From Actinorhabdospora filicis (GTDB lineage Bacteria > Actinomycetota > Actinomycetes > Mycobacteriales > Micromonosporaceae), in the NCBI RefSeq assembly GCF_030269765.1, contig NZ_BSTX01000003.1, positions 801,959 to 865,958 on the forward strand: a stretch of 64,000 nt of DNA. Reading direction: 5' to 3'. A model generated the notes under the pieces. That model did not search any database and had not been told where the DNA came from. It saw only the letters and a list, made by a program, of their open reading frames with translations. The position numbers were made by a program, and so were the translations under genes. Below, in pieces: positions 1 through 64,000 of this stretch; the first letter of the stretch is position 1, and every line of letters begins with the position of its first letter.

Positions 1-427
1 GGAATGGGGTGAGACCCAAGGTGAGGCGACTGGCGGACCACGGTGGCCTCGCGAGGCGAACCCCGGCTGGTGAAGCGGCGCGACCCCGACGCCCCAGGGC
101 ATGGGCAGGGGTGAGGCGCGTGGCCCGCAAGCCGAGAGATGGCGGGGGAGAGATGGCGGGGCGAGAGAGGCGAGGGCTGGCGCGGTGCGGGCGAGGCCGC
201 GGGTGGGGTGAGAGCCGAGGCCCGCTGGCTGAAGGGCTACTGGGAGCGGCCTCGCGAGGTGAACCCCGGCCGGTGAGCCGTGTGTCCCCGGTGGCCCGGG
301 GCGTGGGCTGGGTGAGTTCCGTGGCCCGCACGCCGAAAGACGGCGGGGGGTGACGGCGGGGGGTGACGGCGGGGGGTGACGGCGGGGGGTGACGGCAGCG
401 GAAGACAGCGGCGGAGCCCCCGCCCCC
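1..427. other. gene-free, G-rich repetitive stretch
   Basis: No open frame here looks like a real protein; those present are arginine/proline-rich translations of skewed sequence. The stretch is strongly G-rich on the + strand. It holds an imperfect direct repeat of about 30 bp (46-75 and 249-278, sharing gcctcgcgagg and gaaccccggc) and a short tandem array at 339-396. It lies beyond the 3' end of the DUF2252 gene, so it may include that gene's terminator, but I see no clean stem-loop. Confidence 0.6.
339..396. repeat. 13-bp tandem repeat, four full copies
   Basis: The unit gacggcggggggt is repeated perfectly at 339-351, 352-364, 365-377 and 378-390, followed by a six-base partial copy. There are no spacers, so it is not a CRISPR. 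It is probably a slippage-prone microsatellite; copy number may vary between strains. Its G-runs could form G-quadruplexes on the + strand. Confidence 0.85.
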
Positions 428-1789
428 TCACCCCACCCGAACCTCCCCCCGCCTCACCGCCCTCCCCAACTCCTCAAAATCCCGCTCCGTCTGGTCCGCA
501 TACGAAAACGCGTACCTCACCAGCGACTCGTCAAGACTCTCCCCATCCGAGCAGTACCCCGCCAAAACCCGCACATCCAGCGACCGCGCATGCGCCCGCG
601 CCAGCAACGCCCCCGCCAGCCGCCCGTAATCGTCCAAATCATGATGCGACAACGCCGAAGGGTCGATCTTCCCCTTCCGGTTCCGGAACTGCCGCACGAT
701 GTAGTCCCGCCCCTGCACCGACGTCCACCCCAGCAGCACGTCCGTATCGGCCTGCACCAGCCGCGACCCCCGCACCACTCGCTCACCCTCGTGCCGGGAC
801 GGCGCAAGCCCGAGGTACGGCGCCAGCGCCGACCCGATCGCCTGTTTGACCTGCAGGATCATCGGCTCGTCCCCGTTGCCGCGCATGAGGACGAGGTAGT
901 TGCGCAGTCCCACCGATCCGGTGCCGACCACGCGGAAGGCCACGTCGTAGACGGTGTAGCGGCGGATGAGCGCGGCGAGTGAGTCGGGGAGGGTGGTGGT
1001 GTACTCGTCGAGTCCGGCGACCACGGCGTCGGCGACTTCCGCGGAGACGGGGGTGAGGGTGGGCGGGTCGGCGACGAAGCGCCAGTCGCCGTTGCCGTCG
1101 CGGCGGGTCCATTTCGCCGCGGCCTTCGCCGAGGTGTTCTTGCGGGCCTTGGCGGCGGCGTCCTGGAGTTCGTCGATGAGGTCGTGGGAGCCGATGCGGC
1201 GGAGGGTCTTCTCGTCGGCGAGGGCGTACCAGGAGTCGAGGAACGGCTGGGCGGCGAGCGCGGCGGCGGCGCGGCGGTAGAGCTCGACGGTGTCGTGGAC
1301 GGCCGAGCGGCAGTGTTTCTCCGATACTCCGGCGACGCGGCCGGCGAGCACCAGTGATGTCGCGAGGCGTTTGACGTCCCATTCCCAGGGGCCGGGGGCG
1401 GTTTCGTCGAAGTCGTTGAAGTCGATGACGATCTCGCCGTCCTTGCGCCCGAAGAGGCCGACGTTGGCGGCGTGGGCGTCGCCGCAGAGTTGCGCGGTGA
1501 TGCCGGAGGTGGGGTCGTCGGCGAGGTCGTGGGCCATGAGCCCGGCGGCGCCCCGGAAAAACGAGAACGGCGAGGCGAGCATGCGTTCGACGCGCAGGGG
1601 GATCAGCGAGGGCACACGTCCCGCGGAGGTGGCGCGGATGTACTCGGTGATGGTGGGCCGCCCGGCGGTGGGCGCGTGGTCGCGGTGGACGGCGTGGTCG
1701 GCGATGTCGCGCAGGGCCCGGCCGTGGGCGTGGGCGTCCTCGGGGGCGGTCCAGGACCGCCAGTCCGTCCTCTGTCGATGCACGTCCAC
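428..1789 (-). CDS. DUF2252 family protein
   Basis: A 453-residue protein of the DUF2252 family, which is distantly related to protein and aminoglycoside kinases and has no established biochemical role. Visible landmarks are GDAHAANVG (about residues 103-111), DFNDFDET (123-130) and WEWDVKRL (135-142), resembling a kinase-like catalytic core. The open frame continues upstream across the divergent channel gene at 1887, so the start must be internal. GTG at 1789 gives the usual family length; a second GTG lies two codons later, and no strong ribosome-binding site decides between them. No signal peptide or membrane segment is seen. The family call is firm; start and function are uncertain. Confidence 0.85.
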   Translation of the reverse strand: MDVHRQRTDWRSWTAPEDAHAHGRALRDIADHAVHRDHAPTAGRPTITEYIRATSAGRVPSLIPLRVERMLASPFSFFRGAAGLMAHDLADDPTSGITAQLCGDAHAANVGLFGRKDGEIVIDFNDFDETAPGPWEWDVKRLATSLVLAGRVAGVSEKHCRSAVHDTVELYRRAAAALAAQPFLDSWYALADEKTLRRIGSHDLIDELQDAAAKARKNTSAKAAAKWTRRDGNGDWRFVADPPTLTPVSAEVADAVVAGLDEYTTTLPDSLAALIRRYTVYDVAFRVVGTGSVGLRNYLVLMRGNGDEPMILQVKQAIGSALAPYLGLAPSRHEGERVVRGSRLVQADTDVLLGWTSVQGRDYIVRQFRNRKGKIDPSALSHHDLDDYGRLAGALLARAHARSLDVRVLAGYCSDGESLDESLVRYAFSYADQTERDFEELGRAVRRGEVRVG

Positions 1790-1886
1790 AAGTGTGCCGC
1801 GCGCTACCTCGCCGCGCGGCTTCCTTTCGCGCACCGGCGGCGGCCGTAGTCTGATCCGGCCCAAACGGTGAGTCCTGGAGTGACCG

Positions 1887-2498
1887 ATGCTCGTGCTCGA
1901 CCTGATCGGCGTGGCGGTGTTCGCCGCGTCCGGCGCTTCGGCGGGTGTCGCCAAGCGCCTCGACCTGTTCGGTGTGGTGTTCGTGGGCATGGTGACCGCC
2001 CTGGGGGGTGGGGTGATCCGTGACGTGGTGATCGGCTCGACGCCGCCGCTGGCGTTCACCGACTGGGAGTACGCCACCACGGCGTGCCTGACGTCGCTGG
2101 CGGTGTTCTGGCTGCATCCGCAGGTCGACCGGCTGCGGCGCACGATGCTGGTGCTGGACGCCGCCGGGCTCGGCCTGTTCAGCGTGGTCGGGGCGATGAA
2201 GGGCGTGGACTTCCACGTGCCGCTGGTCGGCTCGATCATGGTCGGCATGATCACCGGCATCGGTGGCGGCGTGATCCGCGATGTGCTCACCAAGGAGATT
2301 CCGGTGGTCCTGCACCGCGAGATCTACGCCTCGGCCTCGCTGCTGGGCGCGGCGGTCGTCGTGACCGTCACCCACTTCGGGATCGCCCGGCCCGTCCCGA
2401 TCATCGGGGCGATCCTGCTGGTGTTCGGGCTGCGGCTGCTGTCGCTGTACCGGCGCTGGTCGGCGCCGACGCCGCGGGTGGGTCCCACCTCGGGATAA
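1887..2498 (+). CDS. TRIC family (UPF0126) membrane channel protein
   Basis: A 203-residue polytopic membrane protein of the trimeric intracellular cation channel family, formerly UPF0126 (E. coli YicG). The family's internal duplication is clear: GGGVIRD occurs at residues 40-46 and again at 126-132, each within a glycine-rich hydrophobic repeat. About seven membrane segments are expected. Bacterial TRIC proteins form K+-permeable trimers in vitro, but their physiological role is unsettled. The start is supported by a CTGGAG Shine-Dalgarno sequence just upstream. It diverges from the DUF2252 gene across about 97 bp. Confidence 0.9.
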   Translation: MLVLDLIGVAVFAASGASAGVAKRLDLFGVVFVGMVTALGGGVIRDVVIGSTPPLAFTDWEYATTACLTSLAVFWLHPQVDRLRRTMLVLDAAGLGLFSVVGAMKGVDFHVPLVGSIMVGMITGIGGGVIRDVLTKEIPVVLHREIYASASLLGAAVVVTVTHFGIARPVPIIGAILLVFGLRLLSLYRRWSAPTPRVGPTSG

Positions 2499-2526
2499 AG
2501 CGCGCGACATGGGCGTGATCGTCCCC

Positions 2527-2532
2527 GATACT
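2527..2532 (+). promoter_or_regulatory. candidate leaderless -10 box
   Basis: GATACT fits TANNNT loosely and ends seven bases before the GTG of the methyltransferase gene, so transcription would begin at or near the start codon. No convincing -35 element is seen. Confidence 0.4.
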
Positions 2533-2539
2533 GCCGGAC

Positions 2540-3274
2540 GTGACAGCGACGTACACCGATGCCGAAGCCGCCGCCCTCTACGACGTGCTGAACCCCTGGG
2601 ATCCGGCCGAGTGGCCGGGTGACGCGTTCTACGCCGGGCTGATCGAGGACGCCGAGAGCGTCCTGGACGTCGGCTGCGGCACCGGGCAGGCACTGGCCCA
2701 CGCCCGCGCCGCCGGGCACACCGGGCGGCTGGCGGGCATCGACCCGGACGCCGCCGCGCTCGACGTCGCGCGGGCCCGCGCCGAGGCCGAGTGGGTCCTG
2801 GGGACCGCCGCGAACATCCCGTGGACGGGCGAGTTCGAGCTGGCGTTCATGACCGGGCACGCCTTCCAGTTCATCCCCGCCGCCGAGCTGGACCGCTCGC
2901 TGCGCGCGATCCGCGCGGCCCTGCGTCCCGGCGGGCGCTTCGCCTTCGAGACGCGCCACCCTCAGGCGCGCGCGTGGGAGCACTGGATCCCCGCCAACGA
3001 GGACACCGTCACCGACGCCGCCGGGCGCGTCCTGCGCGTCTGGCACGACCTGGAGTCGGTCACCGGCGACGAGGTCACCTTCACCGGCACCACCGCCGAC
3101 CCCGACGGGACGGTCCTGCGCGTGGAGCGCGCCACTCTCCGGTTCATCACCGAGGACGCGCTCGACACGGCTCTGGCGGCGGCCGGCTTCACCGTGGAAG
3201 CACGGCACGGGTATTGGGACGGCCGCCCGGTGGACGCCGCCTCTCGCGAGATCATCACGATCGCGCGGGCGTGA
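2540..3274 (+). CDS. class I SAM-dependent methyltransferase
   Basis: A 244-residue cytoplasmic methyltransferase. The SAM-binding motif I is VLDVGCGTGQ (residues 41-50) and an acidic motif II lies near GIDPDAAAL. The C-terminal half has a beta-rich insert of the kind that holds a small-molecule substrate. The substrate cannot be read from sequence. The GTG start has no Shine-Dalgarno sequence, but GATACT at 2527-2532 ends seven bases upstream, the spacing of a -10 box for leaderless transcription. It converges on the DUF3039 gene with three bases between them. Confidence 0.85.
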   Translation: MTATYTDAEAAALYDVLNPWDPAEWPGDAFYAGLIEDAESVLDVGCGTGQALAHARAAGHTGRLAGIDPDAAALDVARARAEAEWVLGTAANIPWTGEFELAFMTGHAFQFIPAAELDRSLRAIRAALRPGGRFAFETRHPQARAWEHWIPANEDTVTDAAGRVLRVWHDLESVTGDEVTFTGTTADPDGTVLRVERATLRFITEDALDTALAAAGFTVEARHGYWDGRPVDAASREIITIARA

Positions 3275-3277
3275 GGA

Positions 3278-3523
3278 CTACTCGCCCCGCATCGACTCGT
3301 GGATCTCCTTGCACTCGGGGCAGATCGGGAAACGCTCGGGATCACGGGAGGGCACCCACAGCTTGCCGCACAGGGCGCGCACCGGCGTCCCGTTCACCAT
3401 CGCCTCCATGAGCTTGTCCTTCGGCACATAGTGCGCGAAGCGCTCATGGTCACCCTCGTCGTAGCGGAGTTCGCTGACGCGCTCCTCGATGATCGTGCCG
3501 CCGTCGGTCTGCGGGTTGGTCAC
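3278..3523 (-). CDS. DUF3039 family small zinc-ribbon-like protein
   Basis: An 81-residue protein matching the actinobacterial DUF3039 family. The C-terminal half holds CGKLW (C52) and CPEC (C68, C71), so at least three cysteines could bind a metal. The N-terminal half is acidic and polar. No enzymatic function is known. It is followed upstream on the same strand by the DUF3099 gene about 60 bp away, and the two may be cotranscribed. Confidence 0.85.
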
Positions 3524-3581
3524 GTGAGGCTCCGGATCGGTCGGTTAACGAAAGACCCGTCCAGTGTCGCACGCGGCCGCA

Positions 3582-3923
3582 CTACTCGTCGGCGTCCACC
3601 ACCGTGTGCGGACGGGCCTCCAGCGCGCGCGGATCGTCCGGCTCGGGACGCTTGTGGAAGAAGTGCCGCAACCGGTGCTGCTCCTTGGGCGGACGGTCAT
3701 TGGCCAGCAGCACCGCGAACCACGGCAGCAACGCGCCGCCCACGATGCACCCCAGCGCCCACAGCCACGCCAGCGGCACCTTCAGCGTCACCAGGACCAC
3801 GGCCAGGATCACCAGCACGATGCGCGCGCACATCATCAGCACGTACCGAAGACGCCGGTCGCGCAGCTGCTCGTCCTGGCTCTTCTCCGCGTTGGTGATC
3901 AGCGCGGGCCTGCCATCCGCCAT
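3582..3923 (-). CDS. DUF3099 family membrane protein
   Basis: A 113-residue protein with two membrane segments (about residues 28-47 and 51-74) and a charged C-terminal tail, matching the actinobacterial DUF3099 family. The start at MADGRPAL was chosen because the family begins shortly before the conserved ALITNAE-type segment; the longer open frame runs into the divergent dtd gene. Function is unknown. It lies upstream of the DUF3039 gene on the same strand. Confidence 0.8.
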
Positions 3924-3996
3924 ACCCCCAGCCTGCCAGATCCGCACGACGGCGGCCGTGCCAGGATCGAACGGTTTCGACGAGGGAGGGAAGAAA

Positions 3997-4419
3997 ATGC
4001 GCGCTGTGGTGCAGACCGTCTCCGAGGCGAGTGTCACCGTCGGCGGGGAGGTCGTCGGAGAGATCCGCGACGGCCTGCTGGTCTTGCTCGGCGTCACCCA
4101 CACCGACGACGAGGCCGTCGCCGCCAAGATGGCCCGCAAGATCTGGGACCTGCGCATCATCGACGGCGAGAAGTCCGCAAGCGACCTCGGCGCGCCCGTC
4201 CTCGTGGTATCCCAGTTCACCCTTTACGGTGACGCCCGCAAGGGCCGCCGCCCCACCTGGACGGCCGCCGCGCCCGGACCCGTCGCCGAACCCCTCGTCA
4301 ACGCCGTGGTCACCGCCCTGCGCGAACACGGCGCCGTGGTCGAGACCGGACGCTTCGGCGCCGACATGTACGTGGCGAGCGTCAACGTAGGTCCCCGGAC
4401 CGTCCTCCTCGAACTCTGA
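3997..4419 (+). CDS. dtd: D-aminoacyl-tRNA deacylase
   Basis: A 140-residue Dtd that hydrolyses D-amino acids from mischarged tRNA, notably D-Tyr-tRNA, as cytoplasmic quality control. The family signatures are present: SQFTL at residues 72-76 and the Gly-Pro motif GPRT at 132-135, which forms the chiral-proofreading site across the dimer. Length is typical. The ATG at 3997 is preceded by the purine-rich sequence gagggaggg; the longer frame reads through the divergent DUF3099 gene and is rejected. The preserved motifs argue for an active enzyme. Confidence 0.95.
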
Positions 4420-4466
4420 GGGCTCATAAACTCGAACGGCCGTTTGTGACCCTTGGGAGCCCACGC

Positions 4467-6167
4467 ATGATCGATCTCGACGCCCTGCCGCCACTACGAG
4501 CGTGGCAGCGCAAGGCACTGGTCTCGTACCTGCGCGCCCGCGACCGCGACTTCCTCGCCGTGGCCACCCCCGGCGCCGGGAAGACCACCTTCGCGCTGCG
4601 CGTCGCCGCCGAGATGCTCAATGACGGCACCGTCGAGCAGCTCATGGTCGTCGCCCCCACCGAGCACCTGAAGCTCCAGTGGGCCCAGGCCGCCGCCCGC
4701 GTCGGGATCTCCCTCGACCACACCTTCCGCAACGCCGACGTCCACCAGTCCAGCGACTTCCACGGCGCCGTGGTCACCTACGCCCAGATCGGCGCCGACC
4801 CCGCCGTCCACCGCCGCCGCACCATGACCCGCCGCACCATGGTCGTCCTCGACGAGGTCCACCACGCCGGCGACTCCCGCAGCTGGGGCGAAGGCGTCCG
4901 CCTCGCCTACGAGCACGCCGAACGCCGCCTGTGCCTCACCGGAACACCCTTCCGCTCCGACGACAACCCCATCCCCTTCGTCACCTACGAACACGGGCCC
5001 GGCGGCCTGCTCACCTCCCGGCCCGACTCGGTATACGGCTACTCCGAGGCGCTCGCCGACCACGTCGTGCGGCCCGTGATGTTCCTGGCCTACTCCGGCG
5101 AGGCCCGCTGGCGCACCCGCGCCGGCGACGAACTCGCCGTCCGCCTGGGCGAACCCCTCACCAAGGACCTCACCTCCCAGGCCTGGCGCACCGCCCTCGA
5201 CCCCACCGGCGAATGGATGCCGCAGGTCCTGCGCGCCGCCGACGCCCGCCTCACCGCCCTGCGCGGCGCCGGGATGGGCGACGCCGGCGGCCTCATCATC
5301 GCCTCCGACCAGACCCAGGCCCGCGCCTACGCACGGCTCATCGAACGCATCACTGGGCTCCCACCGGTCGTGGTCCTGTCCGACGACGCCGGCTCCTCCG
5401 ACAAGATCGCCAAGTTCGCCGAGTCGGACGACAAATGGCTGGTCGCCGTCCGCATGGTCTCCGAAGGCGTCGACATCCCCCGCCTCGCCGTAGGGGTGTA
5501 CGCGACCAACGCGCACACGCCCCTGTTCTTCGCGCAGGCCATCGGCCGCTTCGTGCGCGCCCGGCGTCCCGGCGAGACCGCCACGGTGTTCGTGCCCTCG
5601 GTGGCACCGCTGCTGGAACTCGCCGCCGACCTGGAACGGCAGCGCGACCACGTCCTCGGCGGACCCAAGGACGAGGACCCCGAGGCGCTGCTGCGCGAGG
5701 CCAACCGCGAGGAGAAGGCCGGAGAGGACGACCGGCGCACGACCGAGACGCTGCACACGTCGGCGGAGCTCGACCAGGTGATCTTCGACGGGACGTCGTT
5801 CGGGACGCCCGTGGCGTCCGGGACGCCGGAGGAGGAGGAGTTCCTGGGGCTGCCGGGGCTGCTGACGCCGGACCAGGTGTCGATGCTGCTGTCGAAGCGG
5901 CAGGCGGAGCAGATGGCGCGGTCTTCTTCCTCGCCGCGGGCGGTTCCCGCGGCGCCTTCGTCGCCGCAGAGGAACATGACGGCGGCGGAGCGGCGGGTGG
6001 GGTTGCGGCGGCAGCTGAACGCGCTGGTGGCTTCGCGGCATCATGCGACGAATGAGCCGCACGGGAAGATTCATGCGGAGTTGCGGAGGTTGTGCGGGGG
6101 GCCGCCTAGTGCGCAGGCGACGATCGAGCAGTTGGAGGAGAGGATCGCGCGGATTCGGGATTGGTGA
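4467..6167 (+). CDS. superfamily II DEAD/DEAH-type helicase
   Basis: A 566-residue SF2 helicase-like ATPase. Visible are Walker A TPGAGKT (34-40), motif II DEVHH (129-133), motif III-like LTGTPFR (157-163) and a motif VI-like QAIGRFVRARR in the second RecA-like domain. The C-terminal 130 residues are a low-complexity linker and a basic helical tail. The ATG at 4467 has GGGAG upstream and is preferred to the in-frame GTG at 4446. Third-position use shifts from C-rich to G-rich near base 5725. Related proteins occur in many actinomycetes as putative DNA repair or RNA helicases; the substrate is not evident. Confidence 0.9.
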   Translation: MIDLDALPPLRAWQRKALVSYLRARDRDFLAVATPGAGKTTFALRVAAEMLNDGTVEQLMVVAPTEHLKLQWAQAAARVGISLDHTFRNADVHQSSDFHGAVVTYAQIGADPAVHRRRTMTRRTMVVLDEVHHAGDSRSWGEGVRLAYEHAERRLCLTGTPFRSDDNPIPFVTYEHGPGGLLTSRPDSVYGYSEALADHVVRPVMFLAYSGEARWRTRAGDELAVRLGEPLTKDLTSQAWRTALDPTGEWMPQVLRAADARLTALRGAGMGDAGGLIIASDQTQARAYARLIERITGLPPVVVLSDDAGSSDKIAKFAESDDKWLVAVRMVSEGVDIPRLAVGVYATNAHTPLFFAQAIGRFVRARRPGETATVFVPSVAPLLELAADLERQRDHVLGGPKDEDPEALLREANREEKAGEDDRRTTETLHTSAELDQVIFDGTSFGTPVASGTPEEEEFLGLPGLLTPDQVSMLLSKRQAEQMARSSSSPRAVPAAPSSPQRNMTAAERRVGLRRQLNALVASRHHATNEPHGKIHAELRRLCGGPPSAQATIEQLEERIARIRDW

Positions 6168-6317
6168 GGGGGGTGGGGCTCTCTCTTTGGGCGCAGGACC
6201 TCGGCTTGCGGGGCATCCCGGGGGTCTCTCCTACCCCGTGCGCCTCATGCCAGTCGACGTGCGTAGCGGCCTGACTTGGGCTGCAGCAGCCCGGGTCGCG
6301 CCGCCCTGGGCCGCAGC

Positions 6318-6550
6318 GCCCCCGGGGCCCATCGGCCTCGTCGTGCCTCTCCGCCTTGGCCCGTCGCCTTCCATCCCCACCGTGGTCGGTCGGCGTGCTG
6401 GCCGCGGATCTTCCGTCGTTCGGTCTCGCTCTAGCACCACCCCGGCCCGCACCGGCCTCATCTCGCCTCTCCCCCTGCCGCGTCCCCTTCCATCCCCACC
6501 GTGATCGTTCGGGTTGCTGCCTGCGGATCTCCCGTCGTTCGGCCTTGGCG
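6318..6550. repeat. two-copy imperfect direct repeat, ~115 bp
   Basis: The core ccttccatccccaccgtg occurs at 6367 and 6486, an offset of 119 bases. Similarity extends both ways: cggcctc and gcctctcc upstream, and gcggatct plus ccgtcgttcgg downstream. Copies run roughly 6318-6435 and 6437-6550. Divergence suggests an old duplication. Confidence 0.75.
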
Positions 6551-6555
6551 ACGGT

Positions 6556-6619
6556 GAACGAGGAACCTGGGGGTGTCAAGACGGTAGAGCGTGTCTTGAC
6601 ACCCCCAGAACCCTCGTTC
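6556..6619. repeat. 64-nt near-perfect hairpin element
   Basis: Outer arms gaacgagg (6556-6563) and cctcgttc (6612-6619) are followed by an AAC/AAC mismatch, then a perfect 16-bp stem ctgggggtgtcaagac (6567-6582) with its complement (6593-6608) around a 10-base loop. It is far longer than a usual terminator, has no T-tract, and sits 390 bp from the helicase stop. A miniature mobile element or a structured RNA are possible. Confidence 0.85.
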
Positions 6620-6746
6620 CAAAGACCCGTCAGGCCGCACGCCGAAAGATCCAGCTCTCGAAGGAAAGGTTGTGCGGGGCCTCGTCTGTCGTGACGGGCA
6701 GGTTTGCAAGCTGCGGGTCAGGTCAAGAGCCCTACCCTGCTACGCA

Positions 6747-7060
6747 TCGCACCCGGGTTGTGACATCGTCACCGGTTCTCGTCTCGGGCGGGCTTCACCC
6801 ACCGCTGGCGTGCCCACACCGCCAGGACTTCGTCTCGCCCTCACTGCACGGGGCTGCGCGTCGCACCCGGCTTTAGCCAGCGTCACCGGCTTATCTTCGG
6901 GCGGGCTTCACCCATCGCTGCTTGCCCGGCCCGGCTCTTGCCTTCGTCTCGCGCTTGCCGCACTTCAGGCTGCGCGCACATCGCACCCGGCTCATCTACC
7001 GTCTACCGCCCTGCGTTCGGGCTTGCTTCACCCCATGCTCGTGGGGGGCTCCGGTCGGTC
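6747..7060. repeat. three-copy diverged tandem repeat, ~115-120 bp
   Basis: The sequence tcgcacccgg starts copies at 6747, 6861 and 6981. Each then carries a gggcgggcttcaccca-like block about 40 bases in (6786, 6899 and 7018; gggcttgcttcacccca in the third). The first two copies match over most of their length; the third matches only over its first ~60 bases. No spacers or flanking genes suggest CRISPR. Confidence 0.8.
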
Positions 7061-7179
7061 TGTCGGCTTGCTGGGGGGCTTGCCGCGCTTCTCAGGCCGG
7101 GTTGTGCCTCTCGGTCTTCCGCCGTCCCACGTGCCGGTGTGGTGAAATCACCCGTTCGTGGAAGGCCTTGGATACGGAC

Positions 7180-7209
7180 ACGGCCCCCGGAGGTGTCTCC
7201 GGGGGCCGT
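7180..7209 (-). terminator. stem-loop terminator for DUF7455 gene
   Basis: A perfect 13-bp GC-rich stem (acggcccccggag at 7180-7192 with its complement at 7197-7209) closes a four-base loop, 16 bases beyond the stop codon at 7225. There is no long T-tract, as is common for actinomycete terminators. Confidence 0.75.
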
Positions 7210-7224
7210 TAAGTCCTGTTGTCC

Positions 7225-7464
7225 CTAGTTCTTGGACATCATGTCGCTGCCGCGCCAGGTGACCTCGGGGTCGACGACGTAGTCGACCGCGATCTTCACC
7301 AGCTGCTCGGCGTACTTGTTGGCGTGGTGTCCGCAGAACACCAGGTCGCCGGCTCCATCGGCAAGGAGAATTCGCACCTTGGCCGCTGCGGAGCACCGGT
7401 CGCAGCGCTCACCGGTGGTAGGACGCGCCGCCGTCTCCGGCGGGGGCATCAGGGTCGGGGTCAT
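7225..7464 (-). CDS. DUF7455 small CxxC protein
   Basis: A 79-residue protein of the DUF7455 type, conserved in actinobacteria. It has CDRC (about residues 21-24) and a later FCGHH, giving a possible Cys/His metal site. It is preceded by a strong gaggagga Shine-Dalgarno sequence. It lies just downstream of the principal sigma factor gene on the same strand but is separated from it by 366 bp, so it may have its own promoter. No function is established. Confidence 0.8.
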   Translation of the reverse strand: MTPTLMPPPETAARPTTGERCDRCSAAAKVRILLADGAGDLVFCGHHANKYAEQLVKIAVDYVVDPEVTWRGSDMMSKN

Positions 7465-7830
7465 TGACTCCTCCTCGTCCGCTGTGACCGGTCAACGCCA
7501 CTCGTCCTGACGTGGGCTGGTCCGGGGGTTACTTGACTCAAGGTCCAACACGTTACCGACGTCGTTGCCTTCCCCGATCTCGTCGTCGGCGACGTGTCTC
7601 ACACACAACCGCCTTGCACTACTGGATGTTCCCCGTTGTCGCGGGGAGCATTCCCATTGTCGCCGATCGGGGCGACGGTTTCGCCCGGGCGGCGCCCACC
7701 ACGGCGGTTTCCCGACGTAGCGGCGTCGCCACTGGCAGATCACGTTATCCGGCCCGCGGCCCGATCGGCAACCGGTGCGTACGCACAGGCGACCAAGGGC
7801 CGACGGACTGTGACCGAAGGGACCTGAAGA
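7465..7830. other. intergenic region between sigma factor and DUF7455 genes
   Basis: No gene is supported here. It must contain the sigma factor's transcript end and the promoter of the DUF7455 gene, but I see neither a strong stem-loop nor a clear pair of promoter hexamers. Confidence 0.5.
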
Positions 7831-9435
<1,605 letters not shown>

Positions 9436-9655
9436 GAACTACCTTCCGAGGCGGTTGGCGGGCACGCCGAACCGTGACCGGTTCGGGCTGATTTCTGGTT
9501 ACTTTCTTGGTCTGCGACCCCCGCTTCGCTCCGGCGTCGCGTGGGCAGGCGTGAATTGTAACGCCCTACTGCCCGGATCATCTTCTGTCAAGGCCGCTGT
9601 GACGAAAAAACCCGCGCCCTGATATCGGGCCGTGTTCACTTGGCACGATGGGGTC

Positions 9656-10537
9656 ATGGATCCCGAAGAAATCTCCGATCATCCCATCTCCCGGCCATGG
9701 CCCCTGACCAGCGGCCCGATCCCCGGTGGCGAGGACCTCCCCGCGCTCCTCGGCCTCGCCTTGAGCATCGCCGCCGAGGCCGCCGCGCTCGCCCGCGCCA
9801 CCCGGGAGAAGGCGCTGACGGAGATCTCCACCAAATCCAGTGCCACCGATGTGGTCACCGCCGCCGATAAAGCGGGCGAAAGGCTCATCAGGGAACGATT
9901 GGCCATTGCCCGTCCGGGTGACCCCATCGTGGGGGAGGAGGGCGGGGAACAGGACGCGGTGCCCGGCACCGTCCGCTGGATCCTCGACCCCATCGACGGG
10001 ACCGTGAACTACGTCTACGGCGTCCCTTACTACGCCGTGGCGATCGCCGCCGAGCGCGACGGGCGGCTCCTGGTGGGCGTCGTCCACAACATCGCCGACG
10101 GGACCGTCTGGCACGCCGCCGCGGGCCTGGGCGCCTACCGGAACGGTGAGCCCGTCCACTGCGGCAGCCCCACCGACCTGTCCTGGGCGCTCATCGCCAC
10201 CGGCTTCGGCTACGACAAGGAGGTCCGGCGGTGGCAGGGCGAGATCCTCGCCGCGGTGATCCCCGAGGTCCGCGACATCCGCCGGATGGGCTCGGCCGCG
10301 ATCGACCTGTGCCTGCTCGCCGAAGGCGTCCTGGACGGCTACTACGAGCGCGGGCCGCACCTGTGGGACTACGCCGCCGGCGGGCTCATCGCGGCCGAGG
10401 CGGGCGCGGTGGTCAGCGGCCTCTACCGCGAGGCCCCCGAGATCGGCATGACCCTGGCGGCGGCGCCGGGCGTGTACCCGGCGCCGCGCGCCCTACTTCA
10501 AAGTCGGATTCCCGACACGGAATCCACGGAAGGCTGA
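9656..10537 (+). CDS. inositol monophosphatase family protein
   Basis: A 293-residue Mg2+-dependent phosphatase of the inositol monophosphatase family (IMPase/SuhB/CysQ group), cytoplasmic. The metal-binding motifs are complete: GEEGG (93-97), DPIDGT (111-116) and WDYAAG near residue 240. Substrates in the family include inositol phosphates, histidinol phosphate, fructose bisphosphate and PAP; none can be chosen here. The ATG at 9656 was taken because the longer frame adds eight residues from a GTG without a ribosome-binding site. It diverges from the sigma factor gene across 220 bp and converges on the LytR_C gene. Confidence 0.9.
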   Translation: MDPEEISDHPISRPWPLTSGPIPGGEDLPALLGLALSIAAEAAALARATREKALTEISTKSSATDVVTAADKAGERLIRERLAIARPGDPIVGEEGGEQDAVPGTVRWILDPIDGTVNYVYGVPYYAVAIAAERDGRLLVGVVHNIADGTVWHAAAGLGAYRNGEPVHCGSPTDLSWALIATGFGYDKEVRRWQGEILAAVIPEVRDIRRMGSAAIDLCLLAEGVLDGYYERGPHLWDYAAGGLIAAEAGAVVSGLYREAPEIGMTLAAAPGVYPAPRALLQSRIPDTESTEG

Positions 10538-10553
10538 TTTCCGGATGGATCGG

Positions 10554-11102
10554 TCAGCTGGCCGAGGTCTGCGGAGTGACCTCGGTCCCCTTGCCGATCT
10601 CACACGTCCCGGGAGGCGCGGTCGGGCGGCCGATCTCGCCGAGCGACTGCACCTTCTCGCTCTCGGTGTTCACCTGGCGGAAGCCGTCGCCGATGATGAC
10701 GTCGATGGTGGTGTCGTCCCGGTCGGGGACGAACTGCCGCTCGGCGTCCAGGAAGTACGCGCTCAGCACGTGCCCGGCGCCCAGCGACTTCGGGCCGTAG
10801 ACGATGCGGGCGGAGGTGGTCAGGCCCTCGACCTCCTTGTCGTCGGTCTCGACGACCTTGTACCCGTACTCCTGGAGATCGGCCTTGACCTGCCCGGCCA
10901 GGCCCGGCTCCTTGGTCGAGTTGAACACCCGGACCTCGACGTCCTGCGGTTTCGGCATCGCCAGGTTCACCGGGACCTCGCCCGGCTCACACCCCGCCAG
11001 GTCCGCCTGGGAGTCGTTCATGATCGCCCAGGCGGCGGTCGCGGTGGCCACCAGCGCCAGCGTTCCGATGATGATCAACGCGCGCACGCGAGCCAACCGC
11101 AT
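10554..11102 (-). CDS. LytR C-terminal domain membrane-anchored protein
   Basis: A 182-residue protein with an N-terminal membrane anchor (about residues 8-27) and an extracytoplasmic LytR_C-type domain, including VRVFNSTKEPGLA and a repeat of about 80 residues that follows. The domain also occurs at the C-terminus of LytR-CpsA-Psr cell-wall ligases, but the catalytic LCP domain is absent here, so it is not itself a ligase. A cell-envelope role is likely. It converges on the phosphatase gene. Confidence 0.85.
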   Translation of the reverse strand: MRLARVRALIIIGTLALVATATAAWAIMNDSQADLAGCEPGEVPVNLAMPKPQDVEVRVFNSTKEPGLAGQVKADLQEYGYKVVETDDKEVEGLTTSARIVYGPKSLGAGHVLSAYFLDAERQFVPDRDDTTIDVIIGDGFRQVNTESEKVQSLGEIGRPTAPPGTCEIGKGTEVTPQTSAS

Positions 11103-11463
11103 GACCGGCCTCCCCGAAGTCGACGACGCTCAGAGGCTATCGTGCCCCGGGCCCGCTGCTGATCCGCATGGCGCAATGACCCGTCCACGTGCGTGTTCGG
11201 CGCGTCGTGCCGGTCCGTCCGATTCGGGCCCGCGACACGCGGACAGTCGCCTGAGTCACATCCGGAACAAAAACCGGGTGGCGGGTGTACCTACGATGCA
11301 TCGACGCGGTAAGGTACCGCGCCTCAGGGGGTACCCCGCCGCGGGGAACCGCGACCGCAGGTGTGTCGACAAGGGACGGCTCGGCGGCTCGCCGCGGGCA
11401 GGAACATGAAGCGCGTGGTCGTCACCGGCCCCGCGCATAACGAACATGGGAGTGTGAACACCA
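11103..11463. other. intergenic region upstream of DUF4193 gene
   Basis: No gene is seen. It lies between divergent genes and should hold both promoters. It contains two small inverted repeats: ggtacc spaced around 11313-11335, and ccccg/cgggg around 11337-11349. No -35/-10 pair is convincing. Confidence 0.45.
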
Positions 11464-11763
11464 ATGGCTACCGACTACGACGCGCCGCGTCGGGACTCGG
11501 ACGACTCGAGCGAAGACAGCCTCGAAGAGCTCAAGTCGCGTCGTACCGATGCGCAGTCGGGCAGCGTGGATGTTGACGAGGCGGAGGTCGCGGAGAACTT
11601 CGAACTGCCCGGAGCGGATCTGGCCGACGAGGAATTGACGGTCAAGGTCCTGCCGATGCAGACCGATGAGTTCCGTTGCTCCAGTTGCTTCCTGGTCCAC
11701 CACCGCAGCCAGCTCGCCTCGGAGAAGAACGGCCGGCTCATCTGCCGCGACTGCGCCGCCTAG
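11464..11763 (+). CDS. DUF4193 family zinc-ribbon protein
   Basis: A 99-residue acidic protein of the DUF4193 family, restricted to actinobacteria. The N-terminal 65 residues are rich in Asp, Glu and Ser and probably disordered. The C-terminal part has two CxxC pairs (C72/C75 and C94/C97) forming a likely zinc ribbon. Families of this kind are often abundant small proteins near sigma-factor regions. No molecular function is known. Confidence 0.88.
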   Translation: MATDYDAPRRDSDDSSEDSLEELKSRRTDAQSGSVDVDEAEVAENFELPGADLADEELTVKVLPMQTDEFRCSSCFLVHHRSQLASEKNGRLICRDCAA

Positions 11764-11842
11764 GCGCGTCCGCGATCCCGGGTGAGGACCGGGACGCAGT
11801 ACGGCATTGAGTCAGGGCGCGGGGAGACATCAACGAGACCGG

Positions 11843-11882
11843 ACAGGGTGCGCGTCGTCCGCAAGGGCGGTGCGCACCCTGT
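11843..11882. terminator. bidirectional stem-loop terminator
   Basis: A perfect 11-bp stem (acagggtgcgc at 11843-11853 and its complement at 11872-11882) with an 18-base loop lies between the converging DUF4193 and DUF3093 genes. Confidence 0.7.
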
Positions 11883-11895
11883 GCCATACGCGCGG

Positions 11896-12351
11896 CTAGG
11901 CCCGCGCGCCCACCGCGGCGCGCAGGGCCTCGGCGAGCTGCTCGGGACGGCGGGTGGAGACGATCCAGTACGGCGTCGGGTCCTCCGGGTCGTCCAGGGT
12001 CACCTTGACCGCGCCGCTCATCCACGGACGCTGCACGACGAAGGCCAGCGGGTCCAGCCCGACGGTCATCGCATCGCGCAGGGGCGTCCCCGACAACGGG
12101 GTCACCTCGGCGATGAACTCCACGGGCAGGCGGGCGTCGTCGACCTTGAACTCGCCGTCCTCGACGGCGACGCGCAACCTGCCCAGCCACAGCAGCACCA
12201 CCACCGCCAGGGGCGGGATGACCACGTAGGCGATCCAGGCCCGCAGGCCGGGCGCGCCCATGTGGATCTGCGCGGCGATCAGTGCGACGATCGCCAGCGA
12301 GCCCACCCAGGCCCACCAGGACAGGTACATGCGCTCACGGAACGAACTCAC
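11896..12351 (-). CDS. DUF3093 family membrane protein
   Basis: A 151-residue protein with two N-terminal membrane segments (about residues 14-32 and 37-57) and a cytoplasmic C-terminal domain, matching the DUF3093 family. The gene diverges from dut across 27 bp, a neighbourhood that recurs in actinomycetes. Function is unknown. Confidence 0.85.
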
Positions 12352-12378
12352 CGATCGAGACTACCGAGAGGCCGACGA

Positions 12379-12864
12379 ATGACGTCCACAGGCACCGGCG
12401 TGGAGACCGTCACGGTCGCGCTGCGAGCCGTCGACCCCGATCTCCCCGTCCCCGCCTACGCCCACGACGGTGACGCCGGGGCCGACCTGTACTCGGCCGA
12501 GGACGTCGAGATCGCCCCCGGCGAGCGCGTCCTCGTCCGCACGGGTGTGGCCATCGCGCTCCCCGACGGGTATGTCGGACTGGTGCACCCGCGCTCGGGC
12601 ATGGCGGCCCGGCTGGGCGTGACGGTGCTGAACGCGCCGGGTACGGTCGACGCCGGTTACCGCGGCGAGATTCTGGTGAACCTGGTCAACCACGACCGGG
12701 CCACCACCGCGAAGATCTCCCGTGGCGACCGCGTCGCGCAGCTTGTGGTGCAGCGGGTCGCGCGGGCGCAGTTCGCGGTGGTCGACGCGCTGCCCGGCAC
12801 CGCGCGCGGCACCGGAGGACACGGATCGACCGGCGGCCACGCCGCATTCGAGCGGAAGGACTGA
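12379..12864 (+). CDS. dut: dUTP diphosphatase (dUTPase)
   Basis: A 161-residue trimeric dUTPase that splits dUTP to dUMP and pyrophosphate, supplying the thymidylate precursor and keeping uracil out of DNA. All five motifs are visible: DAGADLYS (32-39), HPRSGMAA (70-77), [14 protein letters not shown] (85-98), RGDRVAQLV (115-123) and the C-terminal [10 protein letters not shown] (143-152), where His replaces the Phe found in many species, as also seen in mycobacteria. GAGAGG precedes the ATG. The DUF3710 gene follows eight bases downstream and is probably cotranscribed. Confidence 0.96.
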
Positions 12865-12871
12865 GGGAACG

Positions 12872-13558
12872 GTGTTTCGACGTCGCAAGAAGAAGGACGA
12901 GCCGGTCACGCCGGTGGAGGCCGACGAGGTCGCCGAGGACCTCGGCGACGAGGACGCCGAGCCCGGCCAGGACGGTCCCTACGACTCCTCCGAGGCGCCC
13001 AAGGACGGCGTCCACCGGCTGGACCTGGGCAGCCTCCTGGTGCCCGTGGTCGAGGGCATCAACGTGCAGATGCAGGGCGACCAGCAGGGCAACATCCGCC
13101 AGGTCGTGCTGATCCACGGGGACTCCGCGCTGCAGCTGATGGCCGTGGCCGCGCCGCGCACCGAGGACATCTGGGACGAGGTCCGCGAGGAGATCCAGGC
13201 GCAGATCCACCGCGAGGGCGGCAGCGTCAAGGACGGCGAGGGTCCCTACGGTCCCGAGCTGCACGCGCGCCTGAAGGGCCCCAAGGGCACCGTCCAGGCG
13301 CGTTTCGTGGGCATCTCCGGGCCGCGCTGGCTGATCCGCGCGGTGTTCCAGGGCAAGGCCGCCGTCGATGACGAGGCGGCCGCGGTCCTGGACGGCGTGC
13401 TGCGCGGCGTCATCGTCGAGCGCGGCGACGACCCGCGTCCGGTGTCGGAGCCGCTGCCCATGACCCTCCCCAAGGAGGTCGCCGAGCAGGCCCGCGCCCA
13501 GGCCGCCGCCGAGTCGAACGGGGCCCGCAAGCCCTCGCCCGGCGCTTCGGCCGAATAG
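12872..13558 (+). CDS. DUF3710 family protein
   Basis: A 228-residue actinobacterial protein of the DUF3710 family. It begins with a basic cluster (FRRRKKKDEP), then an acidic stretch to about residue 50, then a folded alpha/beta domain of about 150 residues. There is no signal peptide or membrane segment. The GTG start follows the dut stop closely with gaggg as ribosome-binding site, so the two genes form an operon ending in the hairpin at 13589-13616. The dut-DUF3710 pairing is widely conserved, but the protein's role is unknown. Confidence 0.88.
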   Translation: MFRRRKKKDEPVTPVEADEVAEDLGDEDAEPGQDGPYDSSEAPKDGVHRLDLGSLLVPVVEGINVQMQGDQQGNIRQVVLIHGDSALQLMAVAAPRTEDIWDEVREEIQAQIHREGGSVKDGEGPYGPELHARLKGPKGTVQARFVGISGPRWLIRAVFQGKAAVDDEAAAVLDGVLRGVIVERGDDPRPVSEPLPMTLPKEVAEQARAQAAAESNGARKPSPGASAE

Positions 13559-13588
13559 CTTTAGATCACTGTTCTTCAGGACATTCAG

Positions 13589-13616
13589 CGGCCCGGGGAG
13601 GGTTCTCCCCGGGCCG
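13589..13616 (+). terminator. intrinsic terminator of dut-DUF3710 operon
   Basis: A perfect 12-bp stem (cggcccggggag and its complement) with a GGTT loop lies 30 bases after the DUF3710 stop codon. Confidence 0.8.
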
Positions 13617-13737
13617 TCCTGTGCCCTGCGCCACTGCCGGGAACCCCGCGTGCCGGTCTCGTCCACAAGGTCGCTTGGGTGAGCGCGGCCCGCGTACGCT
13701 GGCTGTGAAGGTTGCGACCAGCGGATGGAGCCTCCCA

Positions 13738-14136
13738 GTGACGGCCGTGAAGCAGCTCGACCCGGAGAAACCCGGGCGGCTCAAACGTCTCTTCGCACGT
13801 CTTTCGGCCGACGACTCGCAGATCGAGGCCGAGGAGCTGCAGCGGGAGTGCACCCGGGCGTCGTGCCGTCCGATGGGGCAGATCCAGCCCGGTGAGACCG
13901 TCGCGGTCACCGGAAGGCTCAAGGCGGTGACGTTCACGCCGTGCACCAACCTCCCCATGCTGGAGGCGGTCCTCTACGACGGGACCGACAAGATCACCCT
14001 CGTCTGGCTGGGCCGCCGCCGCATCGCCGGCATCGAGCCCGGAAGATTGCTGACCGCGCGCGGTCGCGTCGCGGTGCGCGATGACCGTAAAGTTATCTTC
14101 AACCCGGAGTACACCCTGGCACCGCCCATGACGTGA
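13738..14136 (+). CDS. OB-fold nucleic-acid-binding domain protein
   Basis: A 132-residue protein whose C-terminal 85 residues look like an OB-fold (GETVAVTGRLKAV...RGRVAVRDDRKVIF). The N-terminal helix LKRLFARLS and the CTRASCRP segment are typical of actinobacterial OB-fold proteins found next to DUF3159 genes. Single-stranded nucleic acid binding is inferred from fold only. The GTG at 13738 has ATGGAG about ten bases upstream; the longer frame lacks support. The DUF3159 gene follows 46 bases downstream. Confidence 0.8.
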   Translation: MTAVKQLDPEKPGRLKRLFARLSADDSQIEAEELQRECTRASCRPMGQIQPGETVAVTGRLKAVTFTPCTNLPMLEAVLYDGTDKITLVWLGRRRIAGIEPGRLLTARGRVAVRDDRKVIFNPEYTLAPPMT

Positions 14137-14182
14137 CCGGTCGCGTCCCGTTCCGGCCGGGCCGTGACCAGCGAGGAGCATC

Positions 14183-14836
14183 GTGACCGATCAGCAACCA
14201 GCCGCCACTGGCAAAGAGGCGGCCGAGCAGCCGTTCGGTGAGCAGCTGGCCGGCCAGCTCGGCGGCGTCCGGGGGATCATCGAGGCCAGCGTCCCGGTGG
14301 CGGTGTTCGTCATCATGAACATCGTGTGGGACCTGCGTCCCGCGATCATCACCGCCGCCGCCTCCGCCGTGGCCATCGCCGTCTGGCGGCTCGTGCGCAA
14401 GGAGACCATCCGCCACGCGATCAACGGGCTCTTCGGCATCGCCGTCGGCGCCTACCTGGCGTGGAAGAGCGGCGAGGCCTCCGACTTCTACCTCCCCGGC
14501 ATCCTGATCGGGCTCGCCTACGGGCTCGGCATGCTCGTGTCGGTGCTCTTCCGCCAGCCTGCGGTCGGCTGGGTGTGGGCCGTGGTCGCCGGCGGCGGCA
14601 AGAAGGAATGGCGCGACAACCCCAGGCTCCTGCGGATCTTCACCTGGCTGACGATCCTGTGGGGCGTGGTGTGGCTGGCGAAGAACATCCTGCGTTGGAC
14701 GCTCTACGCGATGAGCGCGGAGACGACCTTGGGCGTGGTGACGCTGGTGGCGGGATACCCGGTGACGGGTGGGCTGGTGGCGATCACGATCTGGGCGGTG
14801 CGGAAGGATCTCTCGCTGAAGCGGGCGGCGGCTTAG
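14183..14836 (+). CDS. DUF3159 family membrane protein
   Basis: A 217-residue polytopic membrane protein of the DUF3159 family with about six hydrophobic segments and a cytoplasmic N-terminus. The conserved GGxRGIIEASVPV-like opening and KEWRDNPRLLR loop are present. It starts at GTG with a gaggag ribosome-binding site. It follows the OB-fold gene on the same strand. Transport is often assumed, but no substrate is known. Confidence 0.88.
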   Translation: MTDQQPAATGKEAAEQPFGEQLAGQLGGVRGIIEASVPVAVFVIMNIVWDLRPAIITAAASAVAIAVWRLVRKETIRHAINGLFGIAVGAYLAWKSGEASDFYLPGILIGLAYGLGMLVSVLFRQPAVGWVWAVVAGGGKKEWRDNPRLLRIFTWLTILWGVVWLAKNILRWTLYAMSAETTLGVVTLVAGYPVTGGLVAITIWAVRKDLSLKRAAA

Positions 14837-14840
14837 GGGG

Positions 14841-15246
14841 CGTGCCCGGCGTCGGCAAGTCCGGCGTGATCGAAGGGCTCGCCCATGCCATCGCCCGGCG
14901 CGCGGTGCCCACTTCGCTTCGGGCGAGCCGGGTGATGCCGCTCGACTGCCGCTTTTCGGGCCGCGCCATCGACACGCTCACCGGCGACGGCATCCTGACG
15001 GGACAGCTCGACATCACCGGGACCTACATCCTCACCGCGACGGCCGCCACCCAACTGGCGCTCGCCTCGGCGGGGGAGCGGTACACCGCGTTCACGGGCG
15101 CGCTGCTGGGCGTCCTGCGGGAGGGCATCGCGGACGGCGGGTCGCTCACCTCGCGATCGCCCGGAACCGTCAGGTGGGGCCGAGGCCGCCGGACGCGGCG
15201 TGAGAGCAGAGCCGACGCCCGGACCCGGCGAAGGGCCGGCCGGTGA
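14841..15246 (+). pseudogene. fragment of a Clp-type AAA+ ATPase
   Basis: In the frame opening just after the DUF3159 stop, the sequence VPGVGKSGVIEGLAHAIA followed by RRAVPTSLRASRVMPLD closely follows the Walker A region of the first AAA+ domain of ClpB/ClpC (GxxGVGKTxxVEGLAxxI...VPxxLxxxxxxxLD). After about 30 unrelated residues a YTAFTGALLGVLREG segment recalls the Clp N-domain, normally located before the ATPase domain. There is no start codon with a ribosome-binding site, no Walker B and no second domain. I infer a decayed, rearranged remnant; the N-domain match is weak. Confidence 0.5.
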
Positions 15247-15248
15247 TG

Positions 15249-15914
15249 TCAGTCCACCCCGAGCATGACCACCCGCAGCGCCTCCTCGGCGTCCTCGGCG
15301 CACACGAAGACCAGCTCGTCGCCGGCCTCCAGGGGGTCGTCGGCGGTGGGGGAGATGACGCGCTTGCCGCGCAGGATCGCGGTGAGGGCGCTGTCGGGGG
15401 GCATGGGGACCTCGCGGAGGGGGCGGCCGACGTAGGGCGCGTCCTCGGGGAGGGTGATTTCGACGAGGTTGGCCTGGGACTGGCGGAAGGTCATCAGGCG
15501 GACCACCTCGCCCACCGACACGGCCTCTTCCACGAGGGCGGCCATGAGGCGGGGTTTGGACACCGACACGTCCACGCCCCACTGCTCGGTGAACAGCCAC
15601 TCGTTCTCGGCGCGGTTGACGCGGGCGACCACGCGGGCCACCGCGAACTCGGTCTTGGCCAGCAGGGACACCACGAGGTTGACCTTGTCGTCGCCGGTGG
15701 CGGCGACCACGGCGTCGCACTCGTTGAGGCGGGCGGCCTGGAGGGAGGACAGCTCGCAGGCGTCGGCGAGGACCCACTCGGCCTGCGGGACGCGCTCGGG
15801 ACGCACCATCGACGGGTTGCGGTCGATGAGCAGGATGCTGTGCCCGTTCTCGGCGAGCTCGGCGGCGATGGAACGGCCCACGTTCCCGGCGCCCGCGATT
15901 GCCACGCGCATCAC
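15249..15914 (-). CDS. trkA: TrkA family potassium uptake regulatory protein
   Basis: A 221-residue soluble RCK protein. The N-terminal Rossmann domain has the NAD(H)/ATP-binding GAGNVGRSIA (residues 7-16) and an acidic residue at the end of strand 2 (LIDRN). The C-terminal RCK_C domain (about 135-221) includes PYVGRPLREV. RCK_C domains bind nucleotides, in several species c-di-AMP. It is the second gene of a pair: its ATG overlaps the stop of the upstream trkA homologue by four bases, so the two are translationally coupled. Confidence 0.92.
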   Translation of the reverse strand: MMRVAIAGAGNVGRSIAAELAENGHSILLIDRNPSMVRPERVPQAEWVLADACELSSLQAARLNECDAVVAATGDDKVNLVVSLLAKTEFAVARVVARVNRAENEWLFTEQWGVDVSVSKPRLMAALVEEAVSVGEVVRLMTFRQSQANLVEITLPEDAPYVGRPLREVPMPPDSALTAILRGKRVISPTADDPLEAGDELVFVCAEDAEEALRVVMLGVD

Positions 15915-16576
15915 TGGTGTCCTTCCGGAGCGTGGGCGGCGACGCGGCGGACCGCGGTCGCCAGGTCATCGGTGACCAGGACGTAGATCTCGTCGCCGTC
16001 CTGGATGACGGTCGACGGCGTCGGGACGGCGCCCAGCCCGAAGCGGGTGATGTAGGCGGTGCGGACGCCCGTGGCGTGCTCCAGGCGTTCGAGGGGCTGA
16101 CCGACCCAGCCCTCGTTCACGTCCAGGTGGACCATCGCCACCGTGCTGGTCGGGTCGCGCCAGATCTCGGGGGTCTCACCGGGGTCGAGGTGCCGCAGGA
16201 GACGCCCGGCCGCCCACCGCACGGTCGCCACGGTGGGGATGCCGAGACGCTCGTAGACGGCGGCGCGCCCGGAGTCGTAGATGCGGGCGACGACGTTGGA
16301 CACGCCGAAGATCTCCCGGGCCACGCGCGCGGCGATGATGTTGGAGTTGTCGCCCGAGGACACCGCCGCGAACGCGTCGGCGCGGTTGATGCCCGCCTCG
16401 GCGAGCACGGTGCGGTCGAAACCGACCCCGGTCACCGTCTTCCCGTCGAAGTCCTTGTCCAGGCGACGGAAGGCCTCGGGGTTCTGGTCGATGACGGCGA
16501 CGGAGTGCCCGCGCCCGGTGAGGTCGCGGGCGAGGGTCGAACCGACCCGGCCGCAACCCATGATCACGACATGCAC
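15911..16576 (-). CDS. trkA: TrkA family potassium uptake regulatory protein
   Basis: A 221-residue RCK protein paralogous to the one just downstream. The Rossmann motif is GCGRVGSTLA (residues 7-16), with VIDQNP ending strand 2; the RCK_C domain includes WVGQPLERLE. Paired TrkA proteins gate membrane K+ transporters as a ring. No TrkH/TrkG channel gene is adjacent; instead the divergent neighbour at 16752 is a KimA-like permease, suggesting K+ uptake as the shared theme. The divergent spacer of 175 bp has no recognisable riboswitch. Confidence 0.92.
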   Translation of the reverse strand: MHVVIMGCGRVGSTLARDLTGRGHSVAVIDQNPEAFRRLDKDFDGKTVTGVGFDRTVLAEAGINRADAFAAVSSGDNSNIIAARVAREIFGVSNVVARIYDSGRAAVYERLGIPTVATVRWAAGRLLRHLDPGETPEIWRDPTSTVAMVHLDVNEGWVGQPLERLEHATGVRTAYITRFGLGAVPTPSTVIQDGDEIYVLVTDDLATAVRRVAAHAPEGHQ

Positions 16577-16739
16577 TCGACTGTCTCCAGCTTGACGTGC
16601 CCTGACGGACTCTTCACGTGTTCCAACTCAGTGCTTTGACGCGGTCATGACGCACCCGCATACAACAGCGTGCCACGTGACACTGGGTACGGACACGATC
16701 ACCTCCGAATGTCGCCCGCGCGCTGTCGCAGACGGTGGC

Positions 16740-16745
16740 TAGGCT
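16740..16745 (+). promoter_or_regulatory. candidate leaderless -10 box for KimA-like gene
   Basis: TAGGCT ends six bases before the GTG at 16752 and there is no Shine-Dalgarno sequence, fitting leaderless transcription. No -35 hexamer is clear. Confidence 0.45.
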
Positions 16746-16751
16746 GTCGCA

Positions 16752-18722
16752 GTGGCTCGTCCGACCGAACTGGTGAAACGGCTCCTGCTGGGCAGGCCGT
16801 TCCGCTCCGACCGGCTCGCCCACGCGGTGCTCCCCAAACGCGTGGCCCTGCCGGTCTTCGCCTCCGACGCTATGTCGTCGGTGGCCTACGCCCCGGAGCA
16901 GATCTACCTCGCCCTGAGCATCGCGGGCGCGGGCGCGTTCGTGTACGCGGGCTGGATCGGCCTGTTCATCGCGCTGGTCATGATCGCCGTCGTGGCGTCC
17001 TACCGGCAGAACGTGCACGCCTACCCCTCCGGGGGCGGTGACTACGAGGTCGCCACCGTCAACCACGGACCCGCGGCCGGCCTGGTCGTCGCCAGCGCGC
17101 TGCTCGTCGACTACGTCCTCACCGTGGCCGTGTCGATCTCGGCCGCCGCGGCCAACATCGGCTCGGCCCTCACGATCGTCGACGAGCACAAGGTGGCGTT
17201 CTCGCTCATCGCGATCTTCCTGCTGGCCGCGGTCAACCTGCGCGGCATCCGCGAGTCGGGCGTGGCCTTCGCCGTCCCGACCTACGCGTTCATCTTCGGC
17301 ATCATCGCGCTGATCCTCTACGGCCTGTTCCGCGCCTTCGTGCTCGGCGACACCCTCACCGCCGAATCGGCGAACTTCCAGCTCGTCGCCGAGGAACCGG
17401 ACCTGGCCGGCGTCCCACTGGTGTTCCTGCTCCTGCGCACCTTCGCCTCCGGCTGCGCCGCCCTCACCGGCGTCGAGGCCATCTCCAACGGCGTCCCGTC
17501 GTTCAAGCCCCCGAAGGGCAAGAACGCCGCCACGACACTGCTGCTGATGGGCTCCATCGCCGTCGCGATGTTCATGGGCCTCATCGCCCTCGCCAACATC
17601 ACCGGCGTGCAGATGGCGGAGAACCCGCGCCTCCAGTTCCTCGACGCCCCCAACGGCTACATCCAGAAGACGCTCCTAGCGCAGCTCGCCCAAACCGTCT
17701 TCGACGGCTTCCCGCCCGGCTTCGTCTACGTCACCGCCGTCACCGGCCTCATCCTCGTGCTGGCCGCCAACACCGCCTTCAACGGGTTCCCGGTGCTCGG
17801 CTCCATCCTCGCCCAGGACCGCTACCTGCCGCGCCAGCTGCACACCCGCGGCGACCGGCTCGCCTTCTCCAACGGCATCGTGATGCTCGCGCTGGCCGCG
17901 ATGATCCTCGTCATCGTCTACGACGCCGACGAGAACAAACTCATCCAGCTCTACATCGTCGGCGTGTTCGTGTCCTTCGTGATGAGCCAGTCGGGCATGA
18001 TCCGGCACTGGAACCGCCACCTGCGCACCGAACGCGACGCCCGGGCCCGCCGCCGCATGCGCCGCTCCCAGGCCATCAACGCCTTCGGCCTGGTCATGAC
18101 CGCCGCGGTACTCGTCATCGTGGTCGTCACCAAGTTCACCCACGGCGCGTGGCTGTCCATCGTCTTCATGGTCGCCTTCTACCTGATGATGCGGCTCATC
18201 CGGAAGCACTACGACAACGTCGCCCGCGAACTCGTCCCACCCGACGAGCGCCCGCCCCTGCCGTCCCGCAACCACGTCGTGGTCGTCGTCAGCAAGCTCC
18301 ACCTGCCGACCCTGCGGGCCCTGTCCTACGCGCAGGCCACCCGGCCCGACACCATCGTCGCCCTCACCGTCAACGTCGACGACGCCGACACCCGCGCCCT
18401 CCAGGCCGAATGGGACCGCCGCCGCATCCCCGTCCCCCTCTCGGTCGTCGAATCCCCCTACCGCGAGATCACCCGCCCGATCATCGACCACATCAAGGGC
18501 ATCCGCAAAGCCTCACCACGCGACGTCGTGACGGTGTTCATCCCCGAGTACGTCGTCGGCCGCTGGTGGGAGAACCTCCTGCACAATCAAAGCGCCCTGC
18601 GCATCAAGAGCCGCCTGCTGTTCGAGCCCGGCGTGATGGTGACCAGCGTGCCCTGGCAACTCGCCTCCAGCGAGAAACGCGATCTAGACCACTTCGACGA
18701 CAGGATGTCTCCCCGCCGATGA
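16752..18722 (+). CDS. APC superfamily permease, KimA-like K+ transporter
   Basis: A 656-residue membrane protein with about 12 segments followed by a ~150-residue cytoplasmic C-terminal domain. The N-terminal pattern SSVAYAPEQI, then SYRQNVHAYPSGGGDYEV and LLVDYVLTVAVSISAA, closely follows Bacillus KimA (YdaO), a high-affinity K+/H+ symporter inhibited by c-di-AMP, rather than amino-acid permeases. Divergence from two TrkA-like genes supports K+ transport. The GTG start lacks a Shine-Dalgarno sequence. The stop overlaps the next start (ATGA). An amino-acid substrate cannot be excluded without experiment. Confidence 0.85.
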   Translation: MARPTELVKRLLLGRPFRSDRLAHAVLPKRVALPVFASDAMSSVAYAPEQIYLALSIAGAGAFVYAGWIGLFIALVMIAVVASYRQNVHAYPSGGGDYEVATVNHGPAAGLVVASALLVDYVLTVAVSISAAAANIGSALTIVDEHKVAFSLIAIFLLAAVNLRGIRESGVAFAVPTYAFIFGIIALILYGLFRAFVLGDTLTAESANFQLVAEEPDLAGVPLVFLLLRTFASGCAALTGVEAISNGVPSFKPPKGKNAATTLLLMGSIAVAMFMGLIALANITGVQMAENPRLQFLDAPNGYIQKTLLAQLAQTVFDGFPPGFVYVTAVTGLILVLAANTAFNGFPVLGSILAQDRYLPRQLHTRGDRLAFSNGIVMLALAAMILVIVYDADENKLIQLYIVGVFVSFVMSQSGMIRHWNRHLRTERDARARRRMRRSQAINAFGLVMTAAVLVIVVVTKFTHGAWLSIVFMVAFYLMMRLIRKHYDNVARELVPPDERPPLPSRNHVVVVVSKLHLPTLRALSYAQATRPDTIVALTVNVDDADTRALQAEWDRRRIPVPLSVVESPYREITRPIIDHIKGIRKASPRDVVTVFIPEYVVGRWWENLLHNQSALRIKSRLLFEPGVMVTSVPWQLASSEKRDLDHFDDRMSPRR

Positions 18723-19930
18723 GCGCCATCGACCTGCTCACCCTCGACATTGGCGCGATCGCCCACGGAGGGCACTGCGTCGCCCGATCCGAGGACGGCC
18801 GGGTGGTCTTCGTCCGGCACGCGCTGCCCGGCGAACGCGTCGTGGCCCGCGTCACCGAACGCAAGAAGAGCTACCTCCTCGCCGACGCCGTGGAGATCCT
18901 CACCGCCGCCCCCGGACGCCGCGAAGCCCCATGCCGCTTCGCCGGACCCGGCGCCTGCGGCGGCTGCGACTTCCAGCACGCCGACCGCGCCACCCAGCTC
19001 GAACTCAAAACCGCCGTCCTGCGCGAACAACTCGTCCGGCTCGGCGGCTTCGCACCCGAAACCGTCGCCGACCTCACCGTCGAAGCCCTCCCCGGCGGCG
19101 AGACCGGCTGGCGCACCCGCGTCCAATACGCCATCGGCGAAGACGGCCGCGCCGGACTCCGCGCGCACCGCTCCCACCGCGTCATCGACGTCGACCGCTG
19201 CCTCATCGCCACCCAGCGCATCCAGGACGCCCCCGTCCTCGACGAAGACTGGACCGACTGGGGCGGCGTCCAGGTCATCGACTCCGACGAACCCGAGGTC
19301 AGCGTCTACGCCGCCCGCGCCGAACAGCGCTCACACGGCCGACGCCCACACGCCGAACACGTCTCCGGGCCCTCCTTCATCACCCAGCACGCCGCCGGAC
19401 ACGAGTTCAAACTCATGGCCGACGGCTTCTGGCAGGTCCACCCCGGCGCCGCCAAGGCCTACGTCGACACCGTCCTCGACTTCCTCGCCCCCCTCGAAGG
19501 CGAAAGCGCCTGGGACCTCTACGGCGGCGCCGGGCTCTTCGCCGTCGCGCTCGCCGACGCCGTCGGCCCCCTCGGCGAGGTCACCCTCGTCGAAGCCGAC
19601 CAGCGCGGCAACGCCGTCGACAACCTCACCACCGACCACCCCCGCGCCGGAGTCGTCTGGGACCGCGTCGACAAGGTCGTCGACCTCCTGCCCCAGCCCG
19701 ACCTCGTCGTCCTCGACCCGCCCCGCACCGGCGCCGGCGAGGCCATCGTCCGCGGCATCGCCGAAGCCCGCCCCCGCGCCATCGCCTACGTGGCCTGCGA
19801 CCCCGCGGCCTTCGCGCGCGATGCGAAACTATTCGGCGAACTCGGCTGGGACATGAAGCGCGTCCGCGCCTTCGACGCCTTCCCCATGACCCATCACTTC
19901 GAGACGATCGCGCTGTTCGAACCCCGATAG
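18719..19930 (+). CDS. TRAM-domain, Fe-S class I RNA methyltransferase
   Basis: A 403-residue SAM-dependent RNA m5U methyltransferase of the RlmD/RlmC/TrmA group. A TRAM domain spans residues 1-62. Four cysteines at 72, 80, 83 and 161 match the [4Fe-4S] ligands of RlmD. The SAM site is around DLYGGAGLFAVALADA. The catalytic cysteine is C360 in VACDP and the base is Glu395 in FETIALF. The exact target (23S rRNA or tRNA uridine) is not clear. The ATG overlaps the permease stop, so expression is coupled; the 3' end overlaps the convergent LysR gene by 37 bp. Confidence 0.92.
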   Translation: MSAIDLLTLDIGAIAHGGHCVARSEDGRVVFVRHALPGERVVARVTERKKSYLLADAVEILTAAPGRREAPCRFAGPGACGGCDFQHADRATQLELKTAVLREQLVRLGGFAPETVADLTVEALPGGETGWRTRVQYAIGEDGRAGLRAHRSHRVIDVDRCLIATQRIQDAPVLDEDWTDWGGVQVIDSDEPEVSVYAARAEQRSHGRRPHAEHVSGPSFITQHAAGHEFKLMADGFWQVHPGAAKAYVDTVLDFLAPLEGESAWDLYGGAGLFAVALADAVGPLGEVTLVEADQRGNAVDNLTTDHPRAGVVWDRVDKVVDLLPQPDLVVLDPPRTGAGEAIVRGIAEARPRAIAYVACDPAAFARDAKLFGELGWDMKRVRAFDAFPMTHHFETIALFEPR

Positions 19931-20757
19931 GCCGACACCGCCAGCCGAGCGAAGGACCGCACCAGCGGTGGCGCGCCCTCCGGGGCCGCCACCACCACCC
20001 GGCTCGGCGGCATGTCCCGCAACGGCACGACCACCACCCCACCCGGCAGGTCGTGCCCCAACGGCGCCAGCCCGATCGTCCCGTTCCACAAGACCGCCTG
20101 CACGCACTCCTGCACACCCCGCACCACCGGGCCCTCCCGGCGCTCGCCGCCGTTCCAGAACTCCCGCCACCGCTCGTCGGTGGACGCCGGGAACTGGAAC
20201 CAGCGGCGCCCGGCGAGCTCGGCGAGGGCGAGGCCGTCCCGGCGCGCGAGCGGATCGTCGGCACGCAGGACCGCGCCCACCGGGTCCTCACGCAGCACGT
20301 GCACCACCAGGCCCGTGGTGTCGAAAGGCGCACGCGTCACCGCCACATCGGCCAGCCCGGTGCGCAGACCGCACGCCGGATCGCTCAGATCGCTCTCACG
20401 GACCCGCACCTCCACCCCCGGATGCGCTCGCCGGAACATCTCCGCCAGCCGCGCGGCACCCGGGTCGGTGGCACCGCCCAGGACACCGACCGTGATCGAG
20501 GCGGAGGCCGCGACCCGCTCCCGGATCCGCCCGGCCCGCGCCAGCAGCTCCCGCGCCTCGGCCAGCAGCGTCGTCCCGGCGGGGGTGAGCGTCACTCCGC
20601 GCGGCGTCCGGTCCAGCAGCCGCACACCCAGCTCGGTCTCCAGGGCCTTGACGGCCCGCGAGAGCGGCGGCTGGCTCATGTGCAGGCGCGCGGCCGCCCG
20701 GCCGAAGTGCCCCTCCTCGGCGACGGCGACGAAATACCCGAGCCCGCGCAGGTCCAT
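19894..20757 (-). CDS. LysR family transcriptional regulator
   Basis: A 287-residue LysR-type regulator. The winged helix-turn-helix is at the N-terminus (YFVAVAEEGHFGRAAARLHM, then SQPPLSRAVKALE), followed by a two-lobed effector-binding domain. The start was placed at MDLRGLGYF, the canonical LysR beginning; the open frame upstream runs into the divergent gene. It diverges from the MBL-fold hydrolase gene with 82 bp between them, the usual arrangement for a LysR protein and its target. No effector can be named. Confidence 0.9.
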   Translation of the reverse strand: MDLRGLGYFVAVAEEGHFGRAAARLHMSQPPLSRAVKALETELGVRLLDRTPRGVTLTPAGTTLLAEARELLARAGRIRERVAASASITVGVLGGATDPGAARLAEMFRRAHPGVEVRVRESDLSDPACGLRTGLADVAVTRAPFDTTGLVVHVLREDPVGAVLRADDPLARRDGLALAELAGRRWFQFPASTDERWREFWNGGERREGPVVRGVQECVQAVLWNGTIGLAPLGHDLPGGVVVVPLRDMPPSRVVVAAPEGAPPLVRSFARLAVSAYRGSNSAIVSK

Positions 20758-20839
20758 GACCGGCGACGATACGCCGAAGGTATCGAGACGACGGAAGCGG
20801 TCTTGGACGCCGGCGGGCCCGGGGGAGTGGGATGAGGGC

Positions 20840-21724
20840 ATGATTCCCGACCCCGTCGTCCAGACCTCCGGCGCGCGCGAGATCGTCGCCGACCTCCACG
20901 TCGTCCCGAACAACGGCGTCCAGCTCGTGCCCAACATCGGCGTCATCGGCGGACGCGACGCCGTCCTCGTCGTCGACACCGGCATGGGCACCGCCAACGC
21001 CACCGGCGTGCTCGACTTCGCGTCCGGCATCGCCCGCGGCCGCCGCGTCTACCTCACCACCACCCACTTCCACCCCGAGCACGCCTTCGGCGCGGGCGTC
21101 TTCGCGGGCGAGGCGACCTACCTCGTCAACCGCGCCCAGGCGGAAGACCTCGCGGGCAAGGGCCCGGCCTACCTGGAGATGTTCCGCGGCTTCGGCGGAG
21201 CCATCGCCGAGCGCCTCACCGGAGTCGAGGTCCCCACCCCCGACGTGGTCTTCGACGGCGAGCACGTCCTGGACCTGGGCGGCCGCACCGTCCACCTGCG
21301 GCCCACCGGGCGCGGGCACACCCTCGGCGACCAGGTCGTGGTGGTCCCCGACGCGGGCGCGCTGTTCACCGGCGACCTCGCCGAGACCGGGCAGTTCGCG
21401 ATCTTCCCGTGGTTCCCGCCCCACGACACCGACGTCTCGGGGCTCGGCTGGCTGGCGGTGCTGGAGCGCCTGGCCGCCACCGGACCGCGACTCGTGGTGC
21501 CGGGGCACGGTGAGATCGGGGACGCCCGGGTGCTCGCCGATGTGGCCGACTACCTGCGGGAGCTGCGGGACGAGGTCTGGCGCAGGTGCGGGGCGGGGGT
21601 GCCGGAGGAGGAGGTCGTCGCGGAGGTGCGGGCGGTGCTGCTGGAGCGGCACCCGGAGTGGGCGGGGCGGGAGTGGATCGAGCGGGGGGTGGGGTGTTTT
21701 TGTGCGGAGTACGGGTCTCCGTAG
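20840..21724 (+). CDS. MBL-fold metallo-hydrolase
   Basis: A 294-residue metallo-beta-lactamase-fold hydrolase. The metal motif reads HFHPEH (76-81), so Glu80 stands where the classical HxHxDH has Asp. Further ligands are the His in GRGHTLGD, the Asp in FTGDL and the His in VPGHG. There is no signal peptide. The substrate is unknown. The ATG at 20840 has gatgaggg upstream. The last 150 bases change to G-rich third positions. Divergent from, and probably controlled by, the LysR gene. Confidence 0.87.
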   Translation: MIPDPVVQTSGAREIVADLHVVPNNGVQLVPNIGVIGGRDAVLVVDTGMGTANATGVLDFASGIARGRRVYLTTTHFHPEHAFGAGVFAGEATYLVNRAQAEDLAGKGPAYLEMFRGFGGAIAERLTGVEVPTPDVVFDGEHVLDLGGRTVHLRPTGRGHTLGDQVVVVPDAGALFTGDLAETGQFAIFPWFPPHDTDVSGLGWLAVLERLAATGPRLVVPGHGEIGDARVLADVADYLRELRDEVWRRCGAGVPEEEVVAEVRAVLLERHPEWAGREWIERGVGCFCAEYGSP

Positions 21725-21817
21725 GACCGAGTCGACCGTGTGGTTGGTGGGCTTGCTCCCGGGCTTGATGGCTCGGGTTTACGGCCGTAGTGCTGGGGCT
21801 AGCGTCTGGGCTGCCGC

Positions 21818-21846
21818 GCATCCGGGTCGCGGGGCGACCCGGATGC
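21818..21846 (+). terminator. perfect stem-loop after MBL hydrolase gene
   Basis: gcatccgggtcgc and its complement form a 13-bp stem around GGG, 94 bases beyond the hydrolase stop. It may be a terminator or an extragenic palindrome. Confidence 0.55.
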
Positions 21847-22104
21847 TTGCCACTGAAGTGCCTTGTACCCCGGCGTGTGCGGACCACAGGCTGAGCCCCC
21901 ACCTTCGTGTTTGAAGCCGGGTTTTAGGAGCTCGCCCTTCGCGACTGGCCGGGGCAACGGTGAAAGAGCGATTTCTCCATCTTTTCGGTCGTCGAAGTCA
22001 AGACCATCGCGGTCACCGCAACCACGCGCCGAGCCGCAAGTCTTTCGGCCAGCGTCCGACTCGGCTTTAGAGGCAGCAACGCCGGGTACGGGAATCGAGG
22101 GCAA

Positions 22105-22132
22105 GTGTTCCGGCCGGCCACGGCCGGAACAC
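22105..22132. repeat. 11-bp perfect inverted repeat
   Basis: gtgttccggcc (22105-22115) and its complement (22122-22132) flank a six-base loop. It stands alone in the gene-free region; role unknown. Confidence 0.6.
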
Positions 22133-22738
22133 GCGGCAGCACCATAGCGCGGCCTGCCACGTCATAGCCCGGGTGGCCACCGTGGAGGGTGAGCCAAGAG
22201 ACAAGCGCATTCGCCGGCCCACTCATCGCTGCTCGAACCCCGGCTCTACCCCTGTCCACCGCTGACCGCGAGTCCTCGGCTGAGCGTGGTCGACCGTGCC
22301 GGTGTAACACCGTGGCGGTGTTCGGCGCTGTCCGTATGGGTGCCGGGCCAGGGACGATGCCGAGGGCGCGACCCGATGCGGCCCCACTTACCCGCCGCGC
22401 TCACCCGTCCACCCCAGCCCACCAATCCGCACTGTTCATCTACTCGCACGTAACGATCTTGGAATCAACTCACCGATCGCGCCGATCGGCTCACCCTGAG
22501 CACCGTTCTGTCGAAGCTTTCGCCCTTTTCCCTGAGGGCGATGTCGGGCAAGCCCACCAAAGTGGATGGTGGATGCTCGTCCGAACGGGCGAGTGGTGAT
22601 GGTTCGTACCGGCGTTGCCCCCGGCCGGTCGGTGAGAGGATCTGCGATGACCCGCATTGGCTGTGTCGTGGTGGTGGCTCTTGTGACCCGCGCGAGGTTC
22701 GCGCAGGTGGGGCCGCTGCGTGTGCCAGGCGAGCCGCG

Positions 22739-23134
22739 ATGAACGCGGCCGCATCGAGTGAGTTGACGTGCCCGATCGCGCCGGTGGCGGCTTCGAGCCG
22801 GTTGCTGGGGATCGTGGGTCCCGGCGGGCGTGTGGTCTTCACGCCCGGGGGGCCGCGTGTGACGCGGGGGTTGCGCGCGGCGCTGGAGGACGGCCGTCCA
22901 TTGGAGACGCGATTCCGGTTCCACGGGCCGTGTGCGGAGTCGGCGTGCGGACATTGGCGGGACGAGGGCGTGTGCGCGGCGATCGAGCCGGGTGAGCCGG
23001 TCCAGGACCCGCCGGAGTGCGGCATCCGGCCGACGTGCCGCTGGTGGCGGCAGTTCGGGCCGCGCGCGTGTGGCGCGTGCCCGGGTGTGGTGAGCGTGTC
23101 GGGGGCCGAGCCGCCGGTGGGTTCGCTGCGTTAG
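22739..23134 (+). CDS. cysteine-rich protein of unknown function
   Basis: A 131-residue protein with eight cysteines (residues 11, 65, 70, 79, 94, 100, 111 and 114), aromatic pairs (HW at 72-73, WW at 102-103) and no membrane segment or secretion signal. The pattern CPIAP, then FRFHGPC, CGHW, IRPTCRWW and CGACP looks like a conserved metal- or Fe-S-binding fold, not a shadow frame, although I cannot name the family. The ATG at 22739 is the best start but has a weak ribosome-binding site. The last four bases overlap the convergent ROK gene. An orphan beside the gene desert. Confidence 0.6.
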   Translation: MNAAASSELTCPIAPVAASSRLLGIVGPGGRVVFTPGGPRVTRGLRAALEDGRPLETRFRFHGPCAESACGHWRDEGVCAAIEPGEPVQDPPECGIRPTCRWWRQFGPRACGACPGVVSVSGAEPPVGSLR

Positions 23135-24312
23135 GCCGTGAGGGCCAGCGCGACGCCGCCGAGGGCGGTGGCGCGGTCGCCGAGGGCGGCGGTGGTCAGC
23201 TGTACGGCTTTGGCTGCGGCGGGCATGGCGGTGCTGGACAGGCCCGTCCGGAGGGTCTCCAGGAACAGGTCGGCGGCCCCGCCCAGTTCGCCGCCGACGG
23301 CTATGACCTCGGGGTTCACCAGGTTCACCAGGCCGCCGAGGGCGATGCCGAGGTGCCCGCCCGCGTCGTTCAGGACGCGGCGCAGCCCGGCGTCGCCCTC
23401 GGCGGCGCGGGTGGTGAGCTCGCGCAGGCCGGTCAGGCCGGGGTGGGTGTGGCGGACGTGGTCTAGCAGCGCGCGGCCGCCCACGTACAGCTCCAGGCAG
23501 CCGCGGTTCCCGCAACGGCAGACGGGACCGTGCGAGTCGAGGGTGACGTGCCCGAGTTCCCCGGCGGTGCCGGTGATGCCGCGGAACAGGTTGCCGTCGA
23601 AGACGAGCCCGGCGCCGACGCCGGTGGCGAGCTTGACGTAGACGAAGACCGACGCGCCTCGTCCCGCGCCCCAGCGCTGTTCGCCGAGGGCGCCGAGGTT
23701 GGCGTCGTTGTCGGCGACGACGGGGACGCCGAGGCGGCCGGACAACTCGGCGGCGGGCGCCAGGTGCGCCCACGCGGGCAGGAGTGTCGGTGAGCCGAGG
23801 CCGCCTGCGCGGGTGAGGGGGCCGGGGACGCCGAGGCCGAGGCCGACGATGTCCTCTCTGGACGCGCCCAGCTCGGCCAGCGCGGTGTCCACCATGGACG
23901 CGGTGTGGTCCAGGACCATCACCGGGTGGTCGTCGGCGTCGCGGTCGAGGCGCTCCTCCAGCTCGGTGAGGACGTGGGAGCCCAGGTCGGCCAGCAGGAC
24001 GCGGACGTGGCGGCGGCCGACGTCGACTCCGGCGGCGATGCCGGCCGCGCGGGTCAGCGCGACGCGGGCGGCGCGGCGGCCTCCGGTGGCGGGGGCGTCC
24101 TCTTTGGACTCCTCGGCGGCGAGCCCGGCGTCGATGAGCTCGGTGACGGCCGCCGAGACCGTCGGGCGCGACAGTCCGGTGTGGGACACGATGTGCGCGC
24201 GGGTGCCGGGGCCGCCCTCGCGGAGCGCGCGGGCGACGCGGAGGGTGTTGCCGCGCAGGGCCTCCCGCCACAGGACGGCGGGGGACGCGGAGGCGAAGGG
24301 GTGGGTCGGCAC
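23131..24312 (-). CDS. ROK family transcriptional regulator
   Basis: A 393-residue ROK repressor. The N-terminal winged helix-turn-helix (about residues 10-75, including HIVSHTGLSRPTVSAAVTEL) is followed by the sugar-kinase-like fold with GVDVGRRHVRVLL, GLGLGVPGPL and the zinc-binding CRCGNRGCLE. It probably senses a sugar and represses the divergent ABC operon, which begins 216 bp away. The GTG at 24312 has ggagg ten bases upstream and was preferred to an upstream in-frame start that would cover the regulatory spacer. Confidence 0.9.
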   Translation of the reverse strand: MPTHPFASASPAVLWREALRGNTLRVARALREGGPGTRAHIVSHTGLSRPTVSAAVTELIDAGLAAEESKEDAPATGGRRAARVALTRAAGIAAGVDVGRRHVRVLLADLGSHVLTELEERLDRDADDHPVMVLDHTASMVDTALAELGASREDIVGLGLGVPGPLTRAGGLGSPTLLPAWAHLAPAAELSGRLGVPVVADNDANLGALGEQRWGAGRGASVFVYVKLATGVGAGLVFDGNLFRGITGTAGELGHVTLDSHGPVCRCGNRGCLELYVGGRALLDHVRHTHPGLTGLRELTTRAAEGDAGLRRVLNDAGGHLGIALGGLVNLVNPEVIAVGGELGGAADLFLETLRTGLSSTAMPAAAKAVQLTTAALGDRATALGGVALALTA

Positions 24313-24337
24313 GGCGCGATCCTCCGTCGGGCGGGCG

Positions 24338-24377
24338 ACTTCTGTCAAGGCGAGTTCCGGCAAATCCCGACAGAAGT
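24338..24377. promoter_or_regulatory. inverted repeat, candidate operator near ROK gene
   Basis: acttctgtc (24338-24346) is repeated inverted as gacagaagt (24369-24377), 22 bases apart, just upstream of the ROK start. It could be a looped or dual operator for autoregulation. Confidence 0.4.
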
Positions 24378-24453
24378 TGGTCCACATTGCCCGGACGCGA
24401 CCGTTTCGGATCGTCGAGCCGTCGCTCACTTAACGGGTTGGCAACAAGCACAG

Positions 24454-24466
24454 GTCAACAGTTGAC
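24454..24466 (+). promoter_or_regulatory. 13-bp palindrome, candidate ROK operator
   Basis: gtcaacagttgac is a perfect palindrome with one central base, 62 bases upstream of the ABC binding-protein gene. Its place between the ROK regulator and the sugar operon makes it the best operator candidate. Confidence 0.5.
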
Positions 24467-24528
24467 ATATGAAGAGCTCACATGGTGAGGTTCAGCCGTT
24501 GCACGCAACCAACACCCGGAGGTGTGTC

Positions 24529-25818
24529 ATGGGCCTCAGCCGCAGAGGTTTAATCGCGCTGGCCACGGTGGCGGCTCTGGCCGTCCTGCCGGCCTGCTCC
24601 AAGGACGCCGGTCAGGACGGCGGCGGCGGAGACAACAAGTCCGTCGAGGTCTTCTCGTGGTGGACCGGTCCCGGTGAGGAAGAGGGCCTCGCCGCGATGA
24701 TCGCCGACTTCAAGGCGAAGAATTCCGGCATCGAGTTCAAGAACGCGGCGGTCTCCGGCGGTGCCGGATCCAACGCCAAGGCGATCCTGCAGACCCGGCT
24801 CAAGGACGGCGACGCGCCCGACTCCTACCAGCGGCACGCCGGCCTGGAGCTGCAGGACGACATCAAGAACGGGTGGGTCTCCGACATCACCTACCTGTAC
24901 GACTCCGAGGGCTGGAAGAACGTCTTCCCCAAGCAGCTCCTCGACTACCTGACCATCGACGGCAAGATCTACGCCGTCCCGGTCAACATCCACCGCTCCA
25001 ACCTCATGTGGAGCAACCCCAAGGCGCTCAAGGACATGGGTGTGGAGTCGACGCCCAAGACCTGGTCGGAGTTCCTGACCGTCGCCGAGAAGATCAAGGG
25101 CAAGGGCAAGATCCCGCTGGCCATCGGCCCCGGCTGGACGCAGAAGCACCTGCTGGAGAACGTCCTGCTCGGCGAGCTCGGCAAGGCCGGTTACGACGGT
25201 CTGTGGAACGGCACCACCGACTGGACCGGTCCTGCGGCCACCAAGGCCCTGGAGACCTACAAGAAGGTGCTGGAGTACTCCGACATCAGCTCCGCCTCCG
25301 CCGACTGGCAGCCGATGATCGACAAGGTCGTCTCCGGTCAGGCCGCCTTCGCGGTCATGGGCGACTGGGCCGACGCCTACCTCAAGGGCGACAAGAAGCT
25401 CAAGTTCAATGAGGACTACCAGGTGACGGCCTCGCCGGGCACCGACGGGATCTTCAACTTCCTGTCCGACTCCTTCACGCTGCCGGTCAAGGCGAAGAAC
25501 AAGACCGCGGCCGAGGCGTGGCTGAAGGAGGCCGGGTCCAAGAGCGGCCAGGACGCCTTCAACCCGAAGAAGGGCTCGGTCCCGGCGCGCACCGACGGCG
25601 ACGCGGCCCTGTACACCGACTACCTCCAGTTCGCCCTCCAGCAGTGGCAGGGCACCAAGGACGGCTCGGTGCAGCTGGTCGGCTCGCTGGCGCACGGCGT
25701 GGTGGCGAACAACGCCTGGAACGCCGAGATCGACACCGCGCTCGGTCTGTTCATGCAGGACCACGACGTGGCGAAGTTCGCCGCGGCGGTCAAGCAGAAG
25801 TACACCGACACCAAGTAA
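24529..25818 (+). CDS. ABC sugar transporter substrate-binding lipoprotein
   Basis: A 429-residue extracellular binding lipoprotein. The signal peptide ends in lipobox LPAC with Cys23, and the LSRRGLIAL start could also be a Tat signal. Segments VFSWWTGPGEEEGL, PVNIHRSNLMW, GDWADAY, LSDSFTLP and FNPKKGSVPAR follow the Thermus/Pseudomonas glucose/mannose-binding proteins (GtsA/GltB type), so glucose or mannose is the likely ligand. The ATG at 24529 has ggagg; the in-frame ATG at 24469 would place 20 residues before the signal and is rejected. First gene of a four-gene operon. Confidence 0.9.
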   Translation: MGLSRRGLIALATVAALAVLPACSKDAGQDGGGGDNKSVEVFSWWTGPGEEEGLAAMIADFKAKNSGIEFKNAAVSGGAGSNAKAILQTRLKDGDAPDSYQRHAGLELQDDIKNGWVSDITYLYDSEGWKNVFPKQLLDYLTIDGKIYAVPVNIHRSNLMWSNPKALKDMGVESTPKTWSEFLTVAEKIKGKGKIPLAIGPGWTQKHLLENVLLGELGKAGYDGLWNGTTDWTGPAATKALETYKKVLEYSDISSASADWQPMIDKVVSGQAAFAVMGDWADAYLKGDKKLKFNEDYQVTASPGTDGIFNFLSDSFTLPVKAKNKTAAEAWLKEAGSKSGQDAFNPKKGSVPARTDGDAALYTDYLQFALQQWQGTKDGSVQLVGSLAHGVVANNAWNAEIDTALGLFMQDHDVAKFAAAVKQKYTDTK

Positions 25819-25823
25819 CGGCG

Positions 25824-25851
25824 ACCGGGGCCGCCGCGAGGCGGCCCCGGT
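25824..25851 (+). terminator. intra-operon stem-loop after binding-protein gene
   Basis: A perfect 12-bp stem (accggggccgcc and its complement) with a GCGA loop, 5 bases after the stop codon. It would lower transcription of, or stabilise the mRNA ahead of, the permease genes so that more binding protein is made. Confidence 0.8.
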
Positions 25852-25908
25852 ACTCCACCGCGGTTCGTCTCAAGACGGTGCCTCGTTTCAAAGCGATGGA
25901 GCATTCCC

Positions 25909-26796
25909 ATGCGACGCTTCCGGCGCTGGGGTCCGGCGCTGCTGCTGGTCTCCCCGTCCCTGCTGCTGATCGGCCTGTTCGTCTACGGCTTCGCCGGGTG
26001 GAACGCGAAGGTGTCCACCAGCACCTCGCGCGGCTACCAGATCAGTGACGACTACATCGGCACCGACAACTACGAGAAGTTGTTCGCCGACGAGCGCTTC
26101 GGGCTGGACGTCCGCAACGTCCTCATCTTCACCCTGGTGTTCGTGCTCGGCGCGATGGCGACCGGTCTGGTGCTGGCGCTGCTGCTGGAGCGCGGGATCC
26201 GCTTCGAGTCCTTCTTCCGCAGTTCCTTCATCTTCCCGATGGCGCTGTCGCTGATCGCGGTGGGCATCGTGTGGCGGTGGCTGCTGAAGGGCGGTGAGCC
26301 GGTCGGCGGCCTGAACAAGGTCTTCGACTCGCTGGGGCTCGATTTCCTGGTGGGCGACTGGTACCAGTCGGGTTCGAGCTGGGCCATCGCCTCGATCGCG
26401 CTCCCGGCGGGCTGGGCGCTGTCCGGTTACATCATGGCCCTGTTCCTGGCCGGGATCCGGGGCGTGCCCGACGAGCTGCGCGAGGCCGCGCGGGTCGACG
26501 GCGCCAACGAGCCGCGCGTGTTCTGGCACATCGTGCGGCCGATGCTGTGGCCGGTGGTGATGAGCGCGCTGGTGATCCTGGCGCACATCTCGCTGAAGAC
26601 CTTCGACCTGCTGCTGGCGATCGTCCCCAAGGGCAACCTCGGGCTGGACACCCCGGCGATGTACATGTGGTACACCAGCTTCGACGGCGGCTTCTACGGG
26701 CGCGGCGCGACGATCGCCACGCTGCTGCTGGCCGGGATCGCGCTGGTGATCGTGCCCTACATCTGGTACTCGGTGCGATCGGAGCGTAAGAAGTGA
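25909..26796 (+). CDS. ABC sugar transporter permease (MalF/GtsB type)
   Basis: A 295-residue inner-membrane permease with six membrane segments. The ATPase-docking EAA loop is ELREAARVDGANEPRVFW (around residue 190). It pairs with the following permease to form the channel. GATGGAG lies upstream of the ATG. Its stop overlaps the next start as GTGA. Substrate inferred from the binding protein: glucose or a related sugar. Confidence 0.92.
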   Translation: MRRFRRWGPALLLVSPSLLLIGLFVYGFAGWNAKVSTSTSRGYQISDDYIGTDNYEKLFADERFGLDVRNVLIFTLVFVLGAMATGLVLALLLERGIRFESFFRSSFIFPMALSLIAVGIVWRWLLKGGEPVGGLNKVFDSLGLDFLVGDWYQSGSSWAIASIALPAGWALSGYIMALFLAGIRGVPDELREAARVDGANEPRVFWHIVRPMLWPVVMSALVILAHISLKTFDLLLAIVPKGNLGLDTPAMYMWYTSFDGGFYGRGATIATLLLAGIALVIVPYIWYSVRSERKK

Positions 26797-27692
26797 GCGC
26801 CGCGACCCTGGACGACACCACCGTCCCCAAAGGACAGACCCCCCGGAAGGGGCACGGCCGGATCCGCTCGCGCTGGGCGCCCTACGTCACGGTGCTCAAG
26901 TACGCGCTGCTGCTGTTCTTCCTCGTGTTCTTCCTGATGCCGGTCTACGCCCTGGTGGTGACCTCGCTGAAGGATCCCGCCGAGGTGGGTGTGGACACGG
27001 TGTGGAACCTGCCGTCCACATTGTCCTTCGACTCCTTCGCCACGGTGTGGCCGAAGCTGCAGGACGGCCTGGTCAACAGCCTGATGCTGGCGATCCCGGC
27101 GAGCCTGATCTCCTCGCTGCTGGGCGCGGCCAACGGCTTCGTGCTGTCCAAGTGGCGCTTCCCCGGCGCCGACTTCGTCTTCCCGTTGATCCTGTTCGGG
27201 ATGTTCATCCCGTACCAGTCGGTGCTGATCCCGATGACGGAGACGATGTCCTTCCTCGGGCTCAAGGGCGGCCTGGACGGGCTGATCCTGGTGCACATCA
27301 TCTACGGCCTGCCGCTGACCACGCTGATCTTCCGCAGCTACTTCGCCGGGATCTCCGACGAGATCGTGGAGGCCGCCGAGGTCGACGGCGCGGGCATGCT
27401 CCGGACGTTCTTCCACGTCGCGCTGCCGGTGGCGCCACCGGCGTTCGCGGTGGCCATCATCTGGCAGTTCACCTCCGCCTGGAACGACTTCCTGTTCGGG
27501 GCGGTGCTCACCACCAACCGCGCCTACTGGCCGGTGACGATCGCCCTCAACAACATCGCCGGCGGGCAGGCCGTGCCGTTCAACGAGGCGATGGCCTCGG
27601 CGCTGATCGCCTGCCTCCCGACGCTGCTGGTCTACATCCTGCTGGGCCGCTTCTTCATGCGCGGCCTGATGGCGGGAGCGCTGAAAGGATGA
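26793..27692 (+). CDS. ABC sugar transporter permease (MalG/GtsC type)
   Basis: A 299-residue permease with an N-terminal cytoplasmic tail of about 30 residues and six membrane segments. The EAA loop is EIVEAAEVDGAGMLRTFF. It starts at GTG overlapping the previous stop, and its own TGA overlaps the ATG of the ATPase gene, so the three proteins are translationally coupled and probably made in equal amounts. Confidence 0.92.
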   Translation: MSAATLDDTTVPKGQTPRKGHGRIRSRWAPYVTVLKYALLLFFLVFFLMPVYALVVTSLKDPAEVGVDTVWNLPSTLSFDSFATVWPKLQDGLVNSLMLAIPASLISSLLGAANGFVLSKWRFPGADFVFPLILFGMFIPYQSVLIPMTETMSFLGLKGGLDGLILVHIIYGLPLTTLIFRSYFAGISDEIVEAAEVDGAGMLRTFFHVALPVAPPAFAVAIIWQFTSAWNDFLFGAVLTTNRAYWPVTIALNNIAGGQAVPFNEAMASALIACLPTLLVYILLGRFFMRGLMAGALKG

Positions 27693-28852
27693 ACGTGGAC
27701 ATCACCAACGCCGAGGCCGCCGGGATCACCCTGGACGGGGTGGACAAGGTCTACCGCGGCGGCGTCAAGGCGGTCAGCGGTGTGGACCTGACGATCGACC
27801 CCGGCGAGTTCATGGTCCTGGTCGGGCCCTCCGGGTGCGGCAAGTCGACGCTGCTGCGCATGATCGCCGGGCTGGAGGAGGTCACCGCCGGTCGCGTCCA
27901 CATCGGAGACACCGACGTCACCAACAAGCTGCCCCAGCAGCGCGACGTGGCGATGGTCTTCCAGAGCTACGCGCTCTACCCGCGCATGTCGGTGCGCCGC
28001 AACATGGAGTTCGGGCTGCGGATGCGCGGCACCAAGGCCGCCGAGCGCAAGGCCCGCGCCGCCGAGGTCGCCGAGACCCTCGGCCTGGCGCACCTGCTGG
28101 AGCGGCGCCCGGCGGCGCTGTCCGGCGGGCAGCGGCAGCGCGTGGCGATGGGCCGGGCGATCGTCCGGCGCCCCAAGGTGTTCCTCATGGACGAGCCGCT
28201 GTCCAATCTGGACGCCAAGCTGCGGGTCAGCATGCGCGCCGAACTGTCGCGCCTGCACCAGCGCCTCGGGGTCACCACCGTCTACGTCACCCACGACCAG
28301 ATCGAGGCGATGACGCTCGGGCAGCGGGTGGCGGTGCTGCGCGACGGCGTTCTCCAGCAGTGCGACACGCCCGCGAACCTGTTCCACAAGCCGGTGAACC
28401 TGTTCGTGGCGGCCTTCATCGGCTCGCCGGGCATGAACTTCGTGTCCGCGCGCGTCGAGGGCGGCCGGGTCGGGTTCGGCGGGCTGTCGATCCCGGTTCC
28501 CGAGGGCAGGACGCTCGCCGACGGCGAGGTGATCCTGGGCGTGCGGCCCACCGGCATCACCCTGCCGGGCGAGGGCCGCCCGGCCCTCACCGCCGTCCCG
28601 GAGGTCATCGAGGACCTCGGCGACGAACGGCACGTGGTATTCCCGGTGGCCGCGCCGCGCGTGGACACCGACGCCACCCGCGCGGCGGTGGACGCCGAGT
28701 CCGCCGACGACGTCCTGCTCCCCGACGACCACGCCCGCTTCACCGTGAAGCTCCCGATCGACGTGCCGGTGACCCTCGGGGAACCGCTGGAACTGGCCAT
28801 CAACCCGGCGCGCCTGCACTTCTTCGACCCCGCGACCGGCGCCGCGCTCTGA
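27689..28852 (+). CDS. ABC sugar transporter ATP-binding protein (MsmK/UgpC type)
   Basis: A 387-residue ATPase energising the sugar importer. Walker A GPSGCGKST (46-54), Q-loop Q92, signature LSGGQRQR (144-151) and Walker B VFLMDEP (164-170) are intact, and the C-terminal ~150 residues form the MalK-type OB regulatory domain. MsmK-type ATPases can serve several importers; here the gene is coupled to its own permeases. The operon ends at the strong hairpin 28876-28916. Confidence 0.93.
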   Translation: MNVDITNAEAAGITLDGVDKVYRGGVKAVSGVDLTIDPGEFMVLVGPSGCGKSTLLRMIAGLEEVTAGRVHIGDTDVTNKLPQQRDVAMVFQSYALYPRMSVRRNMEFGLRMRGTKAAERKARAAEVAETLGLAHLLERRPAALSGGQRQRVAMGRAIVRRPKVFLMDEPLSNLDAKLRVSMRAELSRLHQRLGVTTVYVTHDQIEAMTLGQRVAVLRDGVLQQCDTPANLFHKPVNLFVAAFIGSPGMNFVSARVEGGRVGFGGLSIPVPEGRTLADGEVILGVRPTGITLPGEGRPALTAVPEVIEDLGDERHVVFPVAAPRVDTDATRAAVDAESADDVLLPDDHARFTVKLPIDVPVTLGEPLELAINPARLHFFDPATGAAL

Positions 28853-28875
28853 TCCTCCCGGAGCGCGCGGGCGCA

Positions 28876-28916
28876 CCGTCCCGTGGAACCGGGCCACAGC
28901 CGGTTCCACGGGACGG
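28876..28916. terminator. bidirectional terminator between ABC operon and two-component genes
   Basis: A perfect 17-bp stem (ccgtcccgtggaaccgg and its complement) with a 7-base loop lies between the converging operon and response-regulator gene. Confidence 0.9.
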
Positions 28917-28922
28917 CGGAGG

Positions 28923-29579
28923 TCAGTCGGGCGGCCGGACCAGGCCCGTCTCGTAGGCGTAGACGACCACGTGCGCCCGGTCGCGCGCGCCGATCTTCAC
29001 CATCGCCCGGCTCACGTGCGTCTTGGCGGTGGCCGGACTGATGTAGAGCCGCGTGGCGATGTCGTCATTGGACAGTCCACGCGCGACCAGCGCCACCACC
29101 TCCGTCTCGCGCGGCGTCAGCCCCGGCGCCGCCCCCGACATCGCCAGCGGCGGACGGGCGGTGAACTCCTCGATCAGCCGCCGCGTGACGGCCGGCGACA
29201 GCAACGCGTCGCCGCGCGCGGCGTCCCGCACCGCGCGCACCATGTCCTCCGGCTCGATGTCCTTCACCAGGAACCCGCTCGCCCCGGCCCGCAGCGCGTT
29301 GTACACGTACTCGTCGAGGCCGTGATTGGTCAGCATGACCACCCGGACGCCCGCCAGCTCCGGGTCGGCGGCGATGCGGCGGGCGGCCTCGATGCCGTCC
29401 ATCACCGGCATCTGCACGTCCAGCAGGACCACGTCGGGCCTGGTCTCGGCCGCCAGCGCGACCGCCTCGGCGCCGTGCGCGGCCTCGCCGACCACCTCGA
29501 TGTCGTCCTCGTCGTCCAGCAGCGCCCGGAACCCGCCCCGGATGAGCGGCTGGTCGTCGGCGAGCATCACCCGGATCAT
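28923..29579 (-). CDS. NarL/FixJ family response regulator
   Basis: A 218-residue response regulator. The receiver domain has acidic pocket DD (8-9), phospho-acceptor Asp54 in LLDVQMPVMDG and the conserved Lys in VKDIEPED; the C-terminal LuxR-type helix-turn-helix includes LTPRETEVVALVARGLSNDDIA. Its ATG overlaps the stop of the histidine kinase gene by four bases, so the two form a cognate pair. The signal and targets are unknown. Confidence 0.93.
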   Translation of the reverse strand: MIRVMLADDQPLIRGGFRALLDDEDDIEVVGEAAHGAEAVALAAETRPDVVLLDVQMPVMDGIEAARRIAADPELAGVRVVMLTNHGLDEYVYNALRAGASGFLVKDIEPEDMVRAVRDAARGDALLSPAVTRRLIEEFTARPPLAMSGAAPGLTPRETEVVALVARGLSNDDIATRLYISPATAKTHVSRAMVKIGARDRAHVVVYAYETGLVRPPD

Positions 29580-30721
29580 CGCACCGCTCCCGCCATCGCC
29601 AGGGGCAGCACCGCGCGGACGGCGAAGCCGCCCCCGGCGGTGGGCGCCGCCGAGAGCCGCCCGCCGAGGGCGGTCACGCGCTCGCGCATCCCGATGAGCC
29701 CGATGCCCGGCACCGGTGGGCTGGCCGTGTCGCCGCGACCGGCGTCGGTGACCGCCACGGTGAGCTCGACGTCCCCATAGGACACCTCCACCTCGGCCGC
29801 GGAGGCCCCGGAGTGCCGGGCCACGTTGGTGAGCGCCTCCTGCACCACCCGGAACGCCGCGAGGTCCACATCGGAGGGCAGCGGGAACGCCTCGCCCACG
29901 ATGGACAGCGCGGCGGTCACGCCCGCCGCGCGGCTGTCGGCGATCAGGCGCGGCAGGTCGGCCAGGCCCGCGCCGGGAGCGGTGTCGTCGGGATCGCGCA
30001 GGACCTCCAGGGTCCGGCGCAGCTCGCGGGTGGCGGTGCGGCTGGCGTCCCGGATCGCCACCAGCGAATCGGGGACGTCGTCGCCGCGCTTGGCGGCCAG
30101 GTGCACCGCGACGCCCGCCTGGACCTTGATGACCGAGATGGCGTGCGTGAGGGTGTCGTGCAGTTCGCGGGCGATGCGCAGCCGCTCCTGCCCGGCGCGG
30201 CGGCGGGCGACCTCCTCGCGCGTGCGCACCGCCTCGGCCGCGCGCGCCTCGACCTGCGCCACGTACTCCCGGCGCTGCCGGGTGACCTTGCCCAGCACCC
30301 AGGCGGCCAGGAACCAGCCGACCGGCAGGAACGCCGTCTGCACCACGTCGCGCACGGTCTGTCCCGGCTGCGGCGTCAGGACGGCCTTGGTCACCACCGC
30401 CAGCAGCGGCGGATCGACCAGCAGCGCCGCCAGCAGGCCGTGCCCGGCGTCGGTGGCGGTGAACACCGCCACCAGCAACGGAACCGTCGCCACCATCCCC
30501 GGACCGGTCAGCAGCGAGTAGGCGACCAGCCCCACCAGCGTCGCCACCAGCACCGCGCGCGGGAAACGCCGCCGCACGGCCAGGACACCGCCGTACACGA
30601 CGGCCACCGCCAGCGCGCCGAACCGCACTCCACCGGGCATCAGAAGGACGTCGGTGACCAGCGTGGCGACGGCGGTCGCCGCCAGCGCGGGATCGACCCA
30701 GTTGCGAGGACGCGAGACCAT
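29576..30721 (-). CDS. sensor histidine kinase (HisKA_3/NarX type)
   Basis: A 381-residue membrane sensor kinase with about five N-terminal membrane segments (residues 10-165), a coiled-coil linker, the phospho-acceptor box ERLRIARELHDTLTHAIS and a C-terminal HATPase domain ending GIGLIGMRERVTALGG. This membrane-only sensor layout is common for actinomycete kinases sensing envelope stress or lipophilic signals. The ATG at 30721 was chosen because the upstream frame shows no membrane or family character. Partner of the downstream response regulator. Confidence 0.9.
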   Translation of the reverse strand: MVSRPRNWVDPALAATAVATLVTDVLLMPGGVRFGALAVAVVYGGVLAVRRRFPRAVLVATLVGLVAYSLLTGPGMVATVPLLVAVFTATDAGHGLLAALLVDPPLLAVVTKAVLTPQPGQTVRDVVQTAFLPVGWFLAAWVLGKVTRQRREYVAQVEARAAEAVRTREEVARRRAGQERLRIARELHDTLTHAISVIKVQAGVAVHLAAKRGDDVPDSLVAIRDASRTATRELRRTLEVLRDPDDTAPGAGLADLPRLIADSRAAGVTAALSIVGEAFPLPSDVDLAAFRVVQEALTNVARHSGASAAEVEVSYGDVELTVAVTDAGRGDTASPPVPGIGLIGMRERVTALGGRLSAAPTAGGGFAVRAVLPLAMAGAVR

Positions 30722-30886
30722 GTGGGCACCGTAGAACACCCCGCGCCCCGGCACGTCATCCGCGGAACCGAGATCACACGTACTCCCCACGCGGTAGAGC
30801 TTTTCGCCGTCTGCTCCACCGTGGGCATGAGATAAGTCCACCGCTCGGGCGACGACTCCGGGCCCGGATGGGCCGATCATGACGCG

Positions 30887-31342
30887 GTGACTCCCGACGA
30901 CCTCATCGCGGCGACCGGCACCGACGGCCACGACTGGATCCTCACCGTCGGCTGCGGCGACGGAACCGACGCCCGCGCCGCCGCCCGCCACGCCGTCCAC
31001 GGGCACGTCCTGTGCCTGGACGCCTCACCCCGCGCCCTCGCCCGCGCCGCCCGCCACGGCGACGCGGCCAACCTCCGCTACCGGCTGGGCGACATCGAGA
31101 CCTGCGAGCTGCCCGAGGGCGATTTCGACGTGGCGGTGACGCGCCTGCGTCCCGGTGCCTTCGCCGACCCGGTGGCCGCCTACCGCAACATCGCCCGCGC
31201 GCTCGCGCCGATGGGGACGCTGGTGATCGCCGGGGACGGCGACCCGGCGAGCCTGGAGGAGGTTCTCGGGCTCGCCGGGTTCGGGCCGGTGTGGGTCAGT
31301 GGAGGGGAGCGGGACGGGGTGACGGTGGCGGTGCGGAGGTGA
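30887..31342 (+). CDS. short class I SAM-methyltransferase-like protein
   Basis: A 151-residue Rossmann protein with a motif I-like TVGCGDGTDARAAARHA and a motif II-like CLDASPRAL, but only about 150 residues, shorter than most methyltransferases. The middle (DFDVAVTRLRPGAFADPVAAY) fits the SAM-dependent type 11 fold. It may be a minimal enzyme or a degenerate one. Its 3' end overlaps the convergent membrane-protein gene by 47 bp. The GTG start lacks a strong ribosome-binding site. Confidence 0.7.
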   Translation: MTPDDLIAATGTDGHDWILTVGCGDGTDARAAARHAVHGHVLCLDASPRALARAARHGDAANLRYRLGDIETCELPEGDFDVAVTRLRPGAFADPVAAYRNIARALAPMGTLVIAGDGDPASLEEVLGLAGFGPVWVSGGERDGVTVAVRR

Positions 31343-33020
31343 CGGGGATGAGCAGGACCGCCAGCGCCAGCCCCAGGAGCAACCCGGCGAGCACCGGCGG
31401 TCCGCCGTAGCCGTGCTCGATGTCGAACAACCGGTAGAGGCCGGGCCCGAGGGGCTGGACGACGATCTGCCCGAGCTGGCTCACCGGCCAGCCCACCAGT
31501 GGCGCCAGCACCGCGCTCAGCGCGAGGTGCCACCAGCGGAAGACGCCCGTCGCGCACTGGACGACCACGACGAGGAAGATCAGCGAGAGCCCGTCGAACC
31601 ACGTGTACAGCGGGACGAAGTCCGACTGCAGGACCGTCGCGGCCGCCACGGCCGCGGCCATGGCGGCGGGAGCGGCCCACACCGTCCACGTCGGCAGCGG
31701 GGCGCGGCGAGCCGAGACCGCGCCCGCCCACGCGAGCACCGCGAAGAGGGCGCCGATGGCCAGGACGAGCCCGTCCCAGCCCGGGCCGGAGGCGTCGGCG
31801 GGGTAGGAGCCGAGGAGCACGGTCGTCATGATCGCGGCGACGACGCCGAGTCCGGCCTTGAGGACACGGCCGCCGGGGATCGACAGGAGCGCGGCGAGCA
31901 GGACCAGCGTCACCGAGGCCGCCCGCAGGTTCCACACCCCGATGCCGGGGCCGTACGCGGGATCGGGCATCGGATGGGTGAAGGCGAGGAAGGCCACCGC
32001 GATCGACACCGGCAGCGCGCCCCAGGCCAGCCAGAGGCCCTCCCGGCGCGCGGGCGCGGCGGGACGGGCGGCGGGCGCTGCGGCGAACCGGCCGTGGATT
32101 CCGGCGAACGCGTAGGCGAGCCCGAAGATGATGAGCGTGGCCAGCTGCCGCAGAGCCGGGGCGGCCTCAGTGGCGAGCGTGGCGGTGTCCGAGGCCGAGG
32201 CGAAGGTCGTCGTGACCATCGCCTCGGGGAAGAGCCGGATCATGTCGGCCGGGCCCGCTCCGGTCAGGAAGAGGTACGGCATCGACAGCGCCATCCCGGC
32301 CAGATCGATGATGATGAGCCCACCGGCGACGGTGACGGCCGCGGCGATCGCGCGGCGCCGGCGGGCGATGAGCACCAGGCCCGCGCACAGCAGGCCGGAT
32401 CCACCGAGGACGAGGACCACCAGCGGCGTGCGCTCGAAGGCCAGGACGGGAAAGTAATAGCCGTTGCCGATGTTGCGGGGGCCCACGAACGCGATCGCGA
32501 GGAGCGCGATGACGACGGGCGCGATCGCGTTGAGAAGCGGGCGGCGCCGCGAGACCGGTGCGCACCTGAAGGCGAGCGCGCCGAAGACGGCGGACAGCGC
32601 CAGTGCCAGGAGATTCGCCGTGAGCAGGATCGGCCACGCCGCCGCGTGGATGCCCTCGGTCTCGGTGCGCTCGCCGAAGTACCCGGTGGTGAAGGCGGGG
32701 AACTGCTCGGCCAGCTGGGGCAGCAGGAGTACGGCGATGGTCATGGCGAGCAGCGGGGCCAGGCGCCGCGCGCCTCCCGGTGTCGCCTCACGCAGTCGCG
32801 TGAAGAACCCCGGTGGCTCGTCCACCGGCGGTGTGGCGGCCAGGCTCGCGCCGAAGCGCAGCCGCCGCCAGGCGCGGCTTAAAGTCCCGCGCTCGGGGTC
32901 GTTGCCGATGGCGTGGATCTCGGCGTTCCATTCTCCGGTCATGTCCTCCCTCATCTCTTCGGGCCAGTTCAGGGCCGCGCGGGCGATCAGGCGGCCGGTG
33001 AGGCGGTCGACGACGGTCAT
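31296..33020 (-). CDS. polytopic membrane protein of PadR-linked operon
   Basis: A 574-residue protein with a cytoplasmic N-terminal domain of about 75 residues and roughly 12-14 membrane segments. The N-terminus (WPEEMREDMTGEWNAEI at 19-35, RRLRFGASLAATPPV at 52-66) is shared with the next upstream gene, so the two are paralogues. No transport or catalytic motif is visible. GGGAGAACGCCC precedes the ATG. It is the last gene of a PadR operon. The family is not one I recognise; the low-polarity membrane core suggests a channel or export function, but this is a guess. Confidence 0.8.
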   Translation of the reverse strand: MTVVDRLTGRLIARAALNWPEEMREDMTGEWNAEIHAIGNDPERGTLSRAWRRLRFGASLAATPPVDEPPGFFTRLREATPGGARRLAPLLAMTIAVLLLPQLAEQFPAFTTGYFGERTETEGIHAAAWPILLTANLLALALSAVFGALAFRCAPVSRRRPLLNAIAPVVIALLAIAFVGPRNIGNGYYFPVLAFERTPLVVLVLGGSGLLCAGLVLIARRRRAIAAAVTVAGGLIIIDLAGMALSMPYLFLTGAGPADMIRLFPEAMVTTTFASASDTATLATEAAPALRQLATLIIFGLAYAFAGIHGRFAAAPAARPAAPARREGLWLAWGALPVSIAVAFLAFTHPMPDPAYGPGIGVWNLRAASVTLVLLAALLSIPGGRVLKAGLGVVAAIMTTVLLGSYPADASGPGWDGLVLAIGALFAVLAWAGAVSARRAPLPTWTVWAAPAAMAAAVAAATVLQSDFVPLYTWFDGLSLIFLVVVVQCATGVFRWWHLALSAVLAPLVGWPVSQLGQIVVQPLGPGLYRLFDIEHGYGGPPVLAGLLLGLALAVLLIPVTSAPPPSPRPAPLH

Positions 33021-33044
33021 GGGCGTTCTCCCCGTGGTGAAGGG

Positions 33045-35078
33045 TCAGACGGTGGGCAGGGGCTGCCAGGCGGGACGCGGCGGCAGGGCCACGCGTTCGC
33101 GCATCGCCCGGGCGGTGATCAGGGCGTATCCGGTGGCGATGGCCAGGACGGTGACGAAGGTGCCGATGCCGTCCCAGGCGCCGGCGAAACCGGCTCCGGC
33201 GAGCAGGTACTCCTCGGCGGCGAAGCCCGGCACCATGAGGATGTAGAAGACGGCGATCTGCGCGGGTATCGAGACGATGGCGGCCAGCACCCAGCGGATG
33301 CCGCTCAGCCACGGGCGGCGGGGGCGGTTCCAGGCGATGAGGACGGTGATCGCGATCGTCCACGGCCCGCAGATGAGGGCGAGGAGGACGGGAATCTCGC
33401 TGGGGAGTCCGCTGACCGCGCCGATCGCGGCGAAGGCCAGTACGGACAGTGTGGCGAGTACGGCCCCGGTGGTCCGGCGGAGTGGCCGGATGCGGGCGGA
33501 GAGCGCGGCGACGACGGCCATGGCGGCGAGGCCGCCGCAGATGACGGCGGTGCCCAGGGGCAGGCCCCAGGGTGTCGGCGGATCGGTGTCGATGGTGTCG
33601 GGCCAGGTGGCCTGGAGGTAGAGGGCGGGGGCCGTCACGGCGGCGAAGAGGGCGATGACGATGCGGCCGCGCCGCACCGATTGGGGTGTGGCGGTGCCGC
33701 GCACGTTCACCCCGAGCCACCACGCGGCCCAGCTGGTGAGGCCGCCGGTCGCGGCGGCGATGGCGGCGGTGGTCGGCTCGGGCAGGCCGGTGCCGGAGAG
33801 GGCCTTGTCGGCGACGACGAGGACGAAACCGGCCAGGAGCGCGGGCCAGAGCGCGCGGCCGCGTCCGGTGAGGGCGAAGGCGAGGCCGAGGACGGCGAGG
33901 GTGATCGCGGCGAGCCGGACCTCGTAGGTCCAGATGCCGAACTCCGGATCGGCCTGGTAGCGGACGACGCGGGACGGCAGGAACGCCAGTGCGGCGGCCC
34001 AGGTGGCGAGCGCGACGCCGGTCAGCGCGAGGGCGATGGGACGGCCCCGGCGTACCGGCGCGACGGGCACGGGGACCGCGACCTTGGTGGCGCGGGCGGC
34101 GGGGGCCGGGATCGCGGTCCGCACGGTGTAGCAGACGATCAGGAGCAGCCCGAGCATCATGCCGATGACCACGCTGGACAGCCACCAGGCGATCTCGATG
34201 TCGCTGTCGGGCGCTCGCCCCGCGTTGGGACTGGGGCCGATCAGCGCCGAGGGGAACCACAGTGGACCGTGTGAGACGTCCACGCGGGCCGGATCGATGT
34301 AGGGACCGGCGTCGTAGGTCGAGCCGCCCTCGCCGACGCCGAGGACGCGCGCGGCGGCCTGGCGCAGGCCGATCTCGATGCACGCCAGGTCGAACAGGAT
34401 GAGGCCGAGACCGACGCCCAGGACGCGGCCCAGCCAGAGCAGCCCGCCCCGCGCGATGAGGACCGCGCCGACGCAGACGATGCCGGCGGTCGCCGCCCAC
34501 ATCCCGACCGCGACGGTCTGGACGGGCCCGCTGCCGAAGAGCAGGGTCTGGGTCGTCATTCCGGCGGCCACGGCCGCCACCGCGGCCAGTGTCCACAGGA
34601 GACGGGAGGCGGCCGTGCGCGGTCCCCGGGCGACGGGGTGGCGGCGGGCGAGCAGGGTGCCGAAGAGCCCGAAGGACGCGTAGGCGATCAGGGTGACCAG
34701 GATGTAGAGGCCGATGCCCAGGGGCGTGCGCTTCTCCAAGCTGGAGAAACCCGTGGTCAGTTGCTCGGCGGCACCCGCGAGGACGCTCACGGCGCCGGCC
34801 ATGAGCATGGTGGCGAATCCGGCGAGGAACAGGACCAGGAACGGCCGGACCCGCCGTCCCAGGCCCGGGACGATCTCCCGCCAGCCCATGGGGACGCCGT
34901 TCTCGTCGCCGACGGGTGGGGAGGCGGCCAGGCTGAAGGCGAAGCGCAGGCGGCGCAGCCCGCCCATCACGCTCATCTCGGCCAGCCATTCGCTGGTGAG
35001 GTCCTCGCGCAGGTCTTTCGGCCAGCGGTCGGCGGCGATGCGGATCCAGTGGGAGGCGACGCCGTCGAGGAGGCTCAT
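33045..35078 (-). CDS. polytopic membrane protein paralogue in PadR operon
   Basis: A 677-residue protein with the same cytoplasmic N-terminal domain as its downstream neighbour (WPKDLREDLTSEWLAEM at 19-35, RRLRFAFSLAASPPV at 42-56) and about 14 membrane segments plus a larger extracytoplasmic loop near residue 250-275. Its ATG overlaps the PadR stop by four bases. Only 24 bases separate it from the second paralogue, so all three genes are one operon. No known family motif is visible; function unknown. Confidence 0.8.
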   Translation of the reverse strand: MSLLDGVASHWIRIAADRWPKDLREDLTSEWLAEMSVMGGLRRLRFAFSLAASPPVGDENGVPMGWREIVPGLGRRVRPFLVLFLAGFATMLMAGAVSVLAGAAEQLTTGFSSLEKRTPLGIGLYILVTLIAYASFGLFGTLLARRHPVARGPRTAASRLLWTLAAVAAVAAGMTTQTLLFGSGPVQTVAVGMWAATAGIVCVGAVLIARGGLLWLGRVLGVGLGLILFDLACIEIGLRQAAARVLGVGEGGSTYDAGPYIDPARVDVSHGPLWFPSALIGPSPNAGRAPDSDIEIAWWLSSVVIGMMLGLLLIVCYTVRTAIPAPAARATKVAVPVPVAPVRRGRPIALALTGVALATWAAALAFLPSRVVRYQADPEFGIWTYEVRLAAITLAVLGLAFALTGRGRALWPALLAGFVLVVADKALSGTGLPEPTTAAIAAATGGLTSWAAWWLGVNVRGTATPQSVRRGRIVIALFAAVTAPALYLQATWPDTIDTDPPTPWGLPLGTAVICGGLAAMAVVAALSARIRPLRRTTGAVLATLSVLAFAAIGAVSGLPSEIPVLLALICGPWTIAITVLIAWNRPRRPWLSGIRWVLAAIVSIPAQIAVFYILMVPGFAAEEYLLAGAGFAGAWDGIGTFVTVLAIATGYALITARAMRERVALPPRPAWQPLPTV

Positions 35079-35404
35079 GCCGTCCTCGGCTTCCCCGTGG
35101 CTCCCTCGGCCTTGGACAGGTGCTGGTACAGGGCGGCCAGCTCGACGCGGGCGGCGGACACGCCGTCGGGGGTGAGGGTGTAGTAGCGGCGGGCGGGACG
35201 TCCCACGACCTCCGGGTCGATGTCCTCCCAGTGCGCGGTGACCCATTCGGCGCGCTGGAGGCGCAGCAGGATCGGGTACAGGGTTCCGCTGGGCAGCCCG
35301 GTGTCGTTCATCAGATCCAGGCCGTAGCGCTCGGCGGTGGGGTCGGCCAGGAAGGCGGCGAGGACCTTCGTCACCGCCGCGGTGATCCTGAGTTTCTCTA
35401 CCAT
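35075..35404 (-). CDS. PadR family transcriptional regulator
   Basis: A 109-residue PadR-type winged-helix repressor. The DNA-binding part runs to about residue 75 (GLDLMNDTGLPSGTLYPILLRLQRAEWV), with the wing ending PARRYYTLTPDG, and a short C-terminal dimerisation helix follows. The ATG at 35404 gives the usual start MVEKLRITAAV; the longer frame reads repeat sequence. It is first in an operon with two paralogous membrane proteins, the classical place for a PadR protein controlling membrane-protein genes. Confidence 0.92.
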   Translation of the reverse strand: MVEKLRITAAVTKVLAAFLADPTAERYGLDLMNDTGLPSGTLYPILLRLQRAEWVTAHWEDIDPEVVGRPARRYYTLTPDGVSAARVELAALYQHLSKAEGATGKPRTA

Positions 35405-35462
35405 GGTCCGAACTCTACATAGGGTAGGCTCGGGCTGTCCACCCTGGACCGTGGGCGGACGC

Positions 35463-35493
35463 GGTGGAGGGACGCCACGGGGGCGTCCCTCCA
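35463..35493 (-). terminator. terminator of epoxide hydrolase gene
   Basis: A perfect 13-bp stem (gtggagggacgcc and its complement) with a five-base loop lies 25 bases beyond the stop codon at 35518. Confidence 0.8.
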
Positions 35494-35517
35494 CAGTGCT
35501 GGGTGCGGGCTACCGGG

Positions 35518-36660
35518 TCACAGCGAACCGAAGAACGCGCGGATCTCGCCCGCGGCCAGCTCCGGCTGCTCGAAGGCGAAGAAGTGCCCGCCCCGCTCCG
35601 GCCGGCTCCACCGGCGCAGATCGGTGGTGGAGCGCGCGGCGATCGAGCGCGGCGCGCCCTGCGTGCCCGGCTCGTTGGACAGCGCGACGGCGGTCGGCAC
35701 GGTGGTGACCGGACGCGGGTTCATCAGGTCGTAGTCGTGGTACTGGCGGAAGGACTCGCCGATGGTCCCGGTGACCCAGTAGAGGGTCACCACCGTCAGC
35801 AGCGAGTCGCGGTCCCAGATCGACTCCAGCTCGCCGCCGTGGTCGGTCCAGTCCCGGTACTTGTCGGCGATCCAGGCCAGCAGGCCCGACGGCGAGTCGA
35901 TCAGCGCGGCGGCGATGGTGTCCGGCCGCATCCACATGATCTCGCTGTAGCCCTGGTCGATCTTGGTGTCGTAGTTGTGGAGGTGGTCGATGAACGCCTG
36001 CTCCTCCTCGTTCGGCGCCGGATCGAACGTGGCGGGGAACTGCGGGAAGAGCGTCTGGACGCCGATCAGGCTCTGCGGGTACTTCGCGCCCAGCCAGGCG
36101 GTGACGCCGCCGCCGATGTCGCCGCCGAAGGCCGCGAAGCGCTCGTAGCCGAGCACCCGCGTCATCAGCTCGTGCCAGCGGTCGGCGATCGTCTCGCGGG
36201 TGGTCAGGCCCTCAAGGGACTGGGAGAACCCGAATCCCGGCAGGGACGGGACCACCACGTCGAAGACGGGCGTGGTCAGCGGGTCGGCGCCGTGCGCGCC
36301 GGGGTCGGTGAGCGGGCCGACCAGCCTGAGGTACTCGAAGTGGCTGCTGGGCCAGCCGTGCGTCAGCACCAGCGGGATCGGCTCGGGGCCACCGGGAGTC
36401 CGGACGCCCTTGACGTGGACGAAGTGGACGTTCCCGCCGCCGACCTCGGCGAGGTACTGCGGGAAGGAGTTGAGGTGCGCCTCGGCCTTGCGCCAGTCGA
36501 AGCCCTCGGCCCAGTACGCGACGATCTCGCGCAGCCAGCCCGGATCGACACCGCCGGTCCAGTGACCGCGCGCGACGCTCTCGGCGAATCGGGTGTTGCG
36601 GAGCCGGGAGCGCAGGTCTTCGAGGACGGCGTCCGGCACGGAGATGCTGAAAGTCTTCAT
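35518..36660 (-). CDS. epoxide hydrolase, alpha/beta hydrolase fold
   Basis: A 380-residue epoxide hydrolase with the N-terminal EHN lid domain (residues 1-105) and an alpha/beta hydrolase core. The oxyanion loop is HGWPSSHFEYLR, the nucleophilic Asp lies in GGDIGGGVTAWLG, and the catalytic His is in GGHFFAFEQPE. It would add water to epoxides through a covalent ester; the natural substrate is unknown. The ATG at 36660 has AAGGA upstream, but that site is in a hairpin of a leader arrangement (36661-36745). No secretion signal. Confidence 0.9.
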   Translation of the reverse strand: MKTFSISVPDAVLEDLRSRLRNTRFAESVARGHWTGGVDPGWLREIVAYWAEGFDWRKAEAHLNSFPQYLAEVGGGNVHFVHVKGVRTPGGPEPIPLVLTHGWPSSHFEYLRLVGPLTDPGAHGADPLTTPVFDVVVPSLPGFGFSQSLEGLTTRETIADRWHELMTRVLGYERFAAFGGDIGGGVTAWLGAKYPQSLIGVQTLFPQFPATFDPAPNEEEQAFIDHLHNYDTKIDQGYSEIMWMRPDTIAAALIDSPSGLLAWIADKYRDWTDHGGELESIWDRDSLLTVVTLYWVTGTIGESFRQYHDYDLMNPRPVTTVPTAVALSNEPGTQGAPRSIAARSTTDLRRWSRPERGGHFFAFEQPELAAGEIRAFFGSL

Positions 36661-36726
36661 GGGTCCTTCGAGAAATGAAGAAGAGGTGGACCCGTGATCA
36701 GCGCACGCCGAAGGGGGCACGGGCCC
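36661..36726 (-). promoter_or_regulatory. candidate attenuator with mutually exclusive hairpins
   Basis: In the transcript, segment A ggg-ccc-gtg (36726-36718) can pair over nine bases with B cac-ggg-tcc (36696-36688), while GGGTCC of B can pair instead with C ggaccc (36666-36661), which covers the ribosome-binding site of the hydrolase. A lies in the leader peptide and B starts at its stop codon, so leader translation would decide which hairpin forms. Confidence 0.5.
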
Positions 36727-36745
36727 GGCTAACAGACCTGGACAT
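36698..36745 (-). CDS. 15-residue leader peptide
   Basis: A 15-codon open frame, MSRSVSRARAPFGVR, with a near-perfect Shine-Dalgarno sequence AAGGAGGTG eight bases before its ATG. A TAGAGT sequence at 36781-36776 could be its -10 box. It ends 37 bases before the epoxide hydrolase start and its codons form one arm of the alternative hairpins. The strong initiation site and position argue for a regulatory leader rather than a protein; four arginines stand out as possible stall codons. Confidence 0.55.
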   Translation of the reverse strand: MSRSVSRARAPFGVR

Positions 36746-36853
36746 CGGGCTCACCTCCTTCGCGTGATCGCCCTGACTCTAGCGCCACACACGACCCCGC
36801 GCACCCCGACGGCGATGTGCGCTGCGTCGCACCACCCCCCACCGGCAATGGGT

Positions 36854-36898
36854 GAGTCGGCGGAGGGTGAGTTGGCGGAGGGTGAGCCGGTAGAGGGG
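36854..36898. repeat. 15-bp tandem repeat, three imperfect copies
   Basis: Units gagtcggcggagggt, gagttggcggagggt and gagccggtagagggg follow one another directly (36854, 36869, 36884). They sit in the 270-bp gene-poor stretch between the leader and anmK. Confidence 0.75.
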
Positions 36899-37008
36899 GA
36901 GTCTGAGGGTGGAGACGGAGTCGCCCCCCTCAGGAGGGAGGAGACGCCCACTGACCTCAACCACCGGCAGCGGGGGAGTCTGAGGGTGGAGACGTGTCTC
37001 CCCCTCAG
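36895..37008. repeat. 22-bp direct repeat with hairpin upstream of anmK
   Basis: A 22-base sequence beginning gggggagtctgaggg occurs exactly at 36895-36916 and 36972-36993. The second copy forms a hairpin (ctgaggg-T-ggagac at 36980-36993 with gtctccccctcag at 36996-37008). This hairpin ends 25 bases before the anmK start and could affect its expression. Confidence 0.7.
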
Positions 37009-37033
37009 GGAAGGGGAGCGCTATTTTCGACGG

Positions 37034-38176
37034 GTGCGCATCATCGGGATCATGTCGGGCACGTCGCACGACGCCATCGACGTAGCCGCCGCCGAATTCA
37101 CCCACACCGACGGTGAACTGCGCCTGCGGCCGCTGGGTGACCTGAGCGTCGAGCACGACCCGGACCTGCGCGAGGCCCTTGTCGCCGCCCTCCCGCCCGC
37201 GCGCACCTCCTTCGCCGAGGTCTGCGCCCTCGACACCCGCCTCGGCCGGGCCTTCGCCGACGCCGCCGCCAAGGGCCTGGCCGTCCTGTGCGACGGGGAG
37301 GCCGATCTGGTCGTCTCGCACGGTCAGACCGTCTACCACTGGGTCGCCGACGGCCACGCGCACGGCACCCTCCAGATCGGGCAGCCCGCCTGGATCGCCG
37401 CGGCCACCGGCCTTCCCGTCGTGGCCGACCTGCGCTCCGCCGACATCGCCGCCGGTGGGCAGGGCGCGCCGCTGGTGCCGGTGCTGGACGCCGGTCTGCT
37501 GCGCCCCGGTCAGGCCGCGCTGAACATCGGCGGCATCGCCAACATCACCGCCATCGGGGACGCCGGGGACGTCACCGCCTACGACCTCGGCCCCGGCAAC
37601 GCGCTGATCGACGCCGCCGCGCGGGAGCACTTCGGGCTGCCCTTCGACGACGGCGGGCTACTCGCCTCGGCCGGTTCGGTGGACGCCGCGCTGCTGCTGC
37701 GGCTCATCGACGAGCCCTACTACCGGATGCCGCCGCCGAAGTCGACCGGCAAGGAGCTCTTCCACGGCGGCTACGTCGCCAACCCGGGCCTGTCCGGCGC
37801 CGATCTCATCGCCACCCTCACCGAGCTCACCGCCCGCGTCATCACCACCGAGGCCGTGTGGCTGGGCGTCCGGGAGGTCTACGCCTCCGGCGGGGGAGTG
37901 CGGAACCCGGTGCTGATGGGCCGTGTCCGCGATCTGGCCGAGGGCCGTTTCGAGCTGCGCGAGACCGATGAGCTGGGCGTGCCCGCCGACGCCAAGGAGG
38001 CCTACGCCTTCGCCCTCCTGGGCTGGCTGACCTGGCACGGCCTGCCCGGCGCGCTCCCGTCGGTCACCGGCGCCTCGCGTGCGGCCGTCCTGGGCAGCAT
38101 CACGCCGGGGACGGCGCCGCTGCGGCTGCCCGAGCCGCTGCCCGGGTGGAGCGGGCGGATCCGCGTCACTCCATAG
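37034..38176 (+). CDS. anmK: anhydro-N-acetylmuramic acid kinase
   Basis: A 380-residue AnmK that phosphorylates and opens 1,6-anhydro-MurNAc to MurNAc-6-phosphate during peptidoglycan recycling in the cytoplasm. Motifs are MSGTSHDAID (phosphate-binding loop), LNIGGIANIT, DLGPGNALID (catalytic Asp region) and the adenosine motif ASGGGVRNPVLM. Length matches the family. GTG at 37034 directly precedes the conserved MSGTS core; the longer frame reads repeats. A terminator follows at 38181-38203. No MurQ etherase is adjacent. Confidence 0.95.
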   Translation: MRIIGIMSGTSHDAIDVAAAEFTHTDGELRLRPLGDLSVEHDPDLREALVAALPPARTSFAEVCALDTRLGRAFADAAAKGLAVLCDGEADLVVSHGQTVYHWVADGHAHGTLQIGQPAWIAAATGLPVVADLRSADIAAGGQGAPLVPVLDAGLLRPGQAALNIGGIANITAIGDAGDVTAYDLGPGNALIDAAAREHFGLPFDDGGLLASAGSVDAALLLRLIDEPYYRMPPPKSTGKELFHGGYVANPGLSGADLIATLTELTARVITTEAVWLGVREVYASGGGVRNPVLMGRVRDLAEGRFELRETDELGVPADAKEAYAFALLGWLTWHGLPGALPSVTGASRAAVLGSITPGTAPLRLPEPLPGWSGRIRVTP

Positions 38177-38180
38177 TGGA

Positions 38181-38203
38181 CGAAAGGGCGTCCTGCCCTT
38201 TCG
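38181..38203 (+). terminator. terminator of anmK
   Basis: A perfect 9-bp stem (cgaaagggc and its complement) with a five-base loop lies five bases after the anmK stop codon, followed by gtcctta. Confidence 0.7.
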
Positions 38204-38231
38204 GTCCTTACGGATCGGGCCTGCGCCGACG

Positions 38232-38237
38232 TACGCT
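38232..38237 (+). promoter_or_regulatory. candidate leaderless -10 box for SDR gene
   Basis: TACGCT ends seven bases before the ATG, with no ribosome-binding site between; consistent with transcription starting at the start codon. Confidence 0.4.
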
Positions 38238-38244
38238 CGCGCCC

Positions 38245-39210
38245 ATGGCAACCACCACCCCGCAAGCCCCCGTCGGCTCCGGCTTCGACCGCCACAGCAC
38301 CGCCGAGGACGTCCTGCAGGGCGTCGACCTGGGCGGCAAGACCGTCCTGCTCACCGGCGGCTACTCCGGCGTCGGCCTGGCCACCGCCCGCGCGCTGAGC
38401 GCCGCCGGGGCGGCCGTGATCGTGCCCGCCCGGCGTCCCGAGGTCGCCAGGGCCGCCCTGGACGGCGTGCCCGGCGCCGAGACCGCCGCCATGGACCTCG
38501 CCGACCTCGGCGCCGTCACCGCCTTCGCCGGGGCCTTCGTGGACTCCGGCCGCCGCCTCGACATCGTCATCAACTGCGCCGCCGTGATGGCCCTGCCCGA
38601 GCGGACCACCACCGCGGCCGGCTGGGAGATCCAGTTCGCCGTCAACCACCTCGGCCACCACGTCCTGGTCAACCGGCTGCTGCCCGCCATCAACGAGGGC
38701 GGACGCGTCGTCGCGGCCTCCTCCGGCAGCCACCGCCGCTCCGGGATCCGCTGGGACGACGTGCACTTCGAGCGCGGCGAGTACGTCAAGTGGCTCGCCT
38801 ACGGCCAGTCGAAGACGGCCAACGCGCTCTTCGCGTTGCACCTGGACCACCTCGCGCGCGACCGGGGCGTCCGCGCCTTCTCCGCCCACCCCGGCATGAT
38901 CCCCACGCCCCTCCAGCGGCACCTCAGCACCGAGGAGCACGCCGCCGCCGGATGGGTCGACGCCGACGGCAACATCATCAACCCGAACGTGAAACGCCCC
39001 GAGCAGGGCGCCTCCACCCAGGTGTGGGCGGCCACCGCCGCCGTCCTGGCCGGGCACGGCGGGGTCTACTGCGAGGACACCGAGATCGCGGTGCCCGCCA
39101 CGCCGGGCCAGCCAGGTCCCGGCGTCGCCGCATGGGCCACCGACCCCGAGCAGGCCGAGCGGCTGTGGGCCTACAGCCGCGAGCTGACCGGCGCCGACGC
39201 GTTCGCGTAG
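38245..39210 (+). CDS. short-chain dehydrogenase/reductase, retinol-dehydrogenase-like
   Basis: A 321-residue SDR with cofactor motif TGGYSGVG (about 37-44), the NNAG-like INCAAV segment, the catalytic Ser in ASSGSHRRS and YGQSK with active Tyr/Lys. The long C-terminal part after SAHPGMIPTPLQ is typical of RDH/WWOX-like SDRs. NADP(H) use is probable; substrate unknown. The ATG lacks a Shine-Dalgarno sequence, but TACGCT (38232-38237) lies seven bases upstream, suggesting leaderless expression. The 3' end overlaps the convergent gene by 40 bp. Confidence 0.9.
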   Translation: MATTTPQAPVGSGFDRHSTAEDVLQGVDLGGKTVLLTGGYSGVGLATARALSAAGAAVIVPARRPEVARAALDGVPGAETAAMDLADLGAVTAFAGAFVDSGRRLDIVINCAAVMALPERTTTAAGWEIQFAVNHLGHHVLVNRLLPAINEGGRVVAASSGSHRRSGIRWDDVHFERGEYVKWLAYGQSKTANALFALHLDHLARDRGVRAFSAHPGMIPTPLQRHLSTEEHAAAGWVDADGNIINPNVKRPEQGASTQVWAATAAVLAGHGGVYCEDTEIAVPATPGQPGPGVAAWATDPEQAERLWAYSRELTGADAFA

Positions 39211-40172
39211 GCGTCCAGGTACGCCAGCAGCTCCGCGCGCCGCTCACCGGAGGTGAAGCCCGCCCGCACGCCCGCGCGGGTCAGGTCGAGGAGCGCGGCC
39301 TCGGACAGCCCCAGCTGCGCCGCCGCCGCGTACTCCTCGCCGATCGTGGTCCCGATCTGCACGGGATTGTCGGTGCCCAGGGCGACCTTGATGCCGTGCT
39401 CGCGGAAGCGGCGCAGCGGATGGTCGCCCAGGCGCGTCACCGCGCCCAGGAAGACATTGCAGCTCAGACAGCACTCGACGGTCACCGCGCGCTCGGCGAG
39501 CAGGTCCAGCAGCCACGGGTCGCGCCAGGCCTGGGTGGCGTGCCCGATGCGCGACACCCCGTCCAGCTGCGCCACCGCCGCGATGTTGGCCGTGGAGAAC
39601 TCACCGGCGTGCACCGTCACGCCCAGGCCCGCCTCGGCGGCCTGCTCCACCACCAGCGCGCCCTGCCGCCAGTTCGCCTCGGTGGCGTAGGGCACGTACA
39701 GCAGGTCCACGCCGCCCAGGCCGTCGGCGGCGCGCGCCGCGCAGCCGTCCAGCACCGCCGCCAGCCGCTCCGGCTCGGCGTACATCGCCACCGCCGCGAT
39801 CGCCTCGGCGTAGAACACCGGGTGCTCGGCGCGCACCAGGCCCTCGGCCCGCCGGAACAGCTCCATGAACCCCGGGCGCAGGACCAGGTCGTTGCCGAAG
39901 CGCACCTCGGTGTAGATCGAGCCGCCCTCGGCGCTCTCCCGCAACGTGTCGGCGACGCGCTCGACGAAGGCCTCGTCGTCATCGGCGGCGGCCGGTGCCG
40001 GGAACACCTGCGACAGGCGCTGCAAACGGGCCATGCCGGGCGGGACCACCGCCAGCAGATCGCCACGCCACGCCGACCAGTCGAAGGGCGCGCGCCCGGC
40101 CCGGCGCGCCAGGACCCGGTCCAGCCGGGGCGACCACTCCTGGTGCAGATGAACATCGGCCTTCGGAATCAT
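39171..40172 (-). CDS. adenosine deaminase family protein
   Basis: A 333-residue TIM-barrel amidohydrolase of the adenosine/AMP deaminase group. Zinc ligands are in VHLH (residues 7-10) and VHAGE, and the catalytic Glu/His/Asp lie in HAGE, IGHAT and GTDNP. It could deaminate adenosine or a related purine; some close relatives act on modified adenines or use aminofutalosine for menaquinone synthesis. The ATG at 40172 is at the family start. Its 3' end overlaps the SDR gene. Confidence 0.87.
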   Translation of the reverse strand: MIPKADVHLHQEWSPRLDRVLARRAGRAPFDWSAWRGDLLAVVPPGMARLQRLSQVFPAPAAADDDEAFVERVADTLRESAEGGSIYTEVRFGNDLVLRPGFMELFRRAEGLVRAEHPVFYAEAIAAVAMYAEPERLAAVLDGCAARAADGLGGVDLLYVPYATEANWRQGALVVEQAAEAGLGVTVHAGEFSTANIAAVAQLDGVSRIGHATQAWRDPWLLDLLAERAVTVECCLSCNVFLGAVTRLGDHPLRRFREHGIKVALGTDNPVQIGTTIGEEYAAAAQLGLSEAALLDLTRAGVRAGFTSGERRAELLAYLDAYANASAPVSSRL

Positions 40173-40269
40173 GGCCGGATCATCTCACTATTTACCCGAA
40201 GAGGTGATATATGGTGACCGGCGCGTCAGGGGCACGTGTGTGTTGTCGGGAAGCCGACGGTCGCCCGCG

Positions 40270-40275
40270 TAGACT
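40270..40275 (+). promoter_or_regulatory. candidate leaderless -10 box for dxs
   Basis: TAGACT ends eight bases before the dxs ATG at 40284; no Shine-Dalgarno sequence is present in between. Confidence 0.45.
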
Positions 40276-40283
40276 TCACGGCT

Positions 40284-42203
40284 ATGAGTTCACGAGACGA
40301 CTCCGAGACGGGACGCCTGCTCCCCCGTCTCACCGACGTGTCCGCGTTTCGGAAACTCCCCGTGGAGGCGCTGCCCGCCCTCGCCGGTGAGATCCGCGAC
40401 TTCCTCGTCTCATCGGTGTCCAAGACCGGTGGTCACCTCGGCCCCAACCTGGGCGTGGTCGAGCTGACCATGGCGATCCACCGGGTCTTCGAATCCCCCC
40501 GCGACCGGGTCCTGTTCGACACCGGCCACCAGTCGTACGTGCACAAGGTCCTCACCGGCCGCCAGGACGGCTTCGTCGGCCTGCGCCAGCGCGGCGGCAT
40601 CTCCGGCTACCCCGCGCAGGACGAGAGCGACCACGACGTCATCGAGAACTCGCACGCCTCGACCGTGCTGTCCTACGCCGACGGCCTCGCCAAGGCCTAC
40701 CGCCTGCGCGACGAGGACCGCCACGTCGTCGCCGTCGTCGGCGACGGCGCCCTCACCGGCGGCATGTGCTGGGAGGCGCTGAACAACATCGCCGCCCGCA
40801 AGGACCTGCCGCTGGTCATCATCGTCAACGACAACGGCCGCTCCTACGCGCCCACCATCGGCGGCCTCGCCGACCACCTCGCCACCCTGCGGCTGAACCC
40901 GACCTACGAGAAGGTCCTGGACGCCGTCAAGGAGGCCCTCGGCCGCACGCCCCTGGTCGGCCCGCCGATGTTCGAGGTCCTGCACGCCGTCAAGCGCGGC
41001 ATGAAGGACGCCGTGGCGCCCCAGGCGATGTTCGACGACCTCGGCATCAAGTACGTCGGGCCCGTCGACGGCCACGACATCGACGCCATGATCTCGGCCC
41101 TGGAGCGCGCCAAGCGCTTCGGCGGCCCCGTCATCGTCCACGCCGTCACCCGCAAGGGCTTCGGCTACCGGCCCGCCGAGGACGACGTCGACGACTGCCT
41201 GCACTCGCCGCCGTCCTTCGACGTCCAGACCGGCCTGCCGCAGGCCTCCGGGGGCGTGCGCTGGACCGGCGTCTTCTCCGACGAGCTGGTCGCCGTCGCC
41301 GACGAGCGCCCCGACGTGGTCGCCATCACCGCCGCGATGGCCATCCCCACCGGCGTCCACAAGCTCGCCGCGAAGTACCCCGAGCGCGTCTACGACGTCG
41401 GCATCGCCGAGCAGCACGCCGCGACCTCGGCCGCCGGGCTCGCCCTCGGCGGGCTGCACCCGGTCGTCGCCGTCTACGCCACCTTCCTCAACCGCGCCTT
41501 CGACCAGGTCCTGCTGGACGTGGCCATGCACAAGCTGCCGGTCACCTTCGTCCTGGACCGCGCCGGCATCACCGGCCCCGACGGCCCCAGCCACTACGGC
41601 ATCTGGGACCTGTCGGTGTTCTCCGTCGTGCCCGGCATCCGCATCGCCGCCCCCCGCGACGCCGCGACGCTGCGCGAGGAGTTCCGCGAGGCCGTCGGCG
41701 TCGACGACGGCCCGACGATCGTGCGGTTCCCGACCGGCTCGGTGCCCGCCGACATCCCCGCCCTGGAACGCACCGGCGGCGTCGACGTCCTCGCCCGCGG
41801 CGAGTCCAATGACGTCCTGCTGGTCGCCGTGGGCGCCTTTGGGAAGCTCGCCCTGGACACCGCCGAGCGCATCGCCGGACACGGCATCGGCGTCACCGTC
41901 GTCGACCCCCGCTGGGTCACCCCGGTCCCCGAGATCCTCGCCGACCTGGCCGCCGCGCACCGCCTCGTGGTCACCGTCGAGGACGGCGTCCGCAACGGCG
42001 GCTTCGGCGACTCCCTCGCCCGCCTGCTGCGCGACAAGGGCGTCACCACGCCGCTGCGCGACTTCGGCGTCGCCCGCGACTGGCACCCCTACGGCACCCG
42101 CCAGGAACTGCTCACCGACCTGGGCCTGACCGCGCAGGACCTCTCCCGCGACATCACCGAGACCGTCCTGCGCCTCGGTGACTCTTCCGAGGTGCGCGTC
42201 TAA
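40284..42203 (+). CDS. dxs: 1-deoxy-D-xylulose-5-phosphate synthase
   Basis: A 639-residue thiamine-diphosphate enzyme condensing pyruvate and glyceraldehyde 3-phosphate, the first step of the MEP isoprenoid pathway. The TPP motif runs from GDGALTGG to [35 protein letters not shown] and [15 protein letters not shown] are diagnostic. The N-terminus is about 20 residues longer than streptomycete homologues; no closer start with a good ribosome-binding site is visible. The response-regulator gene follows 10 bases later. Confidence 0.97.
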
Positions 42204-42213
42204 AGGGGCCCGG

Positions 42214-42879
42214 GTGCGGATTCTGGTCATCGAGGACGAATACAGCCTCGCCGACGCGATCGCGCGCGGTCTGCGCCGGCGGGGCTTCGCCGTGGACGTC
42301 GCCTACGACGGGCCCACGGGATACGAGGCCGCCACCGTCACCCGCTACGACGTCATCGTCCTGGACCGGGACCTGCCCGGCATGCACGGCGACGACATCT
42401 GCGCCCAGCTCGCCAGCCGCGGCGAGCTGACGCGTGTCCTGATGCTCACCGCCAGCGGCTCGGTCGCCGCGCGCGTCCAGGGCCTCGGCCTGGGCGCCGA
42501 CGACTACATGGCCAAGCCCTTCGCCTTCGACGAGCTGGTGGCCCGCGTCCAGGCCCTCGGCCGCCGCGCCACGCCCGCCGCGCCGCCCGTCCTCACCATC
42601 GGCGACGTCGAACTCGACGTCGCCCGCCACCGCGCCCTGCGCGGCGGACGGGCCCTGGACCTGACCCGCAAGGAGTTCGGCGTCCTGGCCGAGCTCATGA
42701 AGGCCGCCGGGGCCGTGGTGTCCAGCGAGGAACTCCTCGACCGGGTCTGGGACGCCAACACCGACCCCTTCACCACCATCGTCCGCGTCACCGTGCGGAC
42801 CCTGCGCCGCAAACTCGGCGAGCCGCCGATCATCGAGACCGTGATCGGCGCCGGCTACCGCATCCCCACCGGGGACTGA
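42214..42879 (+). CDS. OmpR/PhoB family response regulator
   Basis: A 221-residue regulator with a receiver domain (ED at 7-8, phospho-acceptor Asp51 in VLDRDLPG, Lys in MAKPFAF) and an OmpR-type winged helix (LTRKEFGVLAELMKAAGAVV onward). The GTG at 42214 has AAAGGGG upstream and was preferred to an in-frame start inside dxs. The kinase gene follows directly, so they are a cognate pair. It may be cotranscribed with dxs. Confidence 0.93.
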   Translation: MRILVIEDEYSLADAIARGLRRRGFAVDVAYDGPTGYEAATVTRYDVIVLDRDLPGMHGDDICAQLASRGELTRVLMLTASGSVAARVQGLGLGADDYMAKPFAFDELVARVQALGRRATPAAPPVLTIGDVELDVARHRALRGGRALDLTRKEFGVLAELMKAAGAVVSSEELLDRVWDANTDPFTTIVRVTVRTLRRKLGEPPIIETVIGAGYRIPTGD

Positions 42880-42880
42880 G

Positions 42881-43903
42881 GTGGCGCGGCGGCTGCCCCG
42901 GCCGACGCTGCGGCTGCGTCTGGGCCTCTGGTACGGCGTCGTCGCGCTGATCTCGGTGATCCTGGGCAACCTGCTGCCCTGGCAGTGGATCCCCGTCGTG
43001 GCGATGGTCGGGCTGATCCTCGGCTACGTGGTCGCCGGGCGCGCGCTGCGTCCCCTCCACGACGTCACCGCCACCGCCCGCCGCCTGTCGGCGGAGACCT
43101 TCGACGAGCGCATCCGTCACGAGGGACCCGATGACGAGATCCACGAGCTCGCCGACACCTTCGACGACATGCTGGACCGCATCGCCGCGGCCTTCGAGGC
43201 GCAGAAGCGCTTCGTGGCCAACGCCTCGCACGAGCTGCGCACGCCGCTGGCGGTGATGCGCACCGAGGTCGACGTGACCCTGTCCGATCCCGAGGCCGAT
43301 CTGGACGAGTACCGGCGCATGGCCGAGGTCGTGCGGGGCGCGGTGGGACGCGCGGGCGACCTCATCGAGTCGCTGCTCCTGCTGGCCCGCACCGAGATCG
43401 AGATCGCGCGGCGGCTGACCACCCGCGTCCCGACCGACCTGGGGGAGTGCGCCTCGGGCGCGATCGAGTCCGCGCAGGTCCTGGCCGACGAGCTGGGGCT
43501 GGCGATGGCGACGTCGATGATGCCCGCGCCGGTCATCGGGGACCCCTCGCTGCTGGAGCGCCTGGCGGGGAACCTGATCGAGAACGCCATCCGCCACAAC
43601 CTGCCCGGCGGGCGGCTGTGGGTGCTGGCGGGGGCGCATTCGGCGGCGGCGTGGATGGTGGTCGGCAACACCGGCGCCGACGTCGACGCCGACGACGTCC
43701 CGCGCCTGTTCGAGCCCTTCACCCGCGGCGGCGTGGAGCGCGTCGGAGCCCGTGGCGCGGGACTGGGCCTGTCGATCGTGCGGGCCGTGGTCGCCGCGCA
43801 TGGCGGGACGGTGGCCGCGCACGCGCTGCCCGACGGCGGCGGCCTGGAGTTCCGGGTGGAGCTGCCGCTGGCGCCGGAGGCCGAGGCCGAGATCGAGGGC
43901 TGA
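42881..43903 (+). CDS. sensor histidine kinase, short sensor region
   Basis: A 340-residue kinase. Only two closely spaced membrane segments (about 17-31 and 36-52) precede a HAMP domain; the phospho-acceptor His117 lies in VANASHELRTPLAV and the HATPase domain has NLIENAIRHN and GAGLGLSIV. The near absence of an extracytoplasmic domain suggests it senses the membrane or a partner protein. Directly downstream of the response regulator with one base between stop and GTG. Confidence 0.92.
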   Translation: MARRLPRPTLRLRLGLWYGVVALISVILGNLLPWQWIPVVAMVGLILGYVVAGRALRPLHDVTATARRLSAETFDERIRHEGPDDEIHELADTFDDMLDRIAAAFEAQKRFVANASHELRTPLAVMRTEVDVTLSDPEADLDEYRRMAEVVRGAVGRAGDLIESLLLLARTEIEIARRLTTRVPTDLGECASGAIESAQVLADELGLAMATSMMPAPVIGDPSLLERLAGNLIENAIRHNLPGGRLWVLAGAHSAAAWMVVGNTGADVDADDVPRLFEPFTRGGVERVGARGAGLGLSIVRAVVAAHGGTVAAHALPDGGGLEFRVELPLAPEAEAEIEG

Positions 43904-43905
43904 GC

Positions 43906-44775
43906 TCACAGCGCCGGCAGCAGTTCCTCGCGGATCCACGATTCCAGCGTGGTCGGGGTCGTGGTCAGAGGTGTGCGCGGCTGTTCGGGGACGAAGCCCT
44001 CGCGCAGGCCGGTGGACATGCCCAGGACGCCCTCGACGTACCCCGGCGGGAGCCCGGCGCCGGTGAGGCGCTCACGCATCGCGTCGTCGCTGATCCGCTC
44101 GGCGCGCACGGGACGCCCGGTGGCCTCGGTGAGCAGCCCGGCGACCTCGGCCCAGCTCAGGTCGGCGGGGCCGTGCACGGCCTGGACGGCGCGGCCCGGC
44201 CAGTCGGGGCCGAGCAGGCGCCCGGCGGCGACCTCGGCGATGTCGCGCGGCGCGACCCAGGCCATCGGGGCGTCCACCGGCAGGATCACCGCGATCGTCC
44301 CGGCGCGGATGGCCTCGCGCTCGAACATGAGGTTGCTGAAGAAGAACCCGTTGCGCAGGTGCAGGACGTCGGCGCCGGTCTCCTCCAGCAGCAGTTCGGT
44401 GCGGGCCAGGCCGTCGATCTCCCCGGCGCCGTGGCGCTTCTCGGCGCCCACACTGCTCTGGAAGACGACCCGGCCGATGCCGTTGGCGCGCACCGCCTCG
44501 GCGGCGATGGCGCCGAAGCGCTCGTAGGCGCCCACGGGGTCGGGGCCGACGGTGGGCGGGTCGACCCAGTAGAGGGCGTCGACGTCCTCGGTGGCGGCCA
44601 GCACGGCGTCCCGGTCGCCCTGGTCGGCGGTGACGACGTCGGCGTACGGGGCGAGTTCGGGGTCGAGGCGCTCGGGGTCGCGGATGAGGACGCGCGGCCG
44701 CGTTCCGGCCCGGATCAGGGCGGGCAGCAGGTGGCGGCCGACGTTGCCGGTGGGTGTCGTGATCGCGATGCGCAT
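43906..44775 (-). CDS. NmrA-like NAD(P)-binding protein
   Basis: A 289-residue atypical SDR of the NmrA/QOR2 type. The nucleotide loop is TPTGNVGRHL near the N-terminus; no YxxxK catalytic pair is obvious, but a VFQSSVGAEK segment is typical. Such proteins act as NADPH sensors or quinone reductases. The start MRIAI has GGGAGGTAAC just upstream. It faces the histidine kinase gene across two bases. Confidence 0.87.
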   Translation of the reverse strand: MRIAITTPTGNVGRHLLPALIRAGTRPRVLIRDPERLDPELAPYADVVTADQGDRDAVLAATEDVDALYWVDPPTVGPDPVGAYERFGAIAAEAVRANGIGRVVFQSSVGAEKRHGAGEIDGLARTELLLEETGADVLHLRNGFFFSNLMFEREAIRAGTIAVILPVDAPMAWVAPRDIAEVAAGRLLGPDWPGRAVQAVHGPADLSWAEVAGLLTEATGRPVRAERISDDAMRERLTGAGLPPGYVEGVLGMSTGLREGFVPEQPRTPLTTTPTTLESWIREELLPAL

Positions 44776-44848
44776 GGTTACCTCCCGGTCGGTTGTCCGG
44801 GTTCCCACGCTAGGCGCGAATGAGGTCACCCACCGGCACCATTCGCGT

Positions 44849-45676
44849 TCAGCGCATGAGTTCCACCGCGCGCGCCAGCTCGTCCTGCCCGTGGCCGAGG
44901 GCCTCGACGCGGCGCAGGTGGGCCTCGGCGGCGGCCAGGACGGGCAGCTCGCGCCCGGCGGCCTCCTGGGCGAGCAGGAGGTCCTTGGCGGCCAGGCTGA
45001 TCGGGAAGTCGGAGGTGGTCGACTCCGAGCGGGCCAGGATCCCGGCGAGCGGCCCGGTGCGGATCACCGAGCGGGCCACGTCCTCGGGCAGGCCGAGGGA
45101 TGCGGCGATGACCAGGGTCTCGCCCACCACGGTGAGCGCGGAGAGGATGCCGCCCATCAGGACCAGTTTCGCCGCCGCGCCCGAGCCCGAGGGGCCGGTC
45201 GGGACGACGGTGCCCAGGGTCTCCAGGACGGGCCGCACGCCCTCGATGACCTCCGCGTCGCCACCGGTCAGGAGGGTCAGGCCGCCGGTGGAGGCCTTGT
45301 CCACGCTGCCCAGCGCGGGGGCGTCGATGAGCCGGACGTCGTCGGGCAGGCGCGAGGCGAAGGCGGTCAGGGCGGCCGGTCCCACGGTCGACATTTCGAT
45401 CACCGTCGCCGAGGGCGGCAGCGCGGGGACGAACTCGTCGGCGACGGCCTCCAGCGCGGCGGGATCGGCGAGCATGGTGATCACGATGTCCACGTCGGCG
45501 ACGGCGAGGGCGGGCGTCTCGGCGACCTTCGCCCCGGCCGCGGCGAGCGGCTCGGCCTTGGCGGCGGTGCGGTTCCAGACGGTCAGGGCGTAGCCCTCGG
45601 CGAGCAGGTGGGCGGCCATGGCGCCGCCCATCCGGCCGAGTCCGAGCAGGGCGATGGCGGGCTTGTCGTCGGTCAT
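44849..45676 (-). CDS. 3-hydroxyisobutyrate dehydrogenase-like oxidoreductase
   Basis: A 275-residue beta-hydroxyacid dehydrogenase family protein. The Rossmann motif is LLGLGRMGGAMA (residues 10-21), the substrate loop is DAPALGSVDKASTGGL and the catalytic Lys lies in GSGAAAKLVLM. NAD(P)-dependent reduction of a small oxo-acid or aldehyde, or imine reduction, is possible. It diverges from a LysR gene across 82 bp and is its likely target. Confidence 0.88.
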   Translation of the reverse strand: MTDDKPAIALLGLGRMGGAMAAHLLAEGYALTVWNRTAAKAEPLAAAGAKVAETPALAVADVDIVITMLADPAALEAVADEFVPALPPSATVIEMSTVGPAALTAFASRLPDDVRLIDAPALGSVDKASTGGLTLLTGGDAEVIEGVRPVLETLGTVVPTGPSGSGAAAKLVLMGGILSALTVVGETLVIAASLGLPEDVARSVIRTGPLAGILARSESTTSDFPISLAAKDLLLAQEAAGRELPVLAAAEAHLRRVEALGHGQDELARAVELMR

Positions 45677-45758
45677 GAGCCGAACCTAGATCCCCCGGAG
45701 CCATTCGACCAACGAATGTCTCGCATACTTGTCATGCATATCGAGCATGGGAGGCGTG

Positions 45759-46661
45759 ATGGACACCGTCTGGCTGCGGGTCTTCGACGAGGTCGCCCGG
45801 CGCGGCTCGTTCACCGCCGCCGCGAGCGCGCTGGGCTACACCCAGTCGGCGGTCTCGCGGCAGATCTCGGCGCTGGAGTCGGCCGTCGGCTCGCTGCTGT
45901 TCGACCGGCTGGCGCGCGGGGTGGCGCTCACCGAGGAGGGCCGCCGCTTCGAGCGGCACGCCCGCGCCGCGCTCTCCCATGTGGACGCCGCCCGGCGCGA
46001 GCTGGCCGAGCTGCGCGACCTGGGCACCGGGAAGCTGCGGGTGGCGGTCTTCGCCACGGCCTCGGCGGCGCTGGTGCCGCGCGCGCTGGCCCGTTTCACC
46101 GCCGCGCATCCCGACGTCCGCGTCTGCCTCATCGAGGGCCTCACCGCCGCGCACGTGGCGGCCCTGGAGGACGGTGAGGTGGACGTGGCGGTGATCAGCT
46201 CCTACCACCCCGGCGCGCCCGAACTGTCCACGGTGGACCTGCTGCCGCTGGGCGAGGACCCGATCCTGGTCGCGCTGCCCGCCGGGCACCGCTTCGCCGG
46301 GCGCGAGCGCGTCGGGCTGGCCGAGCTGACCGGCGAGACCTGGATCGCCGGTTACGCCGAGGCCGAGCGCACCCTGTTCGCCTCGGTCATCGGCGGCGAC
46401 GTCGAGCCGCGCGTGGACTTCGTGGTGCAGGAGTGGACCGCCAAGCTCGGCTGCGTGGCCGCCGGGCTGGGCGTGACCCTCGTCCCGTCGCTGGCCGCGT
46501 CCTCGGTGCGGCCGGACGTCGTCCTGGCCGCGCTGGACGCCCCCGGCGCGCCCGTGCGCGGCGTCTACGCCGCCACCCCGGCCGGGCGCAAGCACACTCC
46601 GGCCGTCACCGCGTTCCTGCCGATCCTCACCGCCGAGGCGAAGGCGATTCTGGGGGGTTGA
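45759..46661 (+). CDS. LysR family transcriptional regulator
   Basis: A 300-residue LysR regulator with N-terminal HTH (LRVFDEVARRGSFTAAASAL, SQSAVSRQIS-type helix) and an effector domain. The ATG at 45759 has GGGAGG and the canonical MDTVWLRVFDEVA start. It diverges from the dehydrogenase gene; a short gcat-n7-atgc element (45723-45737) in the spacer could be a T-n11-A-type half site but is weak. The stop overlaps the promoter of the next transcript. Confidence 0.9.
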   Translation: MDTVWLRVFDEVARRGSFTAAASALGYTQSAVSRQISALESAVGSLLFDRLARGVALTEEGRRFERHARAALSHVDAARRELAELRDLGTGKLRVAVFATASAALVPRALARFTAAHPDVRVCLIEGLTAAHVAALEDGEVDVAVISSYHPGAPELSTVDLLPLGEDPILVALPAGHRFAGRERVGLAELTGETWIAGYAEAERTLFASVIGGDVEPRVDFVVQEWTAKLGCVAAGLGVTLVPSLAASSVRPDVVLAALDAPGAPVRGVYAATPAGRKHTPAVTAFLPILTAEAKAILGG

Positions 46662-46686
46662 CAGAAGCGCGGAGATCGGTGAGGAT
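46658..46686 (+). promoter_or_regulatory. promoter for leader-VOC transcript
   Basis: TTGACA at 46658-46663, 17 bases, then GAGGAT at 46681-46686. The -35 is perfect and overlaps the LysR stop; the -10 keeps the conserved A and final T. The transcript would begin about 30 bases before the leader start codon. Confidence 0.55.
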
Positions 46687-46721
46687 CATCCCCGATGCCT
46701 TACGTTGAAAGGAGGTGCGGA

Positions 46722-46781
46722 ATGATCATCAGCTCGCTTCTGACGAGCAAGTCCGCGCCTCGGCCGGTGCAGTCTCACTGA
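46722..46781 (+). CDS. 19-residue leader peptide
   Basis: A 19-codon frame, MIISSLLTSKSAPRPVQSH, with a very strong Shine-Dalgarno AAAGGAGG eight bases before ATG. It ends in the loop of a stable stem-loop, 69 bases before the VOC gene. Ser/Thr/Leu richness and this position suggest a regulatory leader. It is not part of a longer protein. Confidence 0.55.
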   Translation: MIISSLLTSKSAPRPVQSH

Positions 46782-46829
46782 CGCATCAATGCACCACGCC
46801 GAGGCGCGGGCCTAGCCCGTATCACCTCC
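46753..46829 (+). promoter_or_regulatory. candidate attenuator between leader and VOC gene
   Basis: An 11-bp perfect stem (ccgcgcctcgg 46753-46763 with 46799-46809) encloses a 6-bp stem (ggtgca 46766-46771 with tgcacc 46790-46795); the leader stop sits in the loop. A second hairpin cgggc-cta-gcccg (46807-46819) overlaps its 3' arm, and cacctcc (46823-46829) can pair with the leader's own ggaggtg (46711-46717). The structures compete, as in translation-coupled attenuation. Confidence 0.5.
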
Positions 46830-46850
46830 GCGAAAGGCAATCCTCCCTAG

Positions 46851-47240
46851 ATGACCGCCATTCGGCACATCACGATCGACTGCGCTGACACCTACGCCCT
46901 CGGCAATTTCTGGGCGGCGGTTCTCGGCCACCCTCTCGCCGATGACGACTTCCCCGGCGATCCCGAAGCGCTTCTGCACCTCCCCGAGGGTCCCGACCTG
47001 CTGTTCATCCAGGTCCCCGAGGGCAAGGCCGCCAAGAACCGCCTGCACTTCGACATCGCGCCCGACACCACCCGCGACGAAGAGGTCGAGCGCCTCCTCA
47101 CGCTGGGCGCCACCGTCTACGAGGACCACCGCATGCCCGACGGGCGCGGCTGGGTCACCATGCGCGACATCGAGGGCAATGAGTTCTGCGTCGAGCGCTC
47201 CGAGGCCGAGCGCGCGAGCTGGACTCCGCCCGCGGCCTAG
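46851..47240 (+). CDS. VOC family (glyoxalase/bleomycin-resistance-like) protein
   Basis: A 129-residue vicinal-oxygen-chelate protein with paired beta-alpha-beta-beta-beta modules, starting ITIDCADTYALGNFWAAVLG and ending MRDIEGNEFCVE. Such proteins bind metals, act as glyoxalase-type enzymes or sequester antibiotics; the first metal His is missing (IDCA), so a binding or resistance role is possible. The ATG has only a weak, distant AAAGG; a leader and attenuator lie directly upstream, reminiscent of inducible resistance genes. It overlaps the convergent TetR gene by four bases. Confidence 0.85.
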   Translation: MTAIRHITIDCADTYALGNFWAAVLGHPLADDDFPGDPEALLHLPEGPDLLFIQVPEGKAAKNRLHFDIAPDTTRDEEVERLLTLGATVYEDHRMPDGRGWVTMRDIEGNEFCVERSEAERASWTPPAA

Positions 47241-47773
47241 AGCAGCGCGCTCGCCAGCTCCTTCGCCCGCGCCGCCGCCTCGGTGGTGCGTTCGCGCAGG
47301 GCGGTGACGATCGCCCCGTCCATCAGCAGCACGAACCGCGCCGCCGTCCCTTCGGGGTCGGCGGCGCCGTCGTTTCTCAGCAGCCCGGCGACGTAGCCGG
47401 TCACGCGCTTCTTGTGCTCGTCGGCGATCTTGTGGGCCGCGCTCTCGGGATCGGCGCTCTCCACCATGGTGTTGATGAACGCGCAGCCCCGGAAGTCGGC
47501 GCGCGCGAAGCGCTCGGCCAGCGCGTCGAACACCGCCAGGGGCCCGCCGCCCAGGGCGGTCACCCGCTCGTCCAGCCAGGCCCGCCACGCCTCGTCGCGG
47601 CGGCGCAGGACGGCGGCGACCAGGTCGTTCTTGCCCTCGAAGTGCCGGTAGAAGGACGCCCGCCCGGCCCCCGACTCGGCCAGGATGCGCTCCAGCCCGA
47701 CGGCCCGGACGCCCTCGGCGTAGAAGAGCTCCTCGGCGGTGTCCAGCAGTCGTTGCCTCGCGCGCGTCGCCAT
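47237..47773 (-). CDS. TetR family transcriptional regulator
   Basis: A 178-residue TetR-type repressor. The helix-turn-helix spans about residues 8-50 (LLDTAEELFYAEGV, then GAGRASFYRHFEGKNDLVAAVL) and the C-terminal domain with GCAFINT fits the LmrA/YxaF group. It diverges from the AhpD-like gene with operator-like repeats between them at 47804-47847. The effector is unknown. Confidence 0.92.
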   Translation of the reverse strand: MATRARQRLLDTAEELFYAEGVRAVGLERILAESGAGRASFYRHFEGKNDLVAAVLRRRDEAWRAWLDERVTALGGGPLAVFDALAERFARADFRGCAFINTMVESADPESAAHKIADEHKKRVTGYVAGLLRNDGAADPEGTAARFVLLMDGAIVTALRERTTEAAARAKELASALL

Positions 47774-47792
47774 GCGGTGAGCATAGCCGGAT

Positions 47793-47847
47793 CTTGACGA
47801 AAACGGAACCGGTCAGTACCGTCTGCGAATGGAACCGATCGGTACCG
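47793..47847 (+). promoter_or_regulatory. promoter with two TetR-operator-like repeats
   Basis: TTGACG (47793-47798), 17 bases, TACCGT (47816-47821) form a good promoter. Two copies of ggaaccgrtcrgtaccgt occur at 47804-47821 and 47830-47847; the second contains the perfect palindrome accgatcggt. The first lies between -35 and -10, an ideal repressor site, so TetR should control the AhpD-like operon. Confidence 0.65.
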
Positions 47848-47864
47848 TTTGATTGGAGCACCGC

Positions 47865-48395
47865 ATGTCCCGCCTCCCGCAACTCACCGGGGCCCCCGTC
47901 CTCGACCAGGTCAAGGCCCAGCTCGGCCGCGTCCCCAACCTCTACGCCGCCATGGCCAACGGCCCGGCCGCCCTCACCGGCTACCTCGCCCTCCGCGAGC
48001 ACCTCCAGGACGGCGTCCTCACCCCGCGCCTGCGCGAGCAGCTCGCCCTCCTCGTCGCCCAGGAGAACGGCTGCGACTACTGCGTGGCCGCCCACACCTA
48101 CCGCGGCGAGAAGCTGCTCAAGATGACCCCGGCCGAACTGGCCGCCACCCGCCACGGCGACGACGCCGACCCCCACGCCGCCGCCGTCCTGGCCGTCGCC
48201 CGCGAGGCCGTGCGCGCCCAGGGCCGCGTGGACGACGCCACCCTCACCGCCGCCCGCGCGGCCGGCGTCACCGACGCCGAGCTCGCCGAGATCGTCGCCC
48301 ACGTCGCGCTGAACGTGCTGTCCAACTACTTCAACCACCTCGCCCGGCCCGAGCTGGACTTCCCCGCCGCTCCGGCGCTGGAGGGGGCCCGGTGA
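47865..48395 (+). CDS. carboxymuconolactone decarboxylase/AhpD-like protein
   Basis: A 176-residue all-helical alkylhydroperoxidase-like protein. The redox motif is CDYCVAAH (C70, C73, H77), as in AhpD. Such proteins reduce peroxides or quinones with a thiol partner. GGAG precedes the ATG. A 68-residue gene is coupled downstream. It is likely repressed by the divergent TetR protein. Confidence 0.9.
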   Translation: MSRLPQLTGAPVLDQVKAQLGRVPNLYAAMANGPAALTGYLALREHLQDGVLTPRLREQLALLVAQENGCDYCVAAHTYRGEKLLKMTPAELAATRHGDDADPHAAAVLAVAREAVRAQGRVDDATLTAARAAGVTDAELAEIVAHVALNVLSNYFNHLARPELDFPAAPALEGAR

Positions 48396-48598
48396 GCCGC
48401 CAGTGGCGCAAGGGCGCGATCACCCTCGTCCCCGGCTACTGGCTGCTGGACGCCGCCGGCGAGCGCGCCGAGAGCCTCGACGGCATCGAGTTCGCCGTCG
48501 AGGGCGGCTTCGTGAACATCCGGGTGGAGGGACGCGAGGACGTCCAGCTCGTCTCGGCGCCCGCGGTGGCGCACATCCGCTGCGACTCCCGGGACTGA
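48392..48598 (+). CDS. small protein coupled to AhpD-like gene
   Basis: A 68-residue protein that starts at GTG overlapping the AhpD-like stop (GTGA), with gaggggg as ribosome-binding site. It has no signal or membrane segment and one cysteine near the end (HIRCDSRD). The LDAAGERAESLDGIEFAVEGG segment suggests a small beta fold. I do not recognise a family. Coupling suggests the two act together under TetR control. Confidence 0.65.
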   Translation: MSRQWRKGAITLVPGYWLLDAAGERAESLDGIEFAVEGGFVNIRVEGREDVQLVSAPAVAHIRCDSRD

Positions 48599-48686
48599 CC
48601 GCACCGGGCCGCGCCGAAAATCCCGCGCGCGGCCCGGCGTCCGGCGTTAGGGTGACGCGTCCCGGAACCCGCGCCGAAGAGAGCCC

Positions 48687-49547
48687 ATGAACGAGATCAC
48701 CACCGAACTGGCCGCCCGGCTGGTCGCCGCCCAGTTCCCGCAGTGGGCCCACCTGCCCGTCACCTCCGTCGACCGCCAAGGGCACGACAACCGGACCTTC
48801 CGCCTCGGCGGGGAGCTGTCGGTGCGGCTGCCCACCGACGAGGGCTACGTCGCCGCGGTGTCCAAAGAGGACACCTGGCTGCCGCACATCGCCCGCCACC
48901 TCCCGGTGGCCGTGCCCGAGCCGGTGGCCGTGGGCGTACCCGGGCCGGACTACCCGTTCCCGTGGGCGGTCCGCCGCTGGCTGCCCGGCGCGGACCTGCT
49001 CGGCGCCGACACCGACGACGTGGCGATCGCCGGGCAACTCGGCGACCTGCTCACCGCCCTGCGCGCCGTCCCGGCCGAGGGGCCCGCCGCCGGAGAGCAC
49101 TCGTTCTTCCGGGGCTGCCACCCCACCGCCTACGCCGATCAGGTCCAGCGCTCCCTGGAGATCCTCGGCGACACCGTCGACGCCGAAGCCTGCCGCGCCG
49201 TCTGGTCGGCGGGCGTCACGACGGTCTGGACCGCCCCGCCGGTCTGGTTCCACGGCGACATCGCCTACGGCAACCTCCTCGCCGAGAACGGCCGCCTGTC
49301 CGCGCTCATCGACTTCGGCACCAGCGGTGTCGGGGACCCCGCCTGCGACCTCGCGATCGCCTGGGGACGCTTCACCGGCGAGGCGCGCAAGGTTTTCCGC
49401 GAGCGCGCCGGGCTCGACGACGACACCTGGCGGCGGGCGAGGGCGTGGGCCGTGTGGAAGGCCCTCGTCGTCCTGGCCGGCATGTCCGGGCCCGATGACA
49501 CGCAGCGCCGGGTGCTGACGGAGGCGCTGGCCGACTCGCTCGTCTGA
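48687..49547 (+). CDS. aminoglycoside phosphotransferase family protein
   Basis: A 286-residue APH/choline-kinase-fold protein. The catalytic loop is FHGDIAYGNLL (HGDxxxxN, about 190-200) and the metal loop is LIDFGTSGVGDPACDL. Many members phosphorylate antibiotics such as aminoglycosides or macrolides, others sugars or unknown substrates, so resistance is not established. AGAGAG precedes the ATG. It stands between the AhpD-like operon and an AraC regulator. Confidence 0.87.
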   Translation: MNEITTELAARLVAAQFPQWAHLPVTSVDRQGHDNRTFRLGGELSVRLPTDEGYVAAVSKEDTWLPHIARHLPVAVPEPVAVGVPGPDYPFPWAVRRWLPGADLLGADTDDVAIAGQLGDLLTALRAVPAEGPAAGEHSFFRGCHPTAYADQVQRSLEILGDTVDAEACRAVWSAGVTTVWTAPPVWFHGDIAYGNLLAENGRLSALIDFGTSGVGDPACDLAIAWGRFTGEARKVFRERAGLDDDTWRRARAWAVWKALVVLAGMSGPDDTQRRVLTEALADSLV

Positions 49548-49586
49548 CCGGCGCCTCTAGACTCGGCCCCCGGCGGAGGGAGCCCG

Positions 49587-50285
49587 ATGACCGCGTGGAC
49601 CGGCGACGTGCGCATGTACCCGGGCCTGCTGGCCTTCACCGGGCGCATCGGCCCCGCCGACGCCCACGCGCACGCCTGCCTCCAGCTCCTCGTGCCCACC
49701 GCCGGGACCGTCCGCCTCACCGGCGCCGACGGCGCCACCCGCACCGTCACCGGCGCGGCGATCATCCCGGCCGGTGTCGCCCACCGCGTTCACGCCGACG
49801 CCGGGGCCACCGGACTCGCCGCCTACATCGAGGCCGACTCGCCCGCCGGGCGCGCCGCCACCGCGAAACTGCGCGCCACCGGCGAGCTCACCGACGTACG
49901 CACCTGGCTCACCGCCGCCGGGCACACCACGCCCGCCCCTCGGCCGGCCCGGCACTCCGCCTGGAACCCGGTGCTGGACGCCGCGGTGCGCGCCGCCGTC
50001 GCCGCGCCTGGCGGCCCGCCGTCCCTCACCGCGCTCGCCGCGGCGGTGGCGATCTCGCCCGATCGTCTCGGCCGCCTGTTCGCCGGGCACATGGGACTGT
50101 CCTATCCGGTCTGGCGGCGCTGGATCCGCCTCCAGCGGGCCATGGGCGCCGCCCGCGCGGGGGAGAACCTGACGCGCTCGGCGCACCTGGCCGGATTCGC
50201 CGACTCCGCGCACCTGTCGCGGACCGTGCGCTCGATGTTCGGGATCACCGCCGGGGACGCGCTGGCCGCCACCGGCTGGCGATAG
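49587..50285 (+). CDS. AraC family transcriptional regulator
   Basis: A 232-residue AraC/XylS regulator. An N-terminal cupin-like sensor (DAHAHACLQLLVPTAG) is followed by a C-terminal double HTH (SLTALAAAVAISPDRLGRLF and RSAHLAGFADSAHLSRTVRSMFG). GGAGGGAG precedes the ATG. It is short but complete. The sterol desaturase gene follows 52 bases downstream and may be its target. Confidence 0.9.
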   Translation: MTAWTGDVRMYPGLLAFTGRIGPADAHAHACLQLLVPTAGTVRLTGADGATRTVTGAAIIPAGVAHRVHADAGATGLAAYIEADSPAGRAATAKLRATGELTDVRTWLTAAGHTTPAPRPARHSAWNPVLDAAVRAAVAAPGGPPSLTALAAAVAISPDRLGRLFAGHMGLSYPVWRRWIRLQRAMGAARAGENLTRSAHLAGFADSAHLSRTVRSMFGITAGDALAATGWR

Positions 50286-50337
50286 TCGCCCGATCCGTTC
50301 AAGCCGCCGCCGGGCGGGCGCGGCGAACCTTGCCCGC

Positions 50338-51198
50338 ATGACGATCCTGAAACCCCTGGTCCGCTACGGATACGCGCCGCTCATGCTGCTCGGCGTCAAC
50401 GGCGCGGCCGTCGCGATCACCGCCGCCGGTGCCTCGAAGCTGTGGCTGCCGGCGCTGCTGGCATTCGCGGTGGCCCTGTCCTTCGCCGTCGAGCGCGTCC
50501 TGCCCTATGAGGCCGACTGGAACCACGGCCACGCCGACCGGGGACGCGACGCCGCCCACACCTTCGTCAACGAGACCCTCGTGCTGGTCAGCGTGAGCGT
50601 CATCCCGCTGCTGGCCGCCGCCGTCCCCGGCGACGGGATCTGGCCCCGCGAGTGGCCGCACGTGCTCCAGGTGCTGGCCGCGATCCTGGTCGCCGACGCC
50701 GGGCTCACCCTCGTCCACTACGCCAGCCACAAGATCGGCGCGCTGTGGCGCTTCCACGCCGTCCACCACTCGGTCAAGCGCTTCTACGGCCTCAACGGGC
50801 TCATGAAGCACCCGGTGCACCAGGCCCTGGAGATGGCCGTCGGCGTCCTGCCGCTGGTGCTGCTCGGGATGCCCGCGCCGGTGGCCTCCGCGCTGGCCTT
50901 CGCGGTGGCCGTCCAGCTGCTCATGCAGCACTCGAACGCCGACTACCGGGTCGGCGCGCTCAAGCACGTCCTCGCGCTGAACGAGGGGCACCGGTTCCAT
51001 CACCTGAAGTGGGCCGGGGCCGGCGATGTCAACTTCGGGCTGTTCACGCTGATCTGGGACCACCTGCTGCGCACCAAGTCCTATGACCCCGCGCGCCGCT
51101 TCACCACCGCCGACCTGGGGATGGCCGCCAAGCCGGACTACCCGGACGCCTACGGCGCGCAGCTGGCCGAGCCGTTCCGGCGGTCCGGCGCCTGCTGA
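50338..51198 (+). CDS. sterol desaturase/fatty acid hydroxylase family protein
   Basis: A 286-residue membrane di-iron oxygenase. About four membrane segments carry the histidine clusters HYASH, HAVHHS and HRFHH, the ligands of the two irons. Family members hydroxylate or desaturate sterols, fatty acids or carotenoids; the bacterial substrate is unknown. Downstream of the AraC gene on the same strand. Confidence 0.88.
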   Translation: MTILKPLVRYGYAPLMLLGVNGAAVAITAAGASKLWLPALLAFAVALSFAVERVLPYEADWNHGHADRGRDAAHTFVNETLVLVSVSVIPLLAAAVPGDGIWPREWPHVLQVLAAILVADAGLTLVHYASHKIGALWRFHAVHHSVKRFYGLNGLMKHPVHQALEMAVGVLPLVLLGMPAPVASALAFAVAVQLLMQHSNADYRVGALKHVLALNEGHRFHHLKWAGAGDVNFGLFTLIWDHLLRTKSYDPARRFTTADLGMAAKPDYPDAYGAQLAEPFRRSGAC

Positions 51199-51348
51199 GC
51201 GGACGCGGCGCGGCACACAATAGACCGTCCACTGTGCACCATCCTTAGTGAACAACGTCACGTTGGTAATCGGAGCATTTGCCTGAGAGCGTTTGTATCT
51301 CGGAATCCTACTTAGGGTGCCGCCTTCTTGGAGAGAGTGGAGTTCGCC

Positions 51349-52875
51349 TTGCGACGCAGAAACCTGATCCGCGGAGCCGCCATCGGTACCGGTGCCGTTC
51401 TCATCGGCAGCGGCGCGGCCTCGGCCGGGCCCGCCCTGCACACCGAACGTCCCGTGCTCACCCACGGCGTGCAGGCCGGTGACGTGGACTCCTCCGGCGC
51501 GGCCGTGCTGTGGACCCGCGCCGACCGGCCCTCGCGGATGTGGGCGCAGGTCGCCACGCGGCCCGACTTCCGCCACGCGCGCACCTTCCGGGGCCCGCAG
51601 CTGACCGCCGCCACCGACTTCACCGGCAAGCTGCGGATCAACGGCCTGTGCGCCGGGCAGACCGTCCACTACCGGGTGTGGGCCGAGGACGAGCGCGGCC
51701 GCTCGCTGTCGGCCACCGGCTCGCTGCGCACGCCGCGCACCGGTGACCAGGACGTGCGCTTCGTGTGGTCGGCCGACCTGGCCGGGCAGGGCTGGGGCAT
51801 CAACCCCGAGTTCGGCGGCTTCCGCATCTTCGGCGACATGCTCGCCCGCGACCCCGACTTCTTCCTGTGCAGCGGCGACTTCTACTACGCCGACAACCCC
51901 ATCCCCGAGAGCATCACCCTCGCCGACGGCCGCGTCTGGCGCAACGTGGTCACCGCGGAGAAGTCGAAGGTCGCCGAGACCCTCGACGAGTTCCGCGGCC
52001 AGTACAAGTACAACCTGGCCGACACCAACCTCCGCGAGTTCCTCAGCAAGGTCCCGCTGATCAACCAGTGGGACGACCACGAGGTGATCAACAACTGGTA
52101 CCCGGGCAAGGTCCTCACCGACGACCGGTACACCGAGAAGAACGTCGACGCGCTGGCGGCCAACGCGTGGAAGGCGCTGGCCGAGTACACCCCCAGCGCG
52201 CTGACCTCCGACGGACAGGGCCGGGTCTACCGCAAGATCTCCTACGGCCCGCACGTGGACGTCTTCGTCACCGACATGCGCTCCTTCCGCAACAAGAACG
52301 ACGAGGACAACCAGCCCGACCTCGCCTCCGGGGTGTTCGGACGGGCGCAGCTTGACTGGCTCAAGGCCGCGCTCACGGCGTCCACGGCGACCTGGAAGGT
52401 CCTCTCGCTCGGCATGCCCATCGGCGGCATCGTCAGCGACGGCAAACCCAACCAGGACGGCGTCCCGCAGGGCGACCCCGGCCAGCCCCTCGGGCGCGAG
52501 CTGGAGGTCGCCGAACTGCTCACCCACGTCCACCGCGCCGGAATCCAGAACCTCGTGGTGGCCACCGCCGACGTGCACTACACCTCCGCGCAGCACTACG
52601 ACCCGTCCCGGGCCGCCTACCAGGAGTTCACACCGTTCTGGGAGTTCATCGCCGGGCCCATGAACGCCGGCTCCTACGGCCCGGTCAAGTTCGACCCGAC
52701 CTTCGGCCCCGAGGTGCGGTTCCACAAGCCCCCGAAGACCGCCGGAACCGGCCCCATGGACGGCGGGCAGTTCTTCGGCGAGATGAGCGTCGACGCCGAA
52801 ACGCTGGCGCTGACCGTGCGGCTGATCGAGATCGGCGGCACCGAACTGTTCCAGGTGGAGATCCCCGCGTCCTGA
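51349..52875 (+). CDS. alkaline phosphatase D (PhoD) family protein, Tat-exported
   Basis: A 508-residue secreted PhoD-family phosphatase/phosphodiesterase. The signal RRRNLIRGAAIGTGAV with an AAS-A cleavage site marks Tat export. The N-terminal immunoglobulin-like domain is followed by the metallophosphatase core with GDFYYADN, NQWDDHEVINN and ATADVHYT carrying the Fe/Ca ligands. TTG at 51349 has GTGGAG at the right spacing and is preferred to GTG 51337 and TTG 51328. The hairpin at 52889 follows. Confidence 0.88.
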   Translation: MRRRNLIRGAAIGTGAVLIGSGAASAGPALHTERPVLTHGVQAGDVDSSGAAVLWTRADRPSRMWAQVATRPDFRHARTFRGPQLTAATDFTGKLRINGLCAGQTVHYRVWAEDERGRSLSATGSLRTPRTGDQDVRFVWSADLAGQGWGINPEFGGFRIFGDMLARDPDFFLCSGDFYYADNPIPESITLADGRVWRNVVTAEKSKVAETLDEFRGQYKYNLADTNLREFLSKVPLINQWDDHEVINNWYPGKVLTDDRYTEKNVDALAANAWKALAEYTPSALTSDGQGRVYRKISYGPHVDVFVTDMRSFRNKNDEDNQPDLASGVFGRAQLDWLKAALTASTATWKVLSLGMPIGGIVSDGKPNQDGVPQGDPGQPLGRELEVAELLTHVHRAGIQNLVVATADVHYTSAQHYDPSRAAYQEFTPFWEFIAGPMNAGSYGPVKFDPTFGPEVRFHKPPKTAGTGPMDGGQFFGEMSVDAETLALTVRLIEIGGTELFQVEIPAS

Positions 52876-52888
52876 CCGGCGCGGGGGA

Positions 52889-52936
52889 GGCGGCCCCACG
52901 GGGACTCCGCAGCGGAAGCGGAGCCGTGGGGCCGCC
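52889..52936 (+). terminator. terminator of phoD-like gene
   Basis: A perfect 13-bp stem (ggcggccccacgg 52889-52901 with 52924-52936) encloses a ctccgc/gcggag inner stem. It lies 13 bases after the stop codon. Confidence 0.85.
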
Positions 52937-53025
52937 CCGGTCCGCCTGAACGGGCAGCACCGGGGTCGGCTTCGCGACAGGCACCGCGACCGCGCTCGCC
53001 GAGCATGGGGTGAGGGGGGATCGCC

Positions 53026-53454
53026 ATGGGTGCGATATCGGACTGGCTTCGGGCGCTGATCCGGCGGATCGGTGAGCTGCTGCGACATGCGCTGGGACGC
53101 CGGTCGCCGAATCTGTGGATCGAGATGCTCGCCTTCACCGGCGACTCGATCTACGTCGGCGAGCCGTTCCCGCTGGAGGCGAAGATCTGGAACGAGGGCA
53201 AGTCCGCCAGTGCCGCGACGCAGGTGGTGATCCTGGCCCTGGACTCCTCGTACAACAAGGTGGGGACCACGACCGCTCCGGTCGGCGCCATCCAGCCGGC
53301 GAACTACGTGCGGGTCAAGCTGACGCATCCGGGCCTGCCCCGCGTCGAGACGTACCTCCTGCGCGCCACGGTGGATCCGCAGAACACCGTGCCCGAGAGC
53401 AATGAGCACGACAACGAGCACACCCTGACCGTGTACGTGAAGCGCCGCCCCTGA
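53026..53454 (+). CDS. CARDB-like domain protein
   Basis: A 142-residue protein with an amphipathic basic N-terminal helix (WLRALIRRIGELLRHAL) and a single Ig-like CARDB domain ending VDPQNTVPESNEHDNEHTLTV. CARDB domains are normally extracellular, but no signal peptide is present. Gene-specific role unknown. GGGGGA precedes the ATG. It stands alone between PhoD and RidA genes. Confidence 0.75.
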   Translation: MGAISDWLRALIRRIGELLRHALGRRSPNLWIEMLAFTGDSIYVGEPFPLEAKIWNEGKSASAATQVVILALDSSYNKVGTTTAPVGAIQPANYVRVKLTHPGLPRVETYLLRATVDPQNTVPESNEHDNEHTLTVYVKRRP

Positions 53455-53526
53455 GCGCCTCCGGGATTGGCCGCCCGCCACGCGCATGCCGCATGATCGA
53501 CGGGCACGCTCTACCGAGGAGGACTC

Positions 53527-53931
53527 ATGTCGCACGTCGTACGCGTCCAGACGCCCGAGGGCCTGGCTCCGCCGACCGGTTACAGCCACGTGGCGTGGGG
53601 GACGGGCCGGACGATCGCGATCTCCGGTCAGGTGGCCTATGACGAGAAGGGCGAGCTGGCCGGCACCGACGCCACCTCGCAGGCGCGGCAGGTCTTCGAG
53701 AACCTGCGCCGGTGCCTGGCCGAGGCCGGGGCGACCTTCGACGACGTGGTGAAGCTGACCTACTTCCTCACCGACGTCGCCGATCTCCCCGCGATCCGGG
53801 TGGCCCGGGAGGAGTTCATCCCGGCCGACCGGATCCCGGCCAGCACCGCCGTGCAGGTGGTGGCGCTGTTCCGGCCGGAGCTGCTGATGGAGATCGAGGC
53901 GTGGGCGGTGGTCCCGGAGGACCGGGCCTAA
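53527..53931 (+). CDS. RidA family (imine deaminase-like) protein
   Basis: A 134-residue RidA/YjgF/Rid family trimeric protein. The characteristic start GLAPPTGYSHVAWG and the DVVKLTYFLTD/ADRIPASTAVQV ends are present; the arginine of the active site in classical RidA (SRxxVxV) is replaced by PAST, so it may be a Rid subfamily other than RidA with a different imine specificity. gaggagg precedes the ATG. It overlaps the AfsR-like gene by four bases at its 3' end. Confidence 0.85.
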   Translation: MSHVVRVQTPEGLAPPTGYSHVAWGTGRTIAISGQVAYDEKGELAGTDATSQARQVFENLRRCLAEAGATFDDVVKLTYFLTDVADLPAIRVAREEFIPADRIPASTAVQVVALFRPELLMEIEAWAVVPEDRA

Positions 53932-56468
53932 GCGGCGAGCCGCGCCCGGATCGCGGACGCCTCGCGGCGGGCCGCGCCGGCCGCCGCGTGGTCGCCGGAC
54001 AGCTCGTGGGCGTCGGCGAGGTGGCCGAGGGACTCGGCGAGGACGACGTCCTGCCGCAGCTCGCGGAATCTGGGCAGTGCCCGGCCGAGGTACCGCACGG
54101 CCTCCCGCGGCTGGCGCAGCCGCAGGTGCAGGTAGCCGATGGTCGCCTCGGCCACCGCGAGCGCGCTGGACAGGCCGAGCCGCGCGCTCTCGCGCCTGGC
54201 CGCGGTGGCGAAGGCCATGCCCATGGCGTAGCCGCCCAGGCGCGCGTTCAGCCAGGCGATCGACGACAGGGACCGCACCACCGCCGCGGCGTGCCCGCTC
54301 TCGCGGTGCAGGCGCAGCTCCTCGTGGGCGGTGCGCAGGGACTCGGTGATCGCACCGCCGCGTTCATTGAGCCAGACGTGCAGCCGGGCGCGCTCGGCGC
54401 GCACGTCCGGCGCTTCGCCCGCCACGGTGTCGAGGGTGGCGTGGGCGTCCTCGAAGCGGCCGAGGAACGCCTCGCGCCGGGCGATCTCCACCAGCAGCCG
54501 CCCGTCGCCGCCGCCGCCGGTGCGGGCGGCGCGCAGGATCTCCAGCTGTTCGGCCCAGGCGCCCTGCCACTGGACGGTGAAGGTCGCCGCGATCGCCAGC
54601 GCGGCCCGGCGCGGCCCGTCCCGCCGCGCCAGGGCCACCAGGACGGCCCGCTCCCGCAGGTGCCAGGCCCGCCCGGCGGGCCCGGTGAAGGACTCCGCGG
54701 TCACGCCCGGCAGCGCGGGCGCCTCGGGTGCGAGCCACACCGGTGACAGCGCGACGTTGGCCGCGCAGGCCGAGCGCAGGTAGTGGTCGGCGAGGCGCTC
54801 CTCGGCCTCCGGCTCGCCGGGCAGCGTCAGCGCGTAGTCGCGCAGGAGGTCGTGCATCGCGTACCGGCCCTGCCCGCGTTCGGTGAGCAGCCCGGCCCCG
54901 GCCAGGCGGCGCAGCAGTGGCCGGACGTCGGGCAGCCCGGCGAGGCTGGCGGCCTGCGCGGTGCCGAACTCGGCGCCGGGATGCCGCCCGAGCAGCGCGA
55001 ACAGGCGCGCGGACGCGTCGTCGACCTCCCGCAGCGACCACGAGAACACCGCGGCGAGGTCCTCGGTGAGGGTCTCGCCGATCTCGCCGAGCAGGTCGGT
55101 GAGCGCGACGCGGGGACGCAGCGCGGCCCGCGCGGCGACCAGCGCCAGCGCCAGCGGCAGGCCGCCGCAGCGGGCGGCCACGGCGTCCACGGCCCCGGCG
55201 GCGCGTTCCCCGAGCCGCTCGGTGAGCAGCCGCGCCGACTCCCCGGGCGTCAGCGGCTCCAGCGGCAGCGCGTGCGCGCCCGCGACGAGCAGGTCGCGTA
55301 GGGCCTCGCGGCCGGTGACCACGGCCAGCGCGCCGGGCGAGCCCGGCAGCAGCGGGCGGACCTGGGCGGCGTCGCGCGCGTTGTCCAGGACCACCAGGAC
55401 GCGGCGGCCCGCAAGGCGCGTGCGGTACAGCGCGGCGCGCGTGTCGAGCCCGTCCGGCAGGGAGCGCACGCCGAGGGCGGAGAGGAATCCGGCGAGCACG
55501 TCGGCGGGCTCGGCGGGCGCGTCGGGACCGAAGCCGCGCAGGTCGGCGTGCAGGACGCCGTCGGGGAAGTGGTGGGCGGCCCGGTGCGCCCAGTGCAGCG
55601 CCAGCGCGCTCTTGCCGATGCCGCCGGTGCCCGAGATGGCCGCGACCCGCGGCTCACCGGCGTCCAGCAGGCCGTCCAGGGCGGACAGTTCGGCGGCGCG
55701 CCCGACGAAGCCGCGCGGGGCGGCGGGCAGCTGCGCGGGCACCTCGCCCTCCTCGCGCAGGACGGCCAGGTGCGCCTCGCGGACCAGCGGCCCGGGGTCG
55801 ACGCCGAACTCGCCAGCGAGCCGGGCGCGCAGCTCCTCGAAGGCGTCGAGGGCCTCGGCGCGGCGGCCCCGATGGTGCAGCGCGGTGATCAGCGCGGCGG
55901 TGACCGGCTCGCGCAGCGGGTGGGCCAGGGCGAAGGCGCGCAGTTCGGGGACGACGTCGGCGTCCCGGTCACCGGCCTCGCGCGTCAGGCACTCCTCCCA
56001 CGCGGCCAGCCGCCGTTCCTCCAGCGCGCCCGCCAGGTGCGCGAAACCCGGGCCGAGCCCGGCGAAGGGCTCACCGCGCCACAGCCCGAGGGCCTCGCGG
56101 CGGCGCCCGCCGGCCAGCAGCTCCTCGAAGCGCGCGAGGTCCAGGCCGTGGCGGCCCGGATCCAGGCGGTACCCGGCGCGGGAGGTGGCGATCAGGTCCT
56201 CACCGGCGGCCTCGCGGAAGACCCGGCGCAGCCCGGCGGCCAGGTCCTGGACCTGACGCCGCGCGGTGGCCGGCGGGTCGTCGGGCCACACGGCGTCCAC
56301 GATGGACGACACGCCCACGGTGGATCCCGCGTGCGCCAGCAGCAGCGCCAGCACGCGCTCCTGGCGCGGCCCGCTCAGCCGCAGCGGGGCGTCCCCGGCG
56401 CGCACGTCGAGGGGACCCAGGACGGCGAAGGAGAGCCGAGGCCGGTTCGAGGACGGATCACGGGACAC
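53928..56468 (-). CDS. AfsR/SARP-family transcriptional regulator with NB-ARC
   Basis: An 846-residue large SARP regulator. Residues 12-95 form the OmpR-like winged helix, 95-240 the bacterial transcriptional activation domain, 255-520 an NB-ARC ATPase (Walker A GTGGIGKSALALHW) and the rest TPR-like repeats. Such proteins activate secondary metabolism or development, with the ATPase sensing state. No biosynthetic cluster surrounds it. The GTG has GGGAAAG upstream. Confidence 0.9.
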   Translation of the reverse strand: MSRDPSSNRPRLSFAVLGPLDVRAGDAPLRLSGPRQERVLALLLAHAGSTVGVSSIVDAVWPDDPPATARRQVQDLAAGLRRVFREAAGEDLIATSRAGYRLDPGRHGLDLARFEELLAGGRRREALGLWRGEPFAGLGPGFAHLAGALEERRLAAWEECLTREAGDRDADVVPELRAFALAHPLREPVTAALITALHHRGRRAEALDAFEELRARLAGEFGVDPGPLVREAHLAVLREEGEVPAQLPAAPRGFVGRAAELSALDGLLDAGEPRVAAISGTGGIGKSALALHWAHRAAHHFPDGVLHADLRGFGPDAPAEPADVLAGFLSALGVRSLPDGLDTRAALYRTRLAGRRVLVVLDNARDAAQVRPLLPGSPGALAVVTGREALRDLLVAGAHALPLEPLTPGESARLLTERLGERAAGAVDAVAARCGGLPLALALVAARAALRPRVALTDLLGEIGETLTEDLAAVFSWSLREVDDASARLFALLGRHPGAEFGTAQAASLAGLPDVRPLLRRLAGAGLLTERGQGRYAMHDLLRDYALTLPGEPEAEERLADHYLRSACAANVALSPVWLAPEAPALPGVTAESFTGPAGRAWHLRERAVLVALARRDGPRRAALAIAATFTVQWQGAWAEQLEILRAARTGGGGDGRLLVEIARREAFLGRFEDAHATLDTVAGEAPDVRAERARLHVWLNERGGAITESLRTAHEELRLHRESGHAAAVVRSLSSIAWLNARLGGYAMGMAFATAARRESARLGLSSALAVAEATIGYLHLRLRQPREAVRYLGRALPRFRELRQDVVLAESLGHLADAHELSGDHAAAGAARREASAIRARLAA

Positions 56469-56588
56469 CCGGCCTAGCTTTCCCGACGGGCCGGTCCGGT
56501 GCCCGCGGGGCCCTGCCCGGTTCCCGGGGACCGGACCGGAAGCGGCGCGCGGCCACCGGCCGCGCGCCGCGCACGCACAGGACGGGCC

Positions 56589-57296
56589 CTAGGGCAGCGC
56601 GTCCACGATCTCCGCCATCGTGCGGCGGCGCCCGGTGTAGAAGGGCACCTCCTCGCGGACGTGCATCCGCGCCCGCGACGCCCGCAGCTCGCGCATGAGG
56701 TCCACGATCCGGTGCAGCTCATCGGCCTCGAAGGCCAGGATCCACTCGTAGTCGTTCAGCGCGAACGAGGCCACGGTGTTGGCGCGCACGTCGGGGTAGT
56801 CCCGCGCCTGACGGCCGTGCTCGGCCAGCATCGCCCGCCGCTCCTCGTCGGGCAGCAGGTACCAGTCGTAGGAACGCACGAACGGGTACACGCAGATGTA
56901 GCCGCGCGCTTCCTCGTCGGCCAGGAAGGCCGGGATGTGGCTCTTGTTGAATTCGGCCGGGCGGTGCAGCGCCATCACCGACCACACCGGTTCCAGGTGG
57001 CGGGCCAGCGCGGTGCGCCGGAAGGTCGCGTACGCCTCCTGGAGCAGGTCGGAGGTCGGCGCGTGCCACCAGATCATCAGGTCGGCGTCGGCGCGCAGCC
57101 CCGACAGCTCGTAGGTGCCGCGGACGGTCACGTCCTTCTCCGCCAGCTGCTTGAACAGCGCGTCGGCGCCCTCGGCGAGGTCCTCGCGCATGCCGGGCAG
57201 CGGGTTGGACGCCTTGAACACCGACCACATGGTGTAGCGGATCGTGTCGTTCAGCTCGCGGATGCGCGCGGCGTTCGGGTTGTTCGACTCGGCCAT
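56589..57296 (-). CDS. hemQ: coproheme decarboxylase HemQ
   Basis: A 235-residue HemQ (chlorite-dismutase fold) that converts coproheme to protoheme b by two peroxide-driven decarboxylations, the last step of the coproporphyrin-dependent pathway. Visible are [17 protein letters not shown], the [13 protein letters not shown] segment with the catalytic tyrosine and [13 protein letters not shown] with the proximal His. The N-terminus is acidic and unlike chlorite dismutase. Third gene of a hemE-hemG-hemQ operon, 43 bp after hemG. Confidence 0.93.
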
Positions 57297-57339
57297 GGCC
57301 CGATTCTCCTATCGACAGGCTGTAGAAGATCCGTGGGGG

Positions 57340-58707
57340 TCAGCGCAGGGCGGCGAACAGGGCCTCCGCCGCGCGCTCGCCGGAGGCCACGCACGCGGGG
57401 ATGCCGACGCCGTCGAAGGCCGCCCCGGCCAGCGCGAGGGTCGGCTGGGACGCCAGGGCCGCGCGCGCGGTGGCGACGCGGTCGTCGTGCCCGGGGGCGT
57501 ACTGCGGCAGGCCGCCGCCCCAGCGGGTGACGTGGGCGTCCACGGGCTCGGGCAGGTCCACGCCGGTCAGCTCGGCCAGTTCGGCGCGGGCGGTGGCGAT
57601 CAGTTCGGCGTCGCTTCGCTGGATCTCCGCCTCCTGCCCGGCGCGGCCCATCGAGCAGCGCAGGATCGTCAGGGGGTCCATGCGGTGCGGCCACTTCAGT
57701 GAGAAGAACGTGGCGGCCTTGACCGCGCGCCCCTCGGTGGCCGGGACGAGGAAGCCGGACAGCTCCGGCAGGTCCACCGGCGGGTCGAAGGCCATCGTGA
57801 CCAGGGCCATCGAGGCGTACTCCAGGACGCCGACGGCGGCCGAGGCCTCCGGCGACACCCCGGCCAGCAGCCGCGAGGCGGGCTTGGCGGGGACGGCGAT
57901 GAGGACGGCGTCGGCGTCCAGGTACTCCGGAGCGGGCACCGGGCCGAGCGTCGCGCGCCAGCCCGTCGCGGTGCGGGCCAGTTCGCGCACCGGCAGGCCC
58001 AGGCGCAGGTCGGCGCCCGCGGCGAGGGCGGTGGCCTCCACCAGCATGGTCATGCCGCCGGAGACCGCGCCGAACACCGGCCCGGCCGCCGCGCCGGGGC
58101 GCACGGTGGCGCGCACGGCCTCGGAGAGCCGGTCGTGGGCGCGCGCGGCCTCGGCGAGCGCCGGGGCGGTCGCGCGGACCGAGAGCCCGTCGGCGCGACC
58201 GGCGTAGACGCCGCCGAGGAGGGGGTCGACGAGCCGGTCGGCGACCTCGTCGCCGAAGGCGGCGCGGACCAGTTCGCCGACCGAGGCGTCGGGGGCGTCG
58301 AGGTGCACGGGACGCTCGTCGCGCATGCGGGCCTCACCGGCGGGGGAGAGGACACCGGTGGCGGCCACGGCCTCCACGTCGGCGGGCACGCCCAGGAGGG
58401 TGCCCTTGGGGACGGGCCGCAGCTCGCCGTCCACGGCGAGCGCGGCCGCTACCGGCGCGGGGTGGACGATCGCCTCGCCCAGCCCGACCTTCGCGGCCAG
58501 GCGCGCGGCCTCGGGGCGGCGGACGAGGAAGGACTCGGCGCCCAGCTCGACCGGTACCCCGGCGATCTGGCCGGTGCGGAGCTTGCCGCCCAGGCGGGTG
58601 TCCCGGTCGGCGAGGACGATGTCGAGGTCCGGCCCGCCGAGCTCGCGCAGGCGCAGCGCGGCGGCGAGTCCGGTGATGCCGCCCCCGACGACCAGGACTC
58701 TGGTCAC
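57340..58707 (-). CDS. hemG: HemG/CgoX-type porphyrinogen oxidase
   Basis: A 455-residue FAD-dependent oxidase. The FAD motif [15 protein letters not shown] is at the N-terminus and [10 protein letters not shown] plus the C-terminal [16 protein letters not shown] loop are diagnostic. In species with HemQ it works as coproporphyrinogen III oxidase (CgoX/HemY), making coproporphyrin III, rather than as protoporphyrinogen oxidase. The GTG overlaps the hemE stop by four bases. Database names vary between hemG and hemY. Confidence 0.92.
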
Positions 58708-59753
58708 GACGAGAGCTCGTGGACGAGCGCGGCGGTGCGGGTGAGCATGTCGGGGTCGGTGTCGGGCATGACGCCGTGGCCGAGGTTGAACACGTGCCCG
58801 CGCGCGGCCTTGCCCTCGCCGAGGATGCGCGCGACCTCTTCGGCCAGCACGCTCTCCGGCGCGAACAGGATCGCGGGGTCGAGGTTGCCCTGGACGGAGC
58901 GGTCGCCGACGCGCCCGACGGCCTCGTCGAGGGGCGTGCGCCAGTCGACGCCGACGACGTCGGCGCCGACCTCGCCGATGGCCTCCAGGAGGTGCCCGGT
59001 GCCGACACCGAAGTGGATCTTCGGGATGTCGTACCCGGCGAGCCCGGCGAGGACCCGCGCGGAGTGGGGGGCCACGAAGCGGCGGTAGTCGCGCACCGAG
59101 AGGGCCCCGGCCCAGGAGTCGAAGAGCTGGATCGCCGAGGCGCCGGCCTCGATCTGGACCTTCAGGAACGACAGGGTGATCGCCGACAGGCGCTCGCACA
59201 GGGCGTTCCACACGTCGGGGCGGCCGTGCATGAGGGCCTTCGTCCTGGTGTAGGACCGCGAGGGCCCGCCCTCGACGAGGTAGCTGGCGACGGTGAAGGG
59301 CGCGCCGGCGAAACCGATGAGCGGGGTCGTGCCGAGCTCCTCGGTGAGCATCCCGACGGCCTCGGTGACGTACGGGACGTCCGCGGGGGTCAGGTCGCGC
59401 AGGCGGGCCAGGTCGGCCTCCTCGCGCACCGGCTCGGCGACGACCGGCCCGGTGCCGGGCACGATGTCGACGTCCACGCCGATGGCGGCGATCGGGACCA
59501 TGATGTCGGAGAAGAAGATCGCGGCGTCCACGCCGTGGCGGCGCACGGGCTGGAGGGTGATCTCGGTGATCAGGTCGGGGCGGCGGCAGGACTCCAGCAT
59601 GGGAATCCCCTCGCGCAGCTTCCGGTACTCGGGGAGCGAGCGGCCGGCCTGGCGCATGAACCACACTGGAGTGTGCGGAACCGGCAGGCCGCGGCAGGCC
59701 CGGACGAACGGGGAATCGGCGGTGCGGCTCGCAGCCGGTGTGTGCGTCGTCAT
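58704..59753 (-). CDS. hemE: uroporphyrinogen decarboxylase
   Basis: A 349-residue TIM-barrel enzyme converting uroporphyrinogen III to coproporphyrinogen III. The signature [16 protein letters not shown] is complete, with [11 protein letters not shown] and [13 protein letters not shown]. It is the first gene of the heme operon. The ATG at 59753 gives the normal family start; the longer frame reads into the divergent DUF3000 gene. Confidence 0.97.
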
Positions 59754-59860
59754 CGATTCGGATGATTCCACGCGGCCCGGCGGACGGCTCGGCGGGGCGG
59801 TCCGGCGGGACCCGGGCCACGCCCGGCGCGCCGGATGCGCTTCCGCGGCGGCGCAGGCCC

Positions 59861-59866
59861 TAAGGT
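59861..59866 (+). promoter_or_regulatory. candidate leaderless -10 box for DUF3000 gene
   Basis: TAAGGT ends seven bases before the ATG at 59874; no Shine-Dalgarno sequence is present. Confidence 0.45.
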
Positions 59867-59873
59867 CAGCTCT

Positions 59874-60428
59874 ATGACGCCGTCGACCGCGTCCCCTCCT
59901 GAGTCGTTCGCGCGCGCGGTGACCGGACTGCGCGCGCTGCGCCCGCGCGCCGAGATCACCCTCCAGGAGATGCCCGCGCCGACGAAGCTGGCGCCCTTCG
60001 CGTTCGCGCTGACGGCGACCGTGGCCGGGCGCGGCGACCCCGAGGCCGCCACGGGACGGCTGATCCTCCTGCACGAACCCGCCGGGCACGACGCGTGGGA
60101 CGGCACGCTGCGGCTGGTCACCTACGTGTGCGCCGACCTCGATCCCGAGGTCGCCGCCGACCCGCTGCTGCCGACGGTGGCGTGGTCGTGGCTGACCGAC
60201 GCGCTGGACGCCGCCGGCGCCGACTACCGCGCGGCGGGCGGCACGGTCACCCAGACGTCCTCGACGAGCTTCGGCGACCTCGCCGAGCGGGAGGCGGTCG
60301 CGGAGGTGGAGATGCGCGCGTCCTGGACCCCGGGCGGCGAGGACCTGACCGCGCACCTGTCGGCCTGGTGCGAGCTGCTGGCCACCATGGCGGGCCTGCC
60401 GCCGCCGGGCGTCGCGCTCATCGGGTAG
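59874..60428 (+). CDS. DUF3000 family protein
   Basis: A 184-residue actinobacterial DUF3000 protein. It has a central alpha/beta region ([31 protein letters not shown]) and no membrane segment. Neighbouring hemE and rnd genes recur beside it in actinomycetes. No function is known; the strict conservation of position suggests a housekeeping role. Start supported by the leaderless -10 box. Confidence 0.87.
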
Positions 60429-60476
60429 CTCCCCGGCCCACCGCGTCCCCGCGGAGCGATGGGCCGTCGGCCATCG

Positions 60477-61088
60477 CTAGCGGTACTTATCGGCCTCGTC
60501 GCACTGGACCTTCGCCGACTCCACGGCCTTCTTGAAGCCCTCGTTGTCGTTATTGGCGGCGGCGACCAGCAGTTTCTCGACCTCGGTGAGGCACTCGCCG
60601 ATCTCCTTCTTCGCCTCTTTCTGGTAGGTCAGGTCGGCGCCGGTGTCCTCCAGCTGCCCGTTCAGGTCCTGGATGTCGGACTGCAGACCCTCCACCTGCG
60701 ACTGGAGGTCGGCGATCGTGGCGTCGCGGGTCGAGACGGTGCTCTGGGAGTCGCTCAGGGCCTTGCGGGTGTCGCCGAGCTTGCCGTTGGTGGTCAGCAG
60801 CAGGATCAGCAGGACCACGGCGGCGACGAAGAAGAAGCCGCCGGCCGAACCCAGGATGATCACCAGCGGGTTCTTCTTCGCGGGCGGCTGCTGGGGCGGC
60901 GGGACCTCGCCGTACATCGGGACGCCGGTGACCGGCTGCGAACCGCTCCACGCGGGCGGCCCGGACACCGGCGGCGTCGCCGCCTGCGGCGGGACCTGCG
61001 GCATCTGGGCGGTCGGGTACTGCGGAGGTTGCGGTTGCTGCGGCGGCTGCTGCGGGTCGTACTGGCCCCAGCCGGGGGTGGTCGACAT
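60477..61088 (-). CDS. Pro/Gln-rich membrane protein with coiled coil
   Basis: A 203-residue protein. The N-terminal ~70 residues are Pro/Gln-rich (YDPQQPPQQPQPPQYP), followed by one membrane segment (about 76-98) and an extracytoplasmic coiled coil (LQSQVEGLQSDIQDLNGQL). Two cysteines in the outer part (C172, C197 by approximate count) could form a disulfide. The layout resembles actinobacterial cell-envelope proteins, but I cannot name a family. GAGGAG precedes the ATG. Confidence 0.75.
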   Translation of the reverse strand: MSTTPGWGQYDPQQPPQQPQPPQYPTAQMPQVPPQAATPPVSGPPAWSGSQPVTGVPMYGEVPPPQQPPAKKNPLVIILGSAGGFFFVAAVVLLILLLTTNGKLGDTRKALSDSQSTVSTRDATIADLQSQVEGLQSDIQDLNGQLEDTGADLTYQKEAKKEIGECLTEVEKLLVAAANNDNEGFKKAVESAKVQCDEADKYR

Positions 61089-61372
61089 GGCGGGCTCCTC
61101 GCGTGAGTGGGCTGTCTGCGGGGAAAGAACCGGCGGGCGCGCACTTTGAAGGGTCAGTGGGGCACGCACACCGAAAGTCGAGGACACTGTAGACGCCCAT
61201 GTCAAGGCCCGGTCGACGCCCGCACACGCGTCGGAACGACACTGCCCGAGTGGACAGGAGCGGCTGTCCTCCCGGCCGGAACGCGAGGGGCCTTCCGTCT
61301 CGATTACGACTCGAACGGGGCAAGCCCTGATCACGCTCCGGGGTTGAGGCCCCGCGCGCCCTCGATCACCCG

Positions 61373-61378
61373 TAAGTT
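61373..61378 (+). promoter_or_regulatory. candidate leaderless -10 box for rnd
   Basis: TAAGTT ends six bases before the GTG of the ribonuclease D gene with no ribosome-binding site between. Confidence 0.4.
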
Positions 61379-61384
61379 TGCAGC

Positions 61385-62623
61385 GTGACCGACCAACCCC
61401 CGACCACGGGAGACACCGCCGCGGCCGTAGCCGACCCGGTGCTCCTGACCGAGCCGCGGGAGGGTGTGCCCGACACGATCGACACCGCCCCGGCGCTGGC
61501 CCGCGCCGTCGAGGCGGTCGCGGCGGGCTCCGGCCCCGTCGCCATCGACGCCGAACGCGCCTCCGGCTACCGGTACAGTGCCCGCGCATACCTGATCCAG
61601 CTGCGGCGGGAGGGCGCCGGGACGATCCTCATCGACCCCCTGCCCTTCGCCGACCTGCGCACCCTCGGCGCCGCCCTCGACGGCGTCGAATGGATCCTCC
61701 ACGCGGCCAGCCAGGACCTGCCCTGCCTCGCCGAACTCGCGCTGCGCCCCACCACCCTCTTCGACACCGAACTGGGCGCGCGCCTGGCCGGCTTCGAACG
61801 GGTCGGGCTCGCCGCCATCACCGAGCGCCTCCTGGGCTACACCCTGGAGAAGCACCACTCGGCCGCCGACTGGAGCACCCGGCCGCTCCCCGACTCCTGG
61901 CTCACCTACGCCGCCCTCGACGTCGAGCTCCTCATCGACCTCAAGGACGCCCTCGCCGCCGAACTCGACGCGCAGGGCAAGAGCGACTGGGCCGCCCAGG
62001 AGTTCGCCGCGCTCACCACCGCCGACTTCACCATCGTCCGCAACGACCCGTGGCGGCGCACCTCCGGCATACACAAGGTGCGCGGCGCCCGCGCCCTGGC
62101 GCGCGTGCGCTCCATGTGGCAGGCCCGCGACGAGCTGGCCTCCCGCCGCGACCTGGCCCCCTCCAAGGTCATCGTGGACGCCGCCATCGTCGCCGCCGCC
62201 CAGGCCGACCCGAAGACCGAACGCGACCTGACCGGCATCCCCGGCTTCCGCGGCCGCTTCGGGCGCAGCCACGCCCGCCTCTGGCTGCGCGCCCTGGCCA
62301 AGGCCCGCGAACTGCCCGACGCCGAGCTGCCCCGCACCAGCCCGGCCCACGACGGCCCGCCGCCCGCGCACCGCTGGTCCGAACGTGACCCCGTCGCGGC
62401 GGCCCGCCTGGCACGCGCCCGCGCCGCGGTCACCGAGGTCGCCGAGGCCCACAACCTGCCCACCGAGAACCTCATCTCCCCGGCCGTCGTCCGCGCCCTG
62501 TGCTGGACGCCGCCCGCCGAGCTCGACGGGGCGTCCATGCGGACCGCGCTCGCCGAGCACGGCGCCCGGGAGTGGCAGATGACACTGCTGGCCGACCGCC
62601 TGGCGGAGGCCATGTCGGGCTGA
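61385..62623 (+). CDS. rnd: ribonuclease D (HRDC-domain exonuclease)
   Basis: A 412-residue 3'-5' exonuclease of the RNase D family. The DEDD motifs are AIDAERASG (Exo I), HAASQDLPCL (Exo II, with D) and TYAALDVELL (Exo III), followed by one HRDC domain (MWQARDELASRRDLAPSKV). It trims tRNA and other RNA 3' ends; the DUF3000-rnd-thiolase order is common in actinomycetes. The start is GTG without a Shine-Dalgarno sequence. Confidence 0.92.
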   Translation: MTDQPPTTGDTAAAVADPVLLTEPREGVPDTIDTAPALARAVEAVAAGSGPVAIDAERASGYRYSARAYLIQLRREGAGTILIDPLPFADLRTLGAALDGVEWILHAASQDLPCLAELALRPTTLFDTELGARLAGFERVGLAAITERLLGYTLEKHHSAADWSTRPLPDSWLTYAALDVELLIDLKDALAAELDAQGKSDWAAQEFAALTTADFTIVRNDPWRRTSGIHKVRGARALARVRSMWQARDELASRRDLAPSKVIVDAAIVAAAQADPKTERDLTGIPGFRGRFGRSHARLWLRALAKARELPDAELPRTSPAHDGPPPAHRWSERDPVAAARLARARAAVTEVAEAHNLPTENLISPAVVRALCWTPPAELDGASMRTALAEHGAREWQMTLLADRLAEAMSG

Positions 62624-62706
62624 CATACAGGCTGGCCTACCCGACCGGGTTACTGGCGAGTAGCATCTTCTCTGAGTCTCAAAGCCGAGCCCTCAGGGAG
62701 GCACCT

Positions 62707-63894
62707 GTGAGCCGTACCGTCCGAGAGGTCGTCTTCGTCGACGGCGTGCGAACACCGTTCGGCAAGGCCGGCGGCATGTACGCCGAGACGCGGGCCGACG
62801 ACCTCGTCATCCGCGCGATCCGCGAGCTGCTGCGCCGCAACCCGCAGCTGCCGCCCGAGCGGGTGGAGGAGGTCGCCATCGCCGCCACCACCCAGATCGG
62901 CGATCAGGGACTGACCCTGGGGCGGACGGCGGCGCTGCTGTCGGGGCTGCCCAAGACCGTCCCCGGTTACTCCATCGACCGCATGTGCGCCGGGGCGATG
63001 ACCGCGGTGACCACCGTCGCCGGGTCCATCGCCATGGGCGCCATCGACGTGGCCATCGCCGGTGGCGTCGAGCACATGGGCCGCCACCCGATGGGCGAGG
63101 GCGTCGACCCCAACCCGCGCATCATCGCCGAGAAGCTGGTCGACCCGTCCGCGCTCGTCATGGGCGCCACCGCGGAGAACCTGCACGACCGCTTCCCGCA
63201 CATCACCAAGCAGCGCGCCGACGCGTTCGCGGTCAACAGCCAGCGCAAGTACGCCGCGGCCGCCCGCGACCTGGAGAAGGACTTCGTCACCATCGCCACC
63301 CGCTCCGCCGAGCTCGGCTGGGGCCTGGCGAGCGCCGACGAGCCCCCGCGCCCCGGCACCACCGTGGAGGGCCTGGCGACCCTCAAGACGCCGTTCCGTC
63401 CGCACGGCCGGGTGACCGCGGGCAACTCCGCCGGTCTCAACGACGGCGCCACGGCGAGCATCATCGCCGCCGAGGACACCGCCCGCGAGCTGGGCCTGCC
63501 CGTCGGGATGCGCCTGGTCTCCTACGCCTTCACCGGCGTGGAGCCGGAGGTCATGGGCGTCGGCCCGATCCCCTCCACGGAGAAGGCCCTGGCCAAGGCC
63601 GGGCTGTCGATCTCCGACATCGGCCTGTTCGAACTCAACGAGGCCTTCGCCGTGCAGGTCCTGGCCTTCCTGGACCACTTCGGCATCGGCGACGAGGACC
63701 CGCGCGTCAACCCCGCCGGTGGCGCGATCGCCATGGGCCACCCGCTGGCCGCCTCCGGCGTCCGGCTGATGACGCAGCTGTCCCGCCACTTCGAAGCCCA
63801 CCCCGAGGTCCGCTACGGCCTCACCGCGATGTGCATCGGCATCGGCATGGGCGGCACGGTCATCTGGGAAAACCCGGCTTGGGAAGGGAAGTAA
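62707..63894 (+). CDS. fadA: thiolase family acetyl-CoA acyltransferase
   Basis: A 395-residue thiolase. The nucleophile is C94 in SIDRMCAGAM, and the general-acid pair is H345 in GGAIAMGHPLAASG and C376 in TAMCIGIGMGG, all intact. It should cleave 3-ketoacyl-CoA in beta-oxidation (FadA type), because the next gene is a FadB-like protein. GGGAGG precedes the GTG; the upstream frame extends into the rnd stop and is rejected. Confidence 0.93.
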   Translation: MSRTVREVVFVDGVRTPFGKAGGMYAETRADDLVIRAIRELLRRNPQLPPERVEEVAIAATTQIGDQGLTLGRTAALLSGLPKTVPGYSIDRMCAGAMTAVTTVAGSIAMGAIDVAIAGGVEHMGRHPMGEGVDPNPRIIAEKLVDPSALVMGATAENLHDRFPHITKQRADAFAVNSQRKYAAAARDLEKDFVTIATRSAELGWGLASADEPPRPGTTVEGLATLKTPFRPHGRVTAGNSAGLNDGATASIIAAEDTARELGLPVGMRLVSYAFTGVEPEVMGVGPIPSTEKALAKAGLSISDIGLFELNEAFAVQVLAFLDHFGIGDEDPRVNPAGGAIAMGHPLAASGVRLMTQLSRHFEAHPEVRYGLTAMCIGIGMGGTVIWENPAWEGK

Positions 63895-63899
63895 CCGAC

Positions 63900-64000
63900 G
63901 TGTCGGAGAAGACTGGCCTGGCGGCCTTCCCCAACGAGGTCGTCACCAACAGCCTCGTGCGCTTCGTGCGCGTCCCCGGCCTGGCCGGTGAGGCCGCGCT
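63900..64000 (+). CDS. fadB: 3-hydroxyacyl-CoA dehydrogenase/enoyl-CoA hydratase (FadB-like), 5' end only
   Basis: Only about 33 residues are inside the window, beginning at GTG 63900, five bases after the thiolase stop codon. The FPNEVVTNSLVRFV segment fits the start of actinobacterial multifunctional alpha subunits (hydratase plus dehydrogenase), and coupling with fadA supports this. The gene continues beyond base 64000. Confidence 0.65.
   Translation, partial: MSEKTGLAAFPNEVVTNSLVRFVRVPGLAGEAA

Follow-up and report, generated by a model that had tools for sequence, protein, structure and literature searches.

A conserved short leader with alternative RNA pairings upstream of an epoxide hydrolase gene in Actinorhabdospora filicis: a putative translational attenuator with apparent relatives across Actinomycetes

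The leader locus and its RNA arms

The window, i.e. the whole stretch of 64,000 nucleotides of A. filicis DNA analysed here, harbours on the minus strand a gene whose product would belong to the EHN epoxide hydrolases, as judged from its EHN domain, its alpha/beta core and its homology to solved enzymes (full-length alignment with the PDB epoxide hydrolases 5f4z and 4i19). If its expression responds to arrested ribosomes, as proposed below, the hydrolase would be a stress or detoxification enzyme. A longer reading from a GTG at 36720 would span the whole spacer upstream of the gene and was rejected, since homology starts at the ATG at 36660. This spacer of 37 nt separates the gene from the stop of a short leader ORF, which is surrounded by several RNA segments capable of mutual pairing (Table 1).

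Table 1. Features of the leader and hydrolase locus in the window
Feature	Position	Strand	Remarks
-10-like motif TAGAGT	36781-36776	minus	probable promoter of the leader transcript, from sequence
Arm 1	36762-36746	minus	CGAAGG (36762-36757) and GCCCG (36750-36746); partners are leader codons
Leader Shine-Dalgarno (SD) AAGGAGGTGA	36760-36751	minus	within arm 1; perfect 10-nt complement of the anti-SD
Leader ORF MSRSVSRARAPFGVR	36745-36698	minus	15 codons; coordinates with stop included; ATG 36745, TGA 36700-36698
Arm 2 GGGCCCGTG	36726-36718	minus	leader codons 7-10; partner is arm 3
CCTTCG	36714-36709	minus	arm 1 partner in leader codons (1:2 helix), minimum-energy fold
Arm 3 CACGGGTCC	36696-36688	minus	just past leader stop; partner is arm 2 or arm 4
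Arm 4 GGACCC	36666-36661	minus	overlaps hydrolase ribosome-binding site; directly 5' of hydrolase ATG
Epoxide hydrolase gene	35518-36660	minus	380 aa; EHN (Pfam PF06441, 1.7e-33) and alpha/beta hydrolase (PF00561)

The leader frame and its strong SD, claimed in an initial annotation of this DNA from its sequence, were confirmed at the positions given. The nine-base arm in the leader codons, said to pair with a segment beginning at the stop, forms nine pairs (one of them G-U) with arm 3, which begins 1 nt past the stop codon and not at the stop; arm 2 itself starts at leader nt 20. The alternative pairing proposed for the post-stop segment was likewise located, GGGTCC of arm 3 matching arm 4. 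A further helix had been overlooked: in the minimum-energy structure of the window, the two parts of arm 1 pair with CCTTCG and with CGGGC (36727-36723), respectively, and with this 1:2 helix the layout, as modelled, would be that of a full 1:2 / 2:3 / 3:4 attenuator.

The fold energy of the whole region is not unusual (z -0.18) and is uninformative as evidence. Among 3000 dinucleotide shuffles, an equally good 2:3 helix was obtained in 33 and an equally good 3:4 helix in 142, while both helices sharing arm 3 arose in a single shuffle. Short ORFs with a strong SD located 10-95 nt before a gene were also sought in 1.26 Mb of this genome; of the four candidates obtained, the window leader was clearly the best. 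Two minor features of the window were also recorded. Another short ORF with a strong SD is located at 16696 on the minus strand (MSVPSVTWHAVVCGCVMTASKH), 51 nt before a putative TrkA-like gene, and is accompanied by a 7-bp TCACGTG/CACGTGA pairing. Imperfect direct repeats (a 31-nt unit present three times and a 19-nt unit present twice) occupy 36842-37018, between the leader promoter and a divergent anhydro-N-acetylmuramic acid kinase gene.

Conservation and covariation in Micromonosporaceae

The family set comprised 355 genomes, with no second genome of the window's genus, and 48 of them encode orthologues of the hydrolase at 53-62 % identity. The leader layout precedes 46 of these 48 (at least 53 % identity; both counts include the window) and is missing in two (L067 and L101). 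Apparent non-conservation in a first set of homologues (35-50 % identity, devoid of the leader) was discarded as an objection, because that set consists of paralogues; in general, the leader is absent from paralogues and homologues at about 50 % identity or less, and none was detected before homologues outside the family (L124, L126-L129).

The 46 leaders comprise 15-17 codons, start with ATG or GTG and carry GGAGGTG at a fixed distance from it; neither this motif nor the TG of the start codon shows any change among the 45 orthologues that were aligned. Leader length varies by whole codons only, whereas the distance from the stop to the hydrolase start is unconstrained (36-68 nt); together, these features argue for translation of the leader. 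A TANNNT motif occurs in the matching promoter stretch of 41 of the 46 orthologues, and leader and hydrolase presumably share one transcript, given that the -10 motif precedes the leader. In 44 of the 46, the first base of arm 2 lies at leader nt 20-25; equivalents of the 1:2 helix are present in many orthologues, and the 2:3 and 3:4 helices are possible in nearly all. In most orthologues, the counterpart of arm 4 is a hairpin of CCTCC with GGAGG, located on the SD of the hydrolase. A 136-nt covariance model (R1) built from the hydrolase orthologues recovers the element at the same places in these, the window being matched at 2.2e-9.

Covariation was assessed on a MAFFT alignment of the hydrolase orthologues built without structure (A1). 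Of the alignment cells of the 2:3 helix, 95.8 % are paired, as compared to 31-81 % when the arms are slid against each other, and three pairs of this helix change on both sides. When other gene groups were added, 6 of 8 pairs changed on both sides, and class-wide 5 of 8 did so, with 95.9 % paired versus 27-64 % when slid; both of these alignments were fitted to the model. Covarying arms 2/3 include GGGCCCGTG/CACGGGTCC of the window, GGGCGCTC/GAGCGCCC and GGGCGTC/GACGCCC. Covariation speaks neither for nor against the 3:4 helix, since this helix is nearly invariant. The spacer comparison among relatives proposed in the initial annotation thus revealed conserved leader and arms with covarying 2:3 partners, and this conservation settles that the observation is real. 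A conserved strong ribosome-binding site plus structure could also persist without any switching; since leader codons covary with the spacer and the layout is reused before unrelated genes, such a non-regulatory leader is highly improbable.

Ribosome position and the proposed switch

In the attenuators of erm and cat genes, ribosome stalling on the leader lets segments 2 and 3 pair, which exposes the SD in segment 4. The helices found here give the present element the same four-segment logic, with 1:2 and 3:4 opposed to 2:3. A leader-peptide attenuator had been suggested initially, and conservation, covariation and layout support it; the two pairings then considered (A:B and B:C), however, are insufficient for induction. 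With these alone, a ribosome stalled in the leader codons would make B available to C and turn the gene off. For stall-responsive induction, the 1:2 helix is required, and the stall must occur ahead of arm 2, at codons 1-3.

The RNA beyond the ribosome was folded for each leader codon in the 46 hydrolase orthologues. For a ribosome at codons 1-3, the 2:3 helix has a mean probability of 0.90 and the 3:4 helix one of about 0.2; with no ribosome on the RNA, the values are 0.12 and 0.70, and from codon 5 onwards they are about 0 and 0.5-0.75. This computed switch by ribosome position persists when the footprint edge is set between +12 and +18, being displaced by a codon or two. The predicted energetic effect on the region from SD to start is modest: the cost of opening it decreases from about 8.3 to 6.8 kcal/mol, being about 1.4-1.8 kcal/mol lower at codons 1-3. 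The mean unpaired fraction of the hydrolase SD window is unchanged in these foldings of the 46 orthologues, and in some of them the freed SD can re-pair with CUCC of the hydrolase's own early codons. Arm 2 begins directly beyond the stretch that a ribosome on the start codon would occupy, and codons 1-3 are predicted as the one main opening position; arm 2 is best read as an anti-sequestor that becomes available solely while a ribosome is waiting on the start codon. Ribosome position on the leader is thus predicted to change hydrolase expression.

For the hydrolase set, to which the mechanism argued here applies, a translational attenuator in which arrest at leader codons 1-3 switches the hydrolase on is considered moderately probable; leader translation, the direction of the switch, its signal and the substrate of the enzyme are what we infer beyond the computed features. 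The transcript would begin shortly 5' of the leader SD. In the absence of a ribosome, arm 1 would pair with arm 2 and arm 3 with arm 4, keeping the hydrolase ribosome-binding site hidden (OFF). During normal leader translation the ribosome would pass over arm 2 and the 3:4 helix would remain (OFF). A ribosome held at codons 1-3 would cover arm 1 and leave arm 2 free to take arm 3, so that arm 4 would be released and the hydrolase translated (ON). The likely signal would be arrested initiation or arrest at the first peptide bonds, as could be caused by ribosome-targeting antibiotics acting at start codons. The preferred reading is a sensor of arrest during initiation or early elongation, for which an antibiotic would be a plausible trigger.

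The window leader itself is compatible with a different role of leader translation. Here a ribosome at the last codons would also cover arm 3 and free arm 4, the probability of 3:4 dropping to 0 at codons 14-15 (L001), and the stop lies close before the hydrolase start, so that translational coupling is possible. A ribosome finishing the leader would then let the next one start, or leader translation would merely maintain 3:4; in either case, the output of the switch would reflect the frequency of leader translation and not the site of ribosome stalling. In most orthologues, however, 3:4 retains a probability of 0.6-0.7 with a late ribosome because arm 3 sits further downstream, and the variable stop-to-start distance also speaks against coupling, which is regarded as unlikely.

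The window leader carries four Arg codons and places R7-A8-R9 over arm 2, which would suit a sensor of the nascent peptide or of amino acids, with a macrolide stalling ribosomes at the R-A-R codons or arginine being in short supply. The peptide, however, is unconserved (MSRSVSRARAPFGVR, MIIVNDRARVSSTIG, MWTIRDLRALPAVPSV, MTTHRHSWALLSAVPLS, MNTQCHVWALHPAIPVR): most relatives have W-A-L at the R-A-R position and few Arg codons, and a codon table of 43 leaders contains no conserved run of the latter. The arginine limitation considered in the initial annotation is therefore not borne out (MTTHRHSWALLSAVPLS and MNTQCHVWALHPAIPVR being examples). When the gene groups are compared, the arm-2 core GYGCTC is not tied to one phase of the leader frame, each of the three being represented (33/12/6). 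The variable peptide, the three phases and the lack of conserved Arg codons together indicate that the RNA is kept and not the peptide; a sequence-specific nascent-peptide stall was rejected on the grounds of peptide variability and of the phases observed class-wide. Since folding moreover gives 3:4 (OFF) for a stall at codons 8-9, a peptide or amino-acid sensor is very improbable.

Control could also operate on the transcript, with one hairpin terminating early and others preventing this, as has been proposed for the are5sc and wblC leaders of Streptomyces; related uORF systems in this genus do act partly at transcript level (PMC12421871). The conserved final hairpin, however, is located on the hydrolase SD and is followed by no U-run, making such transcription attenuation quite unlikely.

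Related leaders in Actinomycetes and known systems

Beyond the orthologues, R1 gave weaker matches to leaders of genes for GNAT acetyltransferases, PrmC-related methyltransferases and a glyoxalase-like protein. A second model (R2), built with these gene groups added, found matches at E <=0.05 in 59 of the 247 class genomes, a threshold at which about 12 are expected by chance. The downstream genes encode Rox-type rifampin monooxygenases (leaders L235, L236, L238, L270, L280, L291, L292, L295-L298 and L300), PrmC-related methyltransferases (TIGR03704, above cut-off), GNATs, alpha/beta hydrolases, VOC/glyoxalase-like proteins and patatins, and are regarded as candidate drug- or ribosome-modifying enzymes. 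Against the NCBIfam rifampin monooxygenase model, the protein of L270 scored 817 bits (cut-off 800) and that of L236 752 bits, i.e. below cut-off. Rifampin targets RNA polymerase and not the ribosome. The genome of the window contains a second copy (L289, G000:C4:703942-704084, minus strand, leader MSTLTVTRSQLPSHAG) before a gene for a 616-aa protein with two GNAT domains. One R2 match (L244) precedes a gene for an RsgA-type ribosome-associated GTPase, with a start spacing unlike the others. No Rfam match was obtained for 19 loci at E up to 1 or 0.5.

Arm 2 starts at nt 18-22 in 56 of 62 leaders of the wider family. In the Rox, GNAT-B and some other groups, folding with the helix chosen by script did not display the 2:3 switch; in Rox and GNAT-B the final hairpin is located just before the SD and not on it, so that the mechanism is less certain there. 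The start position is occupied by AUU, AUC, GUU or GUC in 16 of 17 PrmC-related leaders (within L231-L307), with SD and spacing unchanged; the first four such leaders seen (L165-L168) all have AUC. The remaining groups use AUG or GUG, except for a few alpha/beta hydrolases. These non-canonical starts may constitute a possible sensor of initiation fidelity. Overall, the switch probably turns downstream genes on when ribosomes stick at translation start. The broader proposal is more tentative, with somewhat less than an even chance of being correct: undescribed attenuators throughout the class would sense start-codon arrest independently of the peptide and control a scattered set of drug- and ribosome-modifying enzymes, the non-AUG starts of the PrmC branch sensing initiation itself.

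If true, a single RNA element would tie together numerous actinomycete orphan enzymes (GNATs, rifampin monooxygenase-like proteins, hydrolases, PrmC-related methyltransferase and epoxide hydrolase), which suggests a common inducer, and inducible drug-inactivating genes could be found by their leader alone. The element would provide a clean test case for the sensing of start-codon arrest without a stall peptide, and possibly a natural role for non-AUG start codons in a regulatory leader.

The element is not described in the literature searched, in which coverage of subscription papers and preprints was thin, so that a prior report is possible; it would represent a new and apparently widespread variant of leader attenuation with a putative function. 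A close likeness exists to the are5sc and tiaA uORFs of Streptomyces, located before actinomycete resistance genes, where a ribosome arrested on the first codon of the uORF induces expression (PMC12421871). These uORFs are very short (MLV and MVGDDDISG), employ terminator/antiterminator structures and control ABCF genes (PMC12421871), whereas the present element precedes enzyme genes and comprises a leader of 14-21 codons, arms that are conserved and a hairpin sequestering the SD. In erm leaders, a conserved nascent peptide stalls the ribosome after several codons (PMC5118997, PMC11264731); here the peptide is unconserved and the stall predicted for codons 1-3. No conserved stall peptide was found and no stall several codons in is predicted, given the variable peptide, the three arm phases and the predicted opening at codons 1-3 only. 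The cplR uORF of Clostridioides difficile is alike in that the SD of the gene is out of reach unless a ribosome has stalled on the uORF, and differs in preceding an ABCF gene of Firmicutes and in additional transcription attenuation (PMC10201436). The topAI uORF of E. coli is reported to be a single uORF sensing several classes of ribosome-targeting antibiotics, in a different organism, before a different gene and with a different architecture (PMC12121999).

The WblC/WhiB7 regulon of Streptomyces comprises overlapping gene types (GNATs, methyltransferases, hydrolases and an RsgA paralogue); wblC itself carries an attenuating uORF, and the regulon is under transcriptional control via GAAAWY boxes (PMC7157823). 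Membership of the hydrolase in this regulon was rejected, as the GAAAWY box, expected 5' of the -35 region, was found in none of the 46 hydrolase promoters. In a separate group, two GNAT-A promoters (L160 and L161) contain a WblC-type GAAAAC box before the -10 motif, and control by WblC and by the leader may be combined there.
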